Shown: piece by piece, positions 1-46,503 of the stretch
How positions within the stretch are numbered: the first letter of the stretch is position 1
Layout of the letters: each line of letters opens with the position of its first letter
DNA from: Polyangiaceae bacterium
Lineage (GTDB): Bacteria; Myxococcota_A; Polyangia; Polyangiales; Polyangiaceae
DNA length: 46,503 bases
NCBI GenBank assembly: GCA_020848455.1
Contig: JADLAB010000490.1
Span: 1 to 46,503, forward strand
Direction of reading: 5' to 3'
The notes under the pieces: model-generated
Told to the model about the DNA's origin: nothing
Databases searched by the model: none
What the model saw: the letters and a program-made list of their open reading frames with translations, nothing else
Made by a program: the position numbers and the translations under genes

Positions 1-520
1 GGAGCTCCGGGGCGAGCGGCGGAAGCGTCGCGACGGGCGCGAGCGCCGCGACCCGCGACGCCGCGAGCGCCGCGCCCCCGGCGTCGACGAGCTCGCCCTT
101 CTGCACGCGCTCCTGCAGGTAGCCGAGCGGCTGGTTCACCTCGTCCTTCAAGGCGGCGTCGTCCGGCGGGGCGAGCAGATCGACCGCGCCGAGCCGCTCG
201 GGCCCCGCGAGCGCCGCGAAGGCCGCGTCGTGCCGCCGCACCGCCTCGGGGTCGAGCACCACCTCGTCGCCGTCCGCACCGAGGCGCCCGAGCCAGTACG
301 CGAGCGTCCGCTCCTCGGGCGCCACGCCCGGCAGAAGCGTGGGCGCCAGCTCGCGCGCCGCGCAGGTCGAGACGGCCCCGCCGTCGCGCTCCCCGTCCTG
401 CCCCGTCGCCGTGGACCGCGGGGGGGCACCGCACGCGCAGAAGAGCGCCACGAGCGCTGCGCACGGCGTGCGCCGTCCGGCGAGGGCGAGCTTCGGGCGA
501 GTGGCTCTCGTGGCGGTCAT
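1..520 (-). CDS. Putative lipoprotein, C-terminus beyond window
   Basis: Reading starts at an ATG at 520 and stays open to the window edge, so only the first 173 codons are visible. The N-terminus has basic residues, then a hydrophobic stretch ending CAALVALFCACG. This reads as a signal peptide with an imperfect lipobox, so export and possible lipidation are inferred. The mature part is Ala/Glu-rich and contains LGADGDEVVLDPEAVRRHD and DEVNQPLGYLQERVQKGEL; I do not recognise a family. The next gene on the same strand (thioredoxin-TPR lipoprotein) lies 123 nt upstream, so the two could be cotranscribed. No ribosome site is obvious before the ATG. Being a real gene is likely from the signal peptide and minus-strand codon use; the function is unknown. 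Confidence 0.6.
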   Translation of the reverse strand, partial: MTATRATRPKLALAGRRTPCAALVALFCACGAPPRSTATGQDGERDGGAVSTCAARELAPTLLPGVAPEERTLAYWLGRLGADGDEVVLDPEAVRRHDAAFAALAGPERLGAVDLLAPPDDAALKDEVNQPLGYLQERVQKGELVDAGGAALAASRVAALAPVATLPPLAPEL

Positions 521-643
521 GCGCTTCACCGAGCGTGGGGCATCCCGGGCGGCGGGCATCCTAGGTGACGCGCTGCGAGTGGGCCACGCATCCTGCACCG
601 GGCGGTCGGGCCGAGGCGGGCACGCGAGCACCCGACGCCGGGC

Positions 644-2110
644 TCAGCGCGCGGAGAGCGCCGCGACCTTGGCGCGCGCCTCGCGCAGCCCCGCCTCCTT
701 CTTCTTCTTCAGCGCCGGCGTGTCGGGCAGCGCCTCGTAACCCTGCACGAGCTCCACGAACGCCTGCCTGGCGGCCTCGAGCTCGCCCATGCGGACGAGC
801 AGGCTCGCGCGCAGCTCCTGGTAGGTCAGGCGCCGCGGTCCGTAGGCGAGCGCGATGGCGCGCTCGACGGCGGTCCGCGCCTCGGGGTAGCGCTTGAGCT
901 GCGACAGCACGCTCGCGTAGCGCGCCCAGGCCTCGTAGGAATCCGGCATGTCGCGCGTGCGAGCGGCGAACATCTGCACGGCATCGTCCCCGCGCCCGAG
1001 CGCCAGGTACGCCCCGAGTCGGCCGTAGTCGAAGACCGCCGCATGGCGCGGCGAGGGTGCCTGTCGCGCCGCCTCCTCCATCAGCGCGAGCCTGCGCTCG
1101 GTCGCGGCGCGCGCCCCCGCCTTGTCGCCGCGCGCGGACAGAGCCTCGGCGAGCGTGCTGAGGGCGTCGGCGCGATCGTCGACGGACGCGTCGGCCGGCG
1201 GGGCGTCGGTGTGCGCCCGGAGGCGCGCGAGAGCCTTGTCCGCGGCGCGGCCGCCGACGTTGCCGCCGACCCGCCCGGCGCACTCGAGCAGCACGTAGGA
1301 GGCGTCGGCCGGCAGCGCCGCCCCCTCGATCTCGTCGAGGTGGCGCGTGCCCACGTCGGCGCACGAGAGCCACCTGCCGCGCCGGTACTCGGCGGCGAGC
1401 CAGCCGTAGAGCACCTCGCTGCGCGCCGGCCAGTCGCGCGGGGCGCGCCGCGCGAGGTCGGCGAAGCGCTGGCTCGCGAGCTGGTACTTGCCGCCCGCCT
1501 GCGCGCGCTTGGCCTCGACGAGGCCGACCACCAGCGGGTCGGTGGAGCCCTGACGCAGCGCCTGGCGCAGCTCCACCGCCTGGCGCACGAAGCGCCTGAG
1601 CTCCGCGACCGAGGCGGCTCCCTGCCAGTAGCCGAGGACCTGCGAGCTCTCCGGATCGAGCAGCAGGAGCGTCGGCCAGACGTTGACGACGTGCTCCTTC
1701 AGGAAGGCCGCGTTCTCGTCGCGGTCGGTGTCGATCGCCGCCATCACCACGTCCGTGCCGAGCGGCACCAGCGACGGGTCGGGCAGCACGTAGTTGCGCA
1801 TGCTGAGGCAGGTGTGACACCACTCGGCCCACGCCTCGACGAACACGAGTCGGCCGCTCGAGCGGGCCTCCGCGAAGGCGGCCGCGAGGTCGTCCTCGAT
1901 GACCGGCAACGACACCGGCGTCGGCTCGGGCCCCTCGGGCTCCGGCACCGGCCCGGGCGGCGCCGGGACCGGCACCGAGGCGGTCGGCGCGAGGGCCGTG
2001 TGGAGGGCGGGCGGCGCGGGAGTCGGCTGCGGCGAGACCGGCGGCAGGGGGTCGCATGCGGCGAGCAGAGTCGCGAGCGCCGCGACGATTGGGGAGCGAG
2101 CCCGAGCCAT
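644..2110 (-). CDS. Thioredoxin-fold lipoprotein with TPR-like C-terminus
   Basis: A 488-residue exported protein. Residues 1-19 form a lipoprotein signal (IVAALATLLAAC, lipid Cys19), followed by a Pro-rich spacer to about residue 70. Residues 75-190 are a thioredoxin-like domain with VEAWAEWCHTC (Cys98 and Cys101), a DTDRDEN stretch and the cis-Pro region VWPTLLLLDPES. This resembles the thioredoxin_7/DsbD-gamma type that handles disulfides outside the cytoplasm. The rest is helical with repeated Ala/Arg-rich pairs resembling tetratricopeptide repeats. ATG 2110 was chosen over an in-frame GTG at 2128 because it starts directly at the signal peptide. The upstream membrane-protein gene ends at 2130, so the two probably form an operon. 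The redox role is inferred from the CxxC; the substrate is unknown. Confidence 0.85.
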   Translation of the reverse strand: MARARSPIVAALATLLAACDPLPPVSPQPTPAPPALHTALAPTASVPVPAPPGPVPEPEGPEPTPVSLPVIEDDLAAAFAEARSSGRLVFVEAWAEWCHTCLSMRNYVLPDPSLVPLGTDVVMAAIDTDRDENAAFLKEHVVNVWPTLLLLDPESSQVLGYWQGAASVAELRRFVRQAVELRQALRQGSTDPLVVGLVEAKRAQAGGKYQLASQRFADLARRAPRDWPARSEVLYGWLAAEYRRGRWLSCADVGTRHLDEIEGAALPADASYVLLECAGRVGGNVGGRAADKALARLRAHTDAPPADASVDDRADALSTLAEALSARGDKAGARAATERRLALMEEAARQAPSPRHAAVFDYGRLGAYLALGRGDDAVQMFAARTRDMPDSYEAWARYASVLSQLKRYPEARTAVERAIALAYGPRRLTYQELRASLLVRMGELEAARQAFVELVQGYEALPDTPALKKKKEAGLREARAKVAALSAR

Positions 2111-2129
2111 CCGCACCAAGGCTAGCACG

Positions 2130-3383
2130 TCAGTCGGCGGCAGCCGGCTCGGGCAGCGCCGCGACGGCGCCCACCGCCATGCGTGCGGGCGCGCGGTGCT
2201 GCAGCGTCCCGAGCGCGCCGAGCAGGGCCTGTCGCCAGCGTCGGGCCGCGCGCTCGCTCGGGAGCCGGCCGAGCGAGTAGGGGCCGAGGTGCGCCGAGCG
2301 CGCCACGAGCTCGTGCGAGGCGGTCAGCTCGACGGCGGTGACCTCCGCCATCGCGAACGCGGCGCCGAAGCGCCCGGACGGAAAGGCATCGACCGCCCCG
2401 GCGCGGCTCGCCCACGGGGCGAAGAGCGCGCGGTCCGCGCCGAGCGACAGCAGGGCCACGCTCGTGGCGCGGTAGCGCAGCGCGAAGTGTGCGATCGTCC
2501 CGAAGGTGTAGATGCCCACGGTGAGCACCGCAGCGCCGGCGCCGTAGCCGATGACGCCCGGGTAGCTCGGCGCCGCGAAGCTCTGCGCCATGAGGTACCA
2601 GCACGGGCCCGCCGCCAAGAGCGACAGCACCGCGAGCGCGAGGTACAGCACCGCCACCTCGCGCGGGCCGCGGCTCGAGTGATCGCGCAGCACCACGAGC
2701 TCGCCCTCGTGCTGGACGCTCCAGGTCGAGAGCTCGCGGGCCGTCAGGCGAGGCTCGCCCTGGTCCCGCGTCCCCTCCGAGGCCGGCTCCGCGTGAGCCC
2801 GCTCGCGTACGCTCGCGTCCACCACGAGCGGCACGGCAAGCCGCTCGACCGCGGCACCGGCGACGCGGAGCGCGAGCGCCGCGGCGGGCCCGGCCTCGGC
2901 ACGCTCCGCCTGGGCGAGGACGAGGCGACCCGGGACCTGCCGCCCGCCGGCCGGTGCGAGCTCGAGCGTCACCTCGACGAGCCAGCGACGCGCGCGACAG
3001 CGCTGGGACGTGCAGCACGGGCGCTCGACGACGGTGGCCGCGACGGAGACGACCGTTGCCGGGATGCGGACGCCCTGCCCCTCGGGCGCGAGCGCCAGCC
3101 CCGCGTCGTCGAGCCGGGCCCAGCGGGGCGCTCGCGGCTCGGGACCGTACAGATCGCCGAGAGCACCCGGCGCGCCTGCCGCGGCGAGCTCGGGCCGGTC
3201 GCCACCGGCGGGCGCGACCGGCGGCGTCAGCAGGCGCAGCAGCACCGGACCCGCCTCGGTGAAGGCGCGATCCATCACCGCCGCGTCGAGCCACGCGTCC
3301 CAGGCGACGGCGTCGGGGGCAAGCTCGAGGGCCGCGAGCGCGCGCGAGGTGGCGCGCTCGAGAGCTGCGCTGGATCCGCTCAT
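2130..3383 (-). CDS. Uncharacterised membrane protein
   Basis: 417 residues, starting at an ATG preceded by GGAGCCC. Two adjacent hydrophobic segments, roughly residues 225-250 (LYLALAVLSLLAAGPCWYLM) and 263-290 (around GAAVLTVGIYTFGTIAHFAL), make a helical hairpin. The flanking N-terminal part carries CCTSQRC (a cysteine cluster) and Ala/Glu-rich sequence. The C-terminal part is Arg-rich and probably cytoplasmic. I do not recognise the family. The gene sits 19 nt before the thioredoxin lipoprotein and 49 nt after the trypsin gene, all on one strand, so a shared envelope-related transcript is possible. No catalytic motif was seen. Confidence 0.75.
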   Translation of the reverse strand: MSGSSAALERATSRALAALELAPDAVAWDAWLDAAVMDRAFTEAGPVLLRLLTPPVAPAGGDRPELAAAGAPGALGDLYGPEPRAPRWARLDDAGLALAPEGQGVRIPATVVSVAATVVERPCCTSQRCRARRWLVEVTLELAPAGGRQVPGRLVLAQAERAEAGPAAALALRVAGAAVERLAVPLVVDASVRERAHAEPASEGTRDQGEPRLTARELSTWSVQHEGELVVLRDHSSRGPREVAVLYLALAVLSLLAAGPCWYLMAQSFAAPSYPGVIGYGAGAAVLTVGIYTFGTIAHFALRYRATSVALLSLGADRALFAPWASRAGAVDAFPSGRFGAAFAMAEVTAVELTASHELVARSAHLGPYSLGRLPSERAARRWRQALLGALGTLQHRAPARMAVGAVAALPEPAAAD

Positions 3384-3432
3384 GAGGGCTCCGCTCTAGA
3401 CCGCCAAGAAGCGATTAGCCCGACCTGATCGT

Positions 3433-4794
3433 TCAGGCTGCGCGCCGGCGGCGACGCCCGAGACCGAGCGCCACGCCGGCGACCGCCGCCCAGGCGAGCC
3501 CGCTCGCGCCGCGCGAGCCCGCGCCGAGGCTGCAGGACGCGCTCGCGACCGTGCCCGTGTAGTTCTGATCCGGGGTGTCGCCCGCCACCCAGCTGTCGCC
3601 GCCCGCGCCGTTCGCGCCGGGGCCGCCGGCGCCCGTTCCCGAGCCGCCGGCACCCGTGGTCGTCGTGGTCGTGGTGGTGGTGGTCGTCGTCGTGCTGCTG
3701 CTCGTCGGGTTGATGCCGCCCTGGCACATCGAGTCGCTGCCGCACTCGGCCTGGCAACCGGTCGTGCACACGCAGTCGAAGATGGCGTTGAAGAGCTGGT
3801 AGCCGGTCGGGTGCTGGTTCACGCACTGCTGCTGGCAGGCCGCGGTGGAGCAGCCTTGCAGGCAGGTGTTGAGCGCCGAGCAGTCGGTGTTGGCGAAGCA
3901 CGCGTCCACCTGGCTCGAGCATGCGCCCACGCCGCTCGTCGCGGCCTCGAAGCACTGGTTGCAGGTGAGCTGCCCCTGCGGCGAGCCGTTGATGTAGGGG
4001 ATGATGAACGTGTTGTAGACCGCGCTCACGCGCCCGCTCACGCCGCCCGCGGTGCAGTCGTTGCTCGTGATGTACGAGGTCACGCCCGCCGCGAGCTCCG
4101 GACCGCTCGTCGTGAGCTGCGTCCCGCCGGAGTCGCCGAAGCAGGTGCCCGTGCCCGGGTCCTCGTAGGCGATGGTGAGCGAGGTCACGTCCTGCAGGGT
4201 GCCGGTGACGTGCCGGCGCTGGGTGTTGCTCGAGTTCGGGTAGCTCGTCATGCCGTAGCCGACGTGCAGCACCTGCTGGCCGACCGCGAGGTTGTCCTGA
4301 GCGGGCGTCATCGCCGGGATGACGGGCGTCGCGGCGCCCACGCCGACGATGCGCACCATCGCGAAATCGAAGACGGCCTGGTTGTAGCCGTTGTGCGCCT
4401 GGTAGTCGTCGATGTTGTAGATGATGGCGCTGCCGGAGTTGTAGTCGTTGCCCTGCGCCACGACGCTGAGATCGGCCCCGACGCAGTGCGCGGCGGTGAG
4501 CACGTAGCCGAAATTCGCGTCCTTGTGCACGATGGTGCCGCTGCAGGCGCTGTTCTGCGACAGGACGGCGACGACGCCTTGGTGCGTGGTGTCGAGCTGG
4601 CCGCCGATGATCCCGTCGCTCGCGACCGCCACCCGGTCGCGCAGGGCGCGCAGGCGCGGATCCGTGGCGCGATCCGAGCAACCGATCGACGAGACGGCCG
4701 CCACGGCGCCGAGCGCCGTGAGGACGAGCGGGCGCCAGGCGACCTCGGCGCGGTCGAGCCCACGCGCCGGACGGGACGGGAAGAAGCGAGCCAT
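3433..4794 (-). CDS. Secreted trypsin-like serine protease with MYXO-CTERM-like tail
   Basis: 453 residues. The S1 protease domain starts at GIIGGQ (about residue 61). The triad is His103 (LTAAHC), Asp143 (DFAMVRI) and Ser222 (FGDSGG). Residues 15-39 are a hydrophobic leader ending SSIGC, either a lipobox or an ordinary signal. After the protease comes a segment of about 80 residues with some 14 cysteines, then SSS and 13 threonines, a Gly/Ala linker, and a C-terminus with one Cys (SASCSLG), a hydrophobic helix and RRRRR. That tail matches the MYXO-CTERM surface-sorting signal of myxobacteria. ATG 4794 is set by a perfect GGAGG at 4801-4805; an in-frame TTG at 4809 overlaps that site and is rejected. 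The gene is active-looking and exported; the substrate is unknown. Confidence 0.93.
   Translation of the reverse strand: MARFFPSRPARGLDRAEVAWRPLVLTALGAVAAVSSIGCSDRATDPRLRALRDRVAVASDGIIGGQLDTTHQGVVAVLSQNSACSGTIVHKDANFGYVLTAAHCVGADLSVVAQGNDYNSGSAIIYNIDDYQAHNGYNQAVFDFAMVRIVGVGAATPVIPAMTPAQDNLAVGQQVLHVGYGMTSYPNSSNTQRRHVTGTLQDVTSLTIAYEDPGTGTCFGDSGGTQLTTSGPELAAGVTSYITSNDCTAGGVSGRVSAVYNTFIIPYINGSPQGQLTCNQCFEAATSGVGACSSQVDACFANTDCSALNTCLQGCSTAACQQQCVNQHPTGYQLFNAIFDCVCTTGCQAECGSDSMCQGGINPTSSSTTTTTTTTTTTTTGAGGSGTGAGGPGANGAGGDSWVAGDTPDQNYTGTVASASCSLGAGSRGASGLAWAAVAGVALGLGRRRRRAA
3655..3705 (-). repeat. Poly-threonine/serine codon tract
   Basis: A run of ACG and ACC codons (13 Thr, then SSS and one more Thr) inside the trypsin gene, between the Cys-rich module and the sorting tail. 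It encodes a flexible, possibly glycosylated linker. ACG and ACC alternate irregularly, so it is not a pure microsatellite. Confidence 0.85.
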
Positions 4795-4826
4795 GCTGTG
4801 CCTCCGCAAGTACGGACTACCGGGCC

Positions 4827-4855
4827 ATTATCGGGACGGCTCCGGCGCGAAGCAA
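4827..4855 (-). promoter_or_regulatory. Sigma70-like promoter for the trypsin gene
   Basis: On the minus strand TTGCTT (4850-4855) and GATAAT (4827-4832) are separated by exactly 17 nt. They lie about 33 nt before the ATG at 4794, with GGAGG in between. The AT-rich hexamers stand out in very GC-rich DNA. No experimental support. Confidence 0.5.
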
Positions 4856-4923
4856 GCGGGCCCGCTCCGGGCGCACAAATCCAGCCGCGCGGCGCGCCGC
4901 GGCCGCTCGGCCAACGGGATGGC

Positions 4924-6651
4924 TCACGGCACGATCGGCTCGGCGACGAGCTCGGCGGGCGCGCCGCCGTCGTCGAGCGGCAGCGTCACCTCGAGCCCGC
5001 GGCCGGGGTAGAACAGATCCGCGAGCCGCCACTCGCGCGCCTTGCCCCCGACCTCGCGGAGCGCGACGCCCCGGACGAGCTCGCCCGTGCCGTTGCGCAG
5101 ACACGCGACGAAGGAGCTCGGTCCGACGCGCACGTCGCACACCGACAGCGGCTGCTGCAGGCGCTCGAGCTCGGCGACGAGCGCCGCGTACTTGCCGCCG
5201 TCGCCGAGCGCGCCGAGCACCTCGGCCGCGCGCGCGTCGCCGAGGTAGCGGAGCAGCATGGCGGCGTGGAGGCGCACCTCGACGAGCTTGGCGCGACCGA
5301 GCGCCGCGACCTTGTCGGCGCTGGCGGGCACGAGCTCGCCCGGGGCGGCGGCCGCCGCGAGCGGCGTCTCGATGCGGAGCTCGGTGCCCTGGCCCTTGAG
5401 GCGCCACTTGACCGCCTCGCCCGGCCCGAGCTTCGGCCAGTACATGCCGCGCTCGACGAAGCCCACGCGCTCGCCGCGCGCGTTGCGGCGCGCGAACGTG
5501 AGGACGGCGGTCACGGGCGCGAGCGGGGTCGTGCCGTTGTTCACGGCCGCCACTTCGAGCTCGAGCCGCGGAGCGCGCGGCGCCCGCGCGCCGCGCCGCC
5601 CGGGCGCATCGTCGAGCTTCACGCGCACGTCGACGCCGGGCTCGAGCCACGGGCCGTCGATCTCACCGCGCCGCGGGACCACCAGGAACGAGAGCTGCGG
5701 GAGCCCGTCGCGCCACAGGGGCGAGTCGAGTCGACCGCACGCGCAGCCCGGGTGCGACGGCACGAGCGCCGCGGCCGCGGTCTCGACGAGCTCGCCCGCG
5801 CCGGCGAGGGCCCCCGAGCGCGCGCTCGCCACCGGCAGCTCGACCGCCCGCACGACGCCGTAGCGCCCGAGCGCCACCGCGAGCGCCACGGCGCCGCCCA
5901 CCGCGACCGCCGACGCGAGCAAGGCGCGGGGCCGCACGCTCGTGCCGAGGAGCCGCCAGAAGGCGCCGAGCGCCCCGGGCAGCGGGAGCTCTCCGGCCTC
6001 GCCGCCGTCGGGCACGAAGTCGAGCGCCGAGGGCTCGAGGGGCTGCGGCTCGAGGCCGAGGCGCGCGCCGAGCTCGCGCTCGAAGCGCCGCGCGAGCAGC
6101 TGCGACAGCGGACCACCCCAGGTGAGCCACGCGCCGAGCCGGCGGAGCGCCGCGAAGGCGACGAGCCCCGCCACGAGGGCCACGGCGCCGAGCCCGACCA
6201 CGCCGCTGGCGAGCGAGCGCGGGACGAGCGCCACAGCGGCGCCCGCGAGGACCGGCGGCACCACCCAGCCGAGCGCGCCGACGAGCCGGCCCGACCAGCG
6301 CCACGCCGACAGAGCGCCAGCGGGCTGCCGGCCGAAGCGCGCGAGGGCGAAGCGGTTGAAGGGCCGCACGACGCGCGGATCGAGCCCGAGGTGCAGGTGC
6401 GGCCCGCGCCGCACGAGCGCCCGCACGGCCGAGTACGGCACCGACATGCGCACGGACTGGCCGAGGCCCGGGAGCACGAAGCCCGAGGCGAAGCGCCCCA
6501 CGCGGCAGAGCTCGATGACGAGCGCGTCGGGGCCGAGCGCGAGCCGCACGATGCCGACGGCATTCGCCTGCGGCGCCGCGCACGCGATCGCCCCGACCGC
6601 GCGCGGGCGCGCAGCCGCCGGGGGCTCGAACGCGGGCTGTGCCAAGGCCAT
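4924..6651 (-). CDS. Uncharacterised polytopic membrane protein with large exported-looking domain
   Basis: 575 residues from ATG 6651. Reading could extend upstream to 6789, but that would cover the divergent FKBP promoter and start, so the shorter form is preferred. The N-terminal 140 residues are soluble-looking. Three hydrophobic segments follow, near residues 145-165 (GALGWVVPPVLAGAAVALV), 172-192 and 265-290 (LLASAVAVGGAVALAVAL). The C-terminal 280 residues contain HPGCACG, a beta-rich part (LELEVAAVNNGTTPLAPVTA, probably Ig-like) and a helical stretch before the end. I recognise no family or catalytic motif. The gene lies upstream of the trypsin gene on the same strand, but a separate promoter in the 129-nt gap suggests independent transcription. 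Confidence 0.8.
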   Translation of the reverse strand: MALAQPAFEPPAAARPRAVGAIACAAPQANAVGIVRLALGPDALVIELCRVGRFASGFVLPGLGQSVRMSVPYSAVRALVRRGPHLHLGLDPRVVRPFNRFALARFGRQPAGALSAWRWSGRLVGALGWVVPPVLAGAAVALVPRSLASGVVGLGAVALVAGLVAFAALRRLGAWLTWGGPLSQLLARRFERELGARLGLEPQPLEPSALDFVPDGGEAGELPLPGALGAFWRLLGTSVRPRALLASAVAVGGAVALAVALGRYGVVRAVELPVASARSGALAGAGELVETAAAALVPSHPGCACGRLDSPLWRDGLPQLSFLVVPRRGEIDGPWLEPGVDVRVKLDDAPGRRGARAPRAPRLELEVAAVNNGTTPLAPVTAVLTFARRNARGERVGFVERGMYWPKLGPGEAVKWRLKGQGTELRIETPLAAAAAPGELVPASADKVAALGRAKLVEVRLHAAMLLRYLGDARAAEVLGALGDGGKYAALVAELERLQQPLSVCDVRVGPSSFVACLRNGTGELVRGVALREVGGKAREWRLADLFYPGRGLEVTLPLDDGGAPAELVAEPIVP

Positions 6652-6730
6652 GGGCCGGTGAAGGTAGCAGGTGGAGCGGCGCGCCGTCACGCGCCGTGGC
6701 CGAACCGCCGCGGGGCGGGCGGCGAAAGGG

Positions 6731-6758
6731 TTGACACCGCGCCGCCGCTGCCTAGAAG
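6731..6758 (+). promoter_or_regulatory. Sigma70-like promoter for FKBP lipoprotein gene
   Basis: TTGACA (6731-6736), a perfect -35 consensus, is followed after 16 nt by TAGAAG (6753-6758), and the ATG is at 6774. The short leader leaves room for the GAAGAGG sequence to act near the ribosome site. The -10 match is weak. Confidence 0.5.
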
Positions 6759-6773
6759 AGGCTGCGAACCACC

Positions 6774-7388
6774 ATGCATTCGACCCCACCCCTGCCCGTG
6801 CTCGCCGCGTTCGCCTTCGCCTTGCTGTCCGCCTGCGGTGACAGGGTGCCCGAGCCCGACCGCCAGGTGCGCTCCGCGGCGCCGAGCGCCTCGGTCGCGA
6901 TCCCGACCAAGCTCGTCACCGAGGACCTCAAGGTCGGCTCGGGCCCCGCGGCCCAGAAGGGCGACACCGTCAAGGTGCGCTACACCGGCTGGTTGCTCCG
7001 CACCCACTTCCGCTTCGACGGCAACGAGGACGGCAAGGGCGAGCCCATGGCGGTGACCATCGGCGAGAGCGACGTCATCAAGGGCTGGCACGAGGGGCTC
7101 GTCGGCATGCAGGCGGGAGGGCGCCGCAAGCTCACGATCCCGGCCGACCTCGCCTACGGAGCAGCCGGCCGGCCGCCCAAGATCCCGAAGGACGCGCCCC
7201 TGCTGTTCGAGGTCGAGCTCGTGTCGATCGAGCCGAAGGGCGCGCCGGCGGGGTCCGGCAGCGCGTCCGCGAGCGCGTCGGCGGCCGCGTCGGGAGCCCC
7301 GGCGGCCTCGGGCGCTCCGGCCGCGTCGGCCGCTCCGGCCGCGTCTGCAGCGCCCGCCGCGACGGCCGCGCCGAAGGCGAGCAAGTAG
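6774..7388 (+). CDS. FKBP-type peptidyl-prolyl cis-trans isomerase, lipoprotein
   Basis: 204 residues. A lipoprotein signal ends at ALLSAC (Cys21). Residues 45-150 form one FKBP domain: DTVKVRYTGWL, a WHEGLVGMQAGGRRKLTIP motif, DLAYGAAG and LLFEVELVSIE. FKBPs catalyse proline isomerisation; here it would act on exported proteins at the membrane surface. Residues 155-204 are a low-complexity tail of Ala, Ser, Gly and Pro (repeats close to GAPAAS and AAPAAS). The canonical GMxxG(E/G)RR segment is present, so activity is plausible. The gene converges on the kinase gene, with only 7 nt between the two stops. Confidence 0.95.
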   Translation: MHSTPPLPVLAAFAFALLSACGDRVPEPDRQVRSAAPSASVAIPTKLVTEDLKVGSGPAAQKGDTVKVRYTGWLLRTHFRFDGNEDGKGEPMAVTIGESDVIKGWHEGLVGMQAGGRRKLTIPADLAYGAAGRPPKIPKDAPLLFEVELVSIEPKGAPAGSGSASASASAAASGAPAASGAPAASAAPAASAAPAATAAPKASK

Positions 7389-7395
7389 AGAAGGC

Positions 7396-8304
7396 TCAGC
7401 CCGGCGGCCAGCCCCGGCGCGAGGACGGCAGCGGCGGGACGTAGCTCGCCGGAGGCTGCCGCAGCACGCGCAGATCCTGCCAAACCTCGCGCGCCGACTG
7501 GTAGCGGTACGCGTCGCGGCGGCGGAGCAGCTTCGCGATCACGTTGCCGACCGCCGTGCCGAGACCCTCGGCGCGCTGCCGGGCGGCGCCCTCGGCGATG
7601 AGGCGCGAGAGCTCCTGGTACGGCACGTCCTCTGGGAAGGCCGGGTAGCCGGTGTGCATGCGGAAGAGCAGCAGGCCGAACTGGTAGAGGTCGCTCTGGC
7701 GCGTCGTGTAGCCCATGGTCACGAGCTCGGGCGTCAGGATCTTCGGGTTCGCCACCTGCGGGCGGAACCAGTGCTGCCCGTCGAGCTGGTGCGACACGCC
7801 GAAGTCGCTGAGCTTGACGGTGGGCTGCGACTTCAGGTTGCTCACGAGCACGTTGCCCACGTGCAGATCGGAGTGCACGAGCCCGGCGTCGTGCAGGTAC
7901 GCGACCGCCATCAGGAGCTGGCGCGCGTACTCGATGAGCACCTCGTCCGGGAAGGGCGCGCCGACGAGCCGGCGCAGGCTCGTGTCGCAGCGCTCGAGCG
8001 CGATGTAAAAGAGGTGGTTGTGCTCGAAGGCGTCGTGAATGTAGACGATGTGCGGGTGGCGGTAGCTCTCGAGCCGCTTCATCTCGGCCTGCCACTCGTG
8101 CTTGACGAGCTCGTAGGCGCGGTTGGCGGGCCGGAACATCTTGAGGGCGTACGGCTGGTCGAACGGGCCGACGCACTCGTAGACCGAGCCGTACTGGCCG
8201 TCGCCGATGAGCTCGCCCACCTGGTAGGCGCCGCGCGCCGACGCGAGCACCGTCCCGGACACGGGGAACGGGATCAGGTGTTGGCCCGTCTGCCAGGAGG
8301 TCAC
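7396..8304 (-). CDS. Ser/Thr protein kinase, non-RD type
   Basis: 302 residues from GTG 8304. The reading frame runs on upstream without kinase sequence and into the TerB-like gene, so the short start is chosen. Kinase motifs run in order: glycine loop IGDGQYGSVYE (33-43), Lys55 (YALKMF), an alpha-C Glu near 70-74, catalytic loop HSDLHVGN (Asp146, Asn151), DFG at 167-169, then PELVTMGYTTRQSDLYQFG. The usual Arg before the catalytic Asp is Ser and the usual Lys is His, so this is a non-RD kinase. The C-terminus is short, with no membrane segment or sensor domain, so it is probably cytoplasmic. It lies 41 nt downstream of the TerB-like gene, a likely operon partner. Confidence 0.92.
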   Translation of the reverse strand: MTSWQTGQHLIPFPVSGTVLASARGAYQVGELIGDGQYGSVYECVGPFDQPYALKMFRPANRAYELVKHEWQAEMKRLESYRHPHIVYIHDAFEHNHLFYIALERCDTSLRRLVGAPFPDEVLIEYARQLLMAVAYLHDAGLVHSDLHVGNVLVSNLKSQPTVKLSDFGVSHQLDGQHWFRPQVANPKILTPELVTMGYTTRQSDLYQFGLLLFRMHTGYPAFPEDVPYQELSRLIAEGAARQRAEGLGTAVGNVIAKLLRRRDAYRYQSAREVWQDLRVLRQPPASYVPPLPSSRRGWPPG

Positions 8305-8345
8305 GACAGCTCGACTGTAGCGCCGATCACCGGGCGAGGAGAGGG

Positions 8346-8804
8346 CTATCGTGTGCGCGGCATCGCGTGGTCCGTGGCCCAGCGCACGAGATCGGCCGCG
8401 TCGGCGTTGTCGACCTCGAGCGCGTCGGCGAGCTCCAGGATGAACTCGCGCTCGGTGGTGCGCACGACCCCGTCGGCGGCCGTGACCGCCGCCGCGAGCG
8501 CGAGGGCGGCCTTGCGCGCCTCGGCGTCGCCGATGCGGGCTCCGAGCCCGCCGAGGCGCGCCTCGCGCCCCTCGCGCCCGACGTCGATCTGGGCCTTCTC
8601 GACGAGCGACGACAGGCGCGCGGAGTTCAGCGCGGCCGCCGCATCGGAGGCACCGGCGAGCTTCGCGATGGTGCGGCACAGAGACGAGCGCTCCTGGGCG
8701 CTGAACTCCCCGTCCGCGTCGGCGGCGAGGTAGAGGAGCTCGACCAGGGCCTCGAGCTGCGACTGCTCGAAGCGGCCCACGGTCGCCGTAGGGTCGAATG
8801 CCAT
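8346..8804 (-). CDS. TerB-like domain protein
   Basis: 152 residues from ATG 8804. It is all-helical, with two similar segments carrying the acidic TerB signature: LLYLAADADGEFSAQERSSL near residues 20-40 and AAAVTAADGVVRTTEREFIL near 107-126. TerB-family proteins bind metal through such Asp/Glu pairs and occur with tellurite-resistance and stress systems, and in many genomes as orphans. No ter operon is present here, so a tellurite role should not be assumed. The next gene downstream is a Ser/Thr kinase and the upstream one a Cys-rich lipoprotein, all on the minus strand with gaps of 41 and 59 nt. Cotranscription is possible. Confidence 0.8.
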   Translation of the reverse strand: MAFDPTATVGRFEQSQLEALVELLYLAADADGEFSAQERSSLCRTIAKLAGASDAAAALNSARLSSLVEKAQIDVGREGREARLGGLGARIGDAEARKAALALAAAVTAADGVVRTTEREFILELADALEVDNADAADLVRWATDHAMPRTR

Positions 8805-8863
8805 GAGCGCATGGCTACACCGGGGCCCCTCGGAAACCAAGCCCGAGCGCACACCCGCGCAGA

Positions 8864-9256
8864 TCAGGGCGCCGGGGGCTCGGGCGGCTTCTGCTCCATC
8901 GCCGCTTCCTTGTTGATGCAGATGCCCTGCTTGCACCACGGCGCGAGCGTCGGGCACTTGCGGCTCGCCGTCGCGGCGAGGGTCGCGTCGCATTTGCCGT
9001 CCGTGAACTGCTTGCGCGCCGACGCCATGGTCTCGACGACCTTCTTCGTCGTCACCCGCCCGCACGCGTCCGGCCACTCGGCGACCACGCAGTCCGCGTC
9101 CGACAGGCAGAGGTTCTCGGTCCCCTTGTTCATGACCGCGAAGGCTTCGTCCTTCAGCTTGCGACACGCCTTCTCGTCGATGGCGGACGAGCAGGCCGAG
9201 AGCGCCAGCACACCGAGGGCACCGGCTCCGAGCACGAGGCACGTGAGACGCGACAT
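8864..9256 (-). CDS. Cys-rich putative lipoprotein
   Basis: 130 residues. The signal ends GVLALSAC (lipid Cys near residue 22). The mature protein has nine further cysteines in pairs such as CLSDADC, DACGR and CKQGIC, suggesting a small disulfide-bonded fold, and ends in PPEPPAP. Similar small Cys-patterned lipoproteins are common in myxobacteria, but I cannot assign a function. ATG 9256 is the only methionine at the start of the signal peptide. The upstream region faces the divergent EEP-family gene at 9372. Confidence 0.8.
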   Translation of the reverse strand: MSRLTCLVLGAGALGVLALSACSSAIDEKACRKLKDEAFAVMNKGTENLCLSDADCVVAEWPDACGRVTTKKVVETMASARKQFTDGKCDATLAATASRKCPTLAPWCKQGICINKEAAMEQKPPEPPAP

Positions 9257-9371
9257 GGCCGTAACGGCTAGCACGCCCGCACGGCCGACGACAGAGGCCG
9301 GACGCGGCGGGTGCCGCCCTCGGACCCGCGCCGGTTGGGAGGCGCGGGCGACGCTGCTAACCTCGACGCCG

Positions 9372-10190
9372 ATGCCCTCCACCGCCGACCGACCCGTCCT
9401 CAGGGTGCTGACGCTCAACATCTGGAACCGCCAGGGGCCGTGGGAGGCGCGGCTCGCGCTCATCCGCCGCGGCGTCGAGGCGCTCGCGCCCCACGTCGTC
9501 GGCCTCCAGGAGGTGATGACCTTCGGCGACCGCTCGCTCGCAGGCGACATCGCGGCCGGGCTCGGCTACGAGAGCGCCTTCGGGGAGGCGCACGCGCTCG
9601 GTGGCGGTGTCTCGTTCGGCAACGGTGTGCTCAGCCGCTTTCCGATCCGCGACACCGCCACGATCGCCTTGCCCGACGCCGGTGCGGGCGAGCGGCGCTC
9701 GCTGCTCTGCACGACCCTCGCCACGCCCTGGGGCGAGCTGCCCTTCCTGTCGACGCACCTCAACTGGAAGTTCCACCACGGCTACGCGCGCGAGGCCCAG
9801 GTGCTCGCCATCGCGGAGGCGATCGCCACGCGCTACCCGGTGCGCTCGGAGCTCCTGCCGCCGGTGCTCACCGGCGACTTCAACGCCGTGCCGGAGTCGA
9901 CCGAGATGCGCTTCCTCACGGGTCTGCACGCCGTGCGGGGGCGCAGCTTCTACCTGGCCGACTGTTTCGCCGAGGTCGGCGAGGGCAAGGGGCATACCTT
10001 CGACGCCGACCGCAACCCCTACGCGGGCCTCACCTGGGAGGCGCCGCGCCGCATCGACTACGTGCTCGTGCGCGGGCCGGACGCCGAGGGACGCGGCAAG
10101 CCGCGCAGCTGCCGCGTCGTGCTCACCGAGGTAGAAGACGGCGTCGCGGCGTCGGACCACTACGGCGTGTTCGCCGAGATCTCGCTGTAG
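9372..10190 (+). CDS. Endonuclease/exonuclease/phosphatase family protein
   Basis: 272 residues with the full set of EEP-fold motifs: LTLNIWN (Asn16), GLQEV (metal-binding Glu47), HLNWKFHHGYAREAQ in mid-protein, TGDFNAVP (Asp169, Asn171), IDYVLVRG and ASDHYGVF (Asp262, His263). EEP enzymes are Mg-dependent phosphodiesterases or phosphatases acting on nucleic acids, phosphoinositides, sphingomyelin or similar substrates; the sequence does not say which. No signal peptide is visible, so a cytoplasmic location is likely. ATG 9372 begins directly before the domain, and the long open frame upstream is not coding-like. The gene converges with the permuted lipoprotein gene 22 nt away, across a GC-rich inverted sequence without a T-run. 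Confidence 0.92.
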   Translation: MPSTADRPVLRVLTLNIWNRQGPWEARLALIRRGVEALAPHVVGLQEVMTFGDRSLAGDIAAGLGYESAFGEAHALGGGVSFGNGVLSRFPIRDTATIALPDAGAGERRSLLCTTLATPWGELPFLSTHLNWKFHHGYAREAQVLAIAEAIATRYPVRSELLPPVLTGDFNAVPESTEMRFLTGLHAVRGRSFYLADCFAEVGEGKGHTFDADRNPYAGLTWEAPRRIDYVLVRGPDAEGRGKPRSCRVVLTEVEDGVAASDHYGVFAEISL

Positions 10191-10212
10191 AGGCGCGCCG
10201 CGCGGCGGCAGC

Positions 10213-11037
10213 TCACTGGTCGCAGGCCGCGACCCAGTACTGGAACGTGAGGGTGGTCGCGCCGACCGGAATGACGACGCTCTGCGACAGGCTGCCCTCT
10301 TCGTAGTCGGCGATGCCGCCGAACCACGCCCACCATGCGCCATCGGCGGCGAGGTTGTCTCCGTTGGCGCACGACGCATCGCACAGCGGCGTGCCGAAGT
10401 TGGTGGAGTACTCCGTCCACGCGGTGCTCGGTGTACCGGCCTCGAAGGAGGGGTCGGCGATCGGGTTGCACGGGGCCCCGCCGCCACCGCCGCCGCCACC
10501 GGCACCGCCGGTCGCTCCCCCGCCGCCGCCGGCACCGCCGGTCGCTCCCCCGCCGCCGGCAGCACCCCCGCCGCCGCCCGCGTCGCCCCCCGTACCGCCT
10601 GCGCCACCGGCGCCGCCCGCACCGCCGCCGCCACCGCCGGCGCAGAGGCCGATGCTGGCGAGGTCGACGTCGAAGGTCGTCGTTCCGCCGTTCACGCCGA
10701 ACACCTCGGAGTGGAAGATGAGGGTGTGCGCGGCGCCGTCGGCGTAAGCGCTGATGTCGATCGTGCGCTCGGCGTAGGTCGCGGCCCCGCAATCGGCCGT
10801 GGTCATGTCGTCGAGCATCATCTGCTGGCCGTCGAGGGTGACCTCGAAATAGTCGGGCGAGGTCTGACCCGTCGTCGTGGTCGTGGTCGTGGTCGTCGTC
10901 GTGGTCGTCGTGGTCGTCGTGGTCGTCGTGGTCGTGGTCGTCGTCGGAACGACGGTCTCGTCATCCTTCGAGCACGCAGCCCAGCTCGTGCTCAGCACGG
11001 CGAGCGACGCTGCCGCCATCCAGTACTCTCGCTTCAT
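10213..11037 (-). CDS. Lipoprotein with apparently circularly permuted beta-sandwich domain
   Basis: 274 residues. ATG 11037 has AGGTGG upstream; a longer start at 11070 is less likely. The signal ends SWAAC (Cys22). Order after that: 25 Thr (32-56); a segment of about 70 residues from SPDYFEVTLDGQQM to TTTFDVDLASIGL; a Gly-rich linker of about 60 residues; then CNPIADPSFEAGTP..GAWWAWFGGIADYEEGSL..FQYWVAACDQ at the C-terminus. From memory of this surface-domain family, the SFEAG half normally precedes the DYLEV/HSE half in one domain. Here the halves are swapped, and the C-terminal ACDQ would join smoothly to SPDYFEV. It may bind carbohydrate or other surface ligands; that is inference. Confidence 0.85.
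   Translation of the reverse strand: MKREYWMAAASLAVLSTSWAACSKDDETVVPTTTTTTTTTTTTTTTTTTTTTTTTTGQTSPDYFEVTLDGQQMMLDDMTTADCGAATYAERTIDISAYADGAAHTLIFHSEVFGVNGGTTTFDVDLASIGLCAGGGGGGAGGAGGAGGTGGDAGGGGGAAGGGGATGGAGGGGGATGGAGGGGGGGGAPCNPIADPSFEAGTPSTAWTEYSTNFGTPLCDASCANGDNLAADGAWWAWFGGIADYEEGSLSQSVVIPVGATTLTFQYWVAACDQ
10501..10560. repeat. 30-bp tandem repeat in Gly-rich linker
   Basis: Two adjacent 30-bp units, 10501-10530 and 10531-10560, differ only at their last bases. They encode the repeated GGGGATGGAG stretch of the minus-strand lipoprotein. Their length is a multiple of three, so copy-number change would alter linker length without a frameshift. Confidence 0.9.
10870..10944 (-). repeat. 25-codon poly-threonine tract
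   Basis: Twenty-five consecutive ACG/ACC codons on the minus strand, directly after the lipidated N-terminus. The tract encodes an extended, possibly O-glycosylated stalk between the membrane anchor and the rest of the protein. Confidence 0.9.
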
Positions 11038-11168
11038 CACGTCCACCTCGCCTTTCGAGCCGCGCGGCACTCCCGCCGCCGTATCTCCACAGAGTGCTTG
11101 GCGGCCGACGTCCGGTCAAGGGCCTGCGACCCACGCGACGCGGGTCGGGCGCAGCGCGGTGCTGGAGC

Positions 11169-14102
11169 TCACTCGAGGCGCCGCAGCCCCACGGGCAGCT
11201 CGTCGCCGTAGAAGGCCACGCGCTCGGCGGCCGTCACCGGCACATGGGTCGTGAGCGGCTCGATGAAGGGCGCGTACGCCTCGACCTCGGCGAGCTTCTT
11301 CACGACCCGGGCGCGGAGTGCGTCCGACAGGTCGCGCTCTCGGTCGAGCGTGACGCGGCACATCGCGAGGGCCGCGCGGCCCGACGTCGGTAGCTCGCGC
11401 CATTTCTCGCGCAACAGGTGGTCCATCCAGCGCTCGACGGCGCTCGGCACGACGACCTGGTGCGCGCTGCCGTAGGTGGGCACGCGCGCCCCCACGCGCC
11501 CGAGCGCGGCCCAGAGCCGGGGGTCGCGATCGGTCCAGGTGCGCTCCACGATCCAGTCGCCGAGCTCCGCCTTCTGCTCGCGGGGCAGGCGCTCGAGGCT
11601 CGACAGGGCGTCGATCATCTCGCTCGGCGCCTCGACGCGCACGCCCTTCGGCTTCTTCAGCTTCGCCTCGGGCGGCGCGACGAACGGCGCCGCCAGGTCG
11701 AAGAGCGCGCGTTGCTCGCGCTCCCCGAGCCCGGCCGCCACCCGGCGCCAGGCGATCCAGAACTGCTGCCAGGTGCGCGGCTCGGAGAAGACCACGCGCT
11801 CGGGCAAGAGCCGGAAGAGCGCGCCCACGCGCCGCTCGTCGTCGGCGTCCCCGACGCCCGGTCGGAGCGCGTAGCCCGCGAGGAGCCAGAACATGCGCTC
11901 GTGCTCCGCGCTCCGCCGCCGGCCCACGCGGCGCGCCAGGAGCACGTCCGACAGGGTCCGCAGCACGGCGCCGCTCCAGTTGTCCCGCACGCCGAGCAGC
12001 CGTTCGAGCTCGCGCAGCAGGTTGCGCGCCACGCTCGGCTCGGCGCTCCCCTCCCCGGGCGTCGCGACGGCCGCCGGCGGCCCGAAGGCGCGCTCGCAGA
12101 GCGCCGTCACCTCGTCGAGCCGCTTGCCCGCGAGAGTACCCTGCGGGCCGCTCGGCGCCGAGGCCGTGCTCTGCTCCGGCGCGGGCGCCGGTGGCACGCT
12201 CGGCGGTGCCGCACCCGACCCCGGCCGGGCGACCGGCCCGAGCCGGCTCCCCCCGGTCGACGCTCCACCACCGTCCGCCTCGAGCTCCGTCTGCGCGCGC
12301 AGCTCGAAGGCGAGCCGGAAGCGCCGCGCGACCCCGCGCGCCGGCGCCGCCTCGACGCACGCGAGCTCGAGCGTGCCGACCGCCGTGAGCTCGGCCTCGA
12401 GCTCGACCGCCAGCTCCTTCTGCCGCTTCGGGCTGCCGAGGCGCGCGACGGCCGGCGGCAGGCGCTCGTGCTCCGCGGCGTCGAGGCGCACGAGCGCACC
12501 GAGGGCGTCCACGCCGCGATCGGACGCGTAGAGCTCGAAGCGCGCCGCCCGACCGAGCGTGAGCCCGACCGCGCGCCCCGTGACGCGCTGGCGCACGCCC
12601 TCGGGCGCGCCGCGCGGCAGCACGCACACCGCCTCGGCGACGCGTCGGCCGTCGAGGCCGCCGAGGCCGACGAAGTACGCGCGCGCCGACCCGCCGCCGA
12701 TGCGCGGACCGTGCCCGGCGAGCGCGAGCCCGAAGGCGACCGCGCCGCGCGCGACGGCCACGTCGGGGTCGGCGTTCGGCAGGAGCACGAGCGGACGCCC
12801 CACGAGCGCGCTCGCCACCTCGTGTACGCGCGCCGCGATCGCCGCGGCGTGAAAGACGCCGCCGTTCAGGTAGAGCGCGGTTGGCGTCGCCGTCGCCGCG
12901 TGGCGCGCCAGAAAGGCGGCCAGGTGCCGGCTCACCGCCGGCTCGCGCTCGTAAGGCAGGCCGAAGGCGCGCAGGCCGCCGCGCCGCTCGACCGATACCT
13001 CGCCCGGCACGACGCGCGGGAAGAAACCCTCGACGACGAGCTCCTCGACCTCGCGGAGCTCGAGGGTGGTCGTCAGGGCGCCCGAGAGCAGACGCGCGCC
13101 GGACCCGAGCACCGTCACGCCCACGCTCTCGGGCGCGCCGGGCGCGAGCAGCTTCTCCTTGGCGCGCCGCACGGCGGCCACGAGCTCCGCGAAGCGCCGC
13201 CCGTCGAGATGCTGGCCCTCGGGCACGAGGCGGCGCTCGCAGCGCTGCGCGAGCGCGAGGTCCATGTTGTCGCCCCCGAGCAACAGGTGCCGGCCCACCG
13301 CCACGCGCTCGAGCTGGAGCGGCGCGGAGGCGTCCGCGCCGGCACGGCGTCGCGCGCGGATGAGCGACAGATCCGTGGTGCCGCCGCCCACGTCGCACAC
13401 GAGCACGACCGCCTCGCCGGCCCCGGCGCGGAGCGCGCGCTCGAAGGCGCGCCCGAGCTCCGGGCTGGCGGCCTGTTCGGCGAGGAAATCGTAGAACGCG
13501 GCCTGCGGCTCCTCGACGAGCCGCACCGCCAGCCCCGCCGCGCGCGCCGCCTCGACCGTGAGCTCGCGCGCCACCGCGTCGAAGGACGCCGGCACGGTGA
13601 GCACCACGTCCTCTGCCGCGAGCGGTGCGTCGCGGTGGGCCGCATCCCAGGCTCGCCTCACGTGGCAGAGAAGCTCGGTCGCGGCCTCGACGGGCGAGAT
13701 GCGCGGCATGTCGTCGTCCGCCTGCCACGGCAGGATGCCGGCACGCCGGTCGACGGCGGCGTGGGAGAGCCAGCTCTTCGACGACGCGACGAGGCGTCCG
13801 GGCACCTCGGCCCCGCGCCGCGCGGCGTGCTCGCCGACGACCCACGCGCGCCCCGCGCCCGCCCCGCCGGTCGCGGGCCCGCCGGGCGCCGCGCCGACCT
13901 CGACGGGCAGCGGCTCGGCGCGCGGCTCGCCCTCCGGCGGAAGGTACAGGCTCGAGGCGAGCAGCGGCCGCGCCGCAGCCTCGGTCGCGCCGACGAGCTG
14001 CGCGACGTCGAACACGCGCGCCCGGGCGCCCGCCCGGCGCTCGGCGCACGCGACGACGGTGTGCGTCGTACCGAGATCGATGCCGACGACGAAGCTCTGC
14101 AT
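11169..14102 (-). CDS. Large Hsp70-family protein with C-terminal extension (DUF3731-type)
   Basis: 977 residues. The N-terminal half is an Hsp70/actin-fold ATPase: phosphate-1 motif IDLGTTHTVV (8-17), LTVPASFD, EEPQAAFYDF, phosphate-2 motif CDVGGGTTDLS, and an adenosine-site motif LYLNGGVF. DnaK is about 640 residues. Here the region after about 620 is an Ala/Pro-rich linker and then a helical domain of some 330 residues resembling the DUF3731 extension of atypical bacterial Hsp70s, in place of the usual substrate lid. No dnaJ or grpE is nearby, and the DUF2760 gene often paired with this family elsewhere is absent. ATG 14102 follows GAGGAA. A chaperone-like ATPase role in the cytoplasm is likely; the client is unknown. 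Confidence 0.9.
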   Translation of the reverse strand: MQSFVVGIDLGTTHTVVACAERRAGARARVFDVAQLVGATEAAARPLLASSLYLPPEGEPRAEPLPVEVGAAPGGPATGGAGAGRAWVVGEHAARRGAEVPGRLVASSKSWLSHAAVDRRAGILPWQADDDMPRISPVEAATELLCHVRRAWDAAHRDAPLAAEDVVLTVPASFDAVARELTVEAARAAGLAVRLVEEPQAAFYDFLAEQAASPELGRAFERALRAGAGEAVVLVCDVGGGTTDLSLIRARRRAGADASAPLQLERVAVGRHLLLGGDNMDLALAQRCERRLVPEGQHLDGRRFAELVAAVRRAKEKLLAPGAPESVGVTVLGSGARLLSGALTTTLELREVEELVVEGFFPRVVPGEVSVERRGGLRAFGLPYEREPAVSRHLAAFLARHAATATPTALYLNGGVFHAAAIAARVHEVASALVGRPLVLLPNADPDVAVARGAVAFGLALAGHGPRIGGGSARAYFVGLGGLDGRRVAEAVCVLPRGAPEGVRQRVTGRAVGLTLGRAARFELYASDRGVDALGALVRLDAAEHERLPPAVARLGSPKRQKELAVELEAELTAVGTLELACVEAAPARGVARRFRLAFELRAQTELEADGGGASTGGSRLGPVARPGSGAAPPSVPPAPAPEQSTASAPSGPQGTLAGKRLDEVTALCERAFGPPAAVATPGEGSAEPSVARNLLRELERLLGVRDNWSGAVLRTLSDVLLARRVGRRRSAEHERMFWLLAGYALRPGVGDADDERRVGALFRLLPERVVFSEPRTWQQFWIAWRRVAAGLGEREQRALFDLAAPFVAPPEAKLKKPKGVRVEAPSEMIDALSSLERLPREQKAELGDWIVERTWTDRDPRLWAALGRVGARVPTYGSAHQVVVPSAVERWMDHLLREKWRELPTSGRAALAMCRVTLDRERDLSDALRARVVKKLAEVEAYAPFIEPLTTHVPVTAAERVAFYGDELPVGLRRLE

Positions 14103-14240
14103 GCCGCGTTCCTCGAGCCCGGATACGAGAGCACGCGGGCGCAGGCAACGGGCATGTGCGTCGGTCGGCGGCCCCGTTCGGCACCCGCCCGGCCCGCGGC
14201 GCGGTGATCGCGGGCCGCGCGCGGCCCACGCCCGACCCGC

Positions 14241-14272
14241 TTGACTCCGCCTCTCCGGGTAGCGAGGCTACC
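14241..14272 (+). promoter_or_regulatory. Possible tRNA promoter with inverted repeat
   Basis: TTGACT (14241-14246) looks like a -35 element about 50 nt before the tRNA. A perfect 6-bp inverted repeat GGTAGC-GAG-GCTACC (14258-14272) occupies the place where the -10 would be. No good -10 hexamer is visible. Confidence 0.3.
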
Positions 14273-14296
14273 TCCCTCGCGTGGCAGGCCACGCAC

Positions 14297-14373
14297 GCGC
14301 CCGTAGCTCAGTTGGATAGAGCGGCGGCCTTCTAAGCCGTTGGTCAGGGGTTCGAGTCCCTTCGGGCGTGCCA
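14297..14373 (+). tRNA. tRNA-Arg (anticodon TCT)
   Basis: A complete 77-nt cloverleaf with encoded CCA. The acceptor stem pairs GCGCCCG with CGGGCGT (a G-U at the outer pair). The D-arm is GCTC/GAGC with AGTTGGATA, the anticodon stem GCGGC/GCCGT with loop CTTCTAA (anticodon TCT, reads AGA), and the T-arm carries TTCGAGT. AGA is a rare codon in such GC-rich genomes. Confidence 0.96.
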
Positions 14374-14435
14374 GCGTAGAGCGCCGCCGCCGCGGGATCG
14401 AGCCGCGCGGCCCGCCGCGCCGACAGCGAGGAAGC

Positions 14436-14993
14436 ATGAAACAGACGATCCGCCTGCGGGTGAACGGCGACGCGTACGAGGTCGCCGTGCCACCGTGGCG
14501 CACGTTGAACGAGGTCCTGCGCGAGGACCTGCGCCTCACGGGCACCAAGCGCGGCTGCGGCGACGGCGACTGCGGCGCCTGCACGGTGCTGCTCGACGGG
14601 CGCTCGGTCACGTCGTGCCTGATGCTCGCGGTCGAGGCCGTCGGGCACGAGGTGACGACGGTGGAGGGCCTCGCCACGGCGCGCGACGCCCTGCACCCGG
14701 TCCAGGCGGAGTTCATCGCGGCGGGCGCCATCCAGTGCGGCTACTGCACGCCGGGCATGGAGCTGTCGGCCGCCTACCTCCTGTCGAGAAACCCCGCCCC
14801 GACGGACGACGAGATCCGCCGCGGCCTGTCGGGCAACCTGTGCCGCTGCACCGGGTACCAGAAGATCTTCGAGGCGGTGCGCCGCGCGGCCGACCGGCTG
14901 AAGGAAGCCGCGCGGCCCGACGCTGCCGCGGGCGACCCGGCGACCGGCGGCCCCGCGGGGGGCGATCCCAGCGGGGGCGGAGCGCGCCCATGA
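14436..14993 (+). CDS. Molybdenum hydroxylase small subunit, two [2Fe-2S] clusters
   Basis: 185 residues. A plant-ferredoxin-type cluster is bound by Cys41, Cys46, Cys49 (CGDGDCGAC) and Cys61. The second, C-terminal cluster is bound by Cys101, Cys104 (CGYC) and Cys136, Cys138 (LCRCTGY). This is the electron-transfer subunit of the xanthine dehydrogenase/CO dehydrogenase/4-hydroxybenzoyl-CoA reductase family. A Gly/Pro/Ala-rich tail of about 25 residues follows the domain. ATG 14436 is preceded by GAGGAA. The stop overlaps the start of the FAD subunit (ATGA), so the three subunits are translated in a coupled way. The small-medium-large order differs from some coxMSL operons. The substrate cannot be read from the sequence. 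Confidence 0.95.
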   Translation: MKQTIRLRVNGDAYEVAVPPWRTLNEVLREDLRLTGTKRGCGDGDCGACTVLLDGRSVTSCLMLAVEAVGHEVTTVEGLATARDALHPVQAEFIAAGAIQCGYCTPGMELSAAYLLSRNPAPTDDEIRRGLSGNLCRCTGYQKIFEAVRRAADRLKEAARPDAAAGDPATGGPAGGDPSGGGARP

Positions 14994-15904
14994 GCCTGTG
15001 TAAGTTCGCCTACCACGGCCCCGACACGCTCGACGAGGTGCTGGCGCTCCTGGCCGCGCACGGTCCGGCCGCGCGCGTCATGGCCGGGGGCACCGACCTC
15101 GTCGTCAAGATGTCGCGCGGACAGGTCGCGCCCGCCGTCGTCATCGGCCTGAAGCGCGTGCCCGGTCTCGGCGACCTGCATTTCGACCCCGTGCGCGGGC
15201 TCGAGCTCGGCTGCATGACGCGCGTGAGCGCCGTGCTCGAGCACCCGGCCGTCGCCGCTCACTACCCCGCCCTCGCCGAGGCGGCACAGGCCACGGCCAC
15301 GGTCCAGATCCGCAACATGGCGACCATCGCCGGCAACCTCTGCAACGCCTCGCCCTGCGCCGACAACGCCCCGACGCTCGTCGCGCGCGGCGCCTCGGTC
15401 GAGCTGCGGAGCCCGCGCGGCCACCGCGCCCTGCCGCTCGCCGAGCTCTTCCGGGGGCCGGGCCAGACGGTCCTCGCCCCCGACGAGCTGCTCGTGCGCA
15501 TCACCGTGCCGCCGCCTCGGGCGGCGACCGGGTTCGCGTACCTCAGCCTGTCGCAGCGCTCGGCGGTCGACGTCTCCGCGGTCGGCGTCGCGGCAGGGCT
15601 GACGCTCGCGGACGGCCGCGTGGCCGAGGCGCGGATCGTGCTCGGCGCCGTCGCCCCGACACCCTTCGTCGCGACCGCGGCCGCCGACGCGCTCCGCGGA
15701 CGGAACCCGGACGACGCGGCGTTCCGCGCCGCGGGGGCTGCCGCGGCCGAGGCCTGCGCCCCCATCGGCGACGTGCGCGCGAGCGCCGGTTACCGGCGCA
15801 AGATGGTCGCCGTGCTGGTGCGCCGCGCGCTCGAGCGCGCGACGGCGCGCGCCCTCGGAGAGGGCACGGCACGCGCCGCACGCCAGGCGGAGGTGACGCC
15901 GTGA
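14990..15904 (+). CDS. Molybdenum hydroxylase FAD-binding (medium) subunit
   Basis: 304 residues. FAD-contact motifs are MAGGTDL (31-37) and TIAGNLCNASPCADNAP (112-128), followed by the C-terminal CO-dehydrogenase flavoprotein domain. The ASPCADNAP segment resembles the 4-hydroxybenzoyl-CoA-reductase/xanthine-dehydrogenase side of the family. There is no extra Cys-rich insertion, so the additional [4Fe-4S] cluster of true 4-hydroxybenzoyl-CoA reductase beta subunits appears to be absent. The subunit would pass electrons between the 2Fe-2S clusters and the external acceptor. The start ATG overlaps the previous stop (ATGA) and the stop overlaps the next start (GTGA). Confidence 0.95.
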   Translation: MSLCKFAYHGPDTLDEVLALLAAHGPAARVMAGGTDLVVKMSRGQVAPAVVIGLKRVPGLGDLHFDPVRGLELGCMTRVSAVLEHPAVAAHYPALAEAAQATATVQIRNMATIAGNLCNASPCADNAPTLVARGASVELRSPRGHRALPLAELFRGPGQTVLAPDELLVRITVPPPRAATGFAYLSLSQRSAVDVSAVGVAAGLTLADGRVAEARIVLGAVAPTPFVATAAADALRGRNPDDAAFRAAGAAAAEACAPIGDVRASAGYRRKMVAVLVRRALERATARALGEGTARAARQAEVTP

Positions 15905-18243
15905 CGAGTCGACCCATCGGCAAGGACGTGCCCCGCGTCGACGGCTGGGCGAAGGCCACCGGCTCCGCCCTCTACACCGACGATCTGTCGCTGCCGGGCA
16001 TGCTGCACGGGGCTCTGCTCCGGAGCCCCGTGCCCCACGCGCGCATCGCGCACCTCGACACGCGCCGCGCCGCCGCGTTGCCGGGCGTGAAGGCCGTCGT
16101 GGTCGGGAGCGATCTGCCGGCCGTCAGGTACGGCAACTGGCGCCTCGTGCCGACCACCCAGGACGAGCTCGCGCTCGCGCGCGACAAGGTGCGCTTCGTC
16201 GGCGACGAGGTCGCCGCGGTGGCCGCGGTCGATCGCGACACGGCCGAGGAGGCGCTCGCGCTCATCCGCGTCGAGTACGAGCCGCTGCCGGCCGTGTTCG
16301 ACCTCGACGCAGCCATGGCCGCGGGCGCGCCCGTGCTCCACGAGGCCACGCCCGACAACGTGAGCGTCACGCGCAAGATCGCGTTCGGCGACCTCGAGGC
16401 CGGCTTCGGCGCGAGCGACTACGTGCGCGAGGACACCTTCACCGTCCAGGCGGTGAGCCACGCCTACCTCGAGCCGTGCGCGACGCTCGCGCAGGCGGAC
16501 GATCTCGGGCGCATCACGCTCACCACCAGCACCCAGACGCCCTACATCGTGCAGTGCCTGCTCGCCTCGACCCTCGGGCTGCGCGAGAACGAGGTGCGCG
16601 TCGTGAAGCCGGCCGTGGGCGGTGGCTTCGGTGGCAAGATGGAGCTCCGCCCCTGGGACGTGTGCGCGGCCTTCATCGCGCGCCGCACCGGCAAGCCCGT
16701 CAAGTTCACCCTGAGCCGCGAGGAGGAGCTCGCGACCGGGCGCCGCCGCCATCCGATGCGCCTGCGCTCGCGCGTGGGCTTCAAGCGCGACGGCACGCTC
16801 ATGGCCAAGGACTTCCAGGTCCTGCTCGAGGGCGGCGCCTACAACAGCATGGGGCCGACGGCGACCTTCCTCGTCGGCAACTTCGGCGCCATGCTCTACC
16901 GCTACCCCGCCTACCGCTACGCCGGCGCGCACGTGTACACGAACCACGCCCCGGCCGGCGCGATGCGTGGTTTCGGCGCGCCCCAGGCGCTGTTCGCCAC
17001 CGAGACCCAGATGAACATGGCGGCCGAGGCGCTCGGCATCGACCCCATCGAGCTCCGGCTCAAGAACGCCATGCGGCCGGGTGACGAGATCCCCGACGTC
17101 GCGACGGTCGGCACCTGCGGCTTCTCGGAGTGCCTCGAGCGCGTCGCCGAGATGAGCGGCTGGCGCGAGAAGCGGAGCCAGGGCCCGGGCAAGGGCGGCG
17201 GCAAGGGCCTCGGCATCGGCTGCTACAGCTTCATCACGGGCGGCGTCTTCAACTGGTTCAACACGCCCTACCCCTTCAGCGCCGCCGAGGTGCGCGCCTA
17301 CGCCGACGGCACGGTGCACCTGCTCACGATGGCGTCCGACATCGGCCAGGGCTCGGACACGGTGCTCCAGCAGATCCTCGCCGAGGAGCTCGGCATCCGG
17401 ATGCAGGACATCCACATGACGGCCGGCGACACGGCGATGACCCCGAAGGGCGACCTCGGCACCTGGGGGAGCCGCGTCACGCTCATGGCGGGCAATGCCG
17501 TCCTCGAGGCCGCGCGCCAGGTGAAGGAGGAGCTCGCGCGCATGGTGTCCCTGCGCTTCGACCTCAACGTCGTCCAGGAGGTCGAGCTCAAGGACGGCAT
17601 GGTGCGCTCGAAGTTCCGTCCCGACCGCGGCATCCCCTTCGCCGAGGCGGTCGCGATGGCGCAGAAGGCGAACCGCGGCAAGCCGGTGATCGGGCGCGGC
17701 ACCTACACCCCGCGCGACATGGGCCTCGTGACGCCGACCTTCAGCTTCGGCGCGCAGGTCGCCGAGGTCGACGTCGACCGCGAGACCGGGGTCACGCGCG
17801 TCACCAAGGTGTACACCGCCCACGACTGCGGCACCGTGCTCAACCCGATGGCCGTGGACGGCCAGGTGCACGGCTGCATCCAGATGGGCATGGGGTACGC
17901 CCTGTCGGAGGAGCTCGTGATGCGCGACGGTAAGACCGTCAACGCGAGCTTCCTCGACTACAAGATGCCCGGCGCGCTCGACATGCCCGAGTGCGAGGCG
18001 GTGTGCGTCGAGACGCACGATCCGCGCGGCCCCTTCGGCGCGAAGGAGACGGGCGAAGGGCCGATCTCCGCGACGGCGCCCGCCATCGCCGACGCCGTGT
18101 GGCACGCGAGCGGCCACCGCGCGACCGCGCTGCCCATCACCGCCGAGAAGCTCCTCGCGGCGCTCGACGGCGACGACTCCGTCGCGGGCGAGCGGCGCGC
18201 CGAAGCGAGCTGTGCCGTCCCCGACCCGCGGCCGCGCGGCTGA
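15901..18243 (+). CDS. Molybdopterin-binding large (catalytic) subunit, xanthine dehydrogenase family
   Basis: 780 residues from GTG 15901, overlapping the previous stop by 4 nt. Family motifs: KATGSALYTDD near the N-terminus, VGGGFGGKMEL (240-250), AGAMRGFGAPQ (about 350-360), GQGSDTVLQQILAEELG, WGSRVTLMAGNA, and the C-terminal FGAKETGEGP, where Glu719 takes the place of the catalytic base glutamate. It would bind molybdopterin-cytosine-dinucleotide and hydroxylate or dehydrogenate an organic substrate. The VAYRGFG/AYXCSFR loop typical of true CO dehydrogenase was not seen, so CO oxidation is unlikely. No XdhC- or MocA-like maturation gene is in the window. The substrate is unknown; 4-hydroxybenzoyl-CoA-like or purine-like are possibilities only. 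Confidence 0.93.
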   Translation: MTSRPIGKDVPRVDGWAKATGSALYTDDLSLPGMLHGALLRSPVPHARIAHLDTRRAAALPGVKAVVVGSDLPAVRYGNWRLVPTTQDELALARDKVRFVGDEVAAVAAVDRDTAEEALALIRVEYEPLPAVFDLDAAMAAGAPVLHEATPDNVSVTRKIAFGDLEAGFGASDYVREDTFTVQAVSHAYLEPCATLAQADDLGRITLTTSTQTPYIVQCLLASTLGLRENEVRVVKPAVGGGFGGKMELRPWDVCAAFIARRTGKPVKFTLSREEELATGRRRHPMRLRSRVGFKRDGTLMAKDFQVLLEGGAYNSMGPTATFLVGNFGAMLYRYPAYRYAGAHVYTNHAPAGAMRGFGAPQALFATETQMNMAAEALGIDPIELRLKNAMRPGDEIPDVATVGTCGFSECLERVAEMSGWREKRSQGPGKGGGKGLGIGCYSFITGGVFNWFNTPYPFSAAEVRAYADGTVHLLTMASDIGQGSDTVLQQILAEELGIRMQDIHMTAGDTAMTPKGDLGTWGSRVTLMAGNAVLEAARQVKEELARMVSLRFDLNVVQEVELKDGMVRSKFRPDRGIPFAEAVAMAQKANRGKPVIGRGTYTPRDMGLVTPTFSFGAQVAEVDVDRETGVTRVTKVYTAHDCGTVLNPMAVDGQVHGCIQMGMGYALSEELVMRDGKTVNASFLDYKMPGALDMPECEAVCVETHDPRGPFGAKETGEGPISATAPAIADAVWHASGHRATALPITAEKLLAALDGDDSVAGERRAEASCAVPDPRPRG

Positions 18244-18263
18244 GCGCGACCCGATCCGGCGGG

Positions 18264-19022
18264 TCAGTCGGGCGCGGCGGCGACCTGCTCGGCCGTGCGA
18301 CCGAAGCGCCGCTCGCGCCGCGCGTACACGGCGAGCGCCTCGTCGAGCCGGGCCGTGTCGAAGTCGGGCCACATGGCGTCGCAGAAGTAGAGCTCCGCGT
18401 TCGCCCCCTCGAACAGGAGAAAATCGCTCAGGCGCTTCTCGCCCCCCGTACGGATGACGAGATCCGGATCCGGCATGTGGCTCGTGGTCATGAAGCGCCG
18501 CAACGCCTGCTCGTCGATCTCCTCGGGCAGGAGCAATCCGGCCTGCGCGTGGGCGGCGATGGCGCGCACGGCGCCCACGAGATCGCTGCGGCAGCCGTAG
18601 GAGAGGGCGAGCGTCACGTCGAGGCGCGTCCCGTCGCGCGTGGCCTCGACGGTCGCCTCGACGGCGCGGCGCGTCGGCGTGGGCAGCTCCTCGAGGTCGC
18701 CGATGACGCCGAGGCGGATGCCGCTCGCCCGGTAGCGCTCCCGGTAGCGCTCCGCGAACTCGGCACAGATGCGCATCAGCATGTCGATCTCGGCGCGCGG
18801 CCGCGACCAGTTGAAGACGCTGAAGGCGTAGAGCGTGAGGTGGCGCACGCCGCGCTCGGCCGCCGCCATGACGATTTCGTCGGCGACGGTGATGCCGCGC
18901 TCGTGCCCGGCCGAGCGCTCGAGCCCGCGGGCGCGCGCCCAGCGACCGTTGCCGTCCATGATGATCGCCACGTGCCGTGGCACGCTTCGCGCGCGGTCGG
19001 TGCGGGGGTCGTCGGGACTCAT
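18264..19022 (-). CDS. Undecaprenyl-diphosphate synthase family (cis-prenyltransferase), divergent
   Basis: 252 residues, the usual UppS length. Seen motifs: IIMDGNGRWA with catalytic Asp23, ERSAGH, LYAFSVFNWSRP (66-74), LALSYGCRSD, and PDLVIRTGGEKRLSDFLL..ELYF. UppS condenses isopentenyl diphosphate onto farnesyl diphosphate to make the C55 carrier for peptidoglycan and O-antigen. Compared with the canonical FSSENW and RTSGEQR motifs, a Phe (residue 70) replaces the conserved Glu and Gly replaces Ser. The catalytic Asp and the Arg/Glu of the C-terminal motif remain, so activity is probable, but chain length or substrate may differ. No cdsA, dxr or frr is adjacent, unlike the common UppS context. 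Converges with the molybdenum hydroxylase operon. Confidence 0.9.
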   Translation of the reverse strand: MSPDDPRTDRARSVPRHVAIIMDGNGRWARARGLERSAGHERGITVADEIVMAAAERGVRHLTLYAFSVFNWSRPRAEIDMLMRICAEFAERYRERYRASGIRLGVIGDLEELPTPTRRAVEATVEATRDGTRLDVTLALSYGCRSDLVGAVRAIAAHAQAGLLLPEEIDEQALRRFMTTSHMPDPDLVIRTGGEKRLSDFLLFEGANAELYFCDAMWPDFDTARLDEALAVYARRERRFGRTAEQVAAAPD

Positions 19023-19099
19023 GCTCTTGCCAGGGGCGAACACTAGCGGAAACCATGACCACTCCACCAGGCGCCGCCAAGGCCCCGTGCATGGAGTTT

Positions 19100-19143
19100 G
19101 CGTGAAGTTGTGCAACAAATTGAAATCATACGCCAATATTGGC
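19100..19143. promoter_or_regulatory. AT-rich islet with palindrome upstream of the prenyltransferase gene
   Basis: A markedly AT-rich stretch in the 137-nt gap between the histidine-kinase stop and the prenyltransferase start. It contains the perfect 12-bp palindrome GCCAATATTGGC (19132-19143) and, next to it on the minus strand, a TATGAT hexamer. It could be a promoter/operator for the prenyltransferase gene; no convincing -35 was found. Confidence 0.4.
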
Positions 19144-19159
19144 ATCGCCCGGAGTCGCG

Positions 19160-20575
19160 TCAGGCGGCGGGGAGCGTGATGGCGAAGACGACCTCGGGGG
19201 GGCCGGGCGCGGTGCACTCCGCGCGGCCCCCGTGCGCCTCGGCCACGGCCCGCACGATGGCGAGCCCGAGGCCCGTCCCGCCGCGATCGGCGCGCGTCGT
19301 GACGAAGCGCCGGAAGATGCGGCGCACCACGTGCCGGCTGAGGCTTCCGGCGCTGCGCACCTCGCACACGATCTGCCGATCGACGCGCCGCAGGGCGATG
19401 TGGATGGGCTTGTGGCTCTCGCCGTGCAGGCGCGCATTGTCGACGAGGTTCTCGATGGCGCGGGCGAGCCACGTCTCGTCGCCACGCACGCGCACGTCGC
19501 CGTCGCTCTCGACCGCGACCTCGGCCCCGGCGTCGCGCGCCCGGGCGGCGACCCCCGCGGCACAGGCGGCGAGATCGACCGGCCGCACGTGCTCGGCGTC
19601 GTCCACCCCGCGCGCCTCGAGGCGCGCGAGCGAGAGCAGATCGCCGAGCAGGGCCTCGATGCGCCCCGTCGCCTCGAGGATGCGCGCCACGAAGTGCTCG
19701 GCCTCGGCGGGCTCGCTCGCGGCCCCGTCGCGCAGCACCTCGGCGCTCGCGCGGATGGCCGCGACGGGGTTCTTGAGCTCGTGGCTCAGATCGGCCGCGA
19801 AGGTCTCGACGAAGGGCCGCCCCTCGAGCTCGCGCCGCATGGTGTCGAGCGCGTGCGCCAGGCGCTTGACCTCGCGGCCCGCCCCGCGCGGCCGGACGGC
19901 GCGCCGATCGCCCTGGCTCACCCGTTCGGCGAAGCTCGTGAGCTCCTCGATGGGCGTGGCGATGGTGCGCCCGATGAGCGCGGCCGACGCCGCCGCCACC
20001 GCGCCGAGCAAGAGGCCGATGACGAGCACCGTCGGCGCGAAGTCGGCGAGCGTCTGCGCGATGAGCAGGGTCGGCTTCACGACCCGCACCTCGCCGTAGC
20101 TACGGCCGTCGAGCTCGACCGGCGCGGACACCGCCACGGCCGCCGGGTCGGAGGGAGACAGGCCGCGCTCGAACACCGCCCGCCCCTCGGGGTCGAGGAG
20201 CGCGAGGTTCAGCTCGCCCTCGCCGGCCGCGGCTCCGAGCTGGCGCGCCGCTGCCTCGAGGTCGGTGCCGTGCTCGCGCATCTCGCCCGCCACGAGCGCG
20301 GCGATGGCGCGCGCCTCGTCGAGGCCGGCCTCGCGCGCCAGGAGGTTCGCGCGCCCCTTGATGCGGTCGAGCACGAGCACGCCGAGCCCGAAGGCGAACG
20401 CGCCCACGATGAGCGCGAGCGCGAGGAAGATCTGCATGCGCACCGACATGCCCGCCGCACGCGAGCGCACCAGGCGCACCGCCACGAAGGACACGAAGAC
20501 GATGAGCCCGATGGCCGCGAGGGCGACCACGACGAAGCGCAGCATCGAGTAGCCCTGCGGATCCGCCGTCGGCAT
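19160..20575 (-). CDS. Sensor histidine kinase with degenerate G1 box
   Basis: 471 residues from ATG 20575 (a GTG sits one codon earlier). Three membrane segments, near residues 12-33, 48-70 and 180-202, flank a sensor region of about 110 residues. A HAMP-like stretch follows, then the dimerisation domain with SHELKNP (phospho-acceptor His about 265) and an ATPase domain with N-box ENLVDNARLH and G2 box GGTGLGLAIV. The G1 box, normally DxGxG, reads VRSAGSLS here, so the adenine-contacting Asp is missing. It pairs with the response regulator 65 nt upstream. The gene order and protein sizes recall CreBC, but the signal cannot be named. Autokinase activity may be weakened, or the ATP site altered. 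Confidence 0.92.
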   Translation of the reverse strand: MPTADPQGYSMLRFVVVALAAIGLIVFVSFVAVRLVRSRAAGMSVRMQIFLALALIVGAFAFGLGVLVLDRIKGRANLLAREAGLDEARAIAALVAGEMREHGTDLEAAARQLGAAAGEGELNLALLDPEGRAVFERGLSPSDPAAVAVSAPVELDGRSYGEVRVVKPTLLIAQTLADFAPTVLVIGLLLGAVAAASAALIGRTIATPIEELTSFAERVSQGDRRAVRPRGAGREVKRLAHALDTMRRELEGRPFVETFAADLSHELKNPVAAIRASAEVLRDGAASEPAEAEHFVARILEATGRIEALLGDLLSLARLEARGVDDAEHVRPVDLAACAAGVAARARDAGAEVAVESDGDVRVRGDETWLARAIENLVDNARLHGESHKPIHIALRRVDRQIVCEVRSAGSLSRHVVRRIFRRFVTTRADRGGTGLGLAIVRAVAEAHGGRAECTAPGPPEVVFAITLPAA

Positions 20576-20640
20576 CACGCCGAGGGTAGTCGCTTTTTGC
20601 GCCGTCGGTCAGTGGGCGAGCCCGGGCCCCCGCCGCGCGG

Positions 20641-21345
20641 TCAGCCCCCGTCCGCCGCGCCACGCTCCCCGCCCAACCCCAGGCGGTAGCCCACGCCGCG
20701 GACGGTCTCGATGATGCCGGCGTCGCCGCCGGCGTCCGCCACCTTGCGGCGCAGCGCCTTGACGTGCGAGTCGATGGTGCGGTCGGTGATGGCGAAGTTG
20801 TCGCCCCACACCCGGTCGATGAGCTGCGCCCGCGTGAAGACGCGGCCGGGCGCCGACAGCAAGGTGTGGAGCAGATCGAACTCCACGCGCGTGAGCTCGA
20901 GCGGCTGCCCGTCGATCGTCGCGCGGCGCGTCTCGACGTCGGCGGTGATGGGCAGCGGTGGCGCCGGCGCAGCCACCCCCTCCGCGCGCACCGTGCGGCG
21001 CAGCACGGCGCGGACGCGCGCCACGACCTCGCGCGGCGAGAAGGGCTTCGTCACGTAGTCGTCGGCTCCGGTCTCGAGCCCCGCGACGCGGTCGGCCTCG
21101 TGGTCGCGGCTCGACAGGATGATGACCGCCGGCGGTGCCGGGCGGCGGCGCAGGCGCGCCAGGAGGTCGAAGCCGCTGCCGTCGGGCAACATGAGGTCGA
21201 GCACCACGAGGTCGATCCCGCCCGCCTGGGCCTCGGCGTCGGCAATGCAGCCGGCGGTGAGCACCGTGTAGCCGTCGCGCCGCAGCGAATAGGCCAGCGA
21301 CTCCGCGATCGCGGGCTCGTCCTCGACGACCAGGATGGTGGCCAT
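20641..21345 (-). CDS. OmpR/PhoB-family response regulator
   Basis: 234 residues. The receiver domain has acidic residues VVEDE (6-10), phospho-acceptor Asp50 (LVVLDLMLPDGSG) and the conserved Lys in DDYVTKPF. The C-terminal winged-helix DNA-binding domain (about 130-222) contains LTRVEFDLLHTLL, RVFTRAQLIDRVWG, the recognition helix region TDRTIDSHVKALRRK and the wing RGVGYRL. The start follows AGGAGTC. It lies 9 nt downstream of the unknown 217-residue gene and 65 nt before the histidine kinase, so it is the middle gene of a three-gene operon. Target genes cannot be inferred from the sequence. Confidence 0.96.
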   Translation of the reverse strand: MATILVVEDEPAIAESLAYSLRRDGYTVLTAGCIADAEAQAGGIDLVVLDLMLPDGSGFDLLARLRRRPAPPAVIILSSRDHEADRVAGLETGADDYVTKPFSPREVVARVRAVLRRTVRAEGVAAPAPPLPITADVETRRATIDGQPLELTRVEFDLLHTLLSAPGRVFTRAQLIDRVWGDNFAITDRTIDSHVKALRRKVADAGGDAGIIETVRGVGYRLGLGGERGAADGG

Positions 21346-21354
21346 GACTCCTGT

Positions 21355-22008
21355 TCAGCCGTAGGCGAGCGCCGCCACCACGAGCTCCGGGACGAGGCGC
21401 GCGAGCTCGGCGTAGCCTTCGGCCGAAGGCGCGAGGTGGCTGCAGTAGAGCACGAGCCCGCCGGGCCGCAGCTCCAGGTGGAGCGCCGGCTCGACCTGCG
21501 GCGCCCCGACCGCTCCGCCGGCCGGCGCGGCGCGCACGAAGGGCGCGAGCGCCGCGCGCAGGCGCGGGTGGAAGGCCGCGCGCGCCTCGTCCGGCGTGTG
21601 CGCGAAGGTCACCGCCGCCGCGTCCCAGCGCGCGTCGCCGAGCGGTGCGCGCGGCAGCGGCGGGCCTTCGAGGTAGCTCACGCGCGTGAGCAGCCCCTCG
21701 CCGCAGCGCGCGGCCGCCCGGTGGCGCAGCCCGGGGTGCTGCGCGAACCCGAGCAGCGCCCGGCCGATGGGCTCGGTCCCCTCGTCCTCCTCCGTCCACG
21801 GCTCGACGAGCGAGACGGCGCCCGGGCTCGCGGCCCAGGAGCACGCGTTGTAGTAGCGACTCGCCGAGATGAGCGTGTCGAACGGCTCCCAGGCGCGGAA
21901 CCATGCCTCGTCCGGGCGTACCGCGTAGCCGATACCCCGGCCGGCGGCCCATCGCGCGACGGCCTCGCTGCCGGGGGGCCCCGGCGCCACGGTTGGCGTG
22001 CCTCGCAT
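21355..22008 (-). CDS. Conserved-looking hypothetical protein, first gene of two-component operon
   Basis: 217 residues from ATG 22008, with GGAGAGAGG upstream. No signal peptide or membrane helix. It contains several Trp and Tyr clusters (DEAWFRAWEPFDTLISASRYY, then SLVEPWTEEDEG) and a beta-rich C-terminal third (ALHLELRPGGLVLYCSHLAP). I do not recognise the family. The 9-nt gap to the response regulator implies co-expression with the sensor pair. It might be an accessory or target protein of that system, but nothing in the sequence proves this. Confidence 0.75.
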   Translation of the reverse strand: MRGTPTVAPGPPGSEAVARWAAGRGIGYAVRPDEAWFRAWEPFDTLISASRYYNACSWAASPGAVSLVEPWTEEDEGTEPIGRALLGFAQHPGLRHRAAARCGEGLLTRVSYLEGPPLPRAPLGDARWDAAAVTFAHTPDEARAAFHPRLRAALAPFVRAAPAGGAVGAPQVEPALHLELRPGGLVLYCSHLAPSAEGYAELARLVPELVVAALAYG

Positions 22009-22054
22009 GCCCCTCTCTCCTCTTCGCGCGGAGCGGCGTCAACGGTCGGCGCGC

Positions 22055-23422
22055 TCAGCGCGCACCGAGGAAGATTCCGACACCGACCGCCACGGCGGCG
22101 AGCACGACGGCGACGACGAGCCACAGCCGCTGCTCGCTGTGGCGCTCCGCGAGCCCGCCCTGCTCGTCGGGCCGGCTGAGCGACTGGTCGTCGTCCGAGG
22201 CGTGCTCCCAGCCGTCCTCGCGCGCCGGGGTGGCGGGCGGGGGCGAGCTGTCGTTCGGCAGCGATTCCCGCACCACCACGCGCACGGCGGCGCCACGCGC
22301 CCGGGCGACCGCGTCGTCCTTCTCGGAGCGCATCGTCGTTCCGACGTCGCCGCTCGACAGTGCCTGCGTCTCCGAGCTCGCGAGGCTGGCGGCGTGGTCG
22401 TCGCTCGGAGGCACGCCGCTCGAGATGCGGTGCGGGTCGGGCGCGGTCGGGGGCGGCGGCTCGCTCCCGGCGCGGAGCGCGGCGATCGCCCGCTCCAGCT
22501 CCTCGGCGCTCGCGTAGCGGTCGTCGCGCCGCTTGGCCAGGCCGCGCATGATCAGCGCCTCGAGCTCCGGCCCGATCACGCGCTCGGGGGCGGCCGCCCG
22601 CGGCGACGGCACGGGCTGGTTCACGTGCGCGGCCATGGTGGTGAGCGCGCCGGGCGTGTCGTAGGGCGGGCGACCGACCACCATCTCGTAGAGGATGGCC
22701 GAGAGCGCGTAGAGGTCGGCACGGCCGTCGAGCTCCTCGCCCGCGACCTGCTCCGGGGACATGTAGTCGGGCGTGCCGAAGATCATGTCCTGCTCGGTGA
22801 GCGCGGTGGCACCTCCCTCGCCCTGGAGCACCTTGGCGAGGCCGAAATCGGCGACGCGCACGAGCAGGCCGTGACGGAAGGTCTGCGGCGCGGAGTCGAG
22901 CGTCGGGTCGACCGCGGCGCCGAGGTCGCCCGGGGCGAGCGTGGTGCGCCAGTCGTCGAGCCCCTCGACGAGCACGTTGCCCGGCTTGAGGTCGCGGTGG
23001 ATGACCCCCGCGGCGTGGATGCGGCCGAGCGCGGCGCAGATCTGGGACGCGATGGCGAGCGCCTCCTCGATGGCGACGGGCCCCCGGTGGCGCAGGTAGT
23101 CCTCGAGCGAAGGGCCGTCGACGTACTCGAGCACGATGATGCAGAGCCCTTGCTCCTCGACGAAGTCGAGGAGCTTCACGATGTGCGGCCCCTCGACGCG
23201 CGACAGGATGCGCGCCTCGCGGTGGAAGCGCTTGAGCACCTGCCGGTCGCCGAGCAAGCGCGGGTGGATGAGCTTGGCCGCCACGCGCTCGCCGGTGAGC
23301 GGCCCGGAGCGCACCCACGCCTCGTGGATCGTGCCGGTCATGCCCGTGCCGACGACGAGCCCGAGCTCGTAGCGTCCCGCCACGAGCGCGCCGCGCCCGA
23401 TCGCGGCCGCGGGGGGCGTCAC
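22055..23422 (-). CDS. Membrane-anchored PknB-like Ser/Thr kinase with insertion before DFG
   Basis: 455 residues from GTG 23422, with GGAGG upstream; the start overlaps the LysM gene stop by 4 nt. Kinase domain about 18-300: Lys50 (VAAKLI), Glu69, catalytic loop HRDLKPGN (Asp144, Asn149), DFGLAK (Asp192) and GTPDYMSPEQ. The catalytic Asn and the DFG Asp are 43 residues apart; about 13 is usual, so roughly 30 extra residues sit in the active-site region. A polar, Ser/Asp/Pro-rich juxtamembrane segment of about 120 residues leads to one C-terminal helix (LVVAVVLAAVAVGVGIFLGA), leaving almost nothing outside. The sensor role may be carried by the coupled LysM protein. Confidence 0.93.
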   Translation of the reverse strand: MTPPAAAIGRGALVAGRYELGLVVGTGMTGTIHEAWVRSGPLTGERVAAKLIHPRLLGDRQVLKRFHREARILSRVEGPHIVKLLDFVEEQGLCIIVLEYVDGPSLEDYLRHRGPVAIEEALAIASQICAALGRIHAAGVIHRDLKPGNVLVEGLDDWRTTLAPGDLGAAVDPTLDSAPQTFRHGLLVRVADFGLAKVLQGEGGATALTEQDMIFGTPDYMSPEQVAGEELDGRADLYALSAILYEMVVGRPPYDTPGALTTMAAHVNQPVPSPRAAAPERVIGPELEALIMRGLAKRRDDRYASAEELERAIAALRAGSEPPPPTAPDPHRISSGVPPSDDHAASLASSETQALSSGDVGTTMRSEKDDAVARARGAAVRVVVRESLPNDSSPPPATPAREDGWEHASDDDQSLSRPDEQGGLAERHSEQRLWLVVAVVLAAVAVGVGIFLGAR

Positions 23423-24528
23423 GGCCGCCTCCTCGGCCCGGGCGCGGCACCCGGCGCGACCGACGCGGCGCCCGGTGCACTGCCCGCGCCGGGCGCGCCC
23501 GCGCCAGGGCCGGCGTCGGGGGCGGCCGCTCCCGCGGGGGGCATGCCGGCCGGACCCACGCACACCTCGACGATCTTCGGGCTCACGAGCACCGGGTCGA
23601 GCGTCGCAGCCGGGTCCACCCGCCGCCACTCGGAGCAGGCCGTCGCGGCGAGCCCCGGCGCACCGAGCGCGACGTACGCCTCGGTGAGCGCGCGGTGCAC
23701 GGCGGCGAGCTGCGGCACGCTGAGGCCGCTCGCGGCGAGGAGGCCGGCGCCGCGCCCCACCGCCTCGACGTAGCGCCCGTGCCGCACGTCCGACACGAGC
23801 TCGGGGATCTCGGCGTCCGCGCGCGCCTGCAACGCGCGCGCCGCACCACCCGCCTGCGAGCGCACGAGGCCGAGTGCGCTCGCGGCCTCGGCCTTGCCGC
23901 TCGCGGTGAGCGGCAGCTCGACGAGCGGTATGAGGAGCACGTCGCCGTGGTGCAGCCGCCCGTCCTTGAGCCCGTTGTACACCGCGACCATCCACGCCCG
24001 ATCGCGGCGGCCGAGGAACCGGTACGCGAGCGAATCGGGCGTATCCCCCACGCTCACCACGTAGCGCAGGTTGTACGGCACGACGATCTCGCTCGCGGCG
24101 GCGGGCGGCAGCCACGGCTCGGCGCCGTTCACCTGCGCGAGCAGGACGCCGCGCTCGCCGGCGCCGAGCAACTCGGCCGCGATCGAGTGCCAGGTCTCGC
24201 CGGGCGCGGCCTGGTGGTAGCTGACCGCCGGGATCTCGAGCAGCATGCCCGGTACGAGCGCCCCACTGCCCGAGCCCTCGAGCCGGTTGGCGGCCACGAT
24301 CACGCGCTCGGCCTCGACGGCCCCGTACACGCGCTCGGCGATGCTCGCCGCCGTCTCGCCCGTCCTCACGACGTGCGGAAACGCACCCGCGGGCGCCGCG
24401 AGGGCGCACGTGAGGACGCACGTGAGGGTGAGGGCGGGGGCTCGCACGGCGGGACCGAAGCTTACCCGAACTCCGGCGGATCCGCGCCGAAGGCCGTCCA
24501 AGGCCGCGTCGATGGCGCGCTGCGCCAT
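23419..24528 (-). CDS. Exported LysM-repeat protein
   Basis: 369 residues. Two or three LysM-like modules: HVVRTGETAASIAERVYG..IVAANRL (about 52-95), YHQAAPGETWHSIAAELLG (104-150) and YVVSVGDTPDSLAYRFLG..MVAVYNGL (156-200). LysM binds GlcNAc-containing glycans such as peptidoglycan. A helical region and a Pro/Gly/Ala-rich tail follow. The signal peptide is clearest if translation begins at an internal GTG at 24447 (TLTCVLTCALAAPAGA); from ATG 24528 the leader is long. The stop overlaps the start of the kinase gene, so the two products are made together. A cell-wall sensor feeding the kinase is a reasonable inference, not shown. Confidence 0.85.
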   Translation of the reverse strand: MAQRAIDAALDGLRRGSAGVRVSFGPAVRAPALTLTCVLTCALAAPAGAFPHVVRTGETAASIAERVYGAVEAERVIVAANRLEGSGSGALVPGMLLEIPAVSYHQAAPGETWHSIAAELLGAGERGVLLAQVNGAEPWLPPAAASEIVVPYNLRYVVSVGDTPDSLAYRFLGRRDRAWMVAVYNGLKDGRLHHGDVLLIPLVELPLTASGKAEAASALGLVRSQAGGAARALQARADAEIPELVSDVRHGRYVEAVGRGAGLLAASGLSVPQLAAVHRALTEAYVALGAPGLAATACSEWRRVDPAATLDPVLVSPKIVEVCVGPAGMPPAGAAAPDAGPGAGAPGAGSAPGAASVAPGAAPGPRRRP

Positions 24529-24623
24529 GACCCCTGCACCGGCGCCCGACCGACCGTCGCGCTCGCGTCATTCGCTCGGCCGGGCGTTGCGCGCATGGAG
24601 CGGACGTAATACGGGAGCACCGG

Positions 24624-26309
24624 ATGCCAGACGTCGACGTCGTGATCATCGGCTCGGGGGCCGGCGGGTTGACCGCCGCCGTCGCGCTCGCGCAGGCCGG
24701 TCAGAAGGTCCTGGTGCTCGAGCAGCACTACCTGCCCGGCGGCTGGTGCCACTCGTTCACGCTCGGCGGCTACCGCTTCAGCCCCGGCGTCCACTACGTG
24801 GGCGAGCTCGGTCCCGGCGAGCGCATGAACGGCATCTACCAGGGCCTCGGCCTGGGCAACGACCTCGAGTTCTGCGAGCTCAATCCGGACGGCATCGACC
24901 ACGTGCTCTACGGATCGCCCGGCGGGACCGCGCTCGACCGCTTCGACATCCCCAAGGGCAAGGAGCTCTTCGGCGAGCGCCTGGCGCGCCGCTTTCCCGC
25001 CGACGCGGACGGCATCCGGCGCTTCCTCGACCAGGTGACGCGCATCTCGTCCGATCTCGCCTGGTTCGCGGAGCTGAAGCACCCGCTCGAGCTCGTCAAG
25101 CTGCCGTGGGGCGCCCCCACCCTGGCGCGCTGGTTCCTGCGCACGACGCGCGCCATGCTGGCGCACCACGTGCGCGATCCGCGCGCGCGCACCATCCTGG
25201 CGGCGCAGGCCGGGGACTACGGCCTGCCTCCGAGCAAGGCTCCCGCGGTGATGCACGCGGCCGTCGCCTCGCACTACCTCGACGGCGGCTACTACCCGCG
25301 CGGCGGCGGCGCCGCGATCCCGCGCGCGCTCATCCGCGCGCTCCGCCGCGCCGGCGGCGACATCCGCGTGCGCGCACCGGTGGCCCGCATCCTGGTCGAA
25401 CAGGGTCCGCGCGGGCGCCGCGCGATCGGCGTGCGCCTCGCCGACGGCGAGGAGATCCGCGCGCGGATCGTCCTGTCCAACGCCGACCCGGAGGTGACCT
25501 ACGGCAAGCTCGTCGGCACCGAGCACCTGTCGCGCGGGCTCCGCCTCCGGCTGGCCCGCACGCGCTGGAGCGTGTCGGCCGTGAGCCTCTTTCTCGCGGT
25601 CGAGATGGACCCGCGAGCCGAGGGGCTCGACTCGGGCAACTACTGGCTCTACCCGGACGGCGACGTCGAGTCGGTCTACCGCGGCGCGCTGCCGGACTGG
25701 ACGCAGAACGTCGGCCCGGTACCGGGGCTCTTCCTGACCGTGCCGACGCTCAAGGACCCGAGCAAGGCGCGCCCCGCCGGCGTGCACACGATGGAGGCCT
25801 TCACCTTCGTGGACTACGAGGCCTTCGCGCGCTGGGAGCGGACGCAGCACGGCGACCGGCCCGAGGCCTACGCGGTGCTCAAGCGCGCCCTCACCGACCG
25901 CATGCTCACCGCCGCCGAGCGCATCGTGCCGGGCCTGAGGCGCCGGGTGGTGTTCTCGGAGCTCGGCACGCCGCTCACCAACTGGCACTACGTGACCGCG
26001 ACGCGCGGCAACCTCTACGGCATCAACAAGACCCTCGGCCAGGTGGGCCCGCTGTCCTATCAGGTCAAGAGCGAGATCCCGGGCCTGTGGCTCTGCGGCG
26101 CGAGCACGGTCGGCCACGGCATCATGGGGGCGACCTACTCCGGCCTCGTCGCGGCCAAGAACATCCTGGGTTGCGGCCTGCCGGATCTGCTCCGCCACGG
26201 CGGCCCCCCCGTGACGGTGCGACAGGCCGAGCAGCCCGAGACGTGGCTCGACCGCGCGCGCCCGCGGCCCGAGCCACGCCGCGCGGCGCGTGGTGCCTCA
26301 CCGGACTAG
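24624..26309 (+). CDS. FAD-dependent phytoene desaturase/retinol saturase-like oxidoreductase
   Basis: 561 residues from ATG 24624, preceded by GGGAG. The N-terminal Rossmann motif VVIIGSGAGGLTAAVALAQAG (6-26) is followed by LEQHYLPGGWCHSF, as in CrtI, CrtISO and retinol-saturase proteins. The C-terminal FAD motif is GLWLCGASTVGHGIMGATYSG, and the last 35 residues are Arg/Pro-rich. The family carries out desaturation, saturation or isomerisation of polyenes. No other carotenoid genes (crtB, crtE) are here, so the substrate is open; fatty or polyketide chains are possible. It lies 30 nt before a hotdog thioesterase gene on the same strand, probably cotranscribed, and is divergent from the LysM-kinase pair. 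Confidence 0.9.
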   Translation: MPDVDVVIIGSGAGGLTAAVALAQAGQKVLVLEQHYLPGGWCHSFTLGGYRFSPGVHYVGELGPGERMNGIYQGLGLGNDLEFCELNPDGIDHVLYGSPGGTALDRFDIPKGKELFGERLARRFPADADGIRRFLDQVTRISSDLAWFAELKHPLELVKLPWGAPTLARWFLRTTRAMLAHHVRDPRARTILAAQAGDYGLPPSKAPAVMHAAVASHYLDGGYYPRGGGAAIPRALIRALRRAGGDIRVRAPVARILVEQGPRGRRAIGVRLADGEEIRARIVLSNADPEVTYGKLVGTEHLSRGLRLRLARTRWSVSAVSLFLAVEMDPRAEGLDSGNYWLYPDGDVESVYRGALPDWTQNVGPVPGLFLTVPTLKDPSKARPAGVHTMEAFTFVDYEAFARWERTQHGDRPEAYAVLKRALTDRMLTAAERIVPGLRRRVVFSELGTPLTNWHYVTATRGNLYGINKTLGQVGPLSYQVKSEIPGLWLCGASTVGHGIMGATYSGLVAAKNILGCGLPDLLRHGGPPVTVRQAEQPETWLDRARPRPEPRRAARGASPD

Positions 26310-26339
26310 CGCCGCCCGCGCCGGAACCGAGGAGCCTCC

Positions 26340-26861
26340 GTGCCGCCCGACCCGCCCGCGTCGAGCTCGCGTCGCCAGCCCGGCTCGGCCTTGTGCTTCG
26401 TGTGCGGCACCGAGAACCCCCACGGCCTCGGCGTCACCTTCTACGACGACGGCGCGAAGGTCTGGACCGAGCTGACGCCGGCCGAGCACCACCAGGGCTG
26501 GCCCGGCGTCCTGCACGGCGGCATCGTGTCGGCGCTGCTCGACGAGACGATCGGCCGGGTCGCGTTCCTCCACGACCGCTGGGTGCAGACCGCGCGCCTG
26601 GAGCTGCGCTTCGTGCGCCCCGCGCCCATCGGCGTCACGCTGCGCGCCGAGGGCCGCCTGACGCGCGACCAGCGCAGGTTGATGCACATGCAGGGCGTGC
26701 TCGTCGTCGCCGAGACGGGCACCGTGCTCAGCGAGGCGACCGGCACCTTCGTGCCTCTGCCCGACGCCGCGCGCGACAGCCTCGCGCGCCAGCTCGGCGG
26801 CGACTTCGCCGCGTGGGAGCAGTGGCTGTCGGAGAACCGGGCTCGTCAGAACTGGAAGTAG
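26340..26861 (+). CDS. PaaI-like hotdog-fold thioesterase
   Basis: 173 residues from GTG 26340, after GAGGAG. Hotdog motifs: CFVCGTENPHGLG near the N-terminus (a CxxC pair common in this subgroup), EHHQGWPGVLHGGIVSALLDE (the central helix and catalytic region) and RLELRFVRPAPIG. Such enzymes hydrolyse acyl-CoA or acyl-ACP thioesters in the cytoplasm. The 30-nt gap to the oxidoreductase gene suggests a joint role in lipid or polyene metabolism. The 3' end overlaps the 3' end of the convergent MBOAT gene by 16 nt. Confidence 0.9.
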   Translation: MPPDPPASSSRRQPGSALCFVCGTENPHGLGVTFYDDGAKVWTELTPAEHHQGWPGVLHGGIVSALLDETIGRVAFLHDRWVQTARLELRFVRPAPIGVTLRAEGRLTRDQRRLMHMQGVLVVAETGTVLSEATGTFVPLPDAARDSLARQLGGDFAAWEQWLSENRARQNWK

Positions 26862-28294
26862 ATGAACGGCTGGATGTTCGTGCCCTGCACCTGCACCACG
26901 AACTGCAAGAGCGCCACGAACACGAGCGCCTTGACCGGCAGCGGCACGCGCACGAAGTAGCCCTGCAGCCGCGTGGCGATCGAGGTGGGCAGCGCGCTCG
27001 CGACGAAGCCGAGCGCGAGCGCCGCGACCACCCAGTGCCGCACCTCGAGCATCGTGACGATGCGCGCCGGCTCCCACTCGACGGCCAGGCGCTCGAACAC
27101 CTGGAAGGCGGTCGCGAAGTCCTTGGCGCGGAAGAACACCCACAGGGCGGCCACGAAGTGAAGCGTGACGACCCAGCCGAGCACGCGACGCCAGCGCGCA
27201 CCGCGGTCGGGCCAGCGCGTGCCCACGTACTTGTGCACGGCGAGCCCGACCCCGTGCAGGCCGCCCCAGACGACGAAGTTCCAGGAGGCACCGTGCCACA
27301 GCCCACCGAGCAGCATGGTGAGCATCAGGTTCACGTACTTGCGCACGGGCCCGGCGCGGTTGCCGCCGAGGGGGATGTAGAGGTAGTCGCGCAACCAGCT
27401 CGACAGCGAGATGTGCCAGCGCCGCCAGAACTCGGTGATGCTCGTGGCGCCGTAGGGCGAATCGAAGTTCTCGGAGATCTTGACCCCGAGGATGCGCGCC
27501 ATCCCGAGCGCCATGTCGGAGTAGCCCGAGAAGTCGAAGTAGATCTGGATGGCGTAGGCGTAGATGCCGAGCAGCACCTCGGGGCCCGAGTAGGTCTCGG
27601 GCGCCGCGAACACGAGGTCCGAGTAGATGCCGACGTAGTCGGCGATGAGCGCCTTCTTCGCGACGCCCTGGACGATGCGGTAGAGCCCGGCCGCGACATC
27701 GTCCGGTGCGGGCTCGCGAATCGGGTGGATCTGCGAGAAGAACTCGGGCGCGCGCACGATGGGCCCGGCGACGATCTGCGGGAAGAACGACAGGAAGAGC
27801 GCGTACTCGAAGAGGCTCTTCGTCGGCGGGTAGAGGCGCCGGTAGACGTCGACCAGGTAGGAGAGCGACTGGAAGATGTGGAACGAGATGCCGATCGGCA
27901 AGAAGATGTCGAGCGGGTCCACGTGCGCGCCGGTCAGCGCCGACACGTTGCGCAGGAAGAAGTTCGTGTACTTGAAGAAGCCGAGCGCCGCGAGGTTGAG
28001 CACGACGCTCACGGTGAGCCACGCCTTGCGCCGCCCGGGATCCTCCTGCTGGTGGACGCGGAGGGCGATCGCCCAGTCGGCCGCCGTCAGCGCGAGCAGC
28101 GTCAGCATGAAGACGCCGTTGCACTTGTAATAATAGTAGAGGGAAAATCCGAGGATCCACCCGAGCCGGAGCGCGTTCCGCCCGCGCAGGAGCGCGTACA
28201 CGATCATGAACGCCGTGAAGAGCAGGAAGAACGTGCCCGTGTTGAACACGAGTGGGTTCTTCGGATCGTGGACGAAGAGCTCGAGGAAGCGCAT
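26846..28294 (-). CDS. MBOAT-family O-acyltransferase (AlgI-like)
   Basis: 482 residues with about ten hydrophobic segments. The MBOAT signature is clear: YFDFSGYSDMALGMARILG, SITEFWRRWHISLSSWLRDYLYIPLGGNR, and MLTMLLGGLWHGASWNFVVWGGLHG with the catalytic His in LWHGAS. The family moves acyl groups, usually acetyl, across or at the membrane to polysaccharides or teichoic acids. Alginate genes are absent. The SGNH-hydrolase-like gene 24 nt upstream is the usual partner that finishes transfer on the outside. An O-acetylation pair for an exopolysaccharide or O-antigen is therefore inferred. Confidence 0.95.
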   Translation of the reverse strand: MRFLELFVHDPKNPLVFNTGTFFLLFTAFMIVYALLRGRNALRLGWILGFSLYYYYKCNGVFMLTLLALTAADWAIALRVHQQEDPGRRKAWLTVSVVLNLAALGFFKYTNFFLRNVSALTGAHVDPLDIFLPIGISFHIFQSLSYLVDVYRRLYPPTKSLFEYALFLSFFPQIVAGPIVRAPEFFSQIHPIREPAPDDVAAGLYRIVQGVAKKALIADYVGIYSDLVFAAPETYSGPEVLLGIYAYAIQIYFDFSGYSDMALGMARILGVKISENFDSPYGATSITEFWRRWHISLSSWLRDYLYIPLGGNRAGPVRKYVNLMLTMLLGGLWHGASWNFVVWGGLHGVGLAVHKYVGTRWPDRGARWRRVLGWVVTLHFVAALWVFFRAKDFATAFQVFERLAVEWEPARIVTMLEVRHWVVAALALGFVASALPTSIATRLQGYFVRVPLPVKALVFVALLQFVVQVQGTNIQPFIYFQF

Positions 28295-28318
28295 GAAGGC
28301 CGAGAGCGACGGAGGGGA

Positions 28319-29263
28319 TCAGTAGGGGGGCGGGTACACGCGCGCCGGGATCTTCGGCGCCGTCCGCGTGGGCGTCGCGAGCAGGATGGGGTAGGCGCTC
28401 TCGTCGCGCAGCCAGCCGAGGAAGGCCTCGGTCCATTTGACGCCGCCCGCCGGTGTCGGATGGATCTTGTCCTCGATGCGGTCGAGCTCTAGCTCGGCCG
28501 ACCGGAAGAAGCGCTCCTTGCCGAGCTCGCGCTCGAGCAGAGCGTTGATGCCGGTGTCCTCGCGCCAGTTCGGCGGACCGATCCACACGAACTTGCGCCG
28601 CCCGACCTTCTTCACGATGGCGCGCACGAACTTGTCGCGCTCCTCGACCTTGCGGGTCGAGATCTCGGACGAGCCGAGGACGGCGATGACCATGGTCGGC
28701 TTGAACTCGTTGATCAGCTGGTCGAGCTTGTGCTGCACGCCCCAGGCGACCGTGGTCGAGGCGTACCAGACGGCCGGCAGGAGCTTGTGGCCGTTCTCGA
28801 GGCAGTAGTCGCCGAGGCGCGGCTGGATCGACTGCACCATCGAGTCGCCGAAGATGAGGATGCGCTGCGGCGCCTCGTCGACCACGCGCGCGCCGCCGGA
28901 GTCGGCCGGGGCAGGCGGTGGCGGAACGGGCTCGGCCGCCTCGACGCCGTCCGCGAGCCCCCCACCCGCGCCGAGACCGGCGCCGCCGGCGCCGGCCTCC
29001 ACGTCGGCCCCGAGCCCCTCGGCCGCGAGCTCGTCCGGCTCGGCAGCGCGCGCCACGCCGAAGTAGGTGGCGATCTCGGAGCGCGCGATGCGCGCCCCGA
29101 GCACGACGATGTCGCGCTGCGACAGCGCGTAGGCGCCGAGCAGCAGCCACGCGAAGCCGAACACCAGGAGCAGCTGGACGTAGGGCGAGCGCCGGGCGGA
29201 CTGAGGAGGCGAGGACACGGGTCGAGCGGCGATGGGCGATTCTCTTAGCGCGCGGGCGCGCAT
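28319..29263 (-). CDS. SGNH/GDSL-like protein, partner of the MBOAT enzyme
   Basis: 314 residues from ATG 29263. One N-terminal membrane segment (VQLLLVFGFAWLLLGAYAL, about 29-47) is followed by a Gly/Ala/Pro-rich spacer. The SGNH fold then starts at ILIFGDSMVQSI (catalytic Ser), with VLGSSE and WIGPPNW as blocks II/III and EDKIHPTPAGG near the C-terminus carrying the DxxH-type pair. The arrangement matches AlgJ/AlgX/DltD-like proteins that act outside the membrane with an MBOAT partner. The gap to the MBOAT gene is 24 nt on the same strand. It is divergent from dtd. Confidence 0.88.
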   Translation of the reverse strand: MRARALRESPIAARPVSSPPQSARRSPYVQLLLVFGFAWLLLGAYALSQRDIVVLGARIARSEIATYFGVARAAEPDELAAEGLGADVEAGAGGAGLGAGGGLADGVEAAEPVPPPPAPADSGGARVVDEAPQRILIFGDSMVQSIQPRLGDYCLENGHKLLPAVWYASTTVAWGVQHKLDQLINEFKPTMVIAVLGSSEISTRKVEERDKFVRAIVKKVGRRKFVWIGPPNWREDTGINALLERELGKERFFRSAELELDRIEDKIHPTPAGGVKWTEAFLGWLRDESAYPILLATPTRTAPKIPARVYPPPY

Positions 29264-29379
29264 GTAGCCACTCCGGGCGGCGGGCCGCAAGAGGCCGTGC
29301 CGCCGGCCAGGGCGGGTAACCGCGCCGAACGCCGCACGGCCGCGGCGCATTCCCGCCACCCTCGTGCTACGAGGCCGCC

Positions 29380-29901
29380 GTGCGCGCCGTGGTGCAGCGG
29401 GTGGTCGCCGCGCGAGTCGAGGTCGCCGGCGAGACGGTCGGGGCGATCGAGCGTGGGCTCTGCGCCTTCGTCGGCGCCGGCCGCGACGACACGCCGGCGG
29501 ACGTCACCTTCCTCGCGGACAAGATCGCCACGCTGCGCGTGTTCCCCGACGCGCAGGGCAAGATGAGCCTCGCCGTCGGCGACGTGGGCGGCGCCGTGCT
29601 CGTCGTGAGCCAGTTCACGCTCTACGGCGACGTGCGCCGTGGACGCCGGCCCAGCTTCGACGCCGCGATGGCGCCCGAGCCGGCGCGTGCCGCGTGCGAC
29701 GCTGTCGTCGCGGCCCTGCGCGCCCGCGGCCTGCCGGTCGCGACGGGCCGCTTCGCCGCGGACATGCGCGTCGTCGTCGACAACGACGGACCGGTCACGA
29801 TCCTCGTCGACTCGCAGAAGGCCTTCGAGCGCGGCCGAAGGTGTTCGGGGCGGGCGAGCCCGACGCGGGCGCGCCTGGCGGTCGCGGCGCCGCGGGGCTA
29901 G
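29380..29901 (+). CDS. dtd: D-aminoacyl-tRNA deacylase
   Basis: 173 residues from GTG 29380, with GAGG six nt upstream. Diagnostic motifs are SQFTLYGD (77-84) and NDGPVT (135-140), plus RPSFDAAM. The enzyme frees tRNAs wrongly charged with D-amino acids or glycine in the cytoplasm. The family is normally about 145-150 residues; here 25 extra Arg/Ala-rich residues follow the fold, possibly harmless read-on. The Fur-family gene starts 8 nt after the stop, so the two are cotranscribed. Confidence 0.95.
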
Positions 29902-29909
29902 ATCAGGGC

Positions 29910-30386
29910 ATGGCCCGCGTGCCCGCCGCCCGCTCCGCGACGCCGCTCGTCGAGGCGATCCGCGCCCGCGGGCTGCGCGCCACGGCGCCCCGCATCGCGG
30001 TCCTCGAGCTCTTGGGCCGCGCGCGCACGCCGCAGAGCCACGCCACCATCGCCGAGGCACTCGTCGGCTCGGGCTGGGACCGGGCGACCATCTACCGGAA
30101 CCTCGTCGCGATGACCGAGGCCGGCCTGCTGCGCCGCGCCGACCTCGGCGACCACGTGTGGCGCTTCGAGCTGCGTCGCCCGGGTCCGGGCGCGCGGGCC
30201 CCCGCGCACGAGCGGCCCGGGCGCACCGTGGAGCACCCGCACTTCCTGTGCGACAGCTGCGGCGAGGTCACGTGCCTCTCCGACAGCGCGGTCGAGATCC
30301 GCGCGGGCGCCGCGGTGCCCCGGGCCGTGCGGCGCAAGCGCGTCGCGATCCAGATCCAGGGCCGCTGCGACCGCTGCGCGCCGTGA
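29910..30386 (+). CDS. Fur-family metalloregulator, probably Zur-like
   Basis: 158 residues. Winged-helix DNA-binding domain: TAPRIAVLELL, HATIAEAL, then DRATIYRNLVAMTEAGLLRR (57-76). Metal-binding C-terminal domain: EHPHFLCDSCGEVTCL (His109, His111, Cys114, Cys117) and CDRC (Cys153, Cys156), the structural Zn site. Fur, Zur, PerR and related repressors share this layout, and the sequence alone does not separate them. The neighbourhood (a ZIP-domain transporter 100 nt downstream and a ZnuABC-like operon converging on it) argues for a zinc sensor. It is inferred to repress these genes when metal is sufficient. Confidence 0.9.
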   Translation: MARVPAARSATPLVEAIRARGLRATAPRIAVLELLGRARTPQSHATIAEALVGSGWDRATIYRNLVAMTEAGLLRRADLGDHVWRFELRRPGPGARAPAHERPGRTVEHPHFLCDSCGEVTCLSDSAVEIRAGAAVPRAVRRKRVAIQIQGRCDRCAP

Positions 30387-30431
30387 GCCCCGGCGCGGTG
30401 CTCGCGGCCGCTCCGCGGCACCGGCGTTATC

Positions 30432-30444
30432 GCAACACGGTTGC
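30432..30444. promoter_or_regulatory. Inverted repeat before the ZIP-domain gene, candidate operator
   Basis: GCAAC-ACG-GTTGC, a perfect 5-bp inverted repeat with a 3-nt centre, lies 45 nt upstream of the preferred GTG start and 46 nt after the Fur-type gene. It could be a binding site for that regulator. The same repeat was not found before the znu-like operon, which weakens the idea. Confidence 0.3.
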
Positions 30445-30488
30445 AGGAAGCGCTTGATCGCCTCGCCGGGCCGCGCGAGGCTCCGCCG

Positions 30489-32258
30489 GTGCTGTGGCTG
30501 GTGCTCGGGCTGTCGCTCGTCGGGCTCGCGCTCGGTCCGGCCCTGTATGCCGTGGGGCGCGCCCGCCCGGGCCCGGCCGCCGTGCTCGACGGGCTGACGC
30601 TCGGGCTGGTGCCGGCGCTCGTGGTGCTGAAGCTCCTGCCGCACGTGGTCGAGGACGTGGGCCTCGGCGCCGTCGGGCTCGCCGCGCTCGGCTACGGCGT
30701 CGTGTGGCTGGCCGACCGCCGGAGCCACGACCTCGAGGCGCGCGTGGGCCGCTCGCTCGTGGTCCCCGCCCTGGTGCTGCACGCGGCAGTCGACGGCGCC
30801 ACGCTCGGGCTCGCGACCGGCGGCGGCGCGGAGCCCGGGGGCGCGTACCTCGCGCTCGCGGTGCTCTCGCACCGGATGCCCGAGGGCCTCTTCCTCGCCA
30901 ACGCGCTCGTGCCCGCGCTCGGCTGGCGCGGCGCGCTGCTGCGGATCGGCTCGAGCGGCGCGGCCACCGTGGTCGGCGCCGCCCTCGGACGAGGGGCGCT
31001 CGGGGCGCTGCCCATGAACGCCATCCAGGGCCTCGTGGCCCTCGGGCTCGGGGCGATCTTGCGGCTCGTGGCGCACGACCACGGCTCGGCGCGGCACACG
31101 GCCGCCACGCGACGCCTCGGCGCCCTCGGCCTCGGGCTCGGCGCCTTCGTGGCCCTCGCCCTGCCCGATCCCGAGAGCGTGCTCACGCGCGCCACGCCGG
31201 GCGAGCTGCCCATGGTGGACTCCTTCGTGGCCCTGTTCGCGGCCGTCGCGCCCGCCGCCATCGTCGGCGTCGTCGCCAGCGCGCTCGCCCGCGCAGGGCT
31301 GCGCAGGCGGCGCGATCGCGCGGCCGCTCCGTCCGCGTGGCTGAGCGCGCTCGCCTGGCCGCGGGATGGACGCGCCGCACGCCGCGCGCTCGAGGCGGGG
31401 CGCGCGGCCGGTGCCGGACCGGTGGCGCTCGGGACGACCGCGCTCGCCGCCGCGGCGCTCGATCCGACCGCCGTGCTCGCCGCAGCCTTTCTCCTCGGCC
31501 CGGAGGCTGCGCTCGCCTGCGCGGGGGCGACGCTCGCGCTCGGCGCTGGAGCGCTCGCCGCGCGCCCGCGGGTGCACCCGGGCGAGCACCTCGAGGCGCA
31601 CGAGCCGACGCGGTCGGGCAGAGCAGCCTCCGACCTTCGCGGCGCCGCGCGCCGCGCGCTCGAGGACACGGGCGGCCCGTGGGTAACCGGCGTCGCGCTC
31701 GCGGCGGCGCTCGAGGCGTTCGTGCCCCCGGGGACGCTCGAGCCCCTGGCGCTCGGGCCGGCGGCGGTGCGCGCCGCCGTGGGGAGCTTCGCCCTCGCCC
31801 CTCGCCCGTCCGCGCTCGTCCCGGTGCTGGCAGTGCTCGTGCACAAAGGTCTACCCCTCGAGGCCGCGTGCGCGGCGCTCGCCTGCGCCCCGGCCGGGAC
31901 ACGCCTCGCGGCCGGGGTCGCGTGGCGCGCACGGCGCGCTCGGCTCGCGCTCGGGCTCGCGCTCGCGGCGGCGCTCGGCGGCGTGTCGGGCGCGCTCCTC
32001 GTCCTCGCCATGCACCCCGCGCCCGCCACGCGCGACTGGCACGCGCTCTTGTCCGGCGCGCCGGACGCACTCGGCCTCGCGACGACCGTCGCGTTCGCCG
32101 CGTGCCTCGCGGCGAGCCTCGTCTGGCGCGGCCCGCGCCCCTGGGTCGGGCAGGAGCCGCACGTGCACCGAGCAGGCGGAGACGGGCCGCACCCCGCGAG
32201 CGGCAGGACGCACGATCACGAGCACGCCAGCGACCCGGCTGGCGACAACCACCCGTAG
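30489..32258 (+). CDS. ZIP-domain metal transporter fused to permease-like domain, His-rich tail
   Basis: 589 residues from GTG 30489 (GAGG 8 nt upstream); an in-frame TTG at 30441 would add 16 residues. About 14-16 hydrophobic segments. The first half carries ZIP metal-site motifs: LHAAVDGATLGLA and, one helix later, VLSHRMPEGLFLANAL. ZIP proteins move Zn, Fe or Mn into the cytoplasm; canonical ones have 8 helices and about 250-300 residues. The second half, after an Arg-rich loop, has GTTALAAAALDPTAVLAAAFLLGPEAAL and HKGLPLEAACAALACAPAGT, reminiscent of YraQ/ArsP-type (DUF318) permeases. The last 30 residues contain eight His (HVHRAGG..HDHEHAS..NHP). A two-transporter fusion is inferred; confidence is lower for the second half. 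Confidence 0.85.
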   Translation: MLWLVLGLSLVGLALGPALYAVGRARPGPAAVLDGLTLGLVPALVVLKLLPHVVEDVGLGAVGLAALGYGVVWLADRRSHDLEARVGRSLVVPALVLHAAVDGATLGLATGGGAEPGGAYLALAVLSHRMPEGLFLANALVPALGWRGALLRIGSSGAATVVGAALGRGALGALPMNAIQGLVALGLGAILRLVAHDHGSARHTAATRRLGALGLGLGAFVALALPDPESVLTRATPGELPMVDSFVALFAAVAPAAIVGVVASALARAGLRRRRDRAAAPSAWLSALAWPRDGRAARRALEAGRAAGAGPVALGTTALAAAALDPTAVLAAAFLLGPEAALACAGATLALGAGALAARPRVHPGEHLEAHEPTRSGRAASDLRGAARRALEDTGGPWVTGVALAAALEAFVPPGTLEPLALGPAAVRAAVGSFALAPRPSALVPVLAVLVHKGLPLEAACAALACAPAGTRLAAGVAWRARRARLALGLALAAALGGVSGALLVLAMHPAPATRDWHALLSGAPDALGLATTVAFAACLAASLVWRGPRPWVGQEPHVHRAGGDGPHPASGRTHDHEHASDPAGDNHP

Positions 32259-32359
32259 CGATCGACCTCGGCCTCGGCCCGCACGTGGCCGCGACGGGCG
32301 GCTTGTTGTGCACCGACCCGACGGACGTGTTCGTCGCGAAGTTCGCCCCGCCGCCGTGA
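32259..32359 (+). pseudogene. Possible remnant of a DVFVAKF-repeat surface protein
   Basis: Directly after the ZIP gene stop, in another frame, about 34 codons read VAIDLGLGPHVAATGG then LLCTDPTDVFVAKFAPPP and a TGA at 32357-32359. The DVFVAKF ending is typical of the last repeat of secreted beta-propeller (SBBP-like) proteins of myxobacteria. No start codon, upstream repeats or ribosome site belong to it. It may be a decayed 3' end, or coincidence. Confidence 0.3.
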
Positions 32360-32366
32360 CGAGGCC

Positions 32367-33281
32367 TCAGCCGCGGGTGTCGCCGGTCGGCGCGGCGCCG
32401 GGGCGGCCGCGCCCGCGCCGCAGCGAGACCGCGAGCCGGTAGCCGGAGCGCAGCACGAGCGCCGCCAGCGCGAACCCGCACGCGAGCCCCGCCTGCGCCC
32501 CACCTACCGGCAGGTCCCAGAAGAACGCGCACAGGTAGCCGAGCACGCCGGACAGCGCCCCGACCGCAGCTGCCACCACGAAGGCGGCGCGCACCCCCGA
32601 GCCGAGGAGCAGCGCCGTGAGCGCCGGCATGGTCGAGAACGCGAAGACCGGCAAGGCGCCGAGCGCCCGGGCGCTCACACCCACCATGATGCCGATCGCG
32701 AGCAGCACCGCGGACGAGAGCGCCGTCACGGGGAGTCGCTGCACCCGGGCGGCGACCGGGTCGAAGCTCGCGAACACGAGCCCGCGGTGGAGCGCGAGCT
32801 GCAGGAGCAGGACGGCCGCCCCGACGGCGAGGACGAGCGTCAGGTCGAGCGGGCGGACGAGGACCGCCGTGCCGAAGAGGATCGACTCGATGTCGTGGGC
32901 CTCCTGGGTGATGCGGCTGCCGAGCACGACGGTGGCCCCGCCCGTGGCCGCGAACACCCAGCCGAGCACGCTCTCGCGGCTGACGCCGAGCTTCTTCGGG
33001 TCGAAGAGCAGGAGCAGCGTCGCGCCGAGCGCGGCCGCGGCGGCGCCGAACACGGGGTCGAAGGCGAGCCCGAGGTGGATCTCGGCGTAGAAGGAAGCCG
33101 CCACGCCGAGCGCGGCCGACTGCGTGACCGCGGCGCTCACGAACACCATGCGCCGCAAGACGACGTAGACGCTCAGCATGCCGAGCACGGCGCCCGCCGC
33201 GAAGGCGCACGCGATCGGGTCGCGGAACAGCTCCCACGCGACCACGAAGTCGTCCCAGGTCGGCGCCGCTGTGGGCGTCAT
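32367..33281 (-). CDS. Metal ABC transporter permease (ZnuB/MntB family)
   Basis: 304 residues with about eight hydrophobic segments. ABC-3 family features: DPIACAFAAGAVLGMLSVYVVLRRMVF near the N-terminus, VTQSAALGVAASFY, and SVLGWVFAATGGATVVLG in the middle. It forms the inner-membrane channel for metal delivered by the binding protein. The ATG overlaps the ATPase stop (ATGA). The basic C-terminal tail (SLRRGRGRPG) is cytoplasmic. It is the last gene of the operon and converges with the ZIP-fusion gene across 108 nt. Confidence 0.93.
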   Translation of the reverse strand: MTPTAAPTWDDFVVAWELFRDPIACAFAAGAVLGMLSVYVVLRRMVFVSAAVTQSAALGVAASFYAEIHLGLAFDPVFGAAAAALGATLLLLFDPKKLGVSRESVLGWVFAATGGATVVLGSRITQEAHDIESILFGTAVLVRPLDLTLVLAVGAAVLLLQLALHRGLVFASFDPVAARVQRLPVTALSSAVLLAIGIMVGVSARALGALPVFAFSTMPALTALLLGSGVRAAFVVAAAVGALSGVLGYLCAFFWDLPVGGAQAGLACGFALAALVLRSGYRLAVSLRRGRGRPGAAPTGDTRG

Positions 33282-34036
33282 GCGAGCTCTCCTCGCAGGC
33301 GCCGGTAGAGCGCGCCGCCGGCCACCTCGGCGCTCGGGCCATGCACCACGCGCCGTGCGGGGCGATCGAACACGATGAGCTCGTCGCAGTTCCGTTCGGC
33401 GAGCTCGAGCGCGTGGGTCACGAGCACGACCGCCATGCGCTCGCCGTGCGCCAGCCGCGCGAGCTCGGCCACCGCCTCGCGCTCGCCCTCGACGTCCATG
33501 GCCGCCGTCGGCTCGTCGAGGAGCGCGAGGTCGGCGCGCGTGGCGAGCATGCGGGCGAACAGGACGCGCTGTTGCTGGCCCTTCGACAGATCGCGAAAGC
33601 GCCGCCGCGCGAGGCCCGCGACGCCGACCGCCTCGAGCGCGCCCGCGACCACGCGGCGGTCCTCGGCCGAGGCCCAGGGCCGGAGGAAGCTCGTGCCCGT
33701 GAGTCGTCCCTGCGCGACCACGTCGCGCGCGGACAGGGGCAAGATGGCGTCGAGCCCCGCCGACTGGGGCACGTAGGCCATGCGCAGCCCGGGCGCCGAG
33801 CGCTCGACCCGGCCCGCGACCGGCCGCAGCAGGCCGAGCAGGGTCTTGAACCAGGTCGACTTTCCGCTGCCGTTGCGGCCGAGCACACCCACGAGCGTGC
33901 CGCGGCGCAGCTCGAGATCGAGCGGCGGCAAGAGGCCCTCGCCGCGGTAGCCGACGACGAGCGAACGACAGCGCAGGAGCAGCTCGCCGGGCCGCGCCGC
34001 CCCGGCCGTCGCAGAGGTCGCCGCCGCGCCGCTCAT
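33278..34036 (-). CDS. Metal ABC transporter ATP-binding protein (ZnuC family)
   Basis: 252 residues. Walker A GRNGSGKST (53-61), Q-loop YVPQSAGLD, signature LSKGQQQR (150-157, the usual LSGGQ with Lys for Gly), Walker B LALLDEPTAAMD (170-181) and the switch His in VLVTHALEL. It energises the ABC-3 permease encoded next. ATG 34036 overlaps the stop of the unknown lipoprotein gene by 4 nt; longer open reading upstream belongs to that gene's region and is ignored. Specificity for zinc is inferred from neighbours only. Confidence 0.94.
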   Translation of the reverse strand: MSGAAATSATAGAARPGELLLRCRSLVVGYRGEGLLPPLDLELRRGTLVGVLGRNGSGKSTWFKTLLGLLRPVAGRVERSAPGLRMAYVPQSAGLDAILPLSARDVVAQGRLTGTSFLRPWASAEDRRVVAGALEAVGVAGLARRRFRDLSKGQQQRVLFARMLATRADLALLDEPTAAMDVEGEREAVAELARLAHGERMAVVLVTHALELAERNCDELIVFDRPARRVVHGPSAEVAGGALYRRLRGELA

Positions 34037-34905
34037 TCGTCGCTCCACTCGACGGTCACGCCGTAGCTCCAGCGCTCGTCGAGGGCCGCGGCCAGGCTCG
34101 CCTGCGCGGCGCTCCGCGCGGGCTCGCCGTCGAGGCCGAGGAGTGCGCGGGCGTCGAGGCCGTCGAAGGCGGACGTCGCGGCGGCGAGACCGACGCCGAG
34201 CACGAGCCGTGGCGACGCGTCGCGATCGACCGTCGCGTCGAGCAGGGCGCCGTAGACGCCCGCGCCGGGCCGTGCGCCGCCGAGCGCGGCGAAGTCGAGG
34301 GCGAGCTCGAGCACCGCCGGCCCCGGCCCGCCGATGCGCGAGGGGACCTGCGCGTCGCGCACCTCCGCGGACAGGGTCAGCGTCGCGAGCTCGAGCCGCG
34401 CGAGCCCGAGGTACCCCGCCCCGAGCTCGCAGCGCGCCGCACCGCAGTCGAGTCGCACGCTCGCGCCGCCCTGCGCGTCGAGCGAGGCCGGACCGAAGAC
34501 GAGCACGGCGCGCGGGCTCGCCGCCGCGCCGCCGAGCTCCGCGGGCATGTCCGCGTAGGCGACGGCGCGGCCGTCCGTCGCGCGACACACGCCGAGCGAG
34601 CAGCTCTGGAAGCCCGCCGGTGGGGCCGCGGGGTCGAAGACGCCCGCCGCATCGGGGCTCCACGCCTCGAGCACGAGCGCCTCGACGCCGACTCGGAGGT
34701 CCGCGAGCCGCAGCTCGAAGCCTCCGTCGAGCGCCTCGAAGCCGTCCCCGAGCGCGCGCTCCGAGAGCGGCGCGTACCCGGCCGCCGCGCTCGCCTCGAC
34801 GACCGCGAAGGGCTCGCCGGGGCCGAAGGCGCAGCCGGACAGCGCGACCGCCGCGCCGAAGACCGCCCCCGGCGCGCGCAGAGGACGAGCCGAGCGCGCG
34901 GTCAC
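34033..34905 (-). CDS. Unknown lipoprotein embedded in metal ABC operon
   Basis: 290 residues from GTG 34905, overlapping the binding-protein stop by 4 nt and the ATPase start by 4 nt. The signal ends AVALSGC (lipid Cys25). The mature protein is acidic, Ala/Gly/Leu-rich and looks mostly beta, with four cysteines in CSLGVC and CGAARC that could form disulfides. Almost no His is present, so it is not an obvious metal sponge. I do not recognise the family, and it is not part of the standard ZnuABC set. Its position between the binding-protein and ATPase genes makes a role in metal uptake likely (chaperone, barrel partner or assembly factor), by association only. Confidence 0.82.
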   Translation of the reverse strand: MTARSARPLRAPGAVFGAAVALSGCAFGPGEPFAVVEASAAAGYAPLSERALGDGFEALDGGFELRLADLRVGVEALVLEAWSPDAAGVFDPAAPPAGFQSCSLGVCRATDGRAVAYADMPAELGGAAASPRAVLVFGPASLDAQGGASVRLDCGAARCELGAGYLGLARLELATLTLSAEVRDAQVPSRIGGPGPAVLELALDFAALGGARPGAGVYGALLDATVDRDASPRLVLGVGLAAATSAFDGLDARALLGLDGEPARSAAQASLAAALDERWSYGVTVEWSDE

Positions 34906-35810
34906 GGCCGGATGCTCTCGAGCTTCTGCGTCAGCGCCTCGAGGTAGGCGAAGTAGCTCTGCCCGCCCTCGAAGTCGGCGCCCGACGGCAGGACCACGAG
35001 CGCGGCGCCGCTCTTCTCGGCCACGAGCGCCGAGCTCTCCTCGGGGTAGTAGCTCTCCTGCAGGATGGCGCGCACGTTGCGCTTGCGCGCCGTCACGAGA
35101 AGCTTCGCCACGTGTGCGGGCGTCGGGGGGATGCCGGGCTTCGGCTCCACGTAGTCGACGAGCTCGACGCCGAGCCAGTCGGCGAGGTAGGGCCAGCTCT
35201 TGTGGTAACCGATGATCGGCACGCCGCGGAGCCGCGCGAGCCGCCCCTCGACCGCCGCGCGCGCCTCGCGGAGGCGGCTCTGGAACTTCTCGAGCCGCGC
35301 CTGGAAGAACGCGGCCTCGGCGGGGTCGAGCTCGCCGAGCCGCCGAGCGACGCCCTCGGCCACCGTGCCGGCCGCGCGCGGATCGAGGAGGTAGTGCGGG
35401 TTGCCGTCCGGGTGCACGTCGCCCTGGCTGCGGTCGGCGTTCTGCGACACGTCGAGGACGCGCACGAGCCCGGAGCAGTCGAGGTAGCCGTGGGCGCCGA
35501 CCTGGATGTCCGCGTTGCGCGCCCCGGTGAGCAGCGCCGGCAGCCAGCCGCTCTCGAGACCCTGCCCCACGACGAGCAGGAGCTCGGCCTGGTTCAGCTC
35601 GAGCGCGAGGCTCGGCTTGGCGTCGACGAAGTGCGGATCCTGCGTCGGCAGGCTCAGCGAGACGACCTTGATCTTGGACCCGCCGATCGCCTTCGCCAGC
35701 GCGGCGAGGGTGGGCACGGTGGTGACGACCTTGACCTCGGCGCGGGCGAGCGCGGGCGCGAGGAGCGTGGCGAGCGCGACGGTGAGGGCGACGAGCAGCT
35801 TCTGAATCAT
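34902..35810 (-). CDS. Metal-binding protein of ABC transporter (ZnuA/MntA family)
   Basis: 302 residues. Sec signal to about residue 24 (LATLLAPALARA). The mature protein is a cluster A-I binding protein: TTVPTLAALAKAIGG, QDPHFVDAKPS with His60, HPDGNPHYLLDP with His133/His139, GYHKSWPY with His203, and QESYYPEE with Glu252. Together these make a metal site. The long His/Asp-rich loop of E. coli ZnuA is missing, so Mn or Fe cannot be excluded. It picks up metal in the periplasm and hands it to the permease. It starts 50 nt after the outer-membrane barrel gene, with GAGG before the ATG, and is coupled (GTGA) to the lipoprotein gene. Confidence 0.92.
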   Translation of the reverse strand: MIQKLLVALTVALATLLAPALARAEVKVVTTVPTLAALAKAIGGSKIKVVSLSLPTQDPHFVDAKPSLALELNQAELLLVVGQGLESGWLPALLTGARNADIQVGAHGYLDCSGLVRVLDVSQNADRSQGDVHPDGNPHYLLDPRAAGTVAEGVARRLGELDPAEAAFFQARLEKFQSRLREARAAVEGRLARLRGVPIIGYHKSWPYLADWLGVELVDYVEPKPGIPPTPAHVAKLLVTARKRNVRAILQESYYPEESSALVAEKSGAALVVLPSGADFEGGQSYFAYLEALTQKLESIRP

Positions 35811-35859
35811 GGCAACCTCGGACGGTGTGGGCGGGGCGGCCCCGCGGCGGACGAGCGAG

Positions 35860-37293
35860 CTAGAAGGCGTGTGCGCCGTGACTCCCGGTCACGGTCTCGA
35901 GCTGGAGAAAGCCGGCCCAGGTGGGCCGCTCGAGCCAGCGCGGCACGTCGACGGAGCCCTGGAGGCGGAGGCGCGAGAACTCCGTGGGCCAGAAGGTGAC
36001 GGCCGCGCTCGCGCGGTGGCGGTCGGCGGCGTGGCCGGGGTCGAGCGGATCGACGACGCGCGCGCCGGAGCGATTCTGGGTCGCCGTCGCGTACTCGTAG
36101 CGCAGCGCCGCGCCCCAGCGCTGCTCGAAGCGGTAGAAGAGCTGCGCGTAGCCGCCCACGTCCACGAGCACGTCGTCCGGCACCTGCCGCCGCCGCAGCA
36201 TCCACTCGCTCTGGAGCGACACGACCGTGAAGCTCTGGCGCGTGATCGGGCGGTACTTCAGATAGAGGTCGGTACCGAAGACGTCGGTGCGGCTGTGGCG
36301 CCCCGAGGGGTTCGGGCCGTTCGCGGCCGACACGCCGAAGAGCAGCGACCAGTCGTCCGACAGGTCGAAGAACTGCTTGACCGCAAGGAGGTTCTCGAGG
36401 TCGATGGGCGAGCGCACGCCGAGATCCTCGGCGCCGTAGAAGCTGCGCGCGGTGCCGTCGCCCGCGGCCCGCGTCGTCGAGCCGAGGATCTCCACGTACC
36501 AGGGCAGAGGCAAGAGCACCGAGAGCTCCGCTCCGAGGCCCCGGTTGCCATCGCCGCCCCACACCTTGCTCCAGAAGAAGGGCTGGTCGGCGAAGTCCCA
36601 GCCGTGCGGGTGGGTCGCGTTGATGCGACCGAAGCGCGTGAGCAGCTGGCCGGCGCGCAGCTGGAGGTTGGCCGGCAGATCCAGCGTCGTCGCGTAGGCC
36701 TCCTCGACCTCCACCCCCTCGAGCGTGAAGACGAGGTTCGCGTCGAAGCGGAAGTACGGATCCACCGATTTTCCGAGCGACAGCTCGACCTGCTGCAGGT
36801 TGAAGCCGCTCGCGCTGGGGTCGTGGCCGCCGGCCTGCAGCGGCTCCTCGGTCGAGAACGCCGCGAGCGCCACGTCGAGCACGACGGAGATGTCGGGCAG
36901 GAAGGCAGCGGCGCCCGCCGGCACCGGCACGGGCAACGGGGCCTTGCCGCTGCCCGAGTCGCCGAGCCCGCCGCCGCGCCCGGCGTCGTCGAGGGTCCGT
37001 GCGTCGGCCCCCGTGGCGCGCTCGATCTCGGCGAGCTCCTCCGGCGTGAGCTCGCCCCCGCCGACGTCGGGCTCGTGTGGCGCGGCGGGCGGACCGCTCG
37101 GCGCACCGGGCGCGCTCGGCGTGGTGGGCACCGGCGGCGCGGCCGGTGGCACGGGTCCGCCCGGAGCGTCGGGATCGAAGGGATCGCCGCCGGGCGCGGG
37201 CTGCGCCCGAGCCGGCGCGACCGCGAGCGCGCTCGTGAGCCCCGCGATGAGGCCGAGCGCCGAGCGGCCGATGGCACGGTGTCTGTGTCGCAC
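35860..37293 (-). CDS. Outer-membrane beta-barrel protein, metal-uptake associated
   Basis: 477 residues from GTG 37293, with GAGG six nt upstream. A signal peptide (IGRSALGLIAGLTSALAVAPARA) is followed by a Pro/Gly/Ala-rich segment of about 100 residues with a short acidic helix (ELTPEELAEIERATG). A porin-like barrel then begins around ISVVLDVALAAF and shows alternating strands ending in aromatic residues, such as DPYFRFDANLVFTLEGVEVE and LQLRAGQLLTRFGRIN. The C-terminus ends in HAF, the terminal-Phe signal of outer-membrane barrels. No TonB box or plug domain was seen, so this is not ZnuD. Related barrels are often encoded next to metal-binding ABC proteins. A channel feeding metal to the periplasm is inferred. 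Confidence 0.85.
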   Translation of the reverse strand: MRHRHRAIGRSALGLIAGLTSALAVAPARAQPAPGGDPFDPDAPGGPVPPAAPPVPTTPSAPGAPSGPPAAPHEPDVGGGELTPEELAEIERATGADARTLDDAGRGGGLGDSGSGKAPLPVPVPAGAAAFLPDISVVLDVALAAFSTEEPLQAGGHDPSASGFNLQQVELSLGKSVDPYFRFDANLVFTLEGVEVEEAYATTLDLPANLQLRAGQLLTRFGRINATHPHGWDFADQPFFWSKVWGGDGNRGLGAELSVLLPLPWYVEILGSTTRAAGDGTARSFYGAEDLGVRSPIDLENLLAVKQFFDLSDDWSLLFGVSAANGPNPSGRHSRTDVFGTDLYLKYRPITRQSFTVVSLQSEWMLRRRQVPDDVLVDVGGYAQLFYRFEQRWGAALRYEYATATQNRSGARVVDPLDPGHAADRHRASAAVTFWPTEFSRLRLQGSVDVPRWLERPTWAGFLQLETVTGSHGAHAF

Positions 37294-37557
37294 GTCGATC
37301 CTCGAGCCCGATGCTGATCGTCCGGAGCCGCCGGCACGCACGCGGGCGCGCACGGCGACTCCCTGCCCTCGAACCTCTCGCGCCCAGCGCATGGCCGCGC
37401 TTGCGCGGTCAGGGGACGCGTGCGCCTCACGGCGCGAGTCGGGACCCGGCCTGCGTCGCGTGGACGGCAGCCGGTGTCGTTCGGGGCGCGCGCGCACGTG
37501 CGCGCGCGGTGCTCGCCAACGGCGGAGGCCCGGAGCCCCCAGGACGAGCGCGGACGA

Positions 37558-37995
37558 CTAGACCGGTGGCGAGGTCTTCGGAGCGAGCCCGAGCAGCGAG
37601 CGACCGGGGAGCGCGAACGGCACGTCCGGCGGCAGCGGCAGGAGGAACCCGTCGAGCACGACGGGCTCGCTCGCGCACCGCACGTCGGGCGCGACCTGCT
37701 GCATGGCGAGCGCGTCGCAGTGCTCGTGCTCGTCGCCGTGAGCCGCCCCGACACCCGCGGCCGGTGCGCCGCGCTTGTCGGTGGGGGTCGCGGTCGCGGC
37801 GACGCCCGCGCCCGGCACGGCGTGGCCCCCGTGGACCATGAGCCCGTGCTCGGCGCAGACGGCGTGGCGCCCGAACACCATGTGCGCCGCGAGCGCGAAC
37901 TGCGCCACGCACAAGAGTGCGGTCACGCCCGCGAGGACGAGCGCGCGCGTGTGCGCGCGTCGCCTGCTCAGCCCTGGCCGCCCTGCTCCACGCAT
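37558..37995 (-). CDS. Small membrane protein with His-rich exported segment
   Basis: 145 residues from ATG 37995. One hydrophobic segment (ALVLAGVTALLCVAQFALAAH, about 20-40). After it come RHAVCAEHGLMVHGGHA and HGDEHEHCD, giving about nine His and three Cys in 60 residues, then a hydrophobic Pro-rich C-terminus. The His/Cys pattern suggests metal binding at the periplasmic face; I do not recognise a named family. It lies 264 nt upstream of the barrel gene on the same strand, so it may be the first gene of the metal-uptake operon or independently controlled. The intervening 264 nt show no clear promoter or operator. Confidence 0.75.
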   Translation of the reverse strand: MRGAGRPGLSRRRAHTRALVLAGVTALLCVAQFALAAHMVFGRHAVCAEHGLMVHGGHAVPGAGVAATATPTDKRGAPAAGVGAAHGDEHEHCDALAMQQVAPDVRCASEPVVLDGFLLPLPPDVPFALPGRSLLGLAPKTSPPV

Positions 37996-38124
37996 CGAAT
38001 CCCGATCGCAGTTACCACGCGGCGGGGCGATCGGCAACGCCGGCATCCGGCGCAAAGGTGCCGCGGACCCGGCCTCGCCCTCGACGGCGGCCCGCCGCGG
38101 CTCTCGCGCGCCGCGGTCGCGACG

Positions 38125-38553
38125 CTACTGGGCCGGGGCGCCCGGGATGCAGGCGCCCGCCACGCAGCCGTTGCCCGGCTGGCAGTCGGCGGCGCTGCCG
38201 CACGGCATCGCGCACTTCTGCATCTGCAGGTTGCACCGGTGCGTGAGGCAGCCGGCGTCCGCCTGGCAAGGCGGCGCGAGCGGGTTGCCGCCGGTCGCCG
38301 GAGGCGGCTGCTGCGGGTAGCCCTGCTGCGGGTAGCCTTGCTGCGGGTAGCCTTGCTGCGGGTAGCCCTGCTGCGGGTAGCCCTGCTGCGGATAGCCCTG
38401 CTGCGGCTGCGGATTGCCGTAGATCGGGTTACCGCTCGGGTCGTAGCCCACGACGACCTGCCCCGGCTGCGGAGCCTGGGCGGGGTCCTTGCGGCACGCC
38501 GCGAGCACTGCGAGGGACACCAACGCGATCGCCGAGACGCTCTTCCAGCCCAT
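38125..38553 (-). CDS. Lipoprotein with PQQGY pentapeptide repeats and Cys-rich C-terminus
   Basis: 142 residues. The signal ends AVLAAC (Cys20), and GGAGCG precedes the ATG. Residues about 52-84 are six copies of QQGYP plus flanking PQQ, a flexible Gln/Tyr/Pro-rich segment. The C-terminal 45 residues have eight Cys in pairs ([28 protein letters not shown]), probably a compact disulfide-bonded module like those in other myxobacterial surface proteins. The repeats are encoded by near-identical 15-bp units. Function unknown. Confidence 0.85.
38308..38409 (-). repeat. 15-bp tandem repeat (CTGCTGCGGGTAGCC units)
   Basis: Six full 15-bp units, 38308-38397, then a degenerate seventh that breaks off at 38409. 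They encode QQGYP in the minus-strand lipoprotein. Units differ by single substitutions only, so recent expansion is likely; unit gain or loss keeps the frame. Confidence 0.92.
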
Positions 38554-38655
38554 GTTCCACGCTCCGGGCGGAAGCTTAGCGCGAAGCGCCGCGTCGCGGT
38601 CCGAAAACGCCCGCCAGCGCGGCCCCGAGCAAGCCTCCGCCGCCGCGGGCCCTGC

Positions 38656-39072
38656 TCACCAGGGCGTCTGCTTCTGCGCGGCGCGCACGAGCTCGATGGC
38701 GCGCCGACCGACGTACTCCTCGACGTCCTTCGGCGCGATGTGCTTGTCCTTGGCGAAGTCGAACTCGCGCGGGCGGGCCTCGTTGAACAGCACGCGCACG
38801 ACCGCCGTCGCGCGGTCGAGCTCGAGCGCGAGGCGCTGGTCGCCCAGCGTGAGAGAGAGGCCACCGCCCCCGTCCGAGAGCGTCGCGGGCTGACCCTTCT
38901 CCTGCAGCCTGCTGCCCGCGAAGCGCAAGGCATCGGCGGCCTGCTCGACCGCCACGTCGGCCACGCGCAGCGCCTCCTCCACGCGCTTGCGCTGGCGCTC
39001 CTTCTCCTCGGCGTCTCGTTCCGCCCGGCTCTTGCAGGCCTCGCCCAGCTCTTCTCGCCACGTCGTCGACAC
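38656..39072 (-). CDS. Small coiled-coil hypothetical protein
   Basis: 138 residues from GTG 39072, with GGGAG upstream. Residues 1-60 are highly charged and helical (RAERDAEEKERQRKRVEEAL), likely coiled coil. Residues 65-105 are beta-like (GGGLSLTLGDQRLALELDRATAVVRVLF), and the last 30 are again helical. No signal peptide; probably cytoplasmic. Family not recognised. An AT-rich promoter-like region with repeats lies about 110 nt upstream, suggesting its own regulated transcription. The frame continues open far upstream on the same strand, but that part is a shadow of the HEAT-repeat gene. Confidence 0.7.
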   Translation of the reverse strand: MSTTWREELGEACKSRAERDAEEKERQRKRVEEALRVADVAVEQAADALRFAGSRLQEKGQPATLSDGGGGLSLTLGDQRLALELDRATAVVRVLFNEARPREFDFAKDKHIAPKDVEEYVGRRAIELVRAAQKQTPW

Positions 39073-39180
39073 GGTCGGTTCTCCCTCGGCGTCCGGCCTC
39101 GGTCGCGGGCCGGCATGTCTGCCGCGCCGCCCGCCGGAGACGGGCGCGCCTCGATGGCGCGGGCAGGCCGCGCCATCCAA

Positions 39181-39210
39181 TATTCTGAGTGTACTATACT
39201 CGGTGTATTC
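39181..39210. promoter_or_regulatory. AT-rich operator-like direct and inverted repeats
   Basis: Two 13-bp direct copies, TATTCTGAGTGTA (39181-39193) and TATACTCGGTGTA (39195-39207), are offset by 14 bp. An imperfect inverted repeat GAGTGTA-C-TATACTC (39187-39201) lies across them. On the minus strand TATAGT is a possible -10 for the coiled-coil gene. The stretch is far more AT-rich than its surroundings. Confidence 0.4.
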
Positions 39211-39233
39211 GGCGGCCACCCGCGGGCCGACGG

Positions 39234-41795
39234 CTAGTTGCCCTGACCGCGCTTCTTCCGCTTCTCGGCCGCGAGCGCCGTCAGGCCGGAGTCCACCACG
39301 GTCGCCGGGTGCATGAGCTCGTGGAAGGCCGCCGAGGCGAGCTCGCCGGTCTCGCCCTCGGCGTGGCGCAGCGCCATGAGCGAGCCCTGCTCCTTCATGA
39401 ACAGCAGCGTCTGGATGGCGCCGAGCTTCTCCTCGGGCTTGCCGGTCTTCGCCATCTGGTTCAGCCGGTAGCGGATGACGACGCGCGTCTCGGAGTGCGG
39501 TCCGTTGTCGAAGTCGAGGTTGTCGAACTGGTCGCCCAGGCGCTGCTCCGCCCACACCTGGGGCGTCATCTCCCCCTCCTTCTTGCCGAGCTTGACGCGC
39601 GCGATGGCGTGGGCGTTCTCGACCCAGCGGAACACGGCGCCGCGGTCGAGATCCTTGTCGGACCAGTAGCCGAAGGCGCGGTACCAGATGTCCTTCAGCT
39701 CGTTCAGCGCCTCGGTCCAGTCGGCGTACATGCCGATGGTGCGAGCCGCGGCGTCGGCCGACCCGCCCATGATGAGCGCGAGCCCGGCGGCATTGCGCAG
39801 CTCTGCGTCCTTCAGGAGGTCGAAGAGCTTCTGCTCCGCGTCGCCGCTCACCCCGGCCATGCCGATGGCCGCCGCGATCGCGAAGCGCGGCCCGATCTGC
39901 AGGTCCGGCTTGAGCAGGGCCACGAGGCCGGGCACCGCCGCGGGGGTCGGACGCCGCTGCAGCGTCTCGGCGTAGCACGCGGCCACGCCCTGCTTCTCGG
40001 GGTCCTTGTCGGCGGCGAACTTGCTCACCTTCTGGACCACCTCGTCGATGGTCTTGTCCTCGGCGACCCACGCGAGCGCGTTGCACGCGGCCACGCGCGC
40101 CTCGGCGTGCCACTTCACGTCCTCGATGAGGTCGATGAGCGGCTTCTGGGCCTTGGGGTCGCCCCACTCGGACAGGCCGTCGGCGGCGCCGACCGCGACC
40201 GCGCGCAGCGCCATGCCGAGCAGCGACATGCCGGCGCCCATGAGGCACTCCTCGGTGATGCAGATCTTCGGGTCCTTGCGCGAGAGCTGGTCGGTGAGCT
40301 TCGAGAAGGAGCCCTCGTCCTTCATGAGACCGATGTAGCGGAGCGCGCTCTGGGCCACGATGAAGGCCTGGGGCATCGGCGGCTGCTGGCCTTCCTTGGG
40401 CAAGGGATCGCTCGGGAACGCCCAGTCGCGGATCAGGGTCTTGCCCTTCTCGAGACCGACGCGCGCCAGGAAGCGCAGGCCGTTGGCATGCGGCATCGGG
40501 CGCGGCGGCGAGACCCAGGAGAGCACGCCCTCGCCGGCGTCGTCGGCGAGCTGCTTCAGCTTGTCCGGGTGCAGCTTGGCGAGGTCGGCCAGGTGGCGCG
40601 CGCCCCAGGTGCGCTGGTTGTCGCTCTTGAGGAGGTGACCGCCCTTGTCGGCCTGCCAGTACTTCTCCTTGACGTAGATGTCCTTCGCCTCGTGCTTCAT
40701 GCGCTCGCCGAGGTACTTGGCGGCGCGCGGGTCGCCGATCTCCGCAAGCCGCAGCGCCGCCTCGGCGCGCCAGTGCGGGTGGACCTTCGGGTTCGCGTCG
40801 AGCCACTTGACGAGCGCGTCACCGGTGCGCGGGTCGGCCAGCTTCTCGAGCCAGCCGAAGAGCTGGGCGTACTGCGACCACTCGCCCGGCTCCTCCTTGT
40901 GGTCGATGGTGTCGAGCGCGAGCACCAGGCCCACGCCGCCGATGCCGTCGCGCATGGCCTCGAGGAACTTCGTGCGGTTGTCCTTGCCGGCGTTGCGCAG
41001 CGCCTCGAGCAGCGGCTCGCGCGCGGCCTCGTCGGCGATGCGCCCGAGACCGCTCGCGGCCTCGCGCGCCACGACGACCTCCTTGTCCTTGACGAGCTGC
41101 ACGAGCGTCGCGGTCCACTTCGCGTCCGCGTTGTCCGACAGCACCGTCGCAACGAGCTGGCGCACACCGGCGTTCTGGTCGCCAGCGAGCTTGGCGAAGT
41201 CCTCGAGCGACACGAGCGCCGCCAGCCGGCGCGGGTCGAAGGCGCCGCCGCCGTTGATGCGCTGCAGGCTCGACAGCTTGCCGCCGCGGTACATCTCCAT
41301 CGCCTGGTCGAAGATGCTCTTCTCGCCGAGCGTGACGAGCGCCCACACCACGTGCCCGCGCTCCTCCTCCGCCTCGGGCAGCACCTTCAGCAAGGCCGGC
41401 TTGGCGGCGTCGGCCATCGGCGCGCCGTAGTGGGCGAGCGCCTGCGCGACCACGCCGCGGAGCTTGTGGTCGGTCGGCTGGCCGAGCGCCTTGACGCACA
41501 GGTCGACGCCGTCCGGATCCTTCAGGATCGCCAGCTGTGACAGCGCCTCGCGCTGCAGGGAGGGCTGCGAGGGGTCGGCGGCCCACTGGCGCCAGCGCGG
41601 GATCTGGTCCTTCGCCGGGAGCATGAAGATGCTCTTCTGCTCCTCGATGACGTCGAGCGCGTCCTTGCGCGTCGCCTCCTGCCGCGTGGCGAACCAGACG
41701 ATGGCGGCGGCCGCGCCGCCGAGGCCCAGAATCGCGAGGATGATGACCACCGGGTTGAAGCGGCGTGGTCTCAGGGCAAGTTCGTCTTCGGACAT
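39234..41795 (-). CDS. Membrane-anchored HEAT-repeat protein
   Basis: 853 residues from ATG 41795, with a strong GGAGGAG. One N-terminal membrane helix (VVIILAILGLGGAAAAIVWF, about 16-36) is followed by roughly 800 residues of paired helices typical of HEAT-like repeats, for example LSQLAILKDPDGVDLCVKAL, VAREAASGLGRIADEAAREP and AALRLAEIGDPRAAKYLGER. HEAT arrays are protein-binding scaffolds. No enzymatic motif seen. The short N-terminus before the helix suggests a cytoplasmic tail and an external repeat domain, but the opposite topology is possible. It stands alone between intergenic regions of 161 and 416 nt; the function is unknown. Confidence 0.88.
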   Translation of the reverse strand: MSEDELALRPRRFNPVVIILAILGLGGAAAAIVWFATRQEATRKDALDVIEEQKSIFMLPAKDQIPRWRQWAADPSQPSLQREALSQLAILKDPDGVDLCVKALGQPTDHKLRGVVAQALAHYGAPMADAAKPALLKVLPEAEEERGHVVWALVTLGEKSIFDQAMEMYRGGKLSSLQRINGGGAFDPRRLAALVSLEDFAKLAGDQNAGVRQLVATVLSDNADAKWTATLVQLVKDKEVVVAREAASGLGRIADEAAREPLLEALRNAGKDNRTKFLEAMRDGIGGVGLVLALDTIDHKEEPGEWSQYAQLFGWLEKLADPRTGDALVKWLDANPKVHPHWRAEAALRLAEIGDPRAAKYLGERMKHEAKDIYVKEKYWQADKGGHLLKSDNQRTWGARHLADLAKLHPDKLKQLADDAGEGVLSWVSPPRPMPHANGLRFLARVGLEKGKTLIRDWAFPSDPLPKEGQQPPMPQAFIVAQSALRYIGLMKDEGSFSKLTDQLSRKDPKICITEECLMGAGMSLLGMALRAVAVGAADGLSEWGDPKAQKPLIDLIEDVKWHAEARVAACNALAWVAEDKTIDEVVQKVSKFAADKDPEKQGVAACYAETLQRRPTPAAVPGLVALLKPDLQIGPRFAIAAAIGMAGVSGDAEQKLFDLLKDAELRNAAGLALIMGGSADAAARTIGMYADWTEALNELKDIWYRAFGYWSDKDLDRGAVFRWVENAHAIARVKLGKKEGEMTPQVWAEQRLGDQFDNLDFDNGPHSETRVVIRYRLNQMAKTGKPEEKLGAIQTLLFMKEQGSLMALRHAEGETGELASAAFHELMHPATVVDSGLTALAAEKRKKRGQGN

Positions 41796-42211
41796 GGCTC
41801 CTCCAGCGATCGCGGTCCGCGGGCGCGGCGGGCAGCTGATGATGCAGCCGACGCTCGACCCAGCCCGCTCCTCGAGCCGGCGGGCGCGAACCGGCGGCAC
41901 ATTACCAGGCTTCGCGGTCCCCGGTGAATCGCCAAGTCCGTGCCGGGCAGCGTTTGCCACCGCCCGGCGTTCCGCCGACACCCGCCGATTACCCTGCCGC
42001 TGCAGCGCGCGCGGCGGGGTCGAAGTCCCGCTCGCGCCGCCGCGTCGACGCAGCCTGGCGCTCTGCCTCGATGCCTCGGCGCGCGTGCGACGGCGTGCAC
42101 GTCGAGCCTAGGCGTGGGCGCCGATTCGTGCAAAAAGCGGAGCCCGAGGCGTCTCACACCGCGCCGCGATCTGGGGCGGGCGGTCCTGCGGGGCCCACGG
42201 AGCAACACCAC
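41796..42211. other. 416-nt intergenic region between divergent genes, nothing identified
   Basis: This separates the HEAT-repeat gene (minus) from the small signal-peptide protein (plus), so it must hold both promoters. Both frames remain open across it because of high GC, but no gene-like protein, RNA fold, repeat or clear promoter hexamer pair was found. Confidence 0.5.
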
Positions 42212-42709
42212 ATGAATCGACTCGCAATCAAGCTTACGCTGGCCCTCGCGGCCTTCGCGCTCGCGTTCGCAGCGACGCGACAGGCCCACGCCGTGCCGTT
42301 CATCTACAACACCGGCGAGGACGCCTTCGTCGCGGGCGACGGCTCCATCCCGTCCCCGTTCGGGGAGCTCGTCGAGCAGAACCCCGAGTCCAAGGGCGCC
42401 AAGGCCGGCTACCGCTGCAACGTCTTCGGCCTGTTCTACGCCTACTTCCACTGGTGGGACTGCAAGCCCATCATCTTCAAGGAGACCGGCAGCAAGACGT
42501 TCACCTACTGGGACGACTCGGCGCTTCCGGGTCTCACCGCCGCCGTCGAGAAGGCGCACCCCCAGAGCGACATCAAGCTCGGCTTCTGGCAGAAGTTCGG
42601 CCGCTTCGTGATCGGCGGCGTGATCCTGGCGCTCATCGTCTTCGGCATCATGCGGCTCGTGAAGAAGAAGGCGCCGGCGACTCCGCCAGCGCCCGGCGCC
42701 GCGGGCTGA
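42212..42709 (+). CDS. Exported protein with C-terminal membrane helix
   Basis: 165 residues from ATG 42212 (GGAG about 10 nt upstream). Sec signal LTLALAAFALAFAATRQAHA (cleavage near residue 27). The mature part of about 80 residues is rich in aromatics (FIYNTGEDAF, FGLFYAYFHWWDCKP, FTYWDD), with two Cys that could pair. One membrane helix (VIGGVILALIVFGIMRLV, about 132-149) and a short basic, Pro-rich cytoplasmic tail follow: a type I topology. Family not recognised. The open frame upstream of the ATG has no coding character. Confidence 0.8.
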   Translation: MNRLAIKLTLALAAFALAFAATRQAHAVPFIYNTGEDAFVAGDGSIPSPFGELVEQNPESKGAKAGYRCNVFGLFYAYFHWWDCKPIIFKETGSKTFTYWDDSALPGLTAAVEKAHPQSDIKLGFWQKFGRFVIGGVILALIVFGIMRLVKKKAPATPPAPGAAG

Positions 42710-42818
42710 CGAGACCTCGACCCCTGGGCGGCGGCGCGCGCGTGCGGCCGCCGCCCTCGGCGCGAGCCACGGGATCGGGGCGCCGTGGCCGTGGAACGAG
42801 CCCCGTGCGGGAGCCGCC

Positions 42819-43958
<1,140 letters not shown>

Positions 43959-43972
43959 GGGGTCGAGCGGAC

Positions 43973-44707
43973 ATGCGCGGTGCCTTCTGGGTGGGGCTCG
44001 GCGCCGCCGCGGCGCTCGTCGTCGCGGTGGCGGCCTGCAAGAAGGCGAGCGACGGACCGGCCCCCTCGGCGACGCCGGCCCCCGTCCCCTCGCCGCGCGT
44101 CCAGAAGAGCGGGCTCTCGGTGCGCTCCGAGATCGGCGCCCTCGACCCCGACGCGGCGAAGAAGGCGGTCGAGGCGGCCATGCCGAGCATCCGGGAGTGC
44201 GTCGCGCGGCCGCGCCGGAAGATGCCCTACTTCGGCGGCGACGTGGAGACGGTGCTGCGCATCGACGCGTCCGGCAAGGTCGCGTGGGCGCACTTCCAGC
44301 GCTCCGACCTCGGCGACGTCGAGGCCGAGAGGTGCGTGCTCGACGCGCTCGCACGGCAGGCCTGGCCCAAGCCCGAGGACGCGGACGCGGGCGAGGCGCG
44401 CCAGAGCCTGGAGCTGCGCGCGAGCGAGGACGAGCGCCCGCCCACGGCGTGGGGCGAGAGCGACCTCGGCGACGCGGGCGCCAAGCTCGTCGCCGCGCTC
44501 GAGAGCTGCCGTGCCCAGAGCGGCACGGCGGGGCTGCGCGCGACGTTCTACGTCGACCCGCGGGGCGCCGTGATGACGGTCGGCGTCGCGACCGAGGACG
44601 AGAAGGGCCTCGCGGCCGTCGACTGCGCGGTGAAGGCCGTGCGCGCGCAGACCTACCCCACCCCAGGCAGCTACCCTGCGAAGGTGTCGGTCGGCGTCGG
44701 CCGCTGA
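43973..44707 (+). CDS. AgmX/PglI C-terminal-domain-like lipoprotein
   Basis: 244 residues. The signal ends VVAVAAC (Cys22 of the short form); an ATG at 43955 would add six residues and overlaps the dehydrogenase stop. The mature protein has two similar modules. The first, around residues 60-135, has ETVLRIDASGKVAWAHFQRSD..CVLDALARQAWPKPE. The second, around 165-240, has LRATFYVDPRGAVMTVGV..DCAVKAVRAQTYPTP. This layout matches the AgmX/PglI C-terminal domain of myxobacteria, a TonB-C-like fold found in gliding and envelope proteins. Its close link to the dehydrogenase gene may be fortuitous. Confidence 0.82.
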   Translation: MRGAFWVGLGAAAALVVAVAACKKASDGPAPSATPAPVPSPRVQKSGLSVRSEIGALDPDAAKKAVEAAMPSIRECVARPRRKMPYFGGDVETVLRIDASGKVAWAHFQRSDLGDVEAERCVLDALARQAWPKPEDADAGEARQSLELRASEDERPPTAWGESDLGDAGAKLVAALESCRAQSGTAGLRATFYVDPRGAVMTVGVATEDEKGLAAVDCAVKAVRAQTYPTPGSYPAKVSVGVGR

Positions 44708-44727
44708 CCCTCGCGCCCCCGCGCGCT

Positions 44728-45147
44728 CTAGAGCGACACGCACCCGACCGTCGGGCAGTTCAGCCCGAAGCCCCGCTCGTCGAGCAGGCACGCGATCGCG
44801 CTCTCGCCTCGGTAGCGGACGCCGCCGCAGCGTGGATCCGCCCGGCAGCTCGCGACGTCCGCGTGCGCGCCGCAGGGGTCACCCGCGGGCGCGGGGCACC
44901 AGCCCTGGGGATCGAGGGCGCAGAGGCGCGGGTCGGTGGTCGGCGCCGCCAGGGTGGAGGCCGGAGGCGGGGCGACGCTCGTGCCGGCCACGCCGGCCGG
45001 GCTCACCCCACCGGGAGGCCCGGGGGCCACCGGCTCCGGATGAGCCGGCCGGTCGCCGCGGCACGCCGCGAGCGCGAGGCAGAGGCCGAGCCCGAGCGCC
45101 CATCGCAGTCGGCGCGAGAGCTCGCGGCGCCGGTCGAGCAGCTGCAC
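44728..45147 (-). CDS. Cys-rich lipoprotein
   Basis: 139 residues from GTG 45147, with GGAGG upstream; an in-frame GTG at 45195 would overlap the dehydrogenase gene. The signal ends LCLALAAC (lipid Cys near residue 29). A Pro/Ala/Gly-rich linker of about 45 residues follows, then a 60-residue module with eight Cys (CALDPQGWC, CGAHADVASC, CGGVRYRG, NCPTVGC). Such small disulfide modules recur in this window. It lies 31 nt after the acyl-CoA dehydrogenase on the same strand and converges with the AgmX-like gene. Function unknown. Confidence 0.78.
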   Translation of the reverse strand: MQLLDRRRELSRRLRWALGLGLCLALAACRGDRPAHPEPVAPGPPGGVSPAGVAGTSVAPPPASTLAAPTTDPRLCALDPQGWCPAPAGDPCGAHADVASCRADPRCGGVRYRGESAIACLLDERGFGLNCPTVGCVSL

Positions 45148-45178
45148 GAGATCGCCCTCCGCCCCCGCTCGAGCCGGC

Positions 45179-46327
45179 TCAGCGCAGGAACGCACGCGCG
45201 ATGACGGTGCGCTGGACCTCGCTCGTCCCCTCGTAGATGCGCGTCACGCGCACGTCGCGGTAGTGCCGCTCGACCGGGTAGTCGCGCACGTAGCCGTAAC
45301 CGCCGTGCACCTGCAGCGCGCGGTCGCAGATGCGCCCGGCGGCCTCGCTCGCGAAGACCTTCGCCATCGCGGCCTCGGCGCTGAAGGGCATGCCTCGCTC
45401 CTTCAGCTCGGCGGCCCGGAGCACGAGCAGCCGCGCCGCGTCGAGCTCGGTGCGGCTGTCCGCGATCATCCACTGGATGGCCTGGAAATCGCCGATGGGC
45501 TTGCCGAACTGCTTGCGCTCGCGGGCGTACGCGGTCGCCGCCTCGAGCGCCGCCGTCGCGATGCCGACCGACTGGGCGCCGATCCCGATGCGCCCGCCGT
45601 CGAGCGCCATCATCGCGACCCGGAAGCCCTGATCGAGCTCGCCGAGCAACGCGTCTTCGGCAATGAAGCAGTCCTCGAACACGAGCGGGACGGTGTTCGA
45701 GGCGCGGAGGCCGAGCTTGTCCTCGTGCTTGCCGACCCGCAGCCCCGGCGTGCCGGCCGGGACGAGAAAGGCGGACAGGCCGCGCGACCCGCGGCGTGCC
45801 CCGGCGCTGTCGGTGCGGGCCCAGACGACCATCACGCCGGCGTGCTCTCCGCTCGTGATCCACTGCTTCGCGCCGTTGAGCACGAAGCCGCCGTCGCGCC
45901 GCACGGCCTCGGTGGTCATGCCCGCGGGGTCGCTGCCCGCGCCGGGCTCGCTCAGCGCGAAGGCGGCGGCGGGGTACTCGCCGCCCGTGATGCGCGGCAC
46001 GTGCCGCTCGCGCTGCGCGGCGGTCCCGAACCGCGCGATGACCTCGCCCACCATGTTGCTCACGGCCATGGTGACGGAGGTCGAGGCGCAGCCGCGCGCG
46101 ATCTCCATCATGGCAAGGGCGTACGAGACGACCCCGGCCTCCGCGCCGCCGAGCGCCGCGGGCACGTTCACCCCCATGAGCCCGAGCTCGGCCAGGCCGC
46201 GCAGCTCCTCGCGCGGGAAGCGCCCCTCGCGGTCGAGCGAGGCGGCCACCGGCACGAGGCGCTCGTTCGCGTAGTCGCGCGCCGTCTTCTGGATCAGGGC
46301 CTGTGTCTCGGTGAGGTCGAAGTCCAT
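45179..46327 (-). CDS. Acyl-CoA dehydrogenase
   Basis: 382 residues. Motifs: AAFALSEPGAGSDPAGM, GFVLNGAKQWITSGEHAG, DGGRIGIGAQSVGIA, YARERKQFGKPIGDFQAIQW, and the C-terminal RALQVHGGYGYVRDYPVERHYRDVRVTRIYEGTSEVQR with catalytic Glu366. The function is as for other family members: FAD-dependent formation of 2-enoyl-CoA, with electrons to ETF. It is similar in length and motif spacing to the dehydrogenase at 42819-43958, but the two clearly differ, so this is not a recent duplicate. The downstream lipoprotein is probably cotranscribed. The region upstream of the ATG leads into the heptamer repeats at the window end. Confidence 0.95.
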   Translation of the reverse strand: MDFDLTETQALIQKTARDYANERLVPVAASLDREGRFPREELRGLAELGLMGVNVPAALGGAEAGVVSYALAMMEIARGCASTSVTMAVSNMVGEVIARFGTAAQRERHVPRITGGEYPAAAFALSEPGAGSDPAGMTTEAVRRDGGFVLNGAKQWITSGEHAGVMVVWARTDSAGARRGSRGLSAFLVPAGTPGLRVGKHEDKLGLRASNTVPLVFEDCFIAEDALLGELDQGFRVAMMALDGGRIGIGAQSVGIATAALEAATAYARERKQFGKPIGDFQAIQWMIADSRTELDAARLLVLRAAELKERGMPFSAEAAMAKVFASEAAGRICDRALQVHGGYGYVRDYPVERHYRDVRVTRIYEGTSEVQRTVIARAFLR

Positions 46328-46399
46328 GCCACGCGCCGTCCTTGGCTTCGCGGCACGCTACTCAGCGCGGCCGACGGCCGCAACCACGCGCACGGAGAG

Positions 46400-46495
46400 T
46401 CATCAGTTGTCAGTCATCAGCACGAGATCCGGAAGCGCGGCGCTCGCGCCACCCTCATCAGTCCTCAGTCATCAGTCGTCAGCACGAGACCCGGA
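46400..46495. repeat. Two-copy cluster of TCAG-ending heptamers
   Basis: Block 1: TCATCAG, TTGTCAG, TCATCAG, then CACGAGATCCGGA (46400-46433). Block 2: TCATCAG, TCCTCAG, TCATCAG, TCGTCAG, then CACGAGACCCGGA (46455-46495). Seven heptamers of form NNNTCAG and a shared 13-bp end are present. The sequence is non-coding, upstream of the dehydrogenase gene, and may continue past the window. Confidence 0.85.
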
Positions 46496-46503
46496 GAGAG
46501 CGA

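Follow-up and report, generated by a model that had tools for sequence, protein, structure and literature searches.

Here, we identify a natural circular permutation in a predicted bacterial surface lipoprotein, encoded in a stretch of DNA of 46,503 nucleotides from a Polyangiaceae bacterium, a groundwater myxobacterium (the window, by which we mean that whole stretch). Both halves of the protein's domain come from one domain family, cover complementary positions of it, and stand in reversed order, and the protein is thus a circular permutant. We propose, and regard as very probable, that this is a lipid-anchored surface protein in which a poly-Thr stalk bears a naturally permuted beta-sandwich domain, that the permutation arose by tandem duplication and trimming, and that the domain forms a single fold.

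The gene occupies positions 10213..11037 on the minus strand, and encodes 274 amino acids followed by a TGA stop. Its third-position GC content of 0.88 is like that of coding sequence of the same genome. An earlier sequence-only reading of this DNA had described a stalk, two domain halves and a Gly-rich linker, and we found every one of these segments in place in the frame running from 11037 to 10213. The product is predicted to be a bacterial lipoprotein: a signal peptide and lipobox (10972..11037, minus strand; LAVLSTSWAAC) match the regular-expression form of the PROSITE pattern at the predicted lipid-bearing Cys22, with a Trp at position -3 that is unusual and that the pattern permits. A stalk of 25 Thr follows (aa 32-56; 10870..10944, minus strand), and after it the domain's C-terminal half, which now comes first (SPDYFEV..SIGLC, aa 60-132; 10642..10860, minus strand, delimited with a profile of canonical-order relatives only). 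A Gly-rich linker of 55 residues (aa 133-187; 10477..10641, minus strand) then leads from the natural C-terminus of the domain to its natural N-terminus, and the domain's N-terminal half, delimited with the same profile, now comes last (APCNPI..ACDQ, aa 188-274; 10216..10476, minus strand). About 130 bp upstream on the same strand lies a gene for an Hsp70-like protein with DUF3731 (DNA-K related; 11169-14102, minus strand), and the permuted gene is flanked on its other side by an endonuclease-like gene.

Evidence for the permutation comes from comparing the two halves, separately and rejoined, with a profile built from 25 canonical-order relatives, from which the permuted protein and its orthologue were left out to avoid circularity. 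The late half (aa 60-132) scores 50.8 bits alone, at model positions 97-164, and 49.5 bits within the native protein (88-164); the early half (aa 188-274) scores 107.9 bits at positions 4-92. When the halves are artificially joined in early-then-late order, a single continuous match of 171.5 bits spans positions 6-164, and the domain is complete save possibly for a few residues of one loop. The best scores among shuffled controls, about 200 per half, were 3.7 bits for the late half and 8.5 bits for the early half. The two halves thus belong to one family rather than to unrelated ones. The earlier reading had inferred a permutation from the letters, and it is borne out by these complementary half matches, by the full-length match of the rejoined sequence, and by canonical-order paralogues in the same genome.

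A search of the source genome with the rejoined sequence returned two such full-length canonical-order relatives, on contigs C446 (45% identity) and C164 (41%). Both proteins (L003 on C446, L004 on C164) share with the permuted protein the domain itself, its six cysteines and its C-terminal placement, yet they differ from it in having the usual half order and no internal Gly linker, at 41-45% identity. L003, too, is a lipoprotein, and a Thr-rich stalk immediately precedes its domain. In canonical myxobacterial members the domain is often C-terminal, behind a low-complexity stalk, and stalks that directly precede it are Thr-rich in L003, L010 and L016, and Gly-rich in L007, L055 and L029. Our survey covered 317 genomes of the class, 32 of which carry the domain, together with 377 from the phylum and three behind named loci. 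These samples overlap; their union is more than 650 genomes, and about 36 of these are carriers of the domain, strong or weak. Across this union, all full-length matches outside the permuted gene are in canonical order, no further permuted copy was found, and the reversed order is confined to the source genus. Two partial matches that we considered as other permuted copies, G161:C1025 and G591:C172:70848-71108, sit at contig ends and were set aside. Among all loci that we fetched, a late half precedes an early half in one frame only in the permuted gene and its orthologue. No relative of the domain was found in the viral contigs searched. In a phylogenetic tree, the permuted pair is nested within canonical sequences (27-row group, 97/93), with an Acidobacteriota sequence as its nearest neighbor (87/83), and the permutation is therefore derived. 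Taken with this survey, the tree points to the canonical order as the widespread and ancestral form.

The earlier reading had called the domain a known one, and this holds only in the sense that it has remote relatives of the choice-of-anchor J and MAM-like kind: searches of Pfam and NCBIfam with the native protein, with each half and with the rejoined sequence gave no domain match, and the weak matches of the native protein fall on its signal peptide and low-complexity stretches. A search of PDB sequences with the family profile also gave no match. The choice-of-anchor J family (NF038128) is matched in register and in canonical order by one canonical relative, L008, over its second half (E 7.8e-6); at 26.2 bits this best score among the relatives lies under the curated cut-off of 30, and the permuted protein itself gives no match to NF038128 and does not count as a member. 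Three family members weakly match InhA-like_MAM in Pfam, where an E of only 0.086 is reached. The structural model of a canonical member resembles the jelly rolls of MAM, reelin, the gingipain K1-K3 cleaved-adhesin domains, and carbohydrate-binding modules (CBM families 16, 27, 35, 36 and 61) at Z scores of about 9-11, values that at 7-18% sequence identity may mean a common arrangement only. We read the domain as a probable distant member of the group formed by the choice-of-anchor J, MAM-like and CBM jelly rolls. By its resemblance to these folds, its likeliest role is that of a surface-displayed binding domain, perhaps for a glycan, and a ligand would then most likely be bound at the cell surface, as in the related CBM, MAM and cleaved-adhesin folds.

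We propose that a tandem duplication would first have produced a stalk-domain-Gly-stalk-domain arrangement, and that loss of the first copy's N-terminal half and the second copy's C-terminal half would then have left the present order of C-terminal half, Gly linker and N-terminal half. Because the 55-residue linker spans the natural termini, the two halves should be able to fold together into one jelly roll. The position of the cut should make it tolerable: it falls in a loop where 20 of the 25 canonical sequences have one to four additional residues. This loop is one of the sites of the domain that vary most in length, and in the AlphaFold2 model of a canonical member (pTM 0.69) it lies between strands 79-86 and 96-101. 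A CAG (Gln) codon stands at both cut ends (..GAC CAG TGA and GGT CAG ACC TCG..), as would be expected if each end had kept part of the same loop; at three bases only, this is weak evidence. Doubled forms of the domain do exist, since a Hydrogenedentota protein (L065, G591:C172:37000-41000) carries two full canonical copies in one chain; the same Hydrogenedentota genome holds nine family matches, several of them adjoining Gly-Glu repeat linkers. Next to the permuted gene, however, we found neither an intermediate of the duplication nor a remnant of the lost halves, and no close canonical parent copy survives, the nearest being about 45-48% identical.

All six domain cysteines are retained in the permuted protein, and their placement suggests how the old and new ends could be held. 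Cys272, the third residue from the C-terminus (10222..10224, minus strand), has Cys83 (10789-10791) as its predicted partner. In the two alignment columns concerned, both residues are Cys in 11 aligned rows, as well as in L043 at a one-residue shift, and both are non-Cys in the other 31. This pattern suggests a Cys83-Cys272 disulfide that would clamp the new ends, a pairing that is supported yet unproven because related rows are not independent and the co-occurrence partly reflects shared ancestry. At the old ends, the natural-terminus cysteines Cys190 and Cys132 lie on opposite sides of the Gly linker and would probably form a second disulfide clamp.

Structure prediction of the native protein, which the sequence-only reading had suggested as a check, returned the strand order expected of a rotated domain, though in a model of low confidence (mean pLDDT 53.9, pTM 0.54). 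The strands of this model lie at 7-12, 15-21, 33-38, 47-57 and 66-75, and after the linker at 135-137, 152-155, 189-199 and 204-213; taken at that low confidence, they correspond to elements 6-10 of the canonical order and then to elements 1-5, except that the short strand 54-57 is missing. The alignment behind the prediction was shallow, since its rows were limited to the window sequence and the related loci that we fetched. A search for similar folds with the native model yielded only weak structural matches, none of them clear, with a best Z of 4.8. Given a low-confidence model and such weak matches, the single correct fold stands as a prediction.

A sister species (G001) provides an independent view of the gene. 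Its orthologue, in record JACRDA010000127.1 of Myxococcales bacterium isolate NC_groundwater_1660, is permuted in the same way, with the same ends and stop, and has a Gly-rich linker that is nine residues longer. It is the sole homologue with the same half order, and it contains the same single pair of halves; same-order homologues forming two independent folds were not found. The flanks of the gene are collinear between the two species over about 11 kb at 94-96% DNA identity. Next to an FKBP-type isomerase gene, the DNA of the sister species is longer by about 1.3 kb (window 7395-7399 versus L042 9492-10781).

These observations bear on three other explanations for the gene. That an assembly or binning error swapped the halves seems to us barely conceivable. 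Both genomes are indeed fragmented, into 742 and about 500 contigs, and low-complexity repeats adjoin both halves; however, two separately assembled contigs with about 4-6% DNA divergence, different linker lengths and collinear flanks agree on the order, and the swapped order sits in one open frame. Because the gene is permuted in the sister species too, and has a longer linker there, we do not regard the order as an assembly artefact. We also think it very unlikely that the gene is a relic without function, left by a broken tandem duplication, with halves that have lost the ability to fold. The relic reading is favored by the restriction of the permuted order, among the genomes searched, to a single genus, and by the low confidence of the native model. 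Against it, the two halves together differ between the species by nine synonymous and six nonsynonymous changes, on 111 synonymous and 369 nonsynonymous sites; neutrality is rejected for the pooled halves (P=0.0023), each half alone having too few changes, and the permuted protein, with its halves pooled, is therefore under purifying selection. The retention of the same ends and stop in two species, the six kept cysteines, and the intact signal peptide and stalk likewise speak against decay.

The halves might instead complement each other between molecules, forming a domain-swapped oligomer and thus a multimer at the surface. A long flexible linker would allow such swapping, and both halves are present in one chain either way. 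Yet the termini of a jelly roll normally lie close together, and the 55-residue Gly-rich linker far exceeds the length needed to bridge them, so that closure within one molecule should be favored; the cysteine clamps, moreover, would form as easily within one chain. We therefore consider the swapped oligomer improbable, although less so than a relic, and favor a permuted domain that closes on itself.

The permutation places the tether on the loop that separates strands 5 and 6 instead of on the domain's natural N-terminus. With its attachment on a different loop, the permuted domain should be presented in another way than its canonical sister. It is possible, though we hold it doubtful, that the permutation is adaptive, showing a different face than the canonical poly-Thr paralogue does, and thereby giving one organism the same domain in two orientations. 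Circular permutation is a known kind of event, and the present case of it is new. Many natural circular permutants are old and come to light only when folds are compared. The published permuted pair of carbohydrate-binding modules is reportedly CBM36 and CBM60. In that pair the permutation separates whole families, whereas here it falls inside a single genus that still has both canonical copies and the linker. A permutation of this natural kind has been described for carbohydrate-binding modules that depend on calcium (Montanier 2010, doi 10.1074/jbc.M110.142133). A comparable proposal of changed presentation was made for Tp0684, a bacterial binding protein that is both lipid-tethered and circularly permuted, and the authors of that study suggest that the permuted topology may have arisen as an adaptation to anchoring (PMC4990184); Tp0684 has a bilobed ligand-binding fold and is unrelated to the domain described here. 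Among the genomes searched, the present permutant occurs in a single genus only, the linker that joins its old ends is still visible, and canonical copies, one of them on a like stalk, reside in the same genome; both the duplication-and-trim route and the idea of re-orientation are therefore directly testable.

Two further observations concern other proteins. A serine-protease-like protein encoded elsewhere in the window (3433-4809, minus strand; GDSGG and TAAHC motifs) has its own poly-Thr and Gly-rich linker and a C-terminus with a hydrophobic stretch and Arg tail that resembles a MYXO-CTERM sorting signal; it has no Pfam match at E 0.001. Between the two species, the canonical domain of the long repeat protein L004 is 75% identical to that of its counterpart L011 (dN 0.17) and has thus diverged far more than the rest of the protein, which is 93% identical.

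Follow-up and report, generated by a model that had tools for sequence, protein, structure and literature searches.

Two means are credited with bringing scarce zinc across the outer membrane: TonB-dependent receptors and unspecific porins. The locus described here raises the question of whether a zinc-uptake operon can bring its own entry through the outer membrane, one that would work without TonB. The window, that is, the whole stretch of DNA analysed (46,503 nucleotides), is one entire contig from the draft genome (9.2 Mb) of a Polyangiaceae bacterium. A previous reading of this DNA from its letters alone (the sequence-only reading) had placed eight genes within positions 29910-37995 and had taken them for a metal-acquisition island. 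All eight were confirmed as open reading frames, and the description as a metal-acquisition island was borne out, with zinc as the most likely metal. Our favoured explanation, which we consider somewhat better than evenly probable, is a Zur-linked system for zinc uptake in which a dedicated barrel protein, designated OMB here, would serve as the way through the outer membrane.

Organization of the gene cluster

On the + strand, a D-aminoacyl-tRNA deacylase gene is followed directly by genes encoding a Fur-family regulator (29910..30386) and a ZIP-permease fusion protein (30489..32258). The - strand carries, from 37995 downward, genes for HisM, a small His/Cys-rich membrane protein (37558..37995); OMB (35860..37293); a predicted periplasmic zinc-binding protein of the ZnuA/AztC type (34902..35810); a lipoprotein of an unnamed family (34033..34905); an ABC ATPase of the ZnuC/AztA type (33278..34036); and an ABC permease of the ZnuB/AztB type (32367..33281). 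Coordinates of successive genes from ZnuA through the lipoprotein and ZnuC to ZnuB overlap by 4 bases each, 49 bases separate the end of OMB from ZnuA, and the gap between HisM and OMB is 264 bases. Because of these overlaps and the short OMB-ZnuA spacing, the genes from OMB through ZnuB, at least, look like a single operon.

The ABC transporter and its probable metal

The ZnuA-type binding protein (Pfam ZnuA, E 3e-47), the ABC-3 permease (E 1e-31) and the ATPase (ABC_tran, E 8e-25) make up the gene set of a ZnuABC/AztABC transporter within one operon. The closest curated models were AztA (the best NCBIfam match of the ATPase, E 3e-50; 170 of the 220 bits required), AztB (E 1e-20; 74 of 280 bits) and AztC (88 of 350 bits), and since all three scores were below the cut-offs, the transporter was filed as a relative of Azt rather than as Azt itself. 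It has the same binding protein, ATPase and permease as the ZnuABC and AztABC(D) systems, but its operon adds an outer-membrane barrel, a lipoprotein of a family with the motif CHxGHCH, and HisM.

The genome has no PF01297 match besides this ZnuA protein, and the operon is therefore likely to be the high-affinity ABC route. The closest relative of ZnuA among solved sequences is Synechocystis ZnuA (1pq4), and in the alignment to that protein a histidine occupies the third-ligand position. As a rule, manganese proteins carry glutamate at this position. Zinc is the probable substrate, judging from the matches to AztABC and ZnuA and from two features described below, a ZUR-like box and, in a relative, a neighbouring CobW-type gene.

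Conservation and spread of the cluster

OMB was found in 120 and the lipoprotein family in 53 of the 235 genomes of the phylum. Gene neighbourhoods were compared at 58 OMB loci, 22 of which came from a scan of the contigs of named genomes and 36 of which were chosen for family diversity from the 120 OMB genomes; L098 and L024, and likewise L109 and L021, appear to be the same contigs, leaving about 56 distinct loci. Across the phylum, 56 of the 58 loci have a ZnuA gene on the downstream side of OMB, the two exceptions being L087 and L118, and the spacing is 129 bases or less in 52. This pairing, together with the single PF01297 match in the genome, indicates that the linkage is not due to chance. 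Genes for both ZnuA and the lipoprotein adjoin OMB in all 22 scanned loci, which span Myxococcus, Corallococcus, Pyxidicoccus, Archangium, Hyalangium and several MAGs (one labelled Cyanobacteria), and gene order was unchanged in the 36 neighbourhoods chosen for diversity. An OMB was present no more than 5 kb away for 43 of the 46 longer lipoprotein matches; this count was based on 57 OMB positions among those listed and on 58 of 61 listed lipoprotein positions.

The synteny search thus upheld the linkage assumed in the sequence-only reading for part of the island: HisM, OMB, ZnuA, the lipoprotein, ZnuC and ZnuB form a conserved core, whereas a regulator and ZIP fusion next to the Znu operon were seen in no locus but the window and, partially, the closely related L004. 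The laboratory organism Myxococcus xanthus (L012) also has this core.

Outside of the phylum, the gene order OMB, ZnuA, permease recurs in records of a Sulfurovum mangrovi plasmid, where OMB bears the annotation hypothetical protein, and of Vibrio campbellii. Both of these OMBs end in GAHGAHAF, like most in the phylum. In the MAG labelled Cyanobacteria RYN_339 (L022:8001-14450), two OMB genes flank one Znu set.

The outer-membrane barrel

OMB of the window, which ends in GSHGAHAF, scored above cut-off for none of the families in Pfam or NCBIfam (BBP2, E 0.002) and had no sequence relative in the PDB. Neither it nor three relatives matched the Plug or TonB receptor barrel families of Pfam at E values up to 0.1 and 1. 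Histidines at positions 157, 228, 230, 472 and 475 of the window protein are invariant in a 15-row alignment, and a C-terminal ending of the HxxHx[F/Y/W] type was found in 52 of the 58 loci.

The AlphaFold model of OMB is weak (pLDDT 49.7, from a shallow alignment), with a better C-terminal half. The solved structures nearest to this low-confidence model were 16-strand porins (Foldseek E 2e-6), and the best porin match had a VIA Z of 17.7 and an rmsd of 3.5 over 250 aligned residues. Chitoporin, OmpT and OprO/OprP matched at Z 16-18 over 240-280 residues; they differ from OMB, as far as a model of this confidence allows comparison, in sharing only 6-15% identity with it and in the conserved His motifs that OMB has. 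TonB receptors were absent among the best 50 matches listed by either fold search, an absence that by itself excludes nothing. On the basis of the porin matches of the model, OMB is read as a porin-like barrel, and its histidines may line a path for zinc.

ZnuD-type TonB-dependent receptors provide zinc entry through the outer membrane of Gram-negatives, the role proposed here for OMB, but OMB is shorter, has no match to Plug or receptor domains, and gives a porin-like model. MspD of Mycobacterium smegmatis is a porin reported to be Zur-regulated and to contribute, alongside ZnuABC, to zinc homeostasis (PMC13098993); Msp porins are mycobacterial octamers. In Zur regulons, one porin, OprD, is named (PMC6103462). 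The ZepA system of cyanobacteria was considered as a match and rejected, as it is a different protein with PEP-CTERM (PMC10957091). No zinc porin or OMB-like barrel family in Myxococcota was named in the literature searched, which consisted of CC-licensed PMC papers.

The regulator and a candidate Zur operator

The regulator (Pfam FUR, E 1e-10) carries a FUR domain with CxxC zinc motifs, as do Zur proteins of the Fur family, and is read as Zur-type; the NCBIfam Zur model, which describes enterobacterial Zur, was not reached (PRK11639, 12.7 of 167 bits). The motif HPHFxCxxCGxVxCL is common to the regulator and to the Fur proteins linked to OMB or to ZIP fusions in L024, L116, L119, L122, L123 and L158, and is absent from the other two Fur proteins that the genome encodes.

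Between the Fur gene and the ZIP fusion lies the palindrome TCGCAACACGGTTGCAG (30430..30446), a candidate Zur operator 43 bases 5' of the fusion gene, for which an alternative in-frame upstream start at 30441 is possible. The palindrome was spotted by eye in the window, and the published ZUR box was found afterwards: it resembles ATGCAACnnnGTTGCAT, reported by Rodionov and co-workers for two Desulfovibrio genomes (PMC545781). With up to two mismatches, it is the sole match to TTGCAACNNNGTTGCAA in 9.2 Mb (one place, against two places for the reversed control). Following the sequence-only reading, an operator common to 30489, 37293 and 37995 was looked for and not found: the only site in the window with three or fewer mismatches precedes 30489, and none precedes HisM or OMB.

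In a genome of the same genus (G235), letters identical to TCGCAACACGGTTGCAG occur between the D-Tyr-tRNA deacylase and ZIP-fusion genes. Operator-like sites were also found 57 bases before the ZIP-fusion match in G234, 191 bases before the OMB match in G009 (locus L152 places this site at the start of the gene), and, in G057, immediately upstream of a CobW/COG0523-type gene that adjoins OMB, ZnuA and the lipoprotein. Most relatives had no upstream site that stood out from shuffles. In G159 and G234 the strict pattern had as many matches as its reversed control; its counts were close to those of the control in G139 and G219 and fell below them in G102, G066, G068 and G141. The looser pattern gave mostly background matches. 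The argument for the operator rests on the position of the sites and not on the number of matches. The sequence features suggest that the regulator may act as Zur on the site before the ZIP fusion, and it might also control the OMB-Znu operon of this genome.

In L158, which is from G234, a genome of the same order, the region at approximately 1-2040 has a palindrome (TTGCAACTCTATTGCAA) between a Fur gene related to that of the window and a Plug-domain gene. OMB was not found in G234, and perhaps the TonB receptor and OMB replace each other across genomes.

The ZIP-permease fusion

By itself, the fusion protein of the window matched only ArsP_1 in Pfam (E 0.0086), with no match to Pfam Zip or to the SO_0444 Cu/Zn efflux model (NF033936), and its relatives made the family clear. 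Such relatives were found in 71 of the 235 genomes, mostly not beside OMB, and among 19 aligned members the SO_0444 model was matched by 16, ArsP_1 by 17 and Zip by eight. SO_0444 Cu/Zn efflux and ZIP transporters correspond to the two halves of the family, which differs from both in having the halves joined in one protein. The window copy retains the ZIP motifs of TM4 (HxxxD, as HxxxDG) and TM5 (HxxPE, as HRxPEG) and has lost the motifs CSCG, CASGATP and GPATN that are found in the efflux half of relatives. The simplest reading of these motifs is that the fusion is a ZIP importer with a decayed export half of the ArsP_1/SO_0444 type.

The lipoprotein and HisM families

The lipoprotein, which has a lipobox-like LSGC by eye, matched no Pfam or NCBIfam family. 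Its relatives are characterized by the motif FDPxxPPPGYxxCHxGHCH, present in the form CHx[GDN]HC[HD] in 34 of 37 lipoprotein loci. The motif is reduced to CSLGVCR in the lipoproteins of the window and of L004, and L025 and L090 show none. Because the histidines of the motif are lost, the window lipoprotein probably does not bind metal as its relatives would. Its model (pLDDT 81) is a beta-sandwich with MbnP as the best fold match (Z 7.8, the next match being 6.5; Foldseek E 0.05). Pfam gave no match to the MbnP domain, and profile comparison of the two families gave a probability of 0.2% with the cleaned set, similar to controls; a set that included one spurious frame gave 1.6%, and a global-mode value of 29.7% was not relied on. 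A relation to MbnP is treated only as a lead from the model.

HisM belongs to no Pfam or NCBIfam family. Its N-terminal part includes a hydrophobic segment, its C-terminus reads APKTSPP, and it contains Cys/His motifs. A HisM-like gene with a PK..PP tail lies upstream of OMB in 25 of the 58 loci, and L099 adds one by profile. Neither HisM nor a like gene was found upstream of OMB in 33 of the 58, four of which have fewer than 160 bases upstream.

The proposed route and alternative explanations

In the proposed route, zinc would pass the outer membrane by way of OMB, the porin-like barrel with its invariant histidines; periplasmic His/Cys proteins, namely HisM and, in the majority of relatives, the lipoprotein with CHxGHCH, would catch it and hand it to ZnuA; and ZnuBC would pump it inward using ATP. 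The Fur-family protein would act as Zur on the operator before the ZIP fusion, and the fusion, its efflux half decayed, would work as an importer. This reading is supported by the OMB-ZnuA pairing, the HxxHx-aromatic ending, the spread of OMB, the proximity of the lipoprotein, the Sulfurovum and Vibrio loci, the lack of a receptor domain in OMB, its porin-like model, and the likeness and positions of the operator sites. Counted against it are the lack, in the window, of an operator upstream of HisM or of OMB, the motif loss in the window lipoprotein, the 33 of 58 loci in which HisM was not found, the low pLDDT of OMB and the manganese and iron carriers among ZnuA-family proteins. A putative entry through OMB without TonB, as the sequence-only reading had supposed, is the best reading of these data, and with nine Plug-domain matches elsewhere in the genome zinc could also be taken up by a route that uses TonB.

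Those nine matches, the porin-like model, and the adjacency of a Zur-family gene, an operator-like site and a Plug-domain gene in G234 would also suit a general porin that is merely located in a zinc operon, as zinc passes any porin and TonB receptors elsewhere would then do the high-affinity work. We regard such a bystander as unlikely, because both the near-constant pairing with ZnuA in loci of three phyla and the conserved His-rich C-terminus of OMB exceed what would be expected of one. An island for zinc balance rather than for uptake alone, with the fusion acting as an exporter under a regulator that turns on efflux, appears equally improbable: 16 of the 19 fusion relatives match the Cu/Zn efflux model, but in the window copy the motifs of the efflux half are gone while those of ZIP remain. 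The resemblance of the operator to the Nur boxes of Streptomyces, which are repeats of a similar TTGCAA type, the inclusion of manganese and iron binders in the ZnuA family and the copper-linked MbnP as the best fold match of the lipoprotein model could point to an operon for another metal (manganese, iron, nickel or copper). This we consider quite improbable in view of the best sequence matches to AztABC and ZnuA, the histidine at the third-ligand position aligned to 1pq4, and the CobW/COG0523 neighbour with an operator in G057.

If the preferred reading of a zinc-uptake system with entry through OMB is extended beyond this genome, OMB may represent a third outer-membrane route for zinc, a zinc-selective, TonB-free porin family in at least three phyla, whose own periplasmic relay, made up of two unnamed families of metal-binding proteins, would deliver zinc to ZnuA. 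We put this forward tentatively, as possible but short of an even chance. The occurrence of OMB in half of the sampled genomes of the phylum and outside of it, beside ZnuA at 56 of 58 loci and with invariant histidines, makes a dedicated TonB-free entry directly testable, and the OMB, HisM and lipoprotein families gain a first functional context.

Additional genes and motifs

A segment of the form FDPxNPPPGYxxCHxxHCH...SYxQ is also present at the N-terminus of FKBP-type lipoproteins in all 11 of the loci L166-L176 (for example L166:2746-3540, +). It was found in no Pfam model, and the three proteins carrying it that were scanned all contained FKBP_C. The segment is a module, probably metal-binding, that Znu-linked and FKBP-type lipoproteins share. 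In G057, a short His-rich protein is encoded after the lipoprotein gene and before the CobW-type gene (L140:983-1483, +). Upstream of HisM in the window, a small lipoprotein-like open reading frame with GYPQQ repeats and a Cys-rich end (38125-38553, -) was found, among the 22 loci, only in L004.
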